Source of the DNA: a virus
Length of the DNA: 31,167 nt
Reading direction: 5' to 3' (one strand)
IMG/VR virus record: IMGVR_UViG_3300030098_002531
Coordinates: 1-31,167 of that record
Shown: piece after piece, positions 1-31,167 of the stretch
How positions within the stretch are numbered: position 1 is the first letter of the stretch
Layout of the letters: every line of letters starts with the position of its first letter
The notes under the pieces: model-generated
What the model saw: the letters and a program-made list of their open reading frames with translations, nothing else
Databases searched by the model: none
Told to the model about the DNA's origin: nothing
Made by a program: the position numbers and the translations under genes

Positions 1-70
1 TGGCTGCTTTCTTAGCAGCAGCTTTGCCTTTGGCGGTGTACGGAAATTTCTTACCCATTACGTTTGGCAT
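1..70 (-). CDS. Small basic phage protein, 3' end cut by window edge
   Basis: The reading frame starts at an ATG whose A is the last base of the upstream TAA (TAATG), so translation is probably coupled to the preceding DUF6321-like gene. A second in-frame ATG lies at 58. The visible part reads MPNV followed by MGKKFPYTAKGKAAAKKAA, rich in Lys and Ala, and runs off the window. I recall similar short openings (MGKKFPYT...) in small conserved proteins of marine phages, but no function is known to me. The real length cannot be judged here. Confidence 0.6.
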   Translation of the reverse strand, partial: MPNVMGKKFPYTAKGKAAAKKAA

Positions 71-366
71 TACGCGGCATCCTTCTTGTTGCGTGCGGAA
101 ATGGCAGCTGCCTTCTTCTTGGCATCTGACTTGGACGAGGCACCCCATGCCCGAAGCGAAAGCAACAAGCGAGTGGGTTTGCCTTTGGAATCACGTTCTG
201 GTCCTCGCATCCCGCCCATACGAGCAAGGAAGCTGGCGCGGCGCGGGTTGTCTCCTGACTTAACAGGAGCCTTGAGTGTGCCGCCTCTATAAGAAGCACG
301 CCCCTTTGCATTCAGTCCGCCCTTGGGGTTCTTGCCTTCTTTACGAGTCCATGCGGGGCTTGCCAT
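70..366 (-). CDS. DUF6321-like small basic protein
   Basis: 98 residues. It opens with ASPAWTRKEGKNPKGGLNAK and continues with RASYRGGTLKAPVKSGDNPRR and GKPTRLLLSLRAWG. This combination matches my memory of the DUF6321 family found in cyanophages and other marine phages. The protein is strongly basic and has no membrane segment or catalytic motif I recognise. Its ATG overlaps the stop of the 363-aa gene (TAATG), and its own stop overlaps the next start, so it sits in a tightly coupled late operon near the packaging genes. A nucleic-acid or head-associated role would be a guess. Confidence 0.75.
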   Translation of the reverse strand: MASPAWTRKEGKNPKGGLNAKGRASYRGGTLKAPVKSGDNPRRASFLARMGGMRGPERDSKGKPTRLLLSLRAWGASSKSDAKKKAAAISARNKKDAA

Positions 367-1457
367 TAGTTTCTCTTAAATCTTTTCGTTACATCGCGTT
401 TAGTTGCTGAGTCAGGGGTTACAAATAAACCGCTGCCACCGCCTCTGGTTCCTGCCAAGCGTCTAGCGCCCCGTTTATCACGTCTTTTTTTTGCGGCTGC
501 TGATTGCTGTTGAATCGTAGGATATTTAGCTTTTTCTTTCAGATGTGAGCGAATAACGGCTGCCCCCATTCCCACAGCACCGGCAGCACCGGCAGTAACA
601 ATTCCTGCCCCTACAGCGTCTGATATTGGATCATTTGCTGTAACGTATTCTGGGAAAGGACTAACAGGTTCAGATGCCGCAGCAGATGGGAAGATTGCTT
701 CCAATGCCATATCAAGCAGCCCCTTGCGCTCACTATCCATCGGGGTAGCAGGGAAGACAGGCGCTATCTCATCATTCTCAAAGAATGCAGGACGCGGTGA
801 CGGGTAAAGATCATCAACCTTGTCTTCATCAGGGATGAATATATCAACATACTGAGCGCCGCCTTCTTCTGGTGCCACTGTGTCTGGCGCAAACTGATTG
901 CCAAGAACGCGCAGGAACGGATACGACCTGCCCATCATACCCTTGTCCTTGTTCAAGGAAGACTGACGCATCGCAGCTTTGAACTGGGTAACAACATCAA
1001 CATTGTTACCAGTGTCCAGCATCACATCCCCGATTTCATCAATGTACTCGCGCACAAAGCTGGGGTTGCTTGAGAAGTCATACTTGTCAGTAATGCGATA
1101 GCCACCCTCTTCACGCTTTATTGAAAAGGTGCCAAGCATCATCTTTATATCGGTGGCAAAGCCCTGATCTTGGAAATCTTTAAAAAAGCTTTGAGTGCCA
1201 AAAAAATCATTGACCAGCCCATAGTCAATCGACCCAGCACGCAGTTTACGAACCCTGCCTATGCTGCCTTGCTTCTGGTATCGATCAATATGCGCCTGTG
1301 TGGTCGCCTCATCTTTATAATAGTGATCGCCAATCTTGCGCAGCACTGCCAGTAACTCAGGCGATACGCTGTCAGCAGTCAACCTGTCCGAGTCCATAAA
1401 CTCAGGAAGCAGGGAGTTGAATGCAGCTTTGAGAAAGACTTTTTGGTAATCGCGCAT
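366..1457 (-). CDS. Phage protein of unknown function, 363 aa
   Basis: The N-terminal half (residues 1-190) looks globular and alpha-helical, with an internal DKYDFSSNP segment. The middle is acidic and Pro-rich. Around residues 285-305 there is a Gly/Ala-rich hydrophobic stretch (VGAGIVTAGAAGAVGMGAAV) that could cross or insert into a membrane. The C-terminus is very basic (KKRRDKRGARR, then KRDVTKRFKRN). I do not recognise the family. It lies between a small membrane protein and the DUF6321-like gene in the late operon. A minor virion or DNA-ejection-associated protein is possible but unproven. No strong ribosome-binding site precedes the ATG at 1457. Confidence 0.7.
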   Translation of the reverse strand: MRDYQKVFLKAAFNSLLPEFMDSDRLTADSVSPELLAVLRKIGDHYYKDEATTQAHIDRYQKQGSIGRVRKLRAGSIDYGLVNDFFGTQSFFKDFQDQGFATDIKMMLGTFSIKREEGGYRITDKYDFSSNPSFVREYIDEIGDVMLDTGNNVDVVTQFKAAMRQSSLNKDKGMMGRSYPFLRVLGNQFAPDTVAPEEGGAQYVDIFIPDEDKVDDLYPSPRPAFFENDEIAPVFPATPMDSERKGLLDMALEAIFPSAAASEPVSPFPEYVTANDPISDAVGAGIVTAGAAGAVGMGAAVIRSHLKEKAKYPTIQQQSAAAKKRRDKRGARRLAGTRGGGSGLFVTPDSATKRDVTKRFKRN

Positions 1458-1489
1458 GGCAGCAATATCGCTGACAAATTATTTATGCA

Positions 1490-1663
1490 TCAACGCACAA
1501 ATCTCGCATGTACCCACATAGCAAAGAACAACAGGATAAGAAGCGGTTGCAGCACAACAAATAATATTAGGTTCCAAGCCTCATAAGATATGCCTGTGCT
1601 TGCTTCCATAGCCAAGATCACATCAACACACCACAGGAACCAGTAATTCACAAACTCAGTCAT
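1490..1663 (-). CDS. Small integral membrane protein, 57 aa
   Basis: A short unlisted frame translating MTEFVNYWFLWCVDVILAME then a mostly hydrophobic second half (residues 31-50 include LILFVVLQPLLILLFFAMW). It probably has one or two membrane segments, ending in the basic tail VHARFVR. The ATG has an excellent ribosome-binding site (GGAGGTGACA). It is also the first gene behind a promoter whose -10 lies in an operator palindrome (1680-1693). These signals argue for a real gene. It is the first gene after small terminase in the late direction. A holin-like or superinfection-exclusion role is possible but nothing in the sequence decides it. Confidence 0.7.
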   Translation of the reverse strand: MTEFVNYWFLWCVDVILAMEASTGISYEAWNLILFVVLQPLLILLFFAMWVHARFVR

Positions 1664-1679
1664 TGTCACCTCCAGTCTG

Positions 1680-1712
1680 CTGCATTATTGCAGTACGGAC
1701 CTTGAGGGTCAA
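1680..1712 (-). promoter_or_regulatory. Late promoter with -10 inside an operator palindrome
   Basis: On the - strand, TTGACC (1712-1707), a 17-bp spacer and AATAAT (1689-1684) form a good sigma70-type promoter. The -10 box lies inside the palindrome CTGCATTATTGCAG (1680-1693, + strand), the same sequence found in the repressor/cro region. Repressor binding here would occlude the promoter. The next gene downstream is the 57-aa membrane protein, followed by the 363-aa gene and DUF6321. Confidence 0.7.
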
Positions 1713-1746
1713 TAATGTTTGTTGGGGACCTGTTGCATAGTACTCG

Positions 1747-1770
1747 CCCCGGTTTTTCCCCCCACCCCCC
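1747..1770 (-). other. G-rich tract downstream of small terminase
   Basis: The - strand carries G6-T-G6 followed by A5CC and G4. It could form a G-quadruplex on the - strand or its RNA. It lies in the short gap after the small terminase gene. A second double G7 tract lies just before that gene. Confidence 0.4.
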
Positions 1771-1797
1771 TTACTTAGTACAGCTGCACCGTTCGCA

Positions 1798-1811
1798 CAG
1801 ACTTTCGTCTG
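1798..1811 (-). other. GNRA-tetraloop hairpin after small terminase
   Basis: On the - strand CAGAC-GAAA-GTCTG forms a 5-bp stem with a GAAA tetraloop, six bases after the small terminase stop. No U-run follows, so it is not a classical terminator. It may be an mRNA 3'-end or processing element. Confidence 0.4.
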
Positions 1812-1816
1812 CACTC

Positions 1817-2179
1817 TCAGCCTAAGTCGATACTCACCGAGATCTCACCAGCATGGAGATGCATCGTCCTATCCACAGCCTTGAAGCCAGCCCTGTCCAG
1901 TATATCTTTGGACGCCTCAAGCTGAACGTACTCAGACTTTGCACCTTGCGCTAACTGTAATACCTTCGCCGCTGCAAATGTAGCGTTCATGCCTAACGTC
2001 TCAGTCACTCTCTGCATCATGTACGCCTGCACATGCTGTGTCTTCAAAGCCTTGCTGGCACTCACTCTGCCCGCTTCGCCCTTCGCATATCCTGCCGTTT
2101 GTGCTGCTTCCTTGATACTACAACCAGTTGCTACCAGAGTATCAACCAACACAGTCTGTTTATCTGTTAGTCTTTGCAT
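1817..2179 (-). CDS. terS: Terminase small subunit
   Basis: 120 residues from the chosen ATG (2179). The opening MQRLTDKQTVLVDTLVATGC, then IKEAAQTAGYA and a basic helix, is the usual layout of Terminase_2-type small terminases: the LTxKQ..FV.....G motif followed by a helix-turn-helix that binds the packaging site. The central part (ALKTQHVQAYMMQRVTETLG) matches the helical oligomerisation region. The frame stays open upstream to 2341, but that extension runs through strong hairpins and is rich in Cys and unlikely residues, so I exclude it. No large terminase is in the window. It would be expected beyond the right edge, upstream of the portal. The Shine-Dalgarno is weak; G7 tracts lie just upstream. 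Confidence 0.75.
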   Translation of the reverse strand: MQRLTDKQTVLVDTLVATGCSIKEAAQTAGYAKGEAGRVSASKALKTQHVQAYMMQRVTETLGMNATFAAAKVLQLAQGAKSEYVQLEASKDILDRAGFKAVDRTMHLHAGEISVSIDLG

Positions 2180-2192
2180 GTTCGGAAAGAAA

Positions 2193-2212
2193 CCCCCCCT
2201 GTAATCCCCCCC
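2193..2212 (-). other. Double G7 tract upstream of small terminase
   Basis: On the + strand C7-TGTAAT-C7, so G7-ATTACA-G7 on the coding strand, ending 13 bases before the terS ATG. Each G7 run can supply two GGG tracts, so a four-tract quadruplex is possible in the mRNA leader. Confidence 0.45.
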
Positions 2213-2252
2213 TTTATCCAGCCCGATTGCACCCTTCGTCAACGCACAAAAC

Positions 2253-2365
2253 TGCGCTTCGCACTGTTGTGTATTGCAGCACGACACACCCCATTCGATG
2301 GGGTATGTCGCACTCCTCGATGCGCCGAGTCGACTCAGCAAAACCGTCTAGTTGCGCTTCGCACT
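2253..2365. repeat. 13-bp direct repeat 100 bp apart
   Basis: TGCGCTTCGCACT occurs at 2253-2265 and again at 2353-2365, exactly 100 bp apart. Each copy can form a small hairpin (TGCG-CTT-CGCA). Both lie in the gene-free divergence zone upstream of small terminase. Confidence 0.6.
2282..2310 (-). ncRNA. Strong hairpin, 13-bp stem (leader or ncRNA element)
   Basis: CGACACACCCCAT (2282-2294), loop TCG, and ATGGGGTATGTCG (2298-2310) pair over 13 positions. The single mismatch on + (C/A) becomes a G-U wobble on the - strand, which hints that the - strand RNA is the functional one. It lies in the untranslated stretch upstream of small terminase. Confidence 0.5.
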
Positions 2366-2490
2366 TTTTATTTGTTTTGCCTGTTCGTCGCCGTGCTTAC
2401 TCGGCTTCCTTACTGTCACAACCACGCTCGCCGCTTGGGCACACAACAATACACCACACATGCCTGAGTCGGACGTATCGACCCGCCCAA

Positions 2491-2539
2491 GGGTGAAGGC
2501 GCAACAGGGCAGCCCAGCTGCCCAGTTACACCTTCATCC
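2491..2539. ncRNA. Very long hairpin, 22-position stem
   Basis: Positions 2491-2512 pair with 2518-2539 around a 5-base loop (CCCAG). On the - strand the two + strand C/A mismatches become G-U pairs, leaving a U-U and a C-A mismatch. It is the most stable structure in the gene-free block. It may belong to a noncoding RNA, a packaging or recognition site, or a long leader of the late operon. Confidence 0.5.
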
Positions 2540-2575
2540 GCGCCATACCGCGGCTGTCCCCGTCTTTCTACAGTT

Positions 2576-2665
2576 GGCGCGGACGGCCAGACGCACGTTG
2601 CGCGTCTCGCATGGTCAAGTGCAAACCCACTTGGCGGGTTTGCCCTTGAGTCGTCCGTCTACGCC
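2576..2665. ncRNA. Three-way-junction RNA candidate
   Basis: Outer stems GGCG (2576-2579)/CGCC (2662-2665) and CGGACG (2580-2585)/CGTCCG (2652-2657) enclose two arms. The first is AGACGC (2589-2594)/GCGTCT (2602-2607). The second is a 13-bp stem with one mismatch (2615-2628 with 2636-2649, 7-base loop). A nested design like this is unlikely by chance in 90 bases. No protein frame in it looks convincing. Strand and function are unknown. Confidence 0.45.
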
Positions 2666-2683
2666 TCAGCCAATCTGAGCATT

Positions 2684-2703
2684 GTTGGTCTGATCAGATC
2701 AAC
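2684..2703. promoter_or_regulatory. 20-bp near-perfect palindrome before the leftmost + gene
   Basis: GTTGGTCTGATCAGATCAAC is palindromic apart from one mismatched pair, centred on TGATCA. It ends 38 bases before the ATG at 2742. It differs from the CTGCA-type operator, so it could be the target of a second regulator or a replication-initiator site. Confidence 0.45.
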
Positions 2704-2741
2704 ACAAACACAGTAACAGCTAGACAAACAGGAGTTACCTC

Positions 2742-3290
2742 ATGGCTGATTCAAACATCACTGAAACCATCGTTGACCTCTTCATTGACAACTACAACGT
2801 AGAAGCACTCGACGACGACAAGTTCCGCCACATCAACGGCGACCAAGGCTTGCCAAACCCACGCTTCAACATGGGCGTCAAGTACGAGCTTGGTGGGCTG
2901 ACAGACAGCGCCGCCTACTCACTCGGACAAAAGCGCGACTGGCTCGACAGGGTAGAAACCACCCAGCAGGCAGAGCTTGAAGCCAACGGCAACGAATCCA
3001 CCAAGTTCCAGCGGCTATCGATGGACTTGGTTAAAGCGGAAGCTGCATTCGAGAATGCACAAACGTTCTACCAAGTATTCGTTGATCTCTACAACGCACT
3101 GACAGGTGACATCTGGTGCGGTGGACACGCTGAAGAAGACTACGGACGCCGCTGGTGGGCAGAGAAAAAGGAAGCAATGCGTACTCCTACTAACGCCTAT
3201 GTTGCACCAACCAAGAAGGCTATCGCATCCAAGAAGGAGATGCTCAAGCAACGGGCACGCGATGCACAGACAGCAGCCGCTGTAGGCTAA
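2742..3290 (+). CDS. Conserved-looking phage protein of unknown function, 182 aa
   Basis: Starts MADSNITETIVDLFIDNYNV behind a GGAG ribosome-binding site 9 bases upstream. It is a soluble, acidic-to-neutral protein, mostly helical. A Trp-rich patch (GDIWCGGHAEEDYGRRWWAEK) lies around residues 120-140 and the tail is Lys/Ala-rich. I do not recognise a family. It is a single-gene unit, followed at once by a strong intrinsic terminator and preceded by the structured divergence zone and a 20-bp palindrome. It may therefore be expressed on its own, possibly early or in the lysogen. Function unknown. Confidence 0.75.
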   Translation: MADSNITETIVDLFIDNYNVEALDDDKFRHINGDQGLPNPRFNMGVKYELGGLTDSAAYSLGQKRDWLDRVETTQQAELEANGNESTKFQRLSMDLVKAEAAFENAQTFYQVFVDLYNALTGDIWCGGHAEEDYGRRWWAEKKEAMRTPTNAYVAPTKKAIASKKEMLKQRARDAQTAAAVG

Positions 3291-3298
3291 TCACCCCC

Positions 3299-3342
3299 GG
3301 TGGGGCTGGTACATACACTAGCCCCACCATCTTCTTTTTTTT
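3299..3342 (+). terminator. Strong rho-independent terminator
   Basis: GGTGGGGCT (3299-3307) pairs perfectly with AGCCCCACC (3320-3328) around a 12-base loop, followed by ATCTTC and eight T. It lies 8 bases after the stop of the 182-aa gene, a textbook position. Confidence 0.9.
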
Positions 3343-3566
3343 GTTGCCTCATCGCTAGCGACATCTACCCAGCCCCCGCTACGCCCCGGCTGGACCCCCC
3401 ACCCATTCAGAGGCTAACCACCACCACATCGCCCTTGCCCCCCGGAGTTGGTGCAACCCTGTTGGTGACTCGTTTCGTGGCTGGTGACGGACTCATCAAA
3501 CGCATTTCATTGTGCGTTTTGTCGCTCAAACTTTTGTGCTGCGTTCTGATCTCAAGGAGATTGAAA
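3343..3566 (+). other. Gene-free leader region before the DUF932 operon
   Basis: C-rich sequence with no convincing frame and no promoter I can name with confidence. A small hairpin AAACGCA (3498-3504)/TGCGTTT (3513-3519) followed by TTTG lies about 50 bases before the next ATG. It could be a weak terminator or leader structure. No CTGCA-type operator is present. Confidence 0.4.
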
Positions 3567-3788
3567 ATGCTGATACTTCACAACTTCGCACGGCGTGAGA
3601 TCTACGATTACACAATGGATGCTCTGGCAACCCACTTGGATGCCATCATTGCCGCTCATCACAACAACCCTAATGGGGATGATATGCAGCGGTATCGCCG
3701 GGTACATGATCTATGTGTCCACTATATCAACGAACAGTTAGGCAACCCACTCAAACACAAGGAGGTCAATCCATGGACGGAACAGTAA
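3567..3788 (+). CDS. Small phage protein of unknown function, 73 aa
   Basis: Start chosen at ATG 3567 because of the AAGGAG ribosome-binding site; the frame is open further upstream but without signals. The sequence is MLILHNFARREIYDYTMDAL, then helical with several His and Asn residues, ending KHKEVNPWTEQ. No domain recognised. It overlaps the DUF932 gene by 16 bases, so the two are probably co-translated. The small helical form would suit an accessory or regulatory partner, but this is a guess. Confidence 0.65.
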   Translation: MLILHNFARREIYDYTMDALATHLDAIIAAHHNNPNGDDMQRYRRVHDLCVHYINEQLGNPLKHKEVNPWTEQ

Positions 3789-4615
3789 TCAAGGACTATG
3801 AGTTCCCCGTCGAAATGGTTCCAATGCAGGCTATCTGCGATGGACAAACAATCAATGTCCCAACCAACCTACAGCGTGCCGTCGTGCGCACTGACACCAA
3901 TGAAGTACTTGGTACACACGGCTCCAAGTACAGCATCAAAACGCACAGTAGCGTTGTCGATGAAGTATTACATGCAGTTGAAGCTGCCAATCTGTCACAG
4001 GATTGGGATCACAAAATTGAAACGTTTGCCAATGGCGCACAGATGCGTGGCACCATCCGCTTCAATGATCTGGTAATAGAGCCAGCCATGGATGATTATG
4101 TCCGCTTCGATGTACGCTATTGGAACAGCTATGACGGCAGCTGGTCTATTCAGATTGTCGGTGAAGGGATACGACAGTGGTGTCTCAATGGCTGCACCAC
4201 AGCAGACTCCGTATCAAAGACATTCAAGAAGCATACCTCTGGCGTGAACATCAAGCAGGAAGCAGGCAAACTGCAAACTGCATTGGATATGTTCTTCAAG
4301 CAGAAGGATGTCTGGCAGCAATACATGTCGATTGGTGTGTCTGATAACTGTGTAACTGCACTGTTTGAGGAGACACTTGCCAGCTACCCCGGCCGGTATG
4401 AAGGCCGCATCAACCACAAGCAAATGGAAGTTCTTGTACGCAAGTGGGATGATGAGAAGCAATTCCTGGGCCGCAACTTATGGGCTGCATACAACACAGC
4501 TACTTGGTGGGCATCACATCCTGATGCAGCCAAGCCACAGAATGTAGAGCGTCAGCGCAGTAACCAAGTTGCTGCAATGCTTCGCTCATCTGCGTGGAGA
4601 GCCTTAACCCAGTAG
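3773..4615 (+). CDS. DUF932 family protein
   Basis: 280 residues from ATG 3773, which has a perfect AAGGAGG site. Typical DUF932 features are visible: an early VPTNLQRAVVRTDTNEVLGT segment, SKYSIKTHSSVVDEVLHAVE, a middle domain (GSWSIQIVGEGIRQWCLNGC), and a helical C-terminus with WAAYNTATWWASH. DUF932 proteins (Pfam PF06067) are common in phages and plasmids. Their biochemical role is not established, although links to DNA replication or recombination have been suggested. This is full length. The last codons form the 5' arm of a 12-bp inverted repeat that continues beyond the stop. Confidence 0.85.
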   Translation: MDGTVIKDYEFPVEMVPMQAICDGQTINVPTNLQRAVVRTDTNEVLGTHGSKYSIKTHSSVVDEVLHAVEAANLSQDWDHKIETFANGAQMRGTIRFNDLVIEPAMDDYVRFDVRYWNSYDGSWSIQIVGEGIRQWCLNGCTTADSVSKTFKKHTSGVNIKQEAGKLQTALDMFFKQKDVWQQYMSIGVSDNCVTALFEETLASYPGRYEGRINHKQMEVLVRKWDDEKQFLGRNLWAAYNTATWWASHPDAAKPQNVERQRSNQVAAMLRSSAWRALTQ

Positions 4616-4728
4616 ATGCTCCTCGTCGGGGGGCAGGGGCCTCGTAAGTTGTGCTGCGACTGCAATCGTTAACCGTCTTTCTACTGGGTTAGAGGACTGA
4701 CGGAAGTTCAACTCCCCTGCATCTTTTT
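4605..4728 (+). ncRNA. Structured RNA candidate / attenuator after DUF932
   Basis: TAACCCAGTAGA (4605-4616) is perfectly complementary to TCTACTGGGTTA (4680-4691). GCAGGGG (4633-4639) pairs with CCCCTGC (4714-4720), which is followed by ATCTTTTT. The two long stems interleave, so they form a pseudoknot or are mutually exclusive. A further stem CCGTC (4673-4677)/GACGG (4699-4703) encloses the 3' arm of the first repeat. The T-run makes the second stem a terminator-like element before the next gene. I tried to read it as a tRNA and it does not fit. Confidence 0.45.
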
Positions 4729-4744
4729 AAAACTGGAGGTCATC

Positions 4745-5047
4745 ATGACAGTAACTGTACTTACTGCCGCTGCAAACGGCATTACTATCCAACGTCAGGT
4801 GTATCAAAACAGCACCACCATCAAGCTGGTCATCAAGTTACAGGCTGGCGGTGAGCATACTGTATTGATCAACGATTCTAATGGCGACCCGTACATCCAA
4901 GAACTAACTGCCGCAGCATACCCACTGAATGCTGATGCTGGCTGCGACAATGAATTTGTGCGTTGTCGTTATCCTTTGTTCCGCCCTCAGATAACTGACG
5001 AAGAGATCTGGGAGATGAACAAGGAAACAGAGCAGCTCTATGCCTAG
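4745..5047 (+). CDS. Small phage protein of unknown function, 100 aa
   Basis: ATG 4745 follows a strong ACTGGAGGTCATC ribosome-binding site. The sequence begins MTVTVLTAAANGITIQRQVY and looks beta-rich in its first half (TTIKLVIKLQAGGEHTVLIN). The C-terminal part is acidic and contains two Cys (GCDNEFVRCRYP). No family recognised. It lies directly downstream of the structured RNA element, so its expression may be what that element controls. It overlaps the next small gene by 8 bases. Confidence 0.65.
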   Translation: MTVTVLTAAANGITIQRQVYQNSTTIKLVIKLQAGGEHTVLINDSNGDPYIQELTAAAYPLNADAGCDNEFVRCRYPLFRPQITDEEIWEMNKETEQLYA

Positions 5048-5216
5048 ATATGATATCACCGTAACGTATGAGTATCATGTTAATCAGATCAATGCAGCTG
5101 ATGAGCAACATGCGCGTGACATTGCATTGTTATTCGCTAAGGAACCATCAAGCAAGCCATCAGAGATCTGGGAACAAGTGCATCACGTTGATGAAGCGAT
5201 GCCATACAAAGACTAA
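5040..5216 (+). CDS. Small phage protein of unknown function, 58 aa
   Basis: Too short for most ORF callers. Reads MPRYDITVTYEYHVNQINAA then DEQHARDIALLFAKEP and ends DEAMPYKD. The ATG overlaps the end of the preceding gene by 8 bases, so translational coupling is likely. The beta-then-helix pattern with 'ADEQHARDIA' resembles small phage proteins in which an amphipathic beta sheet is followed by a helix, but I cannot name the family. It is followed by a bidirectional terminator, so it is the last gene of the DUF932 operon. Confidence 0.6.
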   Translation: MPRYDITVTYEYHVNQINAADEQHARDIALLFAKEPSSKPSEIWEQVHHVDEAMPYKD

Positions 5217-5217
5217 A

Positions 5218-5255
5218 CAATAAGAAGCAGGGCGATTAGTCCTGCTTACTTATTG
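5218..5255. terminator. Bidirectional terminator between DUF932 operon and repressor
   Basis: CAATAAG-AAGCAGG (5218-5231) pairs with CCTGCTT-A-CTTATTG (5241-5255) around a 9-base loop, with one bulged A. The A/T-rich lower stem gives a T-rich exit in both directions. It sits between two convergent genes. Confidence 0.7.
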
Positions 5256-5281
5256 ATTTAGCCCCGGCAAACGCATCATGT

Positions 5282-5881
5282 CTAGCGGCACTCGCATGAT
5301 GAAGCCAGATCTAATTTATTTTTATTGTAATGATTTATAGCTTGAACAACTTTACCAATCAGTTTGACATCACTCATTTTTGGTGGGTCATGCTGAAATC
5401 CCCAATCAGTTGGCTTAAATACAATATGTTTATCAACAACTTGCCCAACTAAAATACCAAACTCTTCATCTTCAAAAGCTACTACATCACCATGAATAAT
5501 CTTTGCATCAACATCTACAATGATTGTTGTGAAAGCCATTATTCCGCCAGCACCAAACCCAGTCCACATTCCTAGCCTATACGCTTCTACCCTGCCCAAT
5601 TTTGGGTCAACAACCATATCGACTACAGCACCACTCGCATCTTTTACCGGGAGCCTATCGCCCTCGGCTGGGTTAATAATGCCCGGCTGCGTTCCAACTA
5701 CTTTTGAAAGCTTGGAGATGGTGCGCAATGACGGAATGAACTTGGTATCAGAATTCAAGAACCTCGTGATGTTGGTTGGAGATGTACCAGCTTTGGTTGC
5801 CCACTCATTAGCAGACAGACCTTTTTCTTTCATAGTTTGCCTAAGCCACACACGGATGGCTCTACGCTCGCTTTCAACCAC
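5282..5881 (-). CDS. CI-like phage repressor (HTH plus S24-like C-terminal domain)
   Basis: 199 residues starting at GTG 5881, with GGGAGA 8 bases upstream. An upstream ATG is closed by a stop after seven codons. Residues 10-60 hold an XRE-type helix-turn-helix (MKEKGLSANEWATKAGTSPT, NITRFLN). The C-terminal part (HGDVVAFEDEEFGILVGQVV, then HIVFKPTDW and KLIGKVVQA) follows the LexA/CI S24 fold. However, the Ser-Met dyad normally found before 'GDxV' is not visible, while a Lys (VFKPTD) is. The protein may therefore not self-cleave. It faces a Cro-like gene across a 132-bp gap containing three operator palindromes, so it is very probably the lysogeny repressor and is self-regulated. Confidence 0.85.
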   Translation of the reverse strand: MVESERRAIRVWLRQTMKEKGLSANEWATKAGTSPTNITRFLNSDTKFIPSLRTISKLSKVVGTQPGIINPAEGDRLPVKDASGAVVDMVVDPKLGRVEAYRLGMWTGFGAGGIMAFTTIIVDVDAKIIHGDVVAFEDEEFGILVGQVVDKHIVFKPTDWGFQHDPPKMSDVKLIGKVVQAINHYNKNKLDLASSCECR

Positions 5882-5901
5882 TGACCAGATCTCCCATAGT
5901 C

Positions 5902-5915
5902 CTGCAAGATTGCAG
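5902..5915. promoter_or_regulatory. Operator site in the repressor leader
   Basis: CTGCAAGATTGCAG, perfect arms CTGCA/TGCAG. It lies in the untranslated leader of the repressor gene, 44 bp from the middle site. Binding here would limit repressor synthesis (autoregulation). Confidence 0.75.
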
Positions 5916-5945
5916 AAACTACTCTGATTGCGACCAAATGCTTAC

Positions 5946-5959
5946 AAGCATTAGTGCAG
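5946..5959. promoter_or_regulatory. Middle operator site
   Basis: AAGCATTAGTGCAG: right arm perfect, left arm with two mismatches. It overlaps the -10 box of the leftward repressor promoter and is 42 bp from the cro-side site. Confidence 0.7.
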
Positions 5960-5985
5960 TATAAATATGAGGATAATTATTGCAA
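5958..5985 (-). promoter_or_regulatory. Repressor promoter (leftward)
   Basis: TTGCAA (5985-5980), 16-bp spacer, TATACT (5963-5958) on the - strand. The -35 hexamer is itself palindromic and is shared with the divergent rightward promoter. Confidence 0.65.
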
Positions 5986-6007
5986 TGCTGCATTATTGCA
6001 GTATTCT
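5980..6007 (+). promoter_or_regulatory. Lytic promoter (rightward), leaderless start
   Basis: TTGCAA (5980-5985), 16-bp spacer, TATTCT (6002-6007). The spacer holds the operator. The first gene's ATG is at 6014, where transcription is expected to begin. Confidence 0.65.
5988..6001. promoter_or_regulatory. Cro-side operator site
   Basis: CTGCATTATTGCAG, identical to the site at 1680-1693. It fills the -35/-10 spacer of the rightward promoter and abuts its -10. A half-site (ATTATTGCA, 5977-5985) lies just upstream. Confidence 0.8.
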
Positions 6008-6013
6008 AATTGA

Positions 6014-6214
6014 ATGGAAAGCTATTTCGAGACACTAAACACTTTGTGTAATCAAAAACATATCAATCTGCGTTCAGCCTTTATGGCAGCAGACATACCA
6101 ACAAGCACGTTTTACAGGGCAAAACAGCGGAACGATATGCGATTTGATACTGCTCTGAAAGTTCTGGATGCCATCAACAGAATTTACGCACTTAAAACAG
6201 CCAGTGACCATTGA
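6014..6214 (+). CDS. Cro-like small DNA-binding protein
   Basis: 66 residues: MESYFETLNTLCNQKHINLR, then SAFMAADIPTSTFYRAK and a C-terminal helix (FDTALKVLDAINRIYAL). The helix-turn-helix (AFMAADIPTSTFYRA) and the small size fit a Cro-type regulator. The position, first gene of the rightward operon and divergent from the repressor, supports this. There is no ribosome-binding site; the ATG lies 6 bases after the -10 box, so the mRNA should be leaderless. It overlaps the next HTH gene by 47 bases if that gene starts at 6168, or by 11 if at GTG 6204. Confidence 0.75.
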   Translation: MESYFETLNTLCNQKHINLRSAFMAADIPTSTFYRAKQRNDMRFDTALKVLDAINRIYALKTASDH

Positions 6215-6419
6215 CCCAAACTGGCACGCTGTCGTCAGCCGGTTGGTTGAAGCACGACACGCAGCCGCTTTGTCTCAAGAAGCACTGGCACACAAGATCG
6301 GGTGTGCATCCAGCCTGATCCACAAATGGGAACAGTTCAAACGCTTGCCGTCCGGCTTTCTTTTGCTCTGTTGGCTGGAGGCATTGGACTGTGAAATCGA
6401 AATACGATCGCGTCGGTAA
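6168..6419 (+). CDS. XRE-type helix-turn-helix protein
   Basis: 83 residues from ATG 6168; a GTG at 6204 is an alternative start with less overlap. Residues 25-55 (RLVEARHAAALSQEALAHKI, then GCASSLIHKWEQFKRLPS) form a clear XRE/Cro-C1 helix-turn-helix. It is followed by FLLLCWLEALDCEIEI, a short dimerisation-type tail. It is a second transcription regulator in the lytic operon and may act on the 20-bp palindrome or on replication. It probably is not the lysogeny repressor because it lacks a C-terminal multimerisation domain. Confidence 0.75.
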   Translation: MPSTEFTHLKQPVTIDPNWHAVVSRLVEARHAAALSQEALAHKIGCASSLIHKWEQFKRLPSGFLLLCWLEALDCEIEIRSRR

Positions 6420-6702
6420 GCCAGCCAAGTGTGATGCTTGCGGTGCAGTGACGCCGTATTTTATCTGCCCAATGAAAGACCCAACCCCCAGTTGGTACAC
6501 AATCTGTCTCACCTGCTATGAGGATCAGACATGGCAAGTCGCGCTCGCAGTAAAGGAAACTACCACGAAAACTTTTTCGTCAAACTATTCAAGGCGTGGA
6601 AAATCAAAGCGAAGAAGCAACCGCTCTCTGGCAGCTTGGGCGGAGAGTATAGAGGAGATCTCATCCTCACAATCAACGGGGAAGACATCATCACGGAAGT
6701 AA
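6391..6702 (+). CDS. Zinc-ribbon protein, heavily overlapping the next gene
   Basis: Starts at GTG 6391 with GGAGG 9 bases upstream. The first half holds two Cys pairs (CDACGAVTPYFIC and CLTC), the pattern of a small zinc ribbon. The frame then stays open to 6702, 172 bases inside the resolvase-like gene, where it becomes a low-complexity Ser/Lys/Thr tail (KTFSSNYSRRGKSKRRSNRS). Either this long overlap is real, or a frameshift or missed stop separates a true 50-60 residue protein from a shadow tail. DNA or RNA binding is likely. No closer assignment. Confidence 0.5.
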   Translation: MKSKYDRVGKPAKCDACGAVTPYFICPMKDPTPSWYTICLTCYEDQTWQVALAVKETTTKTFSSNYSRRGKSKRRSNRSLAAWAESIEEISSSQSTGKTSSRK

Positions 6703-6878
6703 AGTATCGCAAGGGATCAACATTCCCCTCCCCCTTCACAGTCTTAGAAGGCCGCGATGCTGCTATCTACAAACGTGGCACTGGCACAAATCCCAAGTGG
6801 ATCATGATCCTGCCTGATGCCACCGTCGAACGTATCTGGAGGTCGCGCAATGATAAAAGTAATCGAACGAAAGACTAG
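6531..6878 (+). CDS. Holliday-junction-resolvase-like PD-(D/E)XK nuclease
   Basis: 115 residues from ATG 6531, with GAGGA 6 bases upstream. After a basic N-terminus (KLFKAWKIKAKKQPLSG) come GGEYRGDLILTINGEDIITE and VKYRKGS. This gives the acidic residue in YRGDL and the E-x-K of TEVKYR, which are metal-binding residues of the PD-(D/E)XK fold. Downstream PFTVLEGRDAA and PKWIMILPDATVERI fit a small archaeal-Hjc/VRR-like nuclease. It probably resolves or trims branched DNA during phage replication and recombination. It lies in the early operon before the replication initiator. Confidence 0.7.
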   Translation: MASRARSKGNYHENFFVKLFKAWKIKAKKQPLSGSLGGEYRGDLILTINGEDIITEVKYRKGSTFPSPFTVLEGRDAAIYKRGTGTNPKWIMILPDATVERIWRSRNDKSNRTKD

Positions 6879-7074
6879 CATTCAAATACACTGCACCCAT
6901 GCAGATTGGCCGCTTGTCAGATGGTGCATGGATGAAGGCCTGATGGCTTTTATGGACGCTGATCCTAATGATCGGGCCACAAACCCAGCTGGCGATGCTG
7001 ATGTATTCAAAGCATGGAAACGTAACGGCAGACCCTGCATTACATCTGACCTGACACAGATTGATAAGTCCTAA
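6850..7074 (+). CDS. Small phage protein of unknown function, 74 aa
   Basis: Start at ATG 6850 because of the CTGGAGG site 8 bases upstream; the frame continues 11 codons further up without signals. Reads MIKVIERKTSIQIHCTHADW, then PLVRWCMDEGLMAFMDADP, ending in a polar tail. It overlaps the resolvase-like gene by 29 bases and joins the replication gene through TAATG. No domain recognised. Two Cys and two early His could hold a metal, but there is no clear motif. Confidence 0.6.
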   Translation: MIKVIERKTSIQIHCTHADWPLVRWCMDEGLMAFMDADPNDRATNPAGDADVFKAWKRNGRPCITSDLTQIDKS

Positions 7075-7688
7075 TGTCATACAAACTCGTCGATGCTGTC
7101 ATCAACCATGACATTGGTGACGGGCTTGCAAAGTTTGTGCTGATTGCATTGGCTAGGTTTGCCAATGAATCTGGCCAGTGCTTTCCCAGTATCAATACAC
7201 TTTGCAAGATCACGCACCTGTCACGCCAGACAGTCATCACCAAAATCAAATGGCTAGACAAGCATGGCTTTGTGCAGCGCAGCCCCACGCCGGGCCGGTC
7301 TATGCGCTATACCATACCGGTCAACCTCTTTGACCAACCAGTCAAGGAGATAGACCCTAAGCTATCAATAAGCAATCAGAGAACAAACAACAGGCATCCG
7401 GTTCCTGATGATTGGACAGCTGATGAAAAACTGCGTGCGTCTATCAACAAGACGACAGGCAAGGAGATAGATCATGACTATGAAGAAGTTAGGTTCCGTG
7501 ACTGGTATGCAGCAACGGAAGACAAGTTTGCCAACTGGGAACCACGATACAGAAGCTGGTGCAATAATGAGCGCGCAAGAATTGTCGGCGGCACTGACTA
7601 CGCTCCGGTCAGCGGACCCACGCGAAACAGACAAGGCTCTTCTTACTTCGCTGCAGCGGCTGAGAATATTTCCGATACCAACATATAA
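7074..7688 (+). CDS. Phage replication initiator, winged-HTH (lambda O-like role)
   Basis: 204 residues; the ATG overlaps the upstream TAA. Residues 1-85 form a helix_turn_helix_36-type winged helix (FVLIALARFANESGQCFPSI, TLCKITHLSRQTVITKIKWL, KHGFVQRSPTPGRSMRYTI) as in phage replication proteins and RepA-like initiators. The C-terminal part (DWYAATEDKFANWEPRYRSW) has the Trp-rich pattern often seen at the end of phage O-like proteins, thought to contact the helicase loader. It should bind the phage origin and recruit host helicase. No DNA polymerase or helicase is encoded here, so replication relies on the host. Confidence 0.75.
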   Translation: MSYKLVDAVINHDIGDGLAKFVLIALARFANESGQCFPSINTLCKITHLSRQTVITKIKWLDKHGFVQRSPTPGRSMRYTIPVNLFDQPVKEIDPKLSISNQRTNNRHPVPDDWTADEKLRASINKTTGKEIDHDYEEVRFRDWYAATEDKFANWEPRYRSWCNNERARIVGGTDYAPVSGPTRNRQGSSYFAAAAENISDTNI

Positions 7689-8058
7689 TGATCGCAATGA
7701 AGTTAAGGAATACTACATCGGCTCTATGCCACCAGCTGATTGTCATCGCCTTGCTTTGATTGCCGTTGAAGGAGCTTTTGTGCCTATGCCTGAAGAAGAA
7801 ATGGCAAAGTCACTGCTTACTGCAATGATGTTGATGGTCAAACCATCTGGCGAAACACCAGAAGATGTTGCTATGCGTGTCAAGCTTTACGCCAGACAAA
7901 TGCAGGAATGGCCAGCTGATATCTTCCTTAAGGTTCTGGACCTTGTAACTAAGCGCAATACCTTCTGGCCTGCCTTCTCAGACTTCTACAAGGAATATGA
8001 ATGGCTTGCCAGAAACAGACTAAAAATGCGTGAAGCACTGCATTTATGCATGAAATGA
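7567..8058 (+). CDS. Replication-associated phage protein, possibly helicase-loader-like
   Basis: I choose ATG 7567 (MSAQELSAALTTLRSADP), giving 163 residues; the frame is open up to 7474 within the initiator gene. The protein is helical and has no P-loop. The motif FLKVLDLVTKRNTFWPAFSD resembles the 'W..D...L......FWP' end region of phage replication proteins that follow an O-like initiator, as lambda P does. It overlaps the initiator by 122 bases. The assignment rests mainly on position, so confidence in function is low. Its last codons contain an operator site. Confidence 0.6.
   Translation: MSAQELSAALTTLRSADPRETDKALLTSLQRLRIFPIPTYNDRNEVKEYYIGSMPPADCHRLALIAVEGAFVPMPEEEMAKSLLTAMMLMVKPSGETPEDVAMRVKLYARQMQEWPADIFLKVLDLVTKRNTFWPAFSDFYKEYEWLARNRLKMREALHLCMK
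8038..8051. promoter_or_regulatory. Operator site at end of the replication operon
   Basis: CTGCATTTATGCAT, one mismatch from the palindrome. It is 31 bp (about three helical turns) upstream of a perfect copy, so the two may bind repressor cooperatively. It lies in the last codons of the upstream gene. Confidence 0.6.
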
Positions 8059-8059
8059 C

Positions 8060-8088
8060 TTGAATCAACTGCATTAGTGCAGTACTCT
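8060..8088 (+). promoter_or_regulatory. Promoter with embedded operator for the recombination/integration operon
   Basis: TTGAAT (8060-8065), 17-bp spacer, TACTCT (8083-8088). The spacer contains the perfect palindrome CTGCATTAGTGCAG (8069-8082). A GGAGG ribosome-binding site and ATG follow at 8101 and 8111. The design is the same as at the rightward lytic promoter. Confidence 0.75.
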
Positions 8089-8110
8089 AGCAAAATGATT
8101 GGAGGTCAAT

Positions 8111-8944
8111 ATGAATGAAATGAACACCCGCATGGGCTTTATTGGTGGCACCGACATGATGACAATCATGGATGGTGACTGGGAACATCTTTGGCAGGTC
8201 AAGACAGGGCGTCTGCAACCCGATGATCTAAGCAATGTGTTCCCTGTGCAGCTTGGCATTGCCACTGAAGAGTTCAATGTTTCTCTGGTTGAGAAGCACG
8301 CAAACATCAAGCTTCAGCGTCAGTTCCAAACCCAGAAAGTATGGTGTGGTATTCCGCTACGCGCTGTCCTTGATGGCTTTGGCTTTGGCGACTTCATGAG
8401 CACAGATGGCGCAAGAACGAATGTCCAGAGCCTGCGCATTGGGGCTGAGTGCAAGCACACCTACGAGCGCAATACACTGGACGCGCAACTGCAACGCTAC
8501 ATGCCGCAAATCCAATTTTATATGTGGGTAGCTGAACTGGATGTCATGCAGTTTGCTTGCATCTTTGGCAACCGTGACTGGAAGATGTGCAGCGTCAGCC
8601 GTGATGTTGATTACATCGAATCCCTCAAAGGTCCGTTGCAAAACTTCTGGGAGTTTGTTCTCGAAGACAGACAGCCCCAGCTTCCGCATTACCAAGTAAC
8701 CCAGCCCAAGATCGATCACATCCCTATCGATGAAATGATCACACGCAATGTGGCTGGCGATAACGAGTTTCATGACAGAGCCATGACCTTCATTGAAACG
8801 AAGGACAGCCACGCTTTACATGAATCAGCCAAGAAAGATCTGAAGCAGATGATTGGTCACGATGAGCGTGAAATCTATTCAGACATTCTGGCAGTCCGGC
8901 GCACAAAGGCCGGTATCCGCATCGTGCAGAAAAAGGAGGTCTAG
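8111..8944 (+). CDS. YqaJ-family recombination exonuclease (lambda Exo-like)
   Basis: 277 residues from ATG 8111 (GGAGGTCAAT upstream). The family hallmarks are present: GGTDMMTIMDGDWEHLWQVK near the N-terminus, PVQLGIATEEFN (Glu 53/54), LRAVLDGF (Asp 88) and GAECKHT (Glu 113, Lys 115). These are the metal-binding and catalytic residues of the PD-(D/E)XK exonucleases. The enzyme should degrade the 5' strand at DNA ends to give 3' single strands for the ERF annealase encoded two genes downstream. It is the first gene behind an operator-controlled promoter. Confidence 0.9.
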   Translation: MNEMNTRMGFIGGTDMMTIMDGDWEHLWQVKTGRLQPDDLSNVFPVQLGIATEEFNVSLVEKHANIKLQRQFQTQKVWCGIPLRAVLDGFGFGDFMSTDGARTNVQSLRIGAECKHTYERNTLDAQLQRYMPQIQFYMWVAELDVMQFACIFGNRDWKMCSVSRDVDYIESLKGPLQNFWEFVLEDRQPQLPHYQVTQPKIDHIPIDEMITRNVAGDNEFHDRAMTFIETKDSHALHESAKKDLKQMIGHDEREIYSDILAVRRTKAGIRIVQKKEV

Positions 8945-8945
8945 C

Positions 8946-9185
8946 ATGACGCAAAACGAAACCATTCTTGCTGCACTGCAAGAAGGCAAGACTATCTCAC
9001 CGCTTTCTGCTTTGCGTGAGTTCAGCTGCATGCGGCTGGCTGCACGGGTCTATGACCTACGCAAAGACGGGCATCCCATCGAATCAATCCAGAAGTCCAA
9101 CGGTAATGCGACATGGGTTGAATATAAAATGGGCGAGGCATCTGCAAATACCCCGCCCCATCAAACAGACTGGAGGTCAGCTTGA
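8946..9185 (+). CDS. HTH_39-type DNA-binding protein
   Basis: 79 residues; ATG 8946 follows AAGGAGGTCTAGC. The sequence MTQNETILAALQEGKTISPL, SALREFSCMRLAARVYDLRK, DGHPIES is the compact winged-helix pattern of HTH_39 proteins: 'iLa.L..G..it...A...f...RLaaRi.dLR..G..I'. These occur in many phage recombination modules, often between exonuclease and annealase genes. A regulatory or accessory role is likely. It is coupled to the ERF gene by a TGATG overlap. Confidence 0.8.
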   Translation: MTQNETILAALQEGKTISPLSALREFSCMRLAARVYDLRKDGHPIESIQKSNGNATWVEYKMGEASANTPPHQTDWRSA

Positions 9186-9688
9186 TGACGAAAACTAACA
9201 CAACTGCAAAAACGCAGAAACCCCAAACTGATCCGAAGACGCTTGCTGCTGCGCTTCTCGCATGGCGGGCTACATCCCCGTCTGCGCCAAAGCACGGCAA
9301 GAACCCGCACTTCAAGAGCGCATACTCTACGCTTGAGGATGTCATTGAGTGTGCCAACTCAGCCAGCGAATACGGCATCACATGGACTCAGACCACTGAC
9401 TTCGAAGTCACAGAACATGGGATTGTAGATTATGTCATCACCACAATCTTGCATGCACCAAGCGAACAGGTCGCTCGTGGTCGGACGCTTATCAAAGTTA
9501 AAGACCCGACCAATCCCCAAGCTATGGGGTCTGGTATTACCTATGCCAAGCGGTATGGCTTGCAAGCCGCCTTTGGCATCCCATCAGAAGAAGACGACGG
9601 CAACGCCGCCACCAAACCAGCGGCGGCAGACGTCGTCAGTTTCGGAGACACCAAGCCAAAGAATGGAGGTTCACATGCAGAGTTCTAA
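9185..9688 (+). CDS. erf: ERF-family single-strand annealing protein
   Basis: 167 residues from ATG 9185 (TGATG overlap; GGAGG 8 bases upstream). ERF hallmarks are clear: KHGKNPHFKSAYSTLEDVIE, then VDYVITTILHAPSEQ, and AMGSGITYAKRYGLQAAFGI followed by EEDDGN. These proteins form rings on single-stranded DNA and anneal complementary strands. Here it works with the YqaJ exonuclease as a RecA-independent recombination pair, useful for circularising or repairing phage DNA. The Ala/Lys-rich tail is a normal disordered end. Confidence 0.9.
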   Translation: MTKTNTTAKTQKPQTDPKTLAAALLAWRATSPSAPKHGKNPHFKSAYSTLEDVIECANSASEYGITWTQTTDFEVTEHGIVDYVITTILHAPSEQVARGRTLIKVKDPTNPQAMGSGITYAKRYGLQAAFGIPSEEDDGNAATKPAAADVVSFGDTKPKNGGSHAEF

Positions 9689-9741
9689 GCCAGCAATATC
9701 AACACCACAAACGGCAAATTTATCCGCATCTGGAGGATTGC

Positions 9742-10131
9742 ATGACACAACAGTATGATGAAACCGACTCAGGCGCAGCGTTCCCGCCCAAGGATAATAC
9801 CAAGCTGATCCTGACCGGTCCTATCAATGACAACGGCAATGATACACGCATTGCCGTCGTCAAATCGACATTGCCCGATGGTCGTCAGATCTTTGATCTG
9901 TTCGAAAAGGTCGGCACTCTGTTCGATAACGAGGCTGAAAACCCCAAGGCTCCCAACTATACAGGGCCGTGGGGCGACAGACGTATCGCTGCTTGGGCTA
10001 AGGAGTCCGACAGTGGGCAGCGTTACATGTCCATGAAGATATCAGACAAGCGTGATCAGATGGCTGTCAGCGAGGCTCCTATGCCTGCAAATAGCCAGGT
10101 TAGCGAATCCGTTGATGACATCCCTTTCTGA
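9742..10131 (+). CDS. SSB-like protein with acidic DDIPF tail
   Basis: 129 residues from ATG 9742 (TCTGGAGGATTGC upstream). No classical OB-fold signature is obvious, but the protein ends SESVDDIPF after a Pro/Ser-rich linker. That is the acidic tip by which bacterial SSBs (DDDIPF) recruit RecQ, RecO, PriA and others. The middle (NDTRIAVVKSTLPDGRQIFD, LFEKVGTLFDN) is beta-rich. Its place after YqaJ, HTH_39 and ERF also suggests a single-strand binding or SSB-mimic role. The fold itself is inferred. Confidence 0.65.
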   Translation: MTQQYDETDSGAAFPPKDNTKLILTGPINDNGNDTRIAVVKSTLPDGRQIFDLFEKVGTLFDNEAENPKAPNYTGPWGDRRIAAWAKESDSGQRYMSMKISDKRDQMAVSEAPMPANSQVSESVDDIPF

Positions 10132-10411
10132 TATCGTAACGATTGAAGATGTGTCTGCGGCACTAGGGACTTCACCCACCAAGGTGAAGGACCTATGCCG
10201 CAAGCACAGCGTCCCTGTCATCAAGATCGGACACCAAATCAGGTTCACACAGGACGCAGTGGACCGCTTGTTGGATTCAGTAACATGGCATTACCAATCG
10301 TCAAACGAGGTAGATACTACTATGTCAAAGGCACCGTTTCGTGGGGTAACAAGAAACTCGTCATACGCCAAACTACAGGAAGAACTGTCAAGTCAGAAGC
10401 ACGGCAAGTAG
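10115..10411 (+). CDS. Excisionase-like HTH_17 protein
   Basis: 98 residues from ATG 10115, which lies in the last codons of the SSB-like gene. Residues 1-60 (VTIEDVSAALGTSPTKVKDL, RKHSVPVIKIGHQIRFTQDA, VDRLLDS) form a MerR/HTH_17 winged helix as in phage and plasmid excisionases. The tail is polar. It sits directly before the integrase and overlaps it by 127 bases, which is unusually long, so the two are probably co-translated and held at a fixed ratio. Directing excisive recombination is the likely role. Confidence 0.75.
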   Translation: MTSLSDIVTIEDVSAALGTSPTKVKDLCRKHSVPVIKIGHQIRFTQDAVDRLLDSVTWHYQSSNEVDTTMSKAPFRGVTRNSSYAKLQEELSSQKHGK

Positions 10412-11241
10412 CTGACGATATCTACCAGCAGGCACTCAACAGATTAAAGGGCGGCACAGGCGCTGCCCTTTTTTCAACTGCTGCGCTGGAGTGGGTGCAA
10501 TTCAAACGCCCCGGCATAACGGACATTGATAATCTAAAAAAAATATCAGACTTCTTCAGAGACAAGACAGTCGATGAGATCAGGCCGGAAGACTGGACGG
10601 CCTTCTGCCGCATCCACCTGTCCAGTCACAAGCCGTCTTCTGTCAACCGCATCCGCAGCACCCTCAATGCTGTGCTGCGCTCCGCTTCCAGAGAAATCAA
10701 ACTCGACAAGCTGAAAGACAACGAAGAGCGAAATGTATTTTTGTCAGTGGAAAACCAAGAGCGTCTGCTGGCAGCATACCCAGACTTCATTCGTCCTTTC
10801 TTTATCACGCTTTGCTATCAAGGCATGCGTCGTGGTGAAGCTCTCAAACTAGAATGGAAGCATATCAACTTTGACGAAAACATTATCCACATGCCCGGCA
10901 AGATTACCAAAAGCGGTATGCCCCGCACCATCCCTATACATCCACGCGTCAAGGAAAACTTGCAGCACAATCACCCTGTCTTCTTGTTCACAAACAAATT
11001 CGGACAGCCTTACAAAACCATCGCAGGCCCACGCAAGGTGCATCAAACTGCAAGAAGAAAAGTCGGATTGGAATACTTCAGAATACATGACTGGCGACAT
11101 CACTGGGCAAGCCGGATGGTTATGGTAGGAGCCAGCATCAAAACCCTGATGGATTTAGGTGGCTGGGAATCTGAAAGCATGGTCATGCGATACACAGCCG
11201 TAAGCGATGAGCACAATCGCAGCACACTCAACAAGCTGTAG
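10285..11241 (+). CDS. int: Tyrosine-recombinase integrase
   Basis: 318 residues from ATG 10285 (MALPIVKRGRYYYVKGTVSW). Residues 1-50 are a short arm-type N-terminus, 60-140 the core-binding helices, and 150-318 the catalytic domain. Catalytic residues are visible: Arg 182 (GMRRGEALKLEW), Lys 209 (KITKSG), His 268-x-x-Arg 271 (HDWRHHW), Trp 294 in the His/Trp position (LGGWES) and Tyr 303 (MRYTAVS). It should integrate the phage at a host tRNA-Thr; a half-tRNA attachment core lies 42 bases after its stop. It is the last gene of the operator-controlled recombination operon, so it is expected to be silent in the lysogen. Confidence 0.93.
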   Translation: MALPIVKRGRYYYVKGTVSWGNKKLVIRQTTGRTVKSEARQVADDIYQQALNRLKGGTGAALFSTAALEWVQFKRPGITDIDNLKKISDFFRDKTVDEIRPEDWTAFCRIHLSSHKPSSVNRIRSTLNAVLRSASREIKLDKLKDNEERNVFLSVENQERLLAAYPDFIRPFFITLCYQGMRRGEALKLEWKHINFDENIIHMPGKITKSGMPRTIPIHPRVKENLQHNHPVFLFTNKFGQPYKTIAGPRKVHQTARRKVGLEYFRIHDWRHHWASRMVMVGASIKTLMDLGGWESESMVMRYTAVSDEHNRSTLNKL

Positions 11242-11283
11242 GGTATATTATGATTAGATTTCAACGCGCTATAAGCAAGAAAC

Positions 11284-11327
11284 TCACCCTTACCAAGGGT
11301 GCGCTCTACCGCTGGAGCTATGGCAGC
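11284..11327 (-). other. attP: attP core: 5' half of tRNA-Thr(GGU)
   Basis: Read on the - strand from 11327 this is a tRNA 5' half. It has acceptor strand GCTGCCA, TA, a D-arm GCTC-CAGCGGTA-GAGC, G, and an anticodon arm CACCC-TTGGTAA-GGGTG. The anticodon is GGT (threonine). After 11284 the sequence stops being tRNA-like; no T-arm or 3' acceptor strand follows. Its position just after int identifies it as the attachment core. Most tRNA-targeting phages carry the 3' part of the tRNA, so carrying the 5' half is unusual. It is not a complete tRNA gene. Confidence 0.75.
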
Positions 11328-11345
11328 ATTTCCACCGATCCTCAG

Positions 11346-11375
11346 ATAATACTCTGTATTCCTTCAAAAAAACAA
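11346..11375 (-). promoter_or_regulatory. Putative promoter to restore the host tRNA-Thr after integration
   Basis: On the - strand TTGTTT, 18-bp spacer and TATTAT (11351-11346) lie 18 bases before the tRNA 5' end. If the phage supplies the 5' half of the tRNA, it must also supply a promoter, and this one is correctly placed. The -35 match is modest. Confidence 0.45.
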
Positions 11376-11398
11376 TCTCAAAAAAGATATGTGCGATA

Positions 11399-11412
11399 CT
11401 GCATTATTGCAT
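11399..11412. promoter_or_regulatory. Operator site after attP
   Basis: CTGCATTATTGCAT, one mismatch from the perfect palindrome. With the weaker copy 43 bp downstream it forms a pair upstream of the two-gene unit at 11504, repeating the spacing seen at the repressor/cro switch. Confidence 0.65.
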
Positions 11413-11441
11413 GTTTTGTCTGTTTCACCCTGTTTCTTGTC

Positions 11442-11455
11442 CTTTATTAGTGCAG
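11442..11455. promoter_or_regulatory. Degenerate operator site
   Basis: CTTTATTAGTGCAG keeps the right arm and centre but has two mismatches in the left arm. It is 43 bp from the site at 11399 and 48 bp before the next ATG. Confidence 0.45.
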
Positions 11456-11503
11456 GAATAGGAAATAAAAGTCCCAATTTAGTCCCACTAAAGGAGGCCA
11501 CAC

Positions 11504-11746
11504 ATGCCCTACAAAGAGTACCATCGGTATATCGGTAAGATTGATCGACCAGATGCGGCGCTATGCACAGACATAATGGAAGTGAAGCGCAGGAAGGAAG
11601 CAGCACAAGCATGGCAGACTAACTCTGATGCATTAGCACCAGATGCTTTTGCTGATGATGTCCCTAATCCAGATCAAGGCGATCACCAAGTATTTAGAGG
11701 CCGTGCTGTCATCGAAGTCTATGGTGGCCTGTCAAACTATGACTGA
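11504..11746 (+). CDS. Small phage protein of unknown function, 80 aa
   Basis: ATG 11504 has a very strong AAAGGAGG site 6 bases upstream. The protein starts MPYKEYHRYIGKIDRPDAAL and is hydrophilic, with a central Lys/Arg-rich helix (MEVKRRKEAAQAW) and an acidic linker (ADDVPNPDQGD). No family recognised. It lies on the far side of attP from the integrase, behind a pair of operator sites, and overlaps the zinc-ribbon gene by 8 bases. In an integrated prophage this unit would lie at one end, a common place for accessory genes. Confidence 0.65.
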   Translation: MPYKEYHRYIGKIDRPDAALCTDIMEVKRRKEAAQAWQTNSDALAPDAFADDVPNPDQGDHQVFRGRAVIEVYGGLSNYD

Positions 11747-11942
11747 TCAGCTGCGCTTTCCATCATGGCCTTTAATTCGGGGTTGGGATTGCAGAAATTG
11801 CAATCATCATTGGATAGCAAACAAGCAACAAGAATCTTGTCCTGTTTGCAACTCTTGGGCTGTCATGACTACTGATCAATGGGATGAAGAAGATGCATTA
11901 GAAGAAACTAAATTTCCGCAGCACTCTCCATTAGACGCTTAA
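11739..11942 (+). CDS. Small zinc-ribbon protein, 67 aa
   Basis: ATG 11739 lies 8 bases before the end of the previous gene. Two Cys pairs (GWDCRNCNHHW and ESCPVCNSW) about 16 residues apart form a rubredoxin-like zinc ribbon, followed by an acidic tail (WDEEDALEETK). It may bind nucleic acid or a host transcription component, but nothing decides this. The 3' end overlaps the endolysin gene on the opposite strand by 35 bases. This is the convergence point of the early and late arms, with no clear terminator between them. Confidence 0.65.
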   Translation: MTDQLRFPSWPLIRGWDCRNCNHHWIANKQQESCPVCNSWAVMTTDQWDEEDALEETKFPQHSPLDA

Positions 11943-12324
11943 GTTCAGGCCCGCGAGATTTGATCTGCGCGTACCATAACGAGTCTTCCATCTCACGAGC
12001 TGCTCCAAAAAAGTCCCTATCTTCAAGTTTTTTGAGCATATTCTTGAAGCGGGAAAAGCGCGGCCAGCCCAGATTAAAGACCATCGAAGCCAATACCATT
12101 TGTGCTGGTTCCGGCAAATCGCGCCACCAGTCCATATTTTCGTCCAGTTCGAACAGCGCAATATTGATATCGTCTTCCAGTATGACGCGAGCAGCACGCT
12201 CGCTAATCGGCTCACGCATATTGTGTCCATAGCCAACAGTCGGAACGCCAACTGTATCATCGTACATTGTCAGGCGCAGACCCTCATGCTTGGCAATAAT
12301 ATCTGTAAGAACATCACCGTTCAT
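11908..12324 (-). CDS. Endolysin, GH24 (T4-type) lysozyme
   Basis: 138 residues from ATG 12324, which forms an ATGA overlap with the holin stop. Longer upstream starts are ignored. Catalytic residues follow the T4 spacing: Glu 14 (KHEGLRLTMYDD), Asp 23 and Thr 29 (GVPTVGYGHNM). The central helices (MVLASMVFNLGWPRFSRFKN) and the C-terminal GPELKRLMES are typical of the family. There is no signal peptide or anchor, so export should depend on the holin just upstream. It cleaves the glycan strands of peptidoglycan to release progeny, and is the last gene of the late arm. Confidence 0.92.
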   Translation of the reverse strand: MNGDVLTDIIAKHEGLRLTMYDDTVGVPTVGYGHNMREPISERAARVILEDDINIALFELDENMDWWRDLPEPAQMVLASMVFNLGWPRFSRFKNMLKKLEDRDFFGAAREMEDSLWYAQIKSRGPELKRLMESAAEI

Positions 12325-12701
12325 TGTTTCTTCAATCCTTTCAGTCCGCGTAAACCAAATGACGCTGCAATTGAAGCGTAAATGGCCCACTGGAACCAGT
12401 CAGGGGTACGAGTTAAAGCATCGAACCCACGTTCAACATAAGGCTGCAAAGGGGGAATGAAGCACATGGCAATTATAGCTATAAACAAAATTGTCCATGC
12501 TTCGTCTTTCCAGCTGTCCTTTGAAGCTTCGGCCATAATCTTTTCCCAGCCTGCTTCATGCGTGGCAGCAACACGCATAACTTCTGCTTCAGCTTCTGCC
12601 TTGGCGACTTTAACGCGTGACTGTGCAGCTTTCTCATCAGATTTAGATTGAAGCCAGCCACCAGCCAGCTGCGCTATCGCAGGAATCAAAGCCTGTATCA
12701 T
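12321..12701 (-). CDS. Holin, 3-TM gene-transfer-agent type
   Basis: 126 residues from ATG 12701 (ATGA overlap with the upstream gene). A first hydrophobic segment (MIQALIPAIAQLAGGWL) is followed by a charged helix (KSDEKAAQSRVKVAKAEAEA). WKDEAWTILFIAIIAMCFIP, PLQPYVERGFDAL and TPDWFQWAIYASIAASFGLR then form the last two segments. This is the GTA_holin_3TM pattern (W.DE.WT.......CFIP....Y...GF..L...P.W). It should form membrane lesions for the GH24 endolysin encoded directly downstream. Confidence 0.8.
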   Translation of the reverse strand: MIQALIPAIAQLAGGWLQSKSDEKAAQSRVKVAKAEAEAEVMRVAATHEAGWEKIMAEASKDSWKDEAWTILFIAIIAMCFIPPLQPYVERGFDALTRTPDWFQWAIYASIAASFGLRGLKGLKKQ

Positions 12702-12877
12702 TCGTATTTCACCTGTATGCACATCATCTCTTGATTGTCACTGCGCTGAATATCCTGATCCACATAAACAGCCCGTTGATGACACTCTTCAAGAGTATCG
12801 GCGTCAGTTAAAGGAGCGACGTTGTAATTAAAAGGAGACACGGCAGTTACTAAAATCACCACCCAGACGGTGTTCAT
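12698..12877 (-). CDS. Small secreted or membrane-anchored protein with Cys pair
   Basis: 59 residues from ATG 12877 (ATGA overlap, purine-rich GGAAAAGAA before it). The N-terminus MNTVWVVILVTAVSPF is a signal or anchor segment. The rest carries two Cys (LEECHQRAVYVDQDIQR, then MMCIQVKYE). The layout resembles the 62-aa gene at 13545-13733: short hydrophobic start, Cys, helix, Cys near the end. The two may be distant paralogues. Its place between holin-like genes suggests a lysis accessory (spanin- or antiholin-like), but no lipobox is seen. Confidence 0.6.
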   Translation of the reverse strand: MNTVWVVILVTAVSPFNYNVAPLTDADTLEECHQRAVYVDQDIQRSDNQEMMCIQVKYE

Positions 12878-13071
12878 TTCTTTTCCGAGCCAAGCCATAC
12901 CGCAAACGCACCAGTCATTGCGCCACTACAAATTGAAATCATCGCGCTTTGCTGTGTGCTTATATCCTCTAAAGACATTCCCCATTCCAGAACGCGGATA
13001 TACATAACGGTCATCACCAGCATCATAATGCGGGGGAGTATCTTCCATTTTAAAAATTGTTCAGCAATCAT
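12874..13071 (-). CDS. Holin-like small membrane protein, 65 aa
   Basis: Two membrane segments are visible: ILPRIMMLVMTVMYIRVLEW and MISICSGAMTGAFAVWLG, joined by a polar loop (GMSLEDISTQQSA). A short basic tail GSEKK follows. Size and topology fit class II holins or pinholins. It is the first gene behind the lysis-cassette promoter/operator, and its stop overlaps the next start (ATGA). With the GTA-type holin two genes downstream, the phage has two holin-like genes; one could be the antagonist. Confidence 0.65.
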   Translation of the reverse strand: MIAEQFLKWKILPRIMMLVMTVMYIRVLEWGMSLEDISTQQSAMISICSGAMTGAFAVWLGSEKK

Positions 13072-13077
13072 CTGTAT

Positions 13078-13106
13078 AATCTACTGCACAAATGCAGGAC
13101 TCCAAA
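13078..13106 (-). promoter_or_regulatory. Lysis-cassette promoter with embedded operator
   Basis: On the - strand TTGGAG (13105-13100), a 16-bp spacer and TAGATT (13083-13078). The spacer holds CTGCATTTGTGCAG (13084-13097), perfect arms. The design matches the promoters at 5980 and 8060. The holin-like ATG is at 13071. Confidence 0.65.
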
Positions 13107-13113
13107 CGCACAT

Positions 13114-13545
13114 TCATAAAAGCCCACGGTGATGCGCTATCAACGCAAAGAAGCAGCCAATAACAAGCACAACAACCAAAACAAAAACTGTGATGATTGT
13201 AGCTTCCATGATTTTCTTACGCCGTACAGTAGCGGCTGCTTCCGCTTCCCGCCGCGCAACCCTTGCCTTTGCTTGGAATCGTTGCCAGTCATTCCATAAT
13301 CCTGGGCGACCAGCATAAATCATAAACTGCTTGAGTTCTGCTTCCTGCTGCCGGATTTGCTCAAGAGCCATAAACTCTTCAAGATCAGAGCCGCCGCCTT
13401 TTCTTTGCGCTTTGGCTTCCAGCTTTTCTTTCGCACCGACAAACTGGGCAATAGCATTGCCAGCAGCAGCTATTTCTCTGCCGTTGCTGACGCATTGTTT
13501 AATAACTGCAAAGGCTGCGTTAGCTGCGGCAAGTTCAGCAAGCAT
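13114..13545 (-). CDS. Phage protein with C-terminal membrane anchor, 143 aa
   Basis: Starts MLAELAAANAAFAVIKQCVS at a TGATG overlap. The N-terminal part is Ala-rich and helical. The middle is a long charged helix likely to form a coiled coil (LEEFMALEQIRQQEAELKQF, then RFQAKARVARREAEAAATVR). The C-terminus has one strong membrane span (IITVFVLVVVLVIGCFFALI) and a short basic tail. I have seen this N-terminal pattern in marine phage proteins of unknown function. The position after the fibre genes and before the lysis cassette suggests a virion or lysis accessory. Confidence 0.7.
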   Translation of the reverse strand: MLAELAAANAAFAVIKQCVSNGREIAAAGNAIAQFVGAKEKLEAKAQRKGGGSDLEEFMALEQIRQQEAELKQFMIYAGRPGLWNDWQRFQAKARVARREAEAAATVRRKKIMEATIITVFVLVVVLVIGCFFALIAHHRGLL

Positions 13546-13733
13546 CAGTAGGCTCTAACACTTTTGTCTACCAGCTTTGGCAAACAATAAGCAGTGATGT
13601 TCTGTCCTTGTCTGTGCAGCCGTTGTGCAAAGTACACGCAGTCATCAACACTGCGAAAATACATATCGTTGCTGACGAGGGTTTTATCTTTACCAAGACC
13701 TAGATATACAAACAGCAAGAACACATGGATCAT
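13545..13733 (-). CDS. Small secreted or anchored protein with Cys pair, 62 aa
   Basis: Opens MIHVFLLFVYLGLGKDKTLV, a short signal or anchor segment. It continues SVDDCVYFAQRLHRQGQNIT and AYCLPKLVDKS, with two Cys about 20 residues apart. It is similar in layout to the 59-aa gene at 12698-12877. It starts through an ATGA overlap with the gene at 13730-13900 and ends in a TGATG overlap with the next gene. Function unknown. A periplasmic protein acting at lysis or in exclusion is a reasonable idea without direct support. Confidence 0.6.
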   Translation of the reverse strand: MIHVFLLFVYLGLGKDKTLVSNDMYFRSVDDCVYFAQRLHRQGQNITAYCLPKLVDKSVRAY

Positions 13734-13900
13734 CCATTAACTATGATCCCGATAAGCAGCAGGATTATTGTACCGGCAGTGCCAATCATGATGTGTTCGA
13801 TGCGCTTGATACGCAGAATGGTTTCCTTCCAGCGTTCAGCGCACACTGCCTCATGGGTATCTATCTGTGCCTGTACAGAAGCTGCGGTTGGTTTGGCCAT
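13730..13900 (-). CDS. Small tail-anchored membrane protein, 56 aa
   Basis: An unlisted short frame that joins its neighbours by TAATG at the start (13900) and ATGA at the stop. It reads MAKPTAASVQAQIDTHEAVC, AERWKETILRIKRIEHIM, then a single span IGTAGTIILLLIGIIVNG. A cytosolic charged helix followed by a C-terminal membrane span is the layout of haemolysin XhlA-like and other small phage lysis accessories. The precise overlaps on both sides are good evidence that it is translated. Confidence 0.7.
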   Translation of the reverse strand: MAKPTAASVQAQIDTHEAVCAERWKETILRIKRIEHIMIGTAGTIILLLIGIIVNG

Positions 13901-14328
13901 TATGCAAATCCTCTTGCCGGTGTTGCCGGTGGCGTAATGATGTGACCGCCATCCTCCAGATGTTTGATAAGCTTGTCGGCCTTGTCACTCAGCTTGCGAA
14001 GATTGGCGTGATAGCCAGAGACAGCCGCCATCTCAGGATACTCGTTGCCTTCATCGTCGGTAAGCGTCTTGCCGGTAGGCGCATAGATGCTGCCGATATC
14101 GTCAACCCGCACCCAGTGCGTTGCCATGATGACATCGTTGTCATCCTCGTCTTGGCTGATGATGCCATGCGGGTACACCGTCTCCTGACCAGTAATTTTG
14201 CCCTCATCACCAACGGTGTCTTGCGTTTCGCTTGGCCCCTTCAACGCGGCAATCAAAGCGGCCCTGTCAGCTACCTTGATGTACCAGTCAACCTGTGGCG
14301 GCGGGGTGTTGTCGAGGTCATCAGTCAT
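13900..14328 (-). CDS. Phage protein downstream of the spike, possible fibre accessory
   Basis: 142 residues, starting MTDDLDNTPPPQVDWYIKVA at an overlap with the spike gene. It is acidic and soluble, with VMATHWVRVDDIGSIYAPT-like sequence in the middle and a Pro-rich end (HIITPPATPARGFA). Small proteins in this position often help assemble or attach fibres, but there is no motif to prove it. A structural role is inferred only from the operon. Confidence 0.6.
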   Translation of the reverse strand: MTDDLDNTPPPQVDWYIKVADRAALIAALKGPSETQDTVGDEGKITGQETVYPHGIISQDEDDNDVIMATHWVRVDDIGSIYAPTGKTLTDDEGNEYPEMAAVSGYHANLRKLSDKADKLIKHLEDGGHIITPPATPARGFA

Positions 14329-16510
14329 TAGTCAAAGCCTCAAGAGTTTCGTCAGGCAGACGCCGGTCATAAAAAGAAATTCTTTTCAATGTGCCGCAGA
14401 TATAGTTGCCGTTACTCCAAGGCGCTAATCCAAAGGTGAACCGGTCTATGCCCTTGGATGGCAATGCCGCTGAAGTATCTTCAGTTCCTGCCACGCCATC
14501 ACTTGCTTTTTGTATGCTGTTTTCTTTGAAGGCTCCGGCAATCTTGCCTGTTGAGTTTTCAGATTGAGAAATCGAGGCAGTTGAAGAACTGCCGCTTCTG
14601 ACAACAAGGTCTTCTGAGGTAAAATAAAAGGTGTCATTAAAACTTTTGCCATCATCATTGACAGCACCCCAGATAACGTTACCTGATTTTACATCAGCGT
14701 GGTCGCTGACCACCGTACCCTCTGCGGGGTTGTACTGCTCGAAGGGGTAGAGTTCACGGACGCTTATGTTGTCCACTTTAATCGTGTCTGGATTGCCTGT
14801 TGTGTAGGGGTAGATACGGAGCGTGTTTACAGCCCCTGCAGTAAAGTCAAAGGTTTGAGTGCTTCCATCAGCAAACGCGCCCCCAGTATTACTGCTTGTG
14901 CTGTCATGTAGTAACAGGAAGAACCAAGAACCACTTGTGCGGGTTATAACATCCATAGATGCACGGTATCTCCTGCCCTCAACAAGCGAAAGCACCTGAC
15001 GCACATCATTGTATTGGTTGCTGGAGATGATAGCAGTGCCGCTGGAGTATGTTATTGAGGAGTTAGCGTTATACTCAACCCAGTTGCTGACATCAGTGTC
15101 AAACGTGCCGTTGGTCACAAGCTCTGTGCCGCCAGTCGTCGGCCCCATCACAGCTACGTCGGCGTTGCGGGTGGCAGTGCTGCCGGTAGTTTTGATGTAT
15201 CTAGTGGGGAAGGAGCCTTCTTCTATTTGGAAACCCCAGATAAATATGCCAGCAGTGCCATCACCAGCGTAACTGCTAGTGCCACTAGAATCTGTAACAT
15301 TAAACTGGACTCTGCCGGTAACACTGGCAGTTGCTGCTTCTGTAACTGAACAGCGGAACCAACCGTTTCCGTAGGCCTCAATAGAAGCACTGTCGCATGA
15401 AACATTGTTTACAGTGCCAGCAGACAAATCGAAATCAGCAGCAGAAAAACCAAACCCCGAATTAGTGTTATTAAAAAGCAAACGGATGTTGGCATCGCCC
15501 GATGCTTGTTTAACAAAAAGAGAAGCAGTGTATGTCGTTCCACTTGTGACACTGTCATCCCACCTAATCAGGTGGGTGTTGTTGTCAGTCGTCGGTACAA
15601 TTTCGGTTGCTGTATTTGTGCCGTCGGGAGCTATAGAGCTATCAGCAGTGAGGGTAAGTCTAGCAGAATTAAACTGAGAGCTAGTAAAGTCTTCGCTGTC
15701 ATCAACAAGATTAGTCCGCGCTTCCTCAACCAGCAGCCCTCTCGGCGTGGCTCCCTCTCCATAATACGGCGCACCCTCAGTGCGGTGATAAGTGCCGGGG
15801 CTAGTGCCAACCTCTAGCTGCAAGCCCCAGACATACAGACCACTGGAGCCGTCGCCTGTGTATGAAGACGCTCCGCTATCATTGCGTAACGCTAACTGAA
15901 TTAAAGGGTCGTTTGTTACGTCTGCTGTCTCCACAGCGGCAAATCGAAACCATCCATTGCCTTCATCGCTTATAGAAACAGAATCAAAGCCATCATTGGT
16001 AATTGTGCCAGCGGTCAAATCAATGTTTGCTTCGTGTGCACCTGATTCGAATTTAAGCTTTGCTTTAGTACGACTACCCGCCTTTAAATAACCACTGAAG
16101 ACATATGATTTACCTGCTGTTTGCGGAACATCAGCAGGGGTATTTTGTCTGACAATGTGTGTTCCGCTATTGCTATCTTCTGATAAAAGCTCTGCTGTAA
16201 CTGTTCCATCAGGAGCGGCAATAGCATTAGCTGTAACATTTGTGCGAACTTTTTCCCAGAAGCTGTCATCAATAGTTTCGCTGTGCTGAAACAGGTTCTG
16301 CTCCTGCGCTGCAGACATGAACCAAGTCGGGTCATGGTCGAAACGCGCTACATTGTTTCCGGCGGTCTGTATTAAACCATTGCTTCCAACAAATGTTGCA
16401 CTTGTGCCGCGAGAAAAAGTAATGCGGCTATCAAGTGCTCCAGCAGCAGCAAAGTTCAGGTCGAGGACAGGCTGCTCAACCGTTTTCCGCAGTCCTACGC
16501 CTCTAAACAT
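14321..16510 (-). CDS. Second tail fibre/spike with tandem carbohydrate-binding-like modules
   Basis: 729 residues. The start DLNFAAAGALDSRITFSRGT, then ATFVGSNGLIQTAGNNVARF and DHDP, is the common 'fibre head' of phage spikes. Two homologous beta-sandwich modules follow (about 75-245 and 268-430). Each has APDGT.TA.E, a THLIRWDD/THIVRQN strand, GTITNDGF or GTVNNVSC, GNGWFR and SSYTGDG/SSYAGDG...WGFQ. A third CBM-like module (about 450-590, FDTDVSNWVEYN...FDFTAGAVNTLRIY) and a C-terminal domain ending CGTLKRISFYDRRLPDETLE come next. It should bind host surface glycans. I see no obvious hydrolase motif. Its ATG overlaps the small gene upstream (TAATG). Confidence 0.8.
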   Translation of the reverse strand: MFRGVGLRKTVEQPVLDLNFAAAGALDSRITFSRGTSATFVGSNGLIQTAGNNVARFDHDPTWFMSAAQEQNLFQHSETIDDSFWEKVRTNVTANAIAAPDGTVTAELLSEDSNSGTHIVRQNTPADVPQTAGKSYVFSGYLKAGSRTKAKLKFESGAHEANIDLTAGTITNDGFDSVSISDEGNGWFRFAAVETADVTNDPLIQLALRNDSGASSYTGDGSSGLYVWGLQLEVGTSPGTYHRTEGAPYYGEGATPRGLLVEEARTNLVDDSEDFTSSQFNSARLTLTADSSIAPDGTNTATEIVPTTDNNTHLIRWDDSVTSGTTYTASLFVKQASGDANIRLLFNNTNSGFGFSAADFDLSAGTVNNVSCDSASIEAYGNGWFRCSVTEAATASVTGRVQFNVTDSSGTSSYAGDGTAGIFIWGFQIEEGSFPTRYIKTTGSTATRNADVAVMGPTTGGTELVTNGTFDTDVSNWVEYNANSSITYSSGTAIISSNQYNDVRQVLSLVEGRRYRASMDVITRTSGSWFFLLLHDSTSSNTGGAFADGSTQTFDFTAGAVNTLRIYPYTTGNPDTIKVDNISVRELYPFEQYNPAEGTVVSDHADVKSGNVIWGAVNDDGKSFNDTFYFTSEDLVVRSGSSSTASISQSENSTGKIAGAFKENSIQKASDGVAGTEDTSAALPSKGIDRFTFGLAPWSNGNYICGTLKRISFYDRRLPDETLEALTND

Positions 16511-16824
16511 TAGGCCATCTCTGTAACGTACAAAGTTCCGTCTGCATTTGCTCTGATGGCTGCAACCTTTTCGCCAGCATTTACTTTAAAATATTCAACC
16601 TGATTGGCTGGCAGATAAGCTGTGCTGGTTGTTGCTGTTGGGCTTGCGGCAAATATAATGTGGCAGTCAGTCGTGCTAACGACGCGCACAACTGTAGTGC
16701 CAACAGCAAAAGCACTGCTGTTTGCTGCACTGCCACTTGCTACACTAATGGTTTGAGTTGTTCCAAGCGGAAGGACTTGGATCGGTTCAAGTAAATCTTG
16801 ACCTACTGCAAGTGTTGTTGCCAT
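16510..16824 (-). CDS. Small beta-rich virion-associated protein, 104 aa
   Basis: ATG 16824 follows AAGGAGAAAAAA, a strong site. It reads MATTLAVGQDLLEPIQVLPL, then a Ser/Thr/Ala/Val-rich beta pattern (TTVVRVVSTTDCHIIFAASP) and YLPANQVEYFKVNAGEKVAA. This resembles small proteins found next to fibre genes in marine phages (beta-sandwich connectors or decoration proteins). Position between the two fibre genes suggests an adaptor, but this is inference. Confidence 0.65.
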   Translation of the reverse strand: MATTLAVGQDLLEPIQVLPLGTTQTISVASGSAANSSAFAVGTTVVRVVSTTDCHIIFAASPTATTSTAYLPANQVEYFKVNAGEKVAAIRANADGTLYVTEMA

Positions 16825-16837
16825 TTTTTTCTCCTTG

Positions 16838-18487
16838 TTATTCCTTTTCTAGCGCGGCCACTTTTGTCTCAAGCGTTTCAATTTTAGCGATTGCTTCTTT
16901 TAACGCGCCGGTCAGCAAAGGTACTAGCTTGCTGTGATCAATCTGTTGCATGACTGCGTCGCCAGCTTCATCTACTGCATCTTTAGTGCCTATAACAGCA
17001 TTTGGCACAACAGCCTGTGCTTCATGCGCTAAAAAGCCATCAACTGTTTCACCCGGCTTTTTAATAAAATTAAAACGCTTCGGATCAAGCTGTTTGACGC
17101 GATCAATTGCGCCGGTCATGTTGGTTACGTTTTCTTTAAGACGATAGTCTGAAGATGTGCCGTAGGCTGTGTTTGAACTATTACCTGATATCGACCCGAT
17201 ATTGTTACCATCACCATCTTCAAAAGTAATAAATTCTTGGTTGCCGCTGTCTGCTCCGCATTTTATCTTTAAACCTTTGCGGTTAGAATGATTGCCATCG
17301 TTAAACATCTGCACTATATGACCGTCAAAACTTGCACGTACATCTAACGGGTTACCCGGCGTGTCGGTCTGTATTCCGATATGGCCATCACTTGCTTGCA
17401 TAAAGAAAACGTGGCTGCCGATGCCGCTGCTGCCGTCGATGCGGAAGTCTATGTCTTGACCACTGCCATTGAAGACTGTTTGGTAACTGTACATACTTAT
17501 TGACTCACGCAACGTGCCGTTTTGCATTGTGAGTATTTTAAGTAAGCCATCTTCTGTGCCATCGGTCACATCTGCAATATTGGATGTGATATTATTGATC
17601 ACTACATATTCGTCAGCATCATTTTTGGCTTGAAATGACAGTTCACCACAAACATCTGAATCGGCTGGACTAGCGGAGTTTCTTTTTAGGTGTATTGCAG
17701 GACCACTGTTAGCATCTGCGTCGGTAGATACGAGCGTGATCTGTGGGTCGTTATCTGCGGTAGTAATTGTGCAGCCGTCAGTTGCGGTAAAGCCGCCGGT
17801 AATTGCAACATCAGAAGCAATCGCAACAGTGCCAGTGCCGTTTGGGTCTAACGTAATATTTCCGTTTGTATCAGTACTATTAACTGTATTGGCTGTAAGA
17901 GAAAGATTTGTGCCACTAAGCAGTTCCGTTCTTGCAGCGGCAAGACTCGCAGACCCCACAAATGTACTCATAGCAGAATTAATAGGGGTTACATCTGCTG
18001 TACCGGCAGTCGCAATTGCATTGCCACTGGAATCAAAGGCCAGATATTTAGATGAACGAAGAGCAAGGCTAGGAATTTCTAAACTGGCAACACTGTCAAA
18101 ATCAGAAAGCTGCAATCCCCGTCCAGCTTTGTCATTCAGATCTGCGGCAATGGCTGTAAATCTATCAAGTTCCGTATTCAAAGAAGCAACAGCAAACGGG
18201 CCAGATGTCTGGAAATCAGTGGTTCTTTCAAGAGCAATGCTCCGTGTTATGACTACTGTGCTGTTACCTGACGCCCCTGTGACCGACATACTGATCGATC
18301 CAGTTGCACCAGAGCCACCAGAAGCAAGCGTATAGTGCGTTGTTTTGGTTTTTAGCGTGCCATCGACATACACCTTCAGATCGTCCAAGTCGAAAAACTC
18401 AAACGGAACCGTGAAAGTCGTCTGCGTTACACCAGCATTTACGGTGTAGGAAATCCGCGGGTTATTATCTGCAAGGTTAATAGTCAT
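16838..18487 (-). CDS. Tail fibre: T7 gp17-type N-terminus, Peptidase_S74 chaperone C-terminus
   Basis: 549 residues. Residues 1-130 match the T7 tail-fibre N-terminal domain (MTINLADNNPRISYTVNAGV, FEFFDLDDLKVYVDGTLKT, then ERTTDFQTSGPFA and LNTELDRFTAIAADLND), which docks the fibre on the tail. The middle is repetitive beta structure (GNITLDPNGTGTVAIASDV, DNDPQITLVSTDADA). The C-terminus (GTSSDYRLKENVTNMTGAID...FNFIKKPGETVDGFLAHEAQ) is an intramolecular chaperone that trimerises the fibre and cuts itself off at the Ser-Asp of SSDYRLK. A final coiled coil follows (AIAKIETLETKVAALEKE). An operator palindrome lies 15 bp upstream of its ATG. Confidence 0.9.
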   Translation of the reverse strand: MTINLADNNPRISYTVNAGVTQTTFTVPFEFFDLDDLKVYVDGTLKTKTTHYTLASGGSGATGSISMSVTGASGNSTVVITRSIALERTTDFQTSGPFAVASLNTELDRFTAIAADLNDKAGRGLQLSDFDSVASLEIPSLALRSSKYLAFDSSGNAIATAGTADVTPINSAMSTFVGSASLAAARTELLSGTNLSLTANTVNSTDTNGNITLDPNGTGTVAIASDVAITGGFTATDGCTITTADNDPQITLVSTDADANSGPAIHLKRNSASPADSDVCGELSFQAKNDADEYVVINNITSNIADVTDGTEDGLLKILTMQNGTLRESISMYSYQTVFNGSGQDIDFRIDGSSGIGSHVFFMQASDGHIGIQTDTPGNPLDVRASFDGHIVQMFNDGNHSNRKGLKIKCGADSGNQEFITFEDGDGNNIGSISGNSSNTAYGTSSDYRLKENVTNMTGAIDRVKQLDPKRFNFIKKPGETVDGFLAHEAQAVVPNAVIGTKDAVDEAGDAVMQQIDHSKLVPLLTGALKEAIAKIETLETKVAALEKE

Positions 18488-18501
18488 ATTGTCCTCATAT
18501 C

Positions 18502-18515
18502 ATGCACTAATGCAG
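18502..18515. promoter_or_regulatory. Operator site before the fibre gene
   Basis: ATGCACTAATGCAG on +, CTGCATTAGTGCAT on -: one mismatch from the palindrome. It lies between the internal-virion gene stop and the fibre ATG, and is preceded on - by GTGGAG, a weak -35. It could make fibre synthesis separately repressible. Confidence 0.65.
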
Positions 18516-18528
18516 CACTCCACGCACA

Positions 18529-21500
18529 TTACTGGAACCAATCTTGGTACAATGCGATAGCCGGGGTTGTGGGGTAATTGTATCTAAACTGCTCGGCTGC
18601 CTCGTCAGTGTCACCTTCCAGCCAAGCCTTGCCTGCCTTTGTCCAAGCCCACAGCATGCCGGGTGCAGCGCCAAAAGGCTCAGTTAAAACATCATCAACA
18701 TTCGGGTTGTACTTAGGACGAAGCAAAGTCTCATCTGCTTCCATCATGCCTGTGCCTATAGCTGCATGCGTTGCGATATAGGCAAGCTCGTTATAAACAC
18801 CAAAGAGGCCAGACTGGTCGACAACGCGCTGGAACACTTCAGCATTCGATCTGGCATCAAACCACCAGTCATCGTTCTTCAAACGCAGCACGCCATATCC
18901 AAGAGCAAGCAGCGTCATGCCACCTACCAGCCGGTGCTGCTTCATTGGGTCAAACATGCCAGCTGTAATGCGGTTGGTAGCGCCAAGAACAAAGTTAAAG
19001 AACTGGAACGGCATGGTCATAAAGTGTGACTCAACCCGCACCATCTTAATGTTTGCTGTTGATGCGCGGGGATCAGGCGACCAGTCACCGGGAAGCAAGT
19101 CCATCCAGCCCCGCTTCTGTGCATACAGCACACCGTCCATGATGCGCGGCTTATCGAATGCATTTGCATGGATGATTGTATTACCCATGCCAATGTTCAG
19201 TGCAGTCTGCCACTTCTTGTAGATCTCACGATCACGCTCAGTCTTCATCGGCCAGTTATCAGAGTTGGCATAGACATAGCGATTGCCCTTTTCATAAGGG
19301 TAGCTGGCTATGATTTTGGCATCCTCGTCAGTCAAGCCAGCACGCTTCAGATCAATGACATCAGCCCGTTTGGCAGTGCCATCCTGCATTCCAATTATGG
19401 TTTGCATATATTTAGACGACCGATAAGTATGATCGACCTTTTTGAAATAATAAGTGATAGCGCCAAGGCCATTGCCAAGCACAGGAATATTATAATAAGC
19501 GCGTGTAATCGGGTTGAAGATACGCTCCTGCAAATTAGGATTTATGCCTTCAACATTATCTTGGATGATACGTTGTTGTGCGCCAGCCAACGCAAGTTCA
19601 TTGGCTTCACCTGTATGCACCAACTCCTTCTTGGCTTTTGCCATGAGAATGCGATCTGTTTCAGTGCGCAAAGGATTGAACATTTTGCGCACCGTATGTT
19701 CCATGACAATCATGCCAACATCGGTTAGTGACGCCACAGCAGCTGCATCCAGATACGCCATGCCAGCAATCTCTTTGAGGGCAGAGCCAGCTTGCGCATC
19801 CCAGCGGTCAGGGTTTTTGACATACTCACCCATCACCCGCTCGTAATCGAAAAGAAAATCCTGGCGAAGTCTTTGCCGCTTCTTTTCGGGGAAGCCAGCA
19901 GCAATCATATCCTGATCATGATCTTCAAGAATGTCGTCGATGCTGCGCTGGCCGAAGTTCCTGTGAAACTCGATGCGCTTGCCAACACGGCTTACATAAG
20001 ACTGGATAACGCGCGGCTCTTTGATGATGTAGTCAGAGATCAGATACTCAGGGATATCGATCATCCTGTGGCGTAGGTGCTTACCCTTGATAGGGCCAGC
20101 CATTACATCCAGATGCGTTTCGGGATTGCCTTCTTCTAGGATGGCAGCAACAGCGTCCTTGGCTATGGCTTCCGGCGACTTGGAAGATGACACAGCTTCA
20201 AAGCGTTTTGTCTCTTCATTGTAGAGTTTCTTGATGGGGTGGTTGCGTATCCAGTCTGCAAAAATACGCTCCAAAGCCTCACGATGCTTGCCATTGCCAG
20301 ATAACAACTTGCGCTTGTCATAATAGATCGGGAATGCGTAACGCTCATTGTAACGCAGTTCATACAGATCTTTGTAAAACTTAGCGGCCTCTTCAGCCTT
20401 GGCAACAGCTTCTGCCTGTTTAGCAGTGCGGAAGTTTCCACCGGTTTCTCTGACAACAGTATCTACAAAATCCTGATAATCAGCAGCACGCTGCAAAAAC
20501 TTCTCACCATCAGCAATGATGTTTAACTCAACCAGTTCCTGCCTGTACTCTTTGAAGAATTGATCCAAGCGTTCTACGGCGGCGTTGTAATGCTCGCCAT
20601 GAAGCGAGGCATCAAACTTTTTGCCCTGCTTTTGCAGCCTGCCTTCGACGACAGTGCCAAACCAGTCTTCGTAACTCTTGGCGTTCATGCGCTTGGCAAC
20701 AAGTGCATCTGTGTTATAGCCAAGAATCTTGCTGGATTGTTCACGGTTCAATACATCAAGCGCCCACAGCTTCTGCATCTGATTGTTCAGTGCAATACCA
20801 CGCGCTATATGGGTTTTAGCTGCCCTAGAAACTGACTGATGCTGCGTTTTTCCGCTTTCAATGCCAGCCATACGGTACTGATCAACGCCAGCAAGAAGAT
20901 GGTAATCACGCTTCATCATGCCTGTGCCGTTAGATATGATGCGTTTGCCGGGTGTTGATAGAAACTTATAGAAGACAGATTTGGTGTAAGCCGTATCAGC
21001 AACACCATATCCTGTGGTCATGCGGTTATAAGCTTCCTTGGCAGTGCGGTCATAAAAAGCTGCCTGTGACTCACCGGGTTTGCGTGGATTAAGCCGCCGC
21101 ACAATCTCACGATTGACCGAGTAGTCGCGCCACTCAGATGGCGTCTTAAAATCTGTCTCACGAAATGGTGAAGAACCCCGGACTTCTTCACGAGTCCAGA
21201 CACGATTGTTAAATTCTTCTGCGATCAGTTCGTCATCAACGCGTATATCTTTGCCCTTGGTAAAGACAGCTTTGCGCTGCGCCATCTTCCGCTTGAAGGC
21301 TTTTTGTTCTGCATCATAAGCAGCATTGGATTTGGTTTCTTTAGCTACAACAGCTTCAGCATCTTTGAGTTCTTTCTCAGCAGCCTTGCGTGCCTTGATT
21401 ATTTTCGGCAGTTCCTTGTTCAGCTGCATCTGCAAGACAGTTGGATGAATGCCCTGTGCCTTTGCTTCAGCACGCAATGCAACCCACTTGTCATCTCCCT

Positions 21501-22335
21501 CAATCGGGCGAACAAGCCGGTTGATACGCATCTCATCTACCTTGATGTCATCGACAATCTTGCGCATGCGTGCGATTTCCTTGGCCGGGATGCTTATCTC
21601 AACCCGGCTTCCCTTTGGTGGGGGCGGCATATCAGCTGCTTTGTTTGTTATCTTAAAACCATCCACGCTTTCATTCATGACAGGGCGTGGCTCATAGACT
21701 TCATTCTGTTTGGCAATAGACCGGCGATAGCCAGTCACCATAGCCGGGACAGAACCCAGTATTGTGCCAGCAGCCGTCATAGTTGCCATGTTCAAGCCGG
21801 TTTCAGTAAAGGTATTGGTTCTGTCAAATGGCGCACGAATGCCCTCAGAAACAGCACCAGCTGCCAAGCTGCCCTTGAAGCTGGCACGCGCAGCCTGACC
21901 AACATACATGCCGCCACGCGCTATAAGCCCCAGCTGCCCCCAGATCGGAATTGCAAATACAGCATTTAAAGGGTCGGTTAATGCACCAACCCAGATACCA
22001 GCATTCCAGAAGCCAGCATCGGTAAGCGTTTGTTTGTTAGCAAGGCGTCTGTCGATATCACCTTTGATCCATGCCAGATGCTCTGCATTCCGGGCACGCG
22101 CCAACTCGTTCAGATAATCTTCATAACCGCTGTAGTTTTCTGGAGTAAGAGGATCGAACTCAGGGTTGTAGCCTTGGCCAAAGAACTCAACCTGTTCGCT
22201 AATGCGGTCAATAACAGGCGACCACTGATATCCCCATGTCGCCTTGAAAGCTTCCCAGAAGCCAACATCAGACAAACGCCCTTCAGTCACATCCTCATTG
22301 GTTGGCAAGACATAGACGGAATCAATATCAGTCAT
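18529..22335 (-). CDS. Large internal virion protein (T7 gp16-like)
   Basis: 1268 residues from ATG 22335. T7 gp16 is about 1318. The N-terminus (SDVGFWEAFKATWGYQWSPV...DAGFWNAGIWVGALTDPLNA) and two Gly/Ala-rich hydrophobic stretches (about 110-190, GSLAAGAVSEGIRA, AAGTILGSVPAMVTGY) suit an ejected, membrane-spanning protein. Long helical regions follow. The order after gp14- and gp15-like genes supports the call. I do not see the lytic transglycosylase motif of T7 gp16 at its N-terminus, so wall digestion during ejection may be done elsewhere or not at all. Confidence 0.8.
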   Translation of the reverse strand: MTDIDSVYVLPTNEDVTEGRLSDVGFWEAFKATWGYQWSPVIDRISEQVEFFGQGYNPEFDPLTPENYSGYEDYLNELARARNAEHLAWIKGDIDRRLANKQTLTDAGFWNAGIWVGALTDPLNAVFAIPIWGQLGLIARGGMYVGQAARASFKGSLAAGAVSEGIRAPFDRTNTFTETGLNMATMTAAGTILGSVPAMVTGYRRSIAKQNEVYEPRPVMNESVDGFKITNKAADMPPPPKGSRVEISIPAKEIARMRKIVDDIKVDEMRINRLVRPIEGDDKWVALRAEAKAQGIHPTVLQMQLNKELPKIIKARKAAEKELKDAEAVVAKETKSNAAYDAEQKAFKRKMAQRKAVFTKGKDIRVDDELIAEEFNNRVWTREEVRGSSPFRETDFKTPSEWRDYSVNREIVRRLNPRKPGESQAAFYDRTAKEAYNRMTTGYGVADTAYTKSVFYKFLSTPGKRIISNGTGMMKRDYHLLAGVDQYRMAGIESGKTQHQSVSRAAKTHIARGIALNNQMQKLWALDVLNREQSSKILGYNTDALVAKRMNAKSYEDWFGTVVEGRLQKQGKKFDASLHGEHYNAAVERLDQFFKEYRQELVELNIIADGEKFLQRAADYQDFVDTVVRETGGNFRTAKQAEAVAKAEEAAKFYKDLYELRYNERYAFPIYYDKRKLLSGNGKHREALERIFADWIRNHPIKKLYNEETKRFEAVSSSKSPEAIAKDAVAAILEEGNPETHLDVMAGPIKGKHLRHRMIDIPEYLISDYIIKEPRVIQSYVSRVGKRIEFHRNFGQRSIDDILEDHDQDMIAAGFPEKKRQRLRQDFLFDYERVMGEYVKNPDRWDAQAGSALKEIAGMAYLDAAAVASLTDVGMIVMEHTVRKMFNPLRTETDRILMAKAKKELVHTGEANELALAGAQQRIIQDNVEGINPNLQERIFNPITRAYYNIPVLGNGLGAITYYFKKVDHTYRSSKYMQTIIGMQDGTAKRADVIDLKRAGLTDEDAKIIASYPYEKGNRYVYANSDNWPMKTERDREIYKKWQTALNIGMGNTIIHANAFDKPRIMDGVLYAQKRGWMDLLPGDWSPDPRASTANIKMVRVESHFMTMPFQFFNFVLGATNRITAGMFDPMKQHRLVGGMTLLALGYGVLRLKNDDWWFDARSNAEVFQRVVDQSGLFGVYNELAYIATHAAIGTGMMEADETLLRPKYNPNVDDVLTEPFGAAPGMLWAWTKAGKAWLEGDTDEAAEQFRYNYPTTPAIALYQDWFQ

Positions 22336-24448
22336 CAATTATACCGCTCTTACGGAAGCCTTCTAAAGCCTCATCCAAACCTTTGCGTGTTTCAGGTTCC
22401 ATGCCTTTGGTAGCCAGCGTGCGCAGATCACGCGCCTCTTCCAGCTTGCGCTCCAAGGCCTCATCGAATGCGCTTTGCATAGCCGCTGTGCGATTTACAT
22501 TCTGGGTATCGATCATCAAAGGCTTGCCGCCATTTGACGGGTCGGGCAGATAGTTGCCTTCTGCATCAATTACAAACCAGCGTATGCGCCGATTTGTTGA
22601 CTGGGTGCTTGGATAAAAGAAAAAGTCCGTACCTAAAAAGCCGCTCTTGCCAGTTGCGTTGAGAATCTTGTTATTTGTAAACTGTGCAAATCTGCCAAAA
22701 GATATATCGTCACTATAGAAACGCTCTGGCGCAAACTCGGCGCGTGTAACTTCTCCTTCGCTTTCTATACGACCCGGCATTTTGATAAATTTTGTTTCAA
22801 CATAAATTGCATTGATAGCATTCTTCAAAACCCTGTCAGCGTCGTCTTTAGACAAGAACGCATAGGCAGGCTTGGCGATAACCATCAACCGTTCCACGGC
22901 TCCAGCTGGGAGGCCTTTAAGTATTTTTTTTTCCCTAAAATGATCGGTGATTGCTTGGCGTGCATTGCGCCCTTTAAGCTTGGTTGTCACACCATCTTCA
23001 ATAGCCTGCGTGCGATCTGACCCAGCTGCACCAGCATAAATACCGCCACCGCGCAGAATGGAATCTAGGCCAAAGGTGTTTGTCCACATATCAAGATTAT
23101 CAAAGAATGCTGTAGCTTCAGCAGACAAACCTTTATCGCGTGCCAGATCTCCTGACATACCAACGCCTTGCGTTACTGTCTGGTAGATAGTCAGCGCGTT
23201 CTGAAGTTCTTTTTCAGACAGATTGGCAACATTCCCGGAAGCAATGCCATCAAGCAAACCCTCAAGGGCAGCAGGCAGAATATTGCCATTTACAATAGCC
23301 TTGTATGGTATGCCGCTCTGGTCTTGAACCATGGCCACAGCCTGATCGCTCAACCACCCCTTCCGATCCTGACTAATTCCGATAGTCTGCCAGAATTTGC
23401 CAAAAGCATCTTTGTATCTCTGCCCATCAAATACGTTGTTACCATTCTGCAAATTAGTAACAAGGTCTTGCGTAAACTTCTGATCAGCTAGGCCAGACAA
23501 GTAGCCAGAGAACCCGTTTGTCAAACGCCTGATGTCAGCTGCAATAGCACGCTTGGTAGCCGGGTCACGAATTTGATTCACATCATCTTTTCTAAGCGGT
23601 TGGTCTTCATCAGGGATGGCAAATGACTGGTTCATTTCCAGCGCATTAACCATTTCCATGACCTTTTCAGTATCGCCAGCAACAAGAAACTCATGCGCAT
23701 CCTGCATTAACAATGTGCCGTAATAATTCCTGTCCATTTCATTTCTGACATTCGAAACAAACTGATCAGTGTAAAGGTTGGTTTTCAAGCCAGCCTTTAG
23801 TGCTTTTTCAAGACCAATGCGTAATTTTACCGCTAGTTCCAGATGTCCATTGCCTACAAGGTTGGCAATGGTAAGTGACGATTTTCTGAAGCGTTCCTGC
23901 TCCTCTTCAAAGAAGGCTTGTTTTTCTGCCCGCTTTTCAGCCAGCACCATTGATTGCTTGTGCTGGAGAAGCGATAGAGAGCCGCTATTTTCCAATGAGT
24001 CCTTTGCAGCAAACTCAAAGTTAGGTGGAACTGCATCAAGTAATCCTTGAAGCCCGGAGATTGCTAGCGTTTCAAAGTCTGTGCTGTTCTTTGCTTTGGC
24101 ACGCAAATCAATCAGCATATTTTCAACATCGCGGCCAAACGCAGATGCATATTTACGCTCAATCAGAGGGCGTGCTGCATCCTGTGCAACCTGAGACAGA
24201 TCATCATATGAGTCTACAAACCGCTCGGTGCCATCAGGGTCTTTAACAGATGTAATGATCTGGTTGCGTGCAAACTCCTGTCCTGCACGCTGCTGCTGAG
24301 ATACAGCCTGACGGTATATAGAATCAGATATGCGTGCACTTGCACGCTGCAAGGCTTCAGTAACATAGCCAGAACCAGTATCCGTGTTTACAGACCTGAC
24401 CTGTGCGGTGAATACCTGATTGCCTTTCGATTTAATTACACCGGCCAT
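22328..24448 (-). CDS. Internal virion protein (T7 gp15-like)
   Basis: 706 residues (T7 gp15 is 747). Begins MAGVIKSKGNQVFTAQVRSV at a TAATG overlap with the gp14-like gene. It is almost entirely helical and charged, with a coiled-coil-prone Glu/Lys/Gln-rich stretch at 175-195 (AEKRAEKQAFFEEEQERF). The C-terminal part (TRAEFAPERFYSDDISFGRF, YYPS-like DFFFYPSTQSTNRRIRW) is more globular and ends in a charged helix. Length, composition and order fit the middle protein of the ejected core that makes the trans-envelope channel. Confidence 0.8.
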   Translation of the reverse strand: MAGVIKSKGNQVFTAQVRSVNTDTGSGYVTEALQRASARISDSIYRQAVSQQQRAGQEFARNQIITSVKDPDGTERFVDSYDDLSQVAQDAARPLIERKYASAFGRDVENMLIDLRAKAKNSTDFETLAISGLQGLLDAVPPNFEFAAKDSLENSGSLSLLQHKQSMVLAEKRAEKQAFFEEEQERFRKSSLTIANLVGNGHLELAVKLRIGLEKALKAGLKTNLYTDQFVSNVRNEMDRNYYGTLLMQDAHEFLVAGDTEKVMEMVNALEMNQSFAIPDEDQPLRKDDVNQIRDPATKRAIAADIRRLTNGFSGYLSGLADQKFTQDLVTNLQNGNNVFDGQRYKDAFGKFWQTIGISQDRKGWLSDQAVAMVQDQSGIPYKAIVNGNILPAALEGLLDGIASGNVANLSEKELQNALTIYQTVTQGVGMSGDLARDKGLSAEATAFFDNLDMWTNTFGLDSILRGGGIYAGAAGSDRTQAIEDGVTTKLKGRNARQAITDHFREKKILKGLPAGAVERLMVIAKPAYAFLSKDDADRVLKNAINAIYVETKFIKMPGRIESEGEVTRAEFAPERFYSDDISFGRFAQFTNNKILNATGKSGFLGTDFFFYPSTQSTNRRIRWFVIDAEGNYLPDPSNGGKPLMIDTQNVNRTAAMQSAFDEALERKLEEARDLRTLATKGMEPETRKGLDEALEGFRKSGIIDD

Positions 24449-24882
24449 TATTCTTCACCTTTTGGTGTCACATCCTTGAATCTTAGATAGTTGGAATAGC
24501 CGCTAGACAGGCCATCCAGCAGGATGGAACGCGCCCTGTTTTCTCCTCTTGCAAGTGCTACATTCGCTTCAAGCAATGAGGTGCCCACATTAGCTAAAGT
24601 ATTCTGCGCCAGACGCGCAGCATCCGTGCCAGCATCACGCTGAACGCGTCTGCGGATTGCGTCTATGCTGCGATCATCCCGCCCCATGTAAGCAGCCATA
24701 GCGTTGTTTGTTGACAGCAGCACATCAAGATCACGCATGCGTTTGTTATGCGCTTCCTCGCCTTGCAGCTTTGCGTTTGCTGCATTGCTTTTAGCCTGTG
24801 CAGCTGCGCTTTGTGCTTCAGCACGCGCTGCGCTCATGCCGGTAATAGCTGTTAAAGCCTGTAGTGCAAGTAGAGCTTTCAT
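24448..24882 (-). CDS. Internal virion protein (T7 gp14-like)
   Basis: 144 residues. A hydrophobic N-terminus (MKALLALQALTAITGMSAAR) is followed by an Ala/Gln-rich helix (AEAQSAAAQAKSNAANAKLQ) and a conserved-looking middle (MRDLDVLLSTNNAMAAYMGR, DDRSIDAIRRRVQRDAG). It then ends in a basic and acidic tail. This matches T7 gp14-like proteins, which insert in the outer membrane at ejection. It overlaps tail tube B by TGATG and precedes the gp15- and gp16-like genes in T7 order. Confidence 0.8.
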   Translation of the reverse strand: MKALLALQALTAITGMSAARAEAQSAAAQAKSNAANAKLQGEEAHNKRMRDLDVLLSTNNAMAAYMGRDDRSIDAIRRRVQRDAGTDAARLAQNTLANVGTSLLEANVALARGENRARSILLDGLSSGYSNYLRFKDVTPKGEE

Positions 24883-27113
24883 CAGAATGCCAACTCCATA
24901 ACCATACCATTCAGCTGCAAGGCCATCGGAGCGGACTGCGATACCGTAACAGTCGGATCACGATCAAAGCCAAGAACAAAGAACTCACGCTTGCCAGATA
25001 TCGCCGTGCGTGCTGTTGAAAAGTCATCATTGACCTGACGGATAATCAGATCTGTGCCATCCACGGACACTGATAATGTTTCTTCAAGATCAAGGATAAC
25101 CGATGCAATGCGCCTCTGTTTACCTGTCAACGGGCCATTTGATAGCGTTCCATCGATAGGCAGCGTCTGCATTTCTGGTGTAAACGCATAGCCGATAAAA
25201 GCACTCGATACAGTTGCATCAACAGACGATACATCAACATTGCCACCGGCAACAGTAAACTCGCCAAGATAATCGGTGCCGCTTACAACCTTAACCGTTG
25301 CACCATTTGAAAAGCTGGAACTCACACTGAAAACACCACTGCTGCCGGAATAGGACTTGCAGTAATCCATGGGTTGGGATTCTTGAAATTCTTCAAGATA
25401 GAACTTGCTGGTGCCAGACCCGTTATTCCGCACAACAATCGTAAAGAGCCTGTCACCTACAGAAGCTATGGAATGGAAGGTGCCTTGCGTTTCCCAAAGA
25501 GACCAGCCTTGGCGTTTGTCCGCTCTCATGGAATAGAACACGGCAATGTTGCCATCAGCATTTACATAGAAAGCATAGCTTTCCGGCTTGCCCAACGCAC
25601 CCTTGGTTGCCGCTTGCTGGATAGGTGAGTTGATCAGATGCGATGACAGAACTGATATATCTGTTGAGACATACGCACCCTCAGTATCACTGAAGATATA
25701 TTCGCGCACTGCATTGCCTGCTCTTTGCAGATACAAAGTCGCGCCATCAAAAGGAACCGGCGTTACAAACGAGGAGCCAAACGGGGTTTGCTTTCTGACC
25801 TGAGCAGTCGCTGGCGTAACCGGCGTACTTGTGAAAGCCGGAATATAAAACTCCGCTTCACTGGCAAATATTTGCAGATCACGATTTGAAACAATATGAC
25901 GTATCTGATCAAACGTACCCACGTTGCCCGTGACATCGATTGCATCACCATCTTCACCATTGCCTGTGTCAAAATTAAAGAAACGGCCACTCTTTGACGC
26001 CCACAAATGATTTGGCTGGGCCTGCGTGCCGCCAAACCACAGGCGTCCTTCATGGAAGGTGACTGCTGCCGGATAGCCGCGCAGAGATGAATAGGATTGC
26101 TCTGCCCAGTTGGTTGTAGCAGCACCGCTTGCAACGCGCGGTGAGCCGCCCCCGACAGCAGATGAGGTTGCGCTAGCCCCCGCTGTTATTTCGTAGGTGT
26201 TCTCATCAATGACACTAGCAACTGTTCGACTGCCGTTGACGTTCGCCGCACTAAGGCCTCCAACCGCCGCAGCACGATCAATAGTGATCGAAGCACTTGG
26301 CGCAAGGCCGTGTCCAATATGAGTGACAAGAACACTGTCACTACCTTCCACAGTTTCCAGAGCATCAATAGTAAGCTGTTGACGTAGGGTACCGTTGATG
26401 GTTCCCGTAACGACTGTGGCGCTTGTATATCCAGTGATATCAACGTCGGTCTGATTAACGAGTAAAGTCGTGCCAACATGTCCACTCTCAAAGTAAGCTG
26501 CGCTTGCAGTAAAGGTGACACCAGAGCCGGTTGTTGCTGAAGCTGCTAGGGTAACACCTACATTCTGAAAGCTGTGATAGGGCTGGAATACACGGTTAGT
26601 ATCTGTCGATTGTTCAAAAGCAAAAGTCTCGACTTGGAAGGTGGTCAGCCCGGTACGAACCAGCTTCCTGATCATGAATGTCGTGTGGGTGATAAACATA
26701 TTATCGCCCGACTGAGCGAGGTTTAATTCACCAACCTTGGCCTGATTAAACGGCAAAGCAGCTGACGATGTATCAGCTGTAATGGTTTGGATGTGCGAAA
26801 CTGTGCCATCAGTTAGTAATCGCCAGATATCAATCCTGAGATTGCTGAAGCCAACCAGATATTTCTCGTCATCAGAGAATACAAAAGGCTCAAGGCGCAA
26901 CTGCAAACCAGTGGCAGAACCCGAATAGGTCAATGCACTTTCATACCAGATGCGTGTGCCTGATCGCTTTTGAAGACCGCCTTCAGATCTGATAAAGAAG
27001 TTGCGCAGCTTTTGCGCTGCGTGGGTATAGATGTTGGCATCTGTACGAGAACGCAATGACGGGCTGACCTCCCCATAATCGAAGCTGGTCAGGGGAACTC
27101 TTATCCGCGGCAT
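24882..27113 (-). CDS. Tail tubular protein B (T7 gp12-like nozzle)
   Basis: 743 residues (T7 gp12: 794). The N-terminus MPRIRVPLTSFDYGEVSPSL, RSRTDANIYTHAAQKLRNFF, IRSEGGLQKRSGTRIW is diagnostic of this family: ring of 'GG..KR.GT.' near residue 50. The following beta-rich blades include PAAVTFHEGRLWFGGTQAQP and PVPFDGATLYLQRAGNAVRE, typical motifs of the family's central propeller. It forms the tail nozzle to which the fibres attach. ATG overlaps tail tube A's stop (TAATG). Confidence 0.93.
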   Translation of the reverse strand: MPRIRVPLTSFDYGEVSPSLRSRTDANIYTHAAQKLRNFFIRSEGGLQKRSGTRIWYESALTYSGSATGLQLRLEPFVFSDDEKYLVGFSNLRIDIWRLLTDGTVSHIQTITADTSSAALPFNQAKVGELNLAQSGDNMFITHTTFMIRKLVRTGLTTFQVETFAFEQSTDTNRVFQPYHSFQNVGVTLAASATTGSGVTFTASAAYFESGHVGTTLLVNQTDVDITGYTSATVVTGTINGTLRQQLTIDALETVEGSDSVLVTHIGHGLAPSASITIDRAAAVGGLSAANVNGSRTVASVIDENTYEITAGASATSSAVGGGSPRVASGAATTNWAEQSYSSLRGYPAAVTFHEGRLWFGGTQAQPNHLWASKSGRFFNFDTGNGEDGDAIDVTGNVGTFDQIRHIVSNRDLQIFASEAEFYIPAFTSTPVTPATAQVRKQTPFGSSFVTPVPFDGATLYLQRAGNAVREYIFSDTEGAYVSTDISVLSSHLINSPIQQAATKGALGKPESYAFYVNADGNIAVFYSMRADKRQGWSLWETQGTFHSIASVGDRLFTIVVRNNGSGTSKFYLEEFQESQPMDYCKSYSGSSGVFSVSSSFSNGATVKVVSGTDYLGEFTVAGGNVDVSSVDATVSSAFIGYAFTPEMQTLPIDGTLSNGPLTGKQRRIASVILDLEETLSVSVDGTDLIIRQVNDDFSTARTAISGKREFFVLGFDRDPTVTVSQSAPMALQLNGMVMELAF

Positions 27114-27700
27114 TAGCTTAACCTTTCGGTTCTGAACCGATTGGTTACAAGCTTGCGTGTTGTCTGCTGCTGGCTATCAAGATTGCGTGCCTTTGCCATC
27201 AGCATACTGGCCTTGTCATCCATCATCTTTGTAAGCGCTTCATCTCGCGCAATGCTGGAAGCAAAGATGGCAGCAAGCTGGTATTCGACAGTCAGTGTAA
27301 AGTAAGAAGGCCAGTCCTGTTCATTTGCCCTGAATGAATAGTCAGCAACAACCTGATCGGTTGCACTTAGATCTGCATAAGCCTTATCGCCATACACAGT
27401 ATATTCGACAACCAAATCATTCACTGTAAGCGCATGCAGCATCAGCATATCTGATGGCAACTGATACGCACGATCAAAGCGCCCGGTGGGCGCATCGGTC
27501 AAAAGATTCAAAACAGCCTGATTTGTTGCAAAGCGCCAACGCGATGCACACAAAGCTGCCTGCGCCACATCCTCATACATATTGTTTGCAACTGTTGCTT
27601 CTGTGCTTGTGTCACTAAACGATGTAATCGGGTTGGCCCCGATAAGAGTGAGAGCGCGTGCAGCAATATCAACTGCGGAGTTTGCTACCGTCGATGCCAT
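27113..27700 (-). CDS. Tail tubular protein A (T7 gp11-like)
   Basis: 195 residues from ATG 27700 (T7 gp11: 196); a TTG extension upstream is rejected as it runs through a hairpin. The pattern DIAARALTLIGANPITSFSD, AALCASRWRFATNQAVLNLL, FDRAYQLPSDMLMLHAL and WPSYFTLTVEYQLAAIFASS is the standard gp11/'gatekeeper' signature: 'R.W.FA......L' followed by 'YqlP.D.L'. It joins portal and nozzle. There is no Shine-Dalgarno; the ATG lies 9 bases after a strong GC hairpin. Confidence 0.92.
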   Translation of the reverse strand: MASTVANSAVDIAARALTLIGANPITSFSDTSTEATVANNMYEDVAQAALCASRWRFATNQAVLNLLTDAPTGRFDRAYQLPSDMLMLHALTVNDLVVEYTVYGDKAYADLSATDQVVADYSFRANEQDWPSYFTLTVEYQLAAIFASSIARDEALTKMMDDKASMLMAKARNLDSQQQTTRKLVTNRFRTERLS

Positions 27701-27709
27701 GTATCTGGA

Positions 27710-27744
27710 TGGGGGCGGGTGTTTGGGAGTTTCGCCCGCCCCCA
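27710..27744 (-). promoter_or_regulatory. GC-rich hairpin between head and tail genes
   Basis: GGGGGCGGG (27711-27719) pairs with CCCGCCCCC (27735-27743), plus one A/T pair, around a 15-base loop. No U-run follows. It lies between the head gene stop (27752) and the tail tube A start (27700), the place where T7 has its capsid-distal terminator. It could attenuate or process mRNA so that head genes are expressed more than tail genes. Confidence 0.6.
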
Positions 27745-27751
27745 AACTCCA

Positions 27752-28015
27752 TTAGTCGTCGTCAGTTAGATCAAGTGCTGTACCATCACTTAGATCAACA
27801 ACCGTTCCGGTGTTAGATAGCACAGTACAGATGGTCATTGCAGGCGCGTCATTGTCATAGACAAAGACGATATCACCTACGTTCATCATGCCAGCGGCAT
27901 CATTAAAATAACCTTCCTGATCAACCGTTTCCAAAGTATCAGTAGAGTCATAATACCAGATATTATGACCACCACCGCCCGCCATGCGAGTCAGACCAGC
28001 TGAAGTATAAGCCAT
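27752..28015 (-). CDS. Small head protein downstream of capsid, decoration-like
   Basis: 87 residues: MAYTSAGLTRMAGGGGHNIW, YYDSTDTLETVDQEGYFNDA, then MMNVGDIVFVYDNDAP and a beta-rich acidic end (TVVDLSDGTALDLTDDD). The 'W.Y.S.DTL.TVD..GYFN.....L.VGD' pattern is common in small proteins directly after the capsid gene of podo- and siphoviruses. They are presumed decoration or head-stabilising proteins. A clear GAGGA site precedes the ATG. Function by analogy only. Confidence 0.7.
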   Translation of the reverse strand: MAYTSAGLTRMAGGGGHNIWYYDSTDTLETVDQEGYFNDAAGMMNVGDIVFVYDNDAPAMTICTVLSNTGTVVDLSDGTALDLTDDD

Positions 28016-28029
28016 ATCTAATCCTCCTC

Positions 28030-28842
28030 TTATGTATTGTTGTCGAGGACTTCATAGACACCGTTATCATTGATAACGACAGCGCCCATGGACATCGTCG
28101 ATGTGGTGAGGTGGGATACCTTTTCGGGTATGTAGTTCAATTCGGTAGAGACATCAGCGTTCACACCAAGACCTACAGCAGAGGTATGGTATGCCATATT
28201 CTTACCGGCAGTAACTGCACTGGTCGAAAAGATATTGAAACCAAGGAATTGCTTCATGGTCATGCCACCAGCAAACGGAAGATTCTGCTCACCAACAAAG
28301 TCAGACGATGCAAACTCGTTGATGGCAAAAAGATCGGCATATCCTTTCGGATGCATGGCAAGATAGCGACTACCATCTTCCGGCACATCGTTGGAACCGA
28401 ATGTCTCAAACAATGACAACAGATCGGCCTTTGCAAGGGCAGACCCGGTATCATGGATTTGAGTGCTGTTAGCGCCGGAATCCATGGCCGCATAGATTAA
28501 TTCGTCAGTCTTACGACCAAGAGCAGCAGCAGCTGATTGAGCCACAGCCTGACGCTCATCGATGTTGGTCTTCAACTCATCGAGTTTATCTATATACTCG
28601 GCAGCATAGTAATCTTCCATCGTGCTTTCGACGGTTGTATGCACCAGCTCCATTGGAGTAACGGAACCGTTGCGGCTCTTCGTAGAAGCAGAACCAGTAC
28701 CGATTTTCTGGAAACGAACAGTGTTTCCACTCACTTGCGTGTTACGAATGGTGTTCTTTAGCTTTGAACCCATACGCTGATACGCCATGTGAACTTCGGA
28801 CTCGAACTGCTTAATGAATGCGACATCAATTGTGTTCGCCAT
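28030..28842 (-). CDS. Major capsid protein
   Basis: 270 residues from ATG 28842, with AGGAAGGAC upstream. The pattern MANTIDVAFIKQFESEVHMA, YQRMGSKLKNTIRNTQVSGN, TVRFQKIGTGSASTKSRNG, then DYYAAEYIDKLDELKTNIDE and TDELIYAAMDSGA fits the Phage_capsid_2-type HK97-fold coat proteins. So do the later AMHPKGYADLFAINEFASSD and FLGFNIFSTSAV. It is shorter than T7 gp10 (about 345) and belongs to a different capsid family from T7, although its neighbours are T7-like. An operator palindrome lies 15 bp before the start, suggesting direct control of capsid expression. Confidence 0.88.
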   Translation of the reverse strand: MANTIDVAFIKQFESEVHMAYQRMGSKLKNTIRNTQVSGNTVRFQKIGTGSASTKSRNGSVTPMELVHTTVESTMEDYYAAEYIDKLDELKTNIDERQAVAQSAAAALGRKTDELIYAAMDSGANSTQIHDTGSALAKADLLSLFETFGSNDVPEDGSRYLAMHPKGYADLFAINEFASSDFVGEQNLPFAGGMTMKQFLGFNIFSTSAVTAGKNMAYHTSAVGLGVNADVSTELNYIPEKVSHLTTSTMSMGAVVINDNGVYEVLDNNT

Positions 28843-28856
28843 TATTACAGTCCTTC

Positions 28857-28870
28857 CTGCATAAATGCAG
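28857..28870. promoter_or_regulatory. Operator site before the capsid gene
   Basis: CTGCATAAATGCAG, perfect 5-bp arms. It lies in the 74-bp gap before the capsid start. On - a TTGGTG lies upstream as a possible -35, but no good -10 is visible, so the promoter is uncertain while the operator match is clear. Confidence 0.7.
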
Positions 28871-28916
28871 TTAGAGTTTCACCAAAGATCGGTTGTCCGC
28901 TTCGCTCTTCATCTGG

Positions 28917-29480
28917 TTATCCTAGAGGGCCATCAGTTAGACGCGGGCCGTCGTTATCTTCGAATGACACTGAATACTCTGGCCCGCAACGCACAAATCT
29001 TAACACCGAGTAGCCATTGATCATTGTCGGCTCTGTTGAAAACATGAAGCCAAGCCGCGCCAGCCACTCAATCGTTTTGACATGATCCAGTGGCACCACA
29101 TTTTCCAACAGGTCATATTGCGTCTGGAAATGATCGACCATGCTAATCACCATCTTGTGAAAGTTTTTAGCGTGATCTTCGATGGCCGCAGAGCCTAACA
29201 ACCAGATGGACCCGATGCGGTAGTCATCTTCTTGTGTAAGAGGCATTACACCGCCCATACAGATAGGCGTCTTATCAACAAGGGCTGCATAAGTCTCAGC
29301 CCCCTTAACTGTCAGAGGATGGTGTAAAGCACGCCACGGCGTTGCACCGTGTATCATACACTCGCGCACATCTGTCAGCCGGAGGAAGTGCTGAAGTTTG
29401 CCAGCATGCGTAGCTGTGGCGCGCTTTACGATTATGTCGCCAAACCGGCTATTGTTGGTAAAGCTTGGCAAAGCCGTCAT
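28917..29480 (-). CDS. T7 gp13-like / GNAT-like virion assembly protein
   Basis: 187 residues. The motif series IIVKRATATHAGKLQHFLRL, GAETYAALVDKTPICMGGVM, YRIGSIWLLGSAAIEDHAKN and LLENVVPLDHVKTIEWLARL, GFMFS is the phage gp13/GNAT-like fold: 'W.l.....' then 'l.N.v...h...i.WL..lGF'. T7 gp13 is needed for correct core assembly. In T7 it lies after gp12, whereas here it lies between scaffold and capsid. It overlaps the scaffold gene by 32 bases. A true acetyltransferase activity is not shown. Confidence 0.75.
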   Translation of the reverse strand: MTALPSFTNNSRFGDIIVKRATATHAGKLQHFLRLTDVRECMIHGATPWRALHHPLTVKGAETYAALVDKTPICMGGVMPLTQEDDYRIGSIWLLGSAAIEDHAKNFHKMVISMVDHFQTQYDLLENVVPLDHVKTIEWLARLGFMFSTEPTMINGYSVLRFVRCGPEYSVSFEDNDGPRLTDGPLG

Positions 29481-30174
29481 TCACTTGCTTGATGTAACCA
29501 TGATCCCTGCTTCCCTGTTTCCAGTAGCGTTCATCATTCATCATATTGCGCAACTCATCTTCAGAGAGTTGTGCAGCAGGCGCTGTATTACCCTGCACGG
29601 CGGGCACATTGATTGTGGACATAATCTTTTCCAGTGCCTCAATGCCGGAAGCAGATTGCCCAAGCCGCTCTATGGCTTCAAATTGCGCATCATCGAAAAA
29701 CTGATCTGCCCATAAGCGCACAGCCTCAATGCGGGCATCAGCATTCTCACCCAATGCTTTGTGTTCGTCTTCAAGATTAGGCATACCCGCATTAAGCGCT
29801 TCGGCATATTTCTGAATGCCAGCTTCAAACTTCTCCTGCCCATATCCGTTGTCATATGAGAATTGCGCCCACCAATTCAGCAAATCATTATTGACGGCTT
29901 CTTCTTCATTGAGGTTTTCGGGCAGCTGATAGTCGCCAACAGTTGCTGGCCGGTCCTGCCACTGCTCCTGATGCAACTCATCTTTTATGGAAGCGCGTAA
30001 TTCTTCATCGCTTTTGCCCAGCTTTGTTTCCAGATGAGAGTAGGAAGAAACCAGATCTTCCGGGGTTTTGAATTTTTCTGGCAACCACTCTGGCCGTTCA
30101 ACGGCTCCAGATTGGCTACCGTCAACAGGTGCTTCAGCTGCTTCTGCAACTTCCACATTATCTGCTTCATCCAT
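29449..30174 (-). CDS. Capsid scaffolding protein (T7 gp9-like)
   Basis: 241 residues from ATG 30174 (MDEADNVEVAEAAEAPVD), chosen because AAAAAGGATCAAAG precedes it and it overlaps the upstream stop. An upstream open extension to 30261 is rejected. The sequence RPEWLPEKFKTPEDLVSSYS, HLETKLGK is the standard scaffold motif of T7-like and related phages. The rest is acidic, Gln/Glu/Ala-rich and helical, and the C-terminus (YWKQGSRDHGYIKQVNDGFA) would contact the coat protein. It guides capsid assembly and should leave before packaging. Confidence 0.88.
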   Translation of the reverse strand: MDEADNVEVAEAAEAPVDGSQSGAVERPEWLPEKFKTPEDLVSSYSHLETKLGKSDEELRASIKDELHQEQWQDRPATVGDYQLPENLNEEEAVNNDLLNWWAQFSYDNGYGQEKFEAGIQKYAEALNAGMPNLEDEHKALGENADARIEAVRLWADQFFDDAQFEAIERLGQSASGIEALEKIMSTINVPAVQGNTAPAAQLSEDELRNMMNDERYWKQGSRDHGYIKQVNDGFAKLYQQ

Positions 30175-30424
30175 CTTTGATCCTTTTTGCATGGTTGATA
30201 CGTCGCTCAATAAGACCGACAAGATATCGCTGACCCTCCAAATGTCGGAGTTCAGCGTCACTTACATTCGCACCAGTGACTGCTTCAATGGTAATCGAAC
30301 GCAAATATTTCAGCACTTCCTTGCCATTCGGCGTGCTGAATAAGGATGCTGTATCTAATGAAATCTTGTTGTCCGCGTTTTCTGCGCGTGCAAACCCATC
30401 AAGTCGGAGGCGGTGCCCCGGCAT
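30167..30424 (-). CDS. Bbp19-like small phage protein
   Basis: 85 residues; ATG 30424 lies inside the portal 3' end with GGGAG upstream. The sequence FSTPNGKEVLKYLRSITIEA, NVSDAELRHLEGQRYLVGLI, ERRINHA follows the pattern I recall for Bbp19-like proteins: 'F.t..G..VL..L......' then 'EG.R.lv..I...'. Such proteins commonly lie between portal and scaffold in podoviruses. Function is unknown; probably head morphogenesis. Confidence 0.7.
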   Translation of the reverse strand: MPGHRLRLDGFARAENADNKISLDTASLFSTPNGKEVLKYLRSITIEAVTGANVSDAELRHLEGQRYLVGLIERRINHAKRIKDG

Positions 30425-31167
30425 CTGCTACTCCCTGCATCTGCTGCATCTGCTGCATTTGTTGCATGGCTTGCATGATCTGCTCACGCTCACCAGCATC
30501 CCTAATCAAGCTGTCAGGCACACCAAATTTCTTAGCCAGGAATGTGGCTGTTTCTTCTGAAGACACCAGAAGATTCACCATCTCAGGACCAAAGCGCATG
30601 CCAACCATTTCCAAGAAACGATCAACCGATGCGATATCCTGATTGGCTTGTGCCTGTGCAAGTGGAGATACAGAGCGCACTTTAACTTCCCGGCCATTGA
30701 TGACCGGCATGTCAATGCGTCCCTGTTTCTTCAATATATATACAACCCGTTGCAAGACGGGCTGGATAAACTCAGCCTGTAATCGTCCGAAGGCAGAGCC
30801 GATGCGCCGGGAAAGGTCGGCCATCCTCTCCGCTACTTCGGTGGCTGTTGCTGGCGTCTTGTTGGGGTCACCAAGCATATCATTGTAAAGCGCACGTTTG
30901 ATGTTGTTGCGCATGTCGCTCAGAATAAGATTAGCCACATCAAAGGAACCAGCAGCACGAATAGGCTGCAAGCCTGCGCTTGTTGGAGATTTCGGGATGA
31001 TTGTACCCGGCACAAGATTGATGGAATCGGTATTGATTACCCCATCATCGTCCATCTGGTAGATGCCGGATATCGCCATCTGCGCATTCTCAAGGACAAG
31101 TTCGATAGTGAGGTTCGTTGTCTTGATTGCGCTGAGTGAATTAACAAGTGGCCCGCGTCCGTAAACT
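30399..31167 (-). CDS. Portal (head-tail connector), 5' end outside window
   Basis: The frame is open to the window edge, so about 255 C-terminal residues are seen. T7 gp8 has 536. The visible start YGRGPLVNSLSAIKTTNLTI, ELVLENAQMAISGIYQMDDD, GVINTDSINLVPG is the signature of Head-tail_con (PF12236) portals. The region RIGSAFGRLQAEFIQPVLQR, VVYILKKQGRIDMP is the wing/crown helix. The end is a Met/Gln repeat (IMQAMQQMQQMQQMQ) encoded by imperfect 9-bp CTGCTGCAT-type repeats. It forms the dodecameric ring for DNA entry. Confidence 0.92.
   Translation of the reverse strand, partial: VYGRGPLVNSLSAIKTTNLTIELVLENAQMAISGIYQMDDDGVINTDSINLVPGTIIPKSPTSAGLQPIRAAGSFDVANLILSDMRNNIKRALYNDMLGDPNKTPATATEVAERMADLSRRIGSAFGRLQAEFIQPVLQRVVYILKKQGRIDMPVINGREVKVRSVSPLAQAQANQDIASVDRFLEMVGMRFGPEMVNLLVSSEETATFLAKKFGVPDSLIRDAGEREQIMQAMQQMQQMQQMQGVADAGAPPPT

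Follow-up and report, generated by a model that had tools for sequence, protein, structure and literature searches.

Opposite halves of tRNA-Thr(GGT) in the attP of marine phages with nearly identical integrases

Phages and islands that integrate into tRNA genes show a bias towards carrying the 3' half of the target in attP, and the usual explanation is that the host promoter must be preserved. The Islander catalogue bears out the statement of the first-pass annotation of the DNA studied here that tRNA-targeting phages usually carry the 3' part (3,760 of 3,919 islands), 5' fragments being found in 159 of the 3,919 catalogued tRNA islands (PMC4383910). Archaeal elements of the pTN3 kind use the 5' half of a tRNA gene as attB, and their integration separates the rebuilt tRNA from its promoter (PMC5495485); the integrase promoter is reported to drive its expression instead (PMC8371274). 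According to the latter source, which cites bacterial exceptions from Williams 2002, this arrangement is seldom seen in bacteria. The mycobacteriophage Fionnbharth and others display tRNA-dependent lysogeny, in which the phage brings a complete tRNA gene and the core measures about 10 bp (PMC10865867), and the roseophage CRP-810 integrates in the middle of a host tRNA-Thr, as verified by PCR (PMC11288001). Amongst marine phages, the groups G16 and G18 were assigned to SAR116 by att matches (PMC3861242).

We analyzed a stretch of 31,167 nucleotides (the window) that is part of a virus record of 34,868 bases. The end of the record (34669-34868) repeats its start in two pieces (1-85 and 363-478, 99% identity, separated by a gap of about 277 bases), which probably reflects a circular or terminally redundant genome together with an assembly artefact. 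Owing to this terminal repeat the genome is probably near complete, with an internal, unintegrated att site. The major capsid protein (28030-28842) shares 51% identity with its counterpart in pelagiphage EXVC031P Hodr and otherwise about 30% with those of HTVC010P-like phages. The features relevant to integration are the following:

5282..5881, minus strand: HTH_3 protein (profile match), probable lysogeny repressor
10052..10411, plus strand: HTH_17 protein (profile match), probable excisionase, overlapping the start of the integrase gene
10285..11241, plus strand: tyrosine integrase (PF00589, E 7e-23), likely start Met 10285
11242..11425, unstranded: exchangeable attP cassette of the 5'-half type, 53-68% identical to L003/L004 and about 93-98% to L005
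11283..11327, minus strand: 5' half of tRNA-Thr(GGT), the attP core, an exact 45/45 host match
11285..11301, minus strand: anticodon stem-loop CACCC-TTGGTAA-GGGTG, a near-palindrome detected as an inverted repeat
11328..11338, minus strand: host-like tRNA leader TCGGTGGAAAT, 10/11 to a host clade, where phage-host identity ends
11346..11351, minus strand: TATTAT, a -10-like hexamer of putative function, 18 bases before the tRNA 5' end
11370..11375, minus strand: TTGTTT, a weak -35-like hexamer with an 18-base spacer, overlapping an arm motif common to 3'-type phages

The integrase ORF opens at 10195, 30 codons upstream of the probable start, and its early part (10195-10284) overlaps the HTH_17 gene. 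Met 10285 is the likely start because relatives have stops in the stretch preceding it; apparent stops in the integrases of relatives belong to this stretch ahead of the real start Met and not to the gene.

The core, GCTGCCATAGCTCCAGCGGTAGAGCGCACCCTTGGTAAGGGTGAG when read from 11327 to 11283 on the minus strand, lies 41 bp beyond the integrase stop. Its match to the host gene begins with tRNA base 1 and ends right after the anticodon arm, where the hosts continue with GTCGCG... and the window with TTTCTTG. The first-pass annotation had described the core as running from the first base of the tRNA through the anticodon arm, with anticodon GGT, and the host match upholds this and reaches 11283, one base beyond the 11284 given there. 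Intact host tRNA-Thr(GGT) genes contain the same 45 bases, exactly in most cases and with one change in a few. Within the core the anticodon GGT is the sole asymmetry of the near-palindromic stem-loop. Since the identity between sites of the two types described below ends at this stem-loop, and in view of the anticodon-loop integrases treated in PMC8371274, we place the presumed core sites and 7-base overlap at 11285..11301, so that strand exchange would occur in the anticodon loop. In the free phage, the hairpin at 11301-11285 (minus strand) followed by AGTTTCTTGC scores as terminator-like, a property not conserved in L016; it could serve as a stop for antisense transcription into int.

The search suggested in the first-pass annotation, for alphaproteobacterial tRNA-Thr(GGT) genes that share the core, was successful. 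A class-wide tRNA search matched 4 of 385 alphaproteobacterial genomes, all four in one order, and in a sample of 136 genomes from this order, probably the marine SAR116, 28 carry tRNA-Thr(GGT), the core being identical to every host gene found or differing by one change. In five host genomes the match continues into the leader (TCGATGGAAAT as against TCGGTGGAAAT in the window) as far as 11338, with core and leader together aligning at 38/39 (blastn, E 2e-12), and this extension argues that the match is not due to chance. A chance tRNA match is likewise rejected by the 45/45 identity, by the relatives and by the natural junction of one of them. Phage-host identity ends before a promoter-like element of the host (TTGCCA-16-TGTAAG), which lies 20 bases from the tRNA. 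In G218, a single-contig genome of the host order, 34 tRNA genes were found, one of which is tRNA-Thr(GGT); it is likely single copy there, on a tRNA list that is incomplete in that it misses tRNA-Ile.

Amongst 30 host contigs, nine (L120, L124, L125, L127, L130, L131, L142, L143, L214) end inside tRNA-Thr or at most about 170 bases downstream of it, and one (L144) ends upstream, which suggests a mixture of occupied and empty sites in host populations. Contig G506 (L214), where a 5' half occurs without the complete pattern, was considered as a displaced 5' half and rejected, as the contig end falls within the anticodon loop.

An integrase search matched 67 viral contigs. The 5'-half form is found beside int in the window, in L002 (integrase 100% identical to that of the window), L005 (89%), L112 (71%) and L016-L021 (46%). 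At the same place L003 (92%), L004 (89%) and most others carry, as reverse complement, the 3' half of this tRNA. Phages with an integrase 89-92% identical to that of the window may therefore have the opposite half beside it. Read from the distal arm towards int, the 5'-type site is CACCCTTGGTAAGGG and the 3'-type site CTCACCCTTACCAA; the two have the same distal half-site and differ in the centre, that is, in the anticodon, and all cores compared include the anticodon loop and stem. A third layout (L022, L023, L063, L064, L067) has the 3' half on the int side, in 5'-type polarity and with other tRNAs; in the integrase tree L022 and L023 branch as the sisters to the L016 group, which is 5'-type. 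Across 14 relative loci of the 5'-type, some of them overlapping pieces of one record, 41 of 41 tRNA bases are unchanged, while identity drops as low as 46% in the integrases and 63% in the arms. Such conservation would fit selection acting to keep the tRNA half functional.

The two forms prove to be cassettes of about 180 bp, extending from the int stop to about 11425, that accompany nearly identical integrases. Between the types, identity is 53-68% within this island and about 90-98% towards the integrase. Compared with L003, identity of the window is about 0.83-1.0 in int, drops to 0.53-0.63 at 11243-11422 and returns to 0.8-1.0 from 11423 to about 11764. Compared with L005, it is high within the cassette and low beyond about 11480. 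L112 resembles the window at 0.83-0.97 in the cassette and at about 0.47-0.93 (mostly 0.7-0.9) in int, its integrase being 71% identical despite a cassette identity of 83-97%. With the window, L005, L003 and L004 as the taxa of a site-pattern test, the cassette groups the window with L005 (68:0:0), and in int the pattern L005+L004 occurs 16 times and the other two 6 and 5 times. A single integrase clade for all 5'-types is rejected (AU test, p 0.008 with the four close rows and 1e-12 with all seven), and three changes of attP type are forced on the integrase tree. This distribution of the two forms shows that they have been exchanged by recombination, and the comparisons are most simply read as movement of the attP cassette from phage to phage via homologous recombination.

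Crossing the window with a host gene in silico gives an attR of phage arm, core and host 3' half, in which the core is followed by GTCGCGTG, and an attL in which host leader and 5' half are followed by TTTCTTGCTTATAGCG. ARAGORN calls a complete tRNA-Thr in the predicted attR and no tRNA in the predicted attL or in attP. A crossover anywhere in the shared block yields a complete tRNA with phage DNA as its 5' flank; retention of the native tRNA 5' end is impossible within this block, which ends at 11338. The restored tRNA would thus consist of a phage-supplied 5' half and a host 3' half, as the first-pass annotation had proposed. A natural junction is available for the 3'-type: L075 runs from a host gene (an oxidoreductase, syntenic in 25 of 30 host loci) through a complete tRNA-Thr into 1,359 bp that are 100% identical to the free phage L044, and in this integrated phage the host promoter is kept. 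The first-pass annotation had also called for a search for prophage junctions at tRNA-Thr(GGT), and none of the 5'-type was found, either by pattern searches of IMG/VR or in the 136 genomes of the probable host order. Integrase searches returned only distant recombinases from these 136 genomes, and only distant Sphingomonad and other matches from genome contigs.

Set against the described systems, the locus has, like the anticodon-loop prophages and islands with tyrosine integrases (Islander site A; Williams 2002), an attP beside int, a tRNA fragment shared with the host and a presumed crossover in the anticodon arm; it combines a PF00589 integrase and the 45/45 tRNA match with one junction that rebuilds the tRNA, in silico here and naturally in the 3'-type L075. 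It departs from Islander-type sites in that 5'- and 3'-types alternate among near-identical integrases via exchange of a short cassette. With pTN3-like elements it shares the tRNA 5' half in attP and, judging by sequence, a displaced native promoter; however, the attP of pTN3 lies inside int, which is split upon integration, whereas here the core (11283-11327) lies outside a gene that ends at 11241 and stays whole. As in tRNA-dependent lysogeny, an essential host tRNA would come to depend on phage DNA in the lysogen. Identity with that system is rejected, as ARAGORN finds no complete tRNA in the 31,167-nt window and the 45-bp core rebuilds the tRNA in silico. CRP-810 (L208) has a complete tRNA-Thr(GGT) beside int at 3005-3079, with CCCTTGGTAAGGG just upstream; it differs from the window in this complete gene, in its 13-bp core and in an integrase only 26% identical, and may represent another way of using this tRNA, one that resembles tRNA-dependent lysogeny. 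Similar size and host assignment through an integrase-adjacent tRNA fragment are shared with G16 and G18; the passages on the att matches of these groups do not take up half or polarity. A 5'-half attP is therefore rare but known; the exchange of cassettes that reverses polarity looks to be the new part, no report of it having been found in the literature searched.

As the best overall explanation we regard it as likely that this is a temperate, podovirus-like marine phage whose integrase uses the anticodon stem-loop of tRNA-Thr(GGT) as its recombination site. The host anticodon stem, being an inverted repeat, would allow the integrase to dock in either direction, and homology of the overlap at the anticodon (GGT versus ACC on the strand read from distal arm to integrase) would pick the productive direction and with it the tRNA half that the phage must supply. 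The phage half would lie on the distal side either way, polarity deciding between the 3' half, which preserves the host promoter, and the 5' half, which forfeits it. With the 5' cassette, the rebuilt tRNA would have phage DNA upstream, and the host promoter would come to lie at the other junction, directed antisense into int. That the tRNA half is a relic or a chance-acquired fragment without att function seems scarcely credible: the 5'-type junction is indeed absent from IMG/VR and the 136 genomes, but the half sits exactly where relatives have their 3'-half attP, and this very tRNA is occupied by one relative that is integrated.

What would transcribe the rebuilt tRNA is the more delicate question, as something must do so if the half is used, as it appears to be, and tRNA-Thr(GGT) is single copy. 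The 41 unchanged tRNA bases, set against diverging arms and integrases, provide the strongest indirect argument here. The first-pass annotation had proposed a promoter made of TATTAT and a weak TTGTTT; the hexamers and their spacing stand, but the promoter function does not follow, since a strict consensus scan reports no promoter in the arm and the best score has a p of about 0.09-0.17 against shuffles of the same arm, or 0.04-0.17 when the 5'-type arms are taken together. On a scale of E. coli hexamer frequencies the 5'-type arms score 8.2 (window, L005, L112) and 7.8 (L016-L018), 18 arms of the 3'-type reach at most 7.1 (median 5.3), and host genes have a median of 5.2. That the 5'-type arms, which represent two independent lineages only, outscore all 3'-type arms tested is suggestive support for a promoter. 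However, the arm segment TTTTnTTGAAGGAnTACA...TATTA also occurs in 3'-type relatives, which keep the host promoter, so that binding of the integrase or an accessory protein explains it at least as well. We regard TTGTTT-18-TATTAT as a plausible promoter, and the more far-reaching proposal of the first-pass annotation, that the phage could control the host tRNA-Thr in the lysogen, found no support.

Should the element have no such role, the rebuilt tRNA might be read through from the late operon, which ends with the lysozyme gene (11908), or depend on a promoter farther upstream that escaped recognition. The late genes are on the minus strand and face attP, and no terminator is reported between 11908 and attP, which together with the empty strict scan favors this view; yet a lysogen is expected to keep its late genes silent, small plus-strand ORFs intervene between lysozyme and attP, and the promoter-like element is at about the host distance from the tRNA (18 versus 20 bases), so that we consider read-through unlikely. 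It seems rather improbable, too, that TTGTTT/TATTAT is an arm site only and that 5'-type lysogens, poor in tRNA, are rare or sick, making the cassette close to a dead end. The conservation of the element in 3'-type phages and the lack of 5'-type lysogens in IMG/VR and the 136 genomes would fit, but lysogens of the whole family are very few in collections anyway, and the 5' cassette persists, its tRNA half unchanged, alongside several different integrases, the most distant at 46% identity, for which a dead end would not account. A bolder reading, which we consider slightly less likely than not, is that one integrase family operates with two attP cassettes that are interchangeable and opposite in polarity. 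The anticodon would set the orientation of the prophage and the 5' cassette would supply a functional promoter, so that an essential tRNA would be made from phage DNA while the host promoter points antisense into int. A weaker part of the explanation that we regard as best overall is that the tRNA transcript may start within the phage arm, close to or at TTGTTT-18-TATTAT, and that a short leader would follow the start, its last 11 bases matching a host clade.

Near-identical integrases that use the same target with opposite halves provide a natural comparison in which the host-promoter explanation of the 3' bias becomes testable. The comparison further suggests that attP is a module that can move between phages and thereby reverse the orientation of the prophage. 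If the promoter is real, lysogens of the 5'-type would depend on phage DNA for the expression of an essential tRNA.
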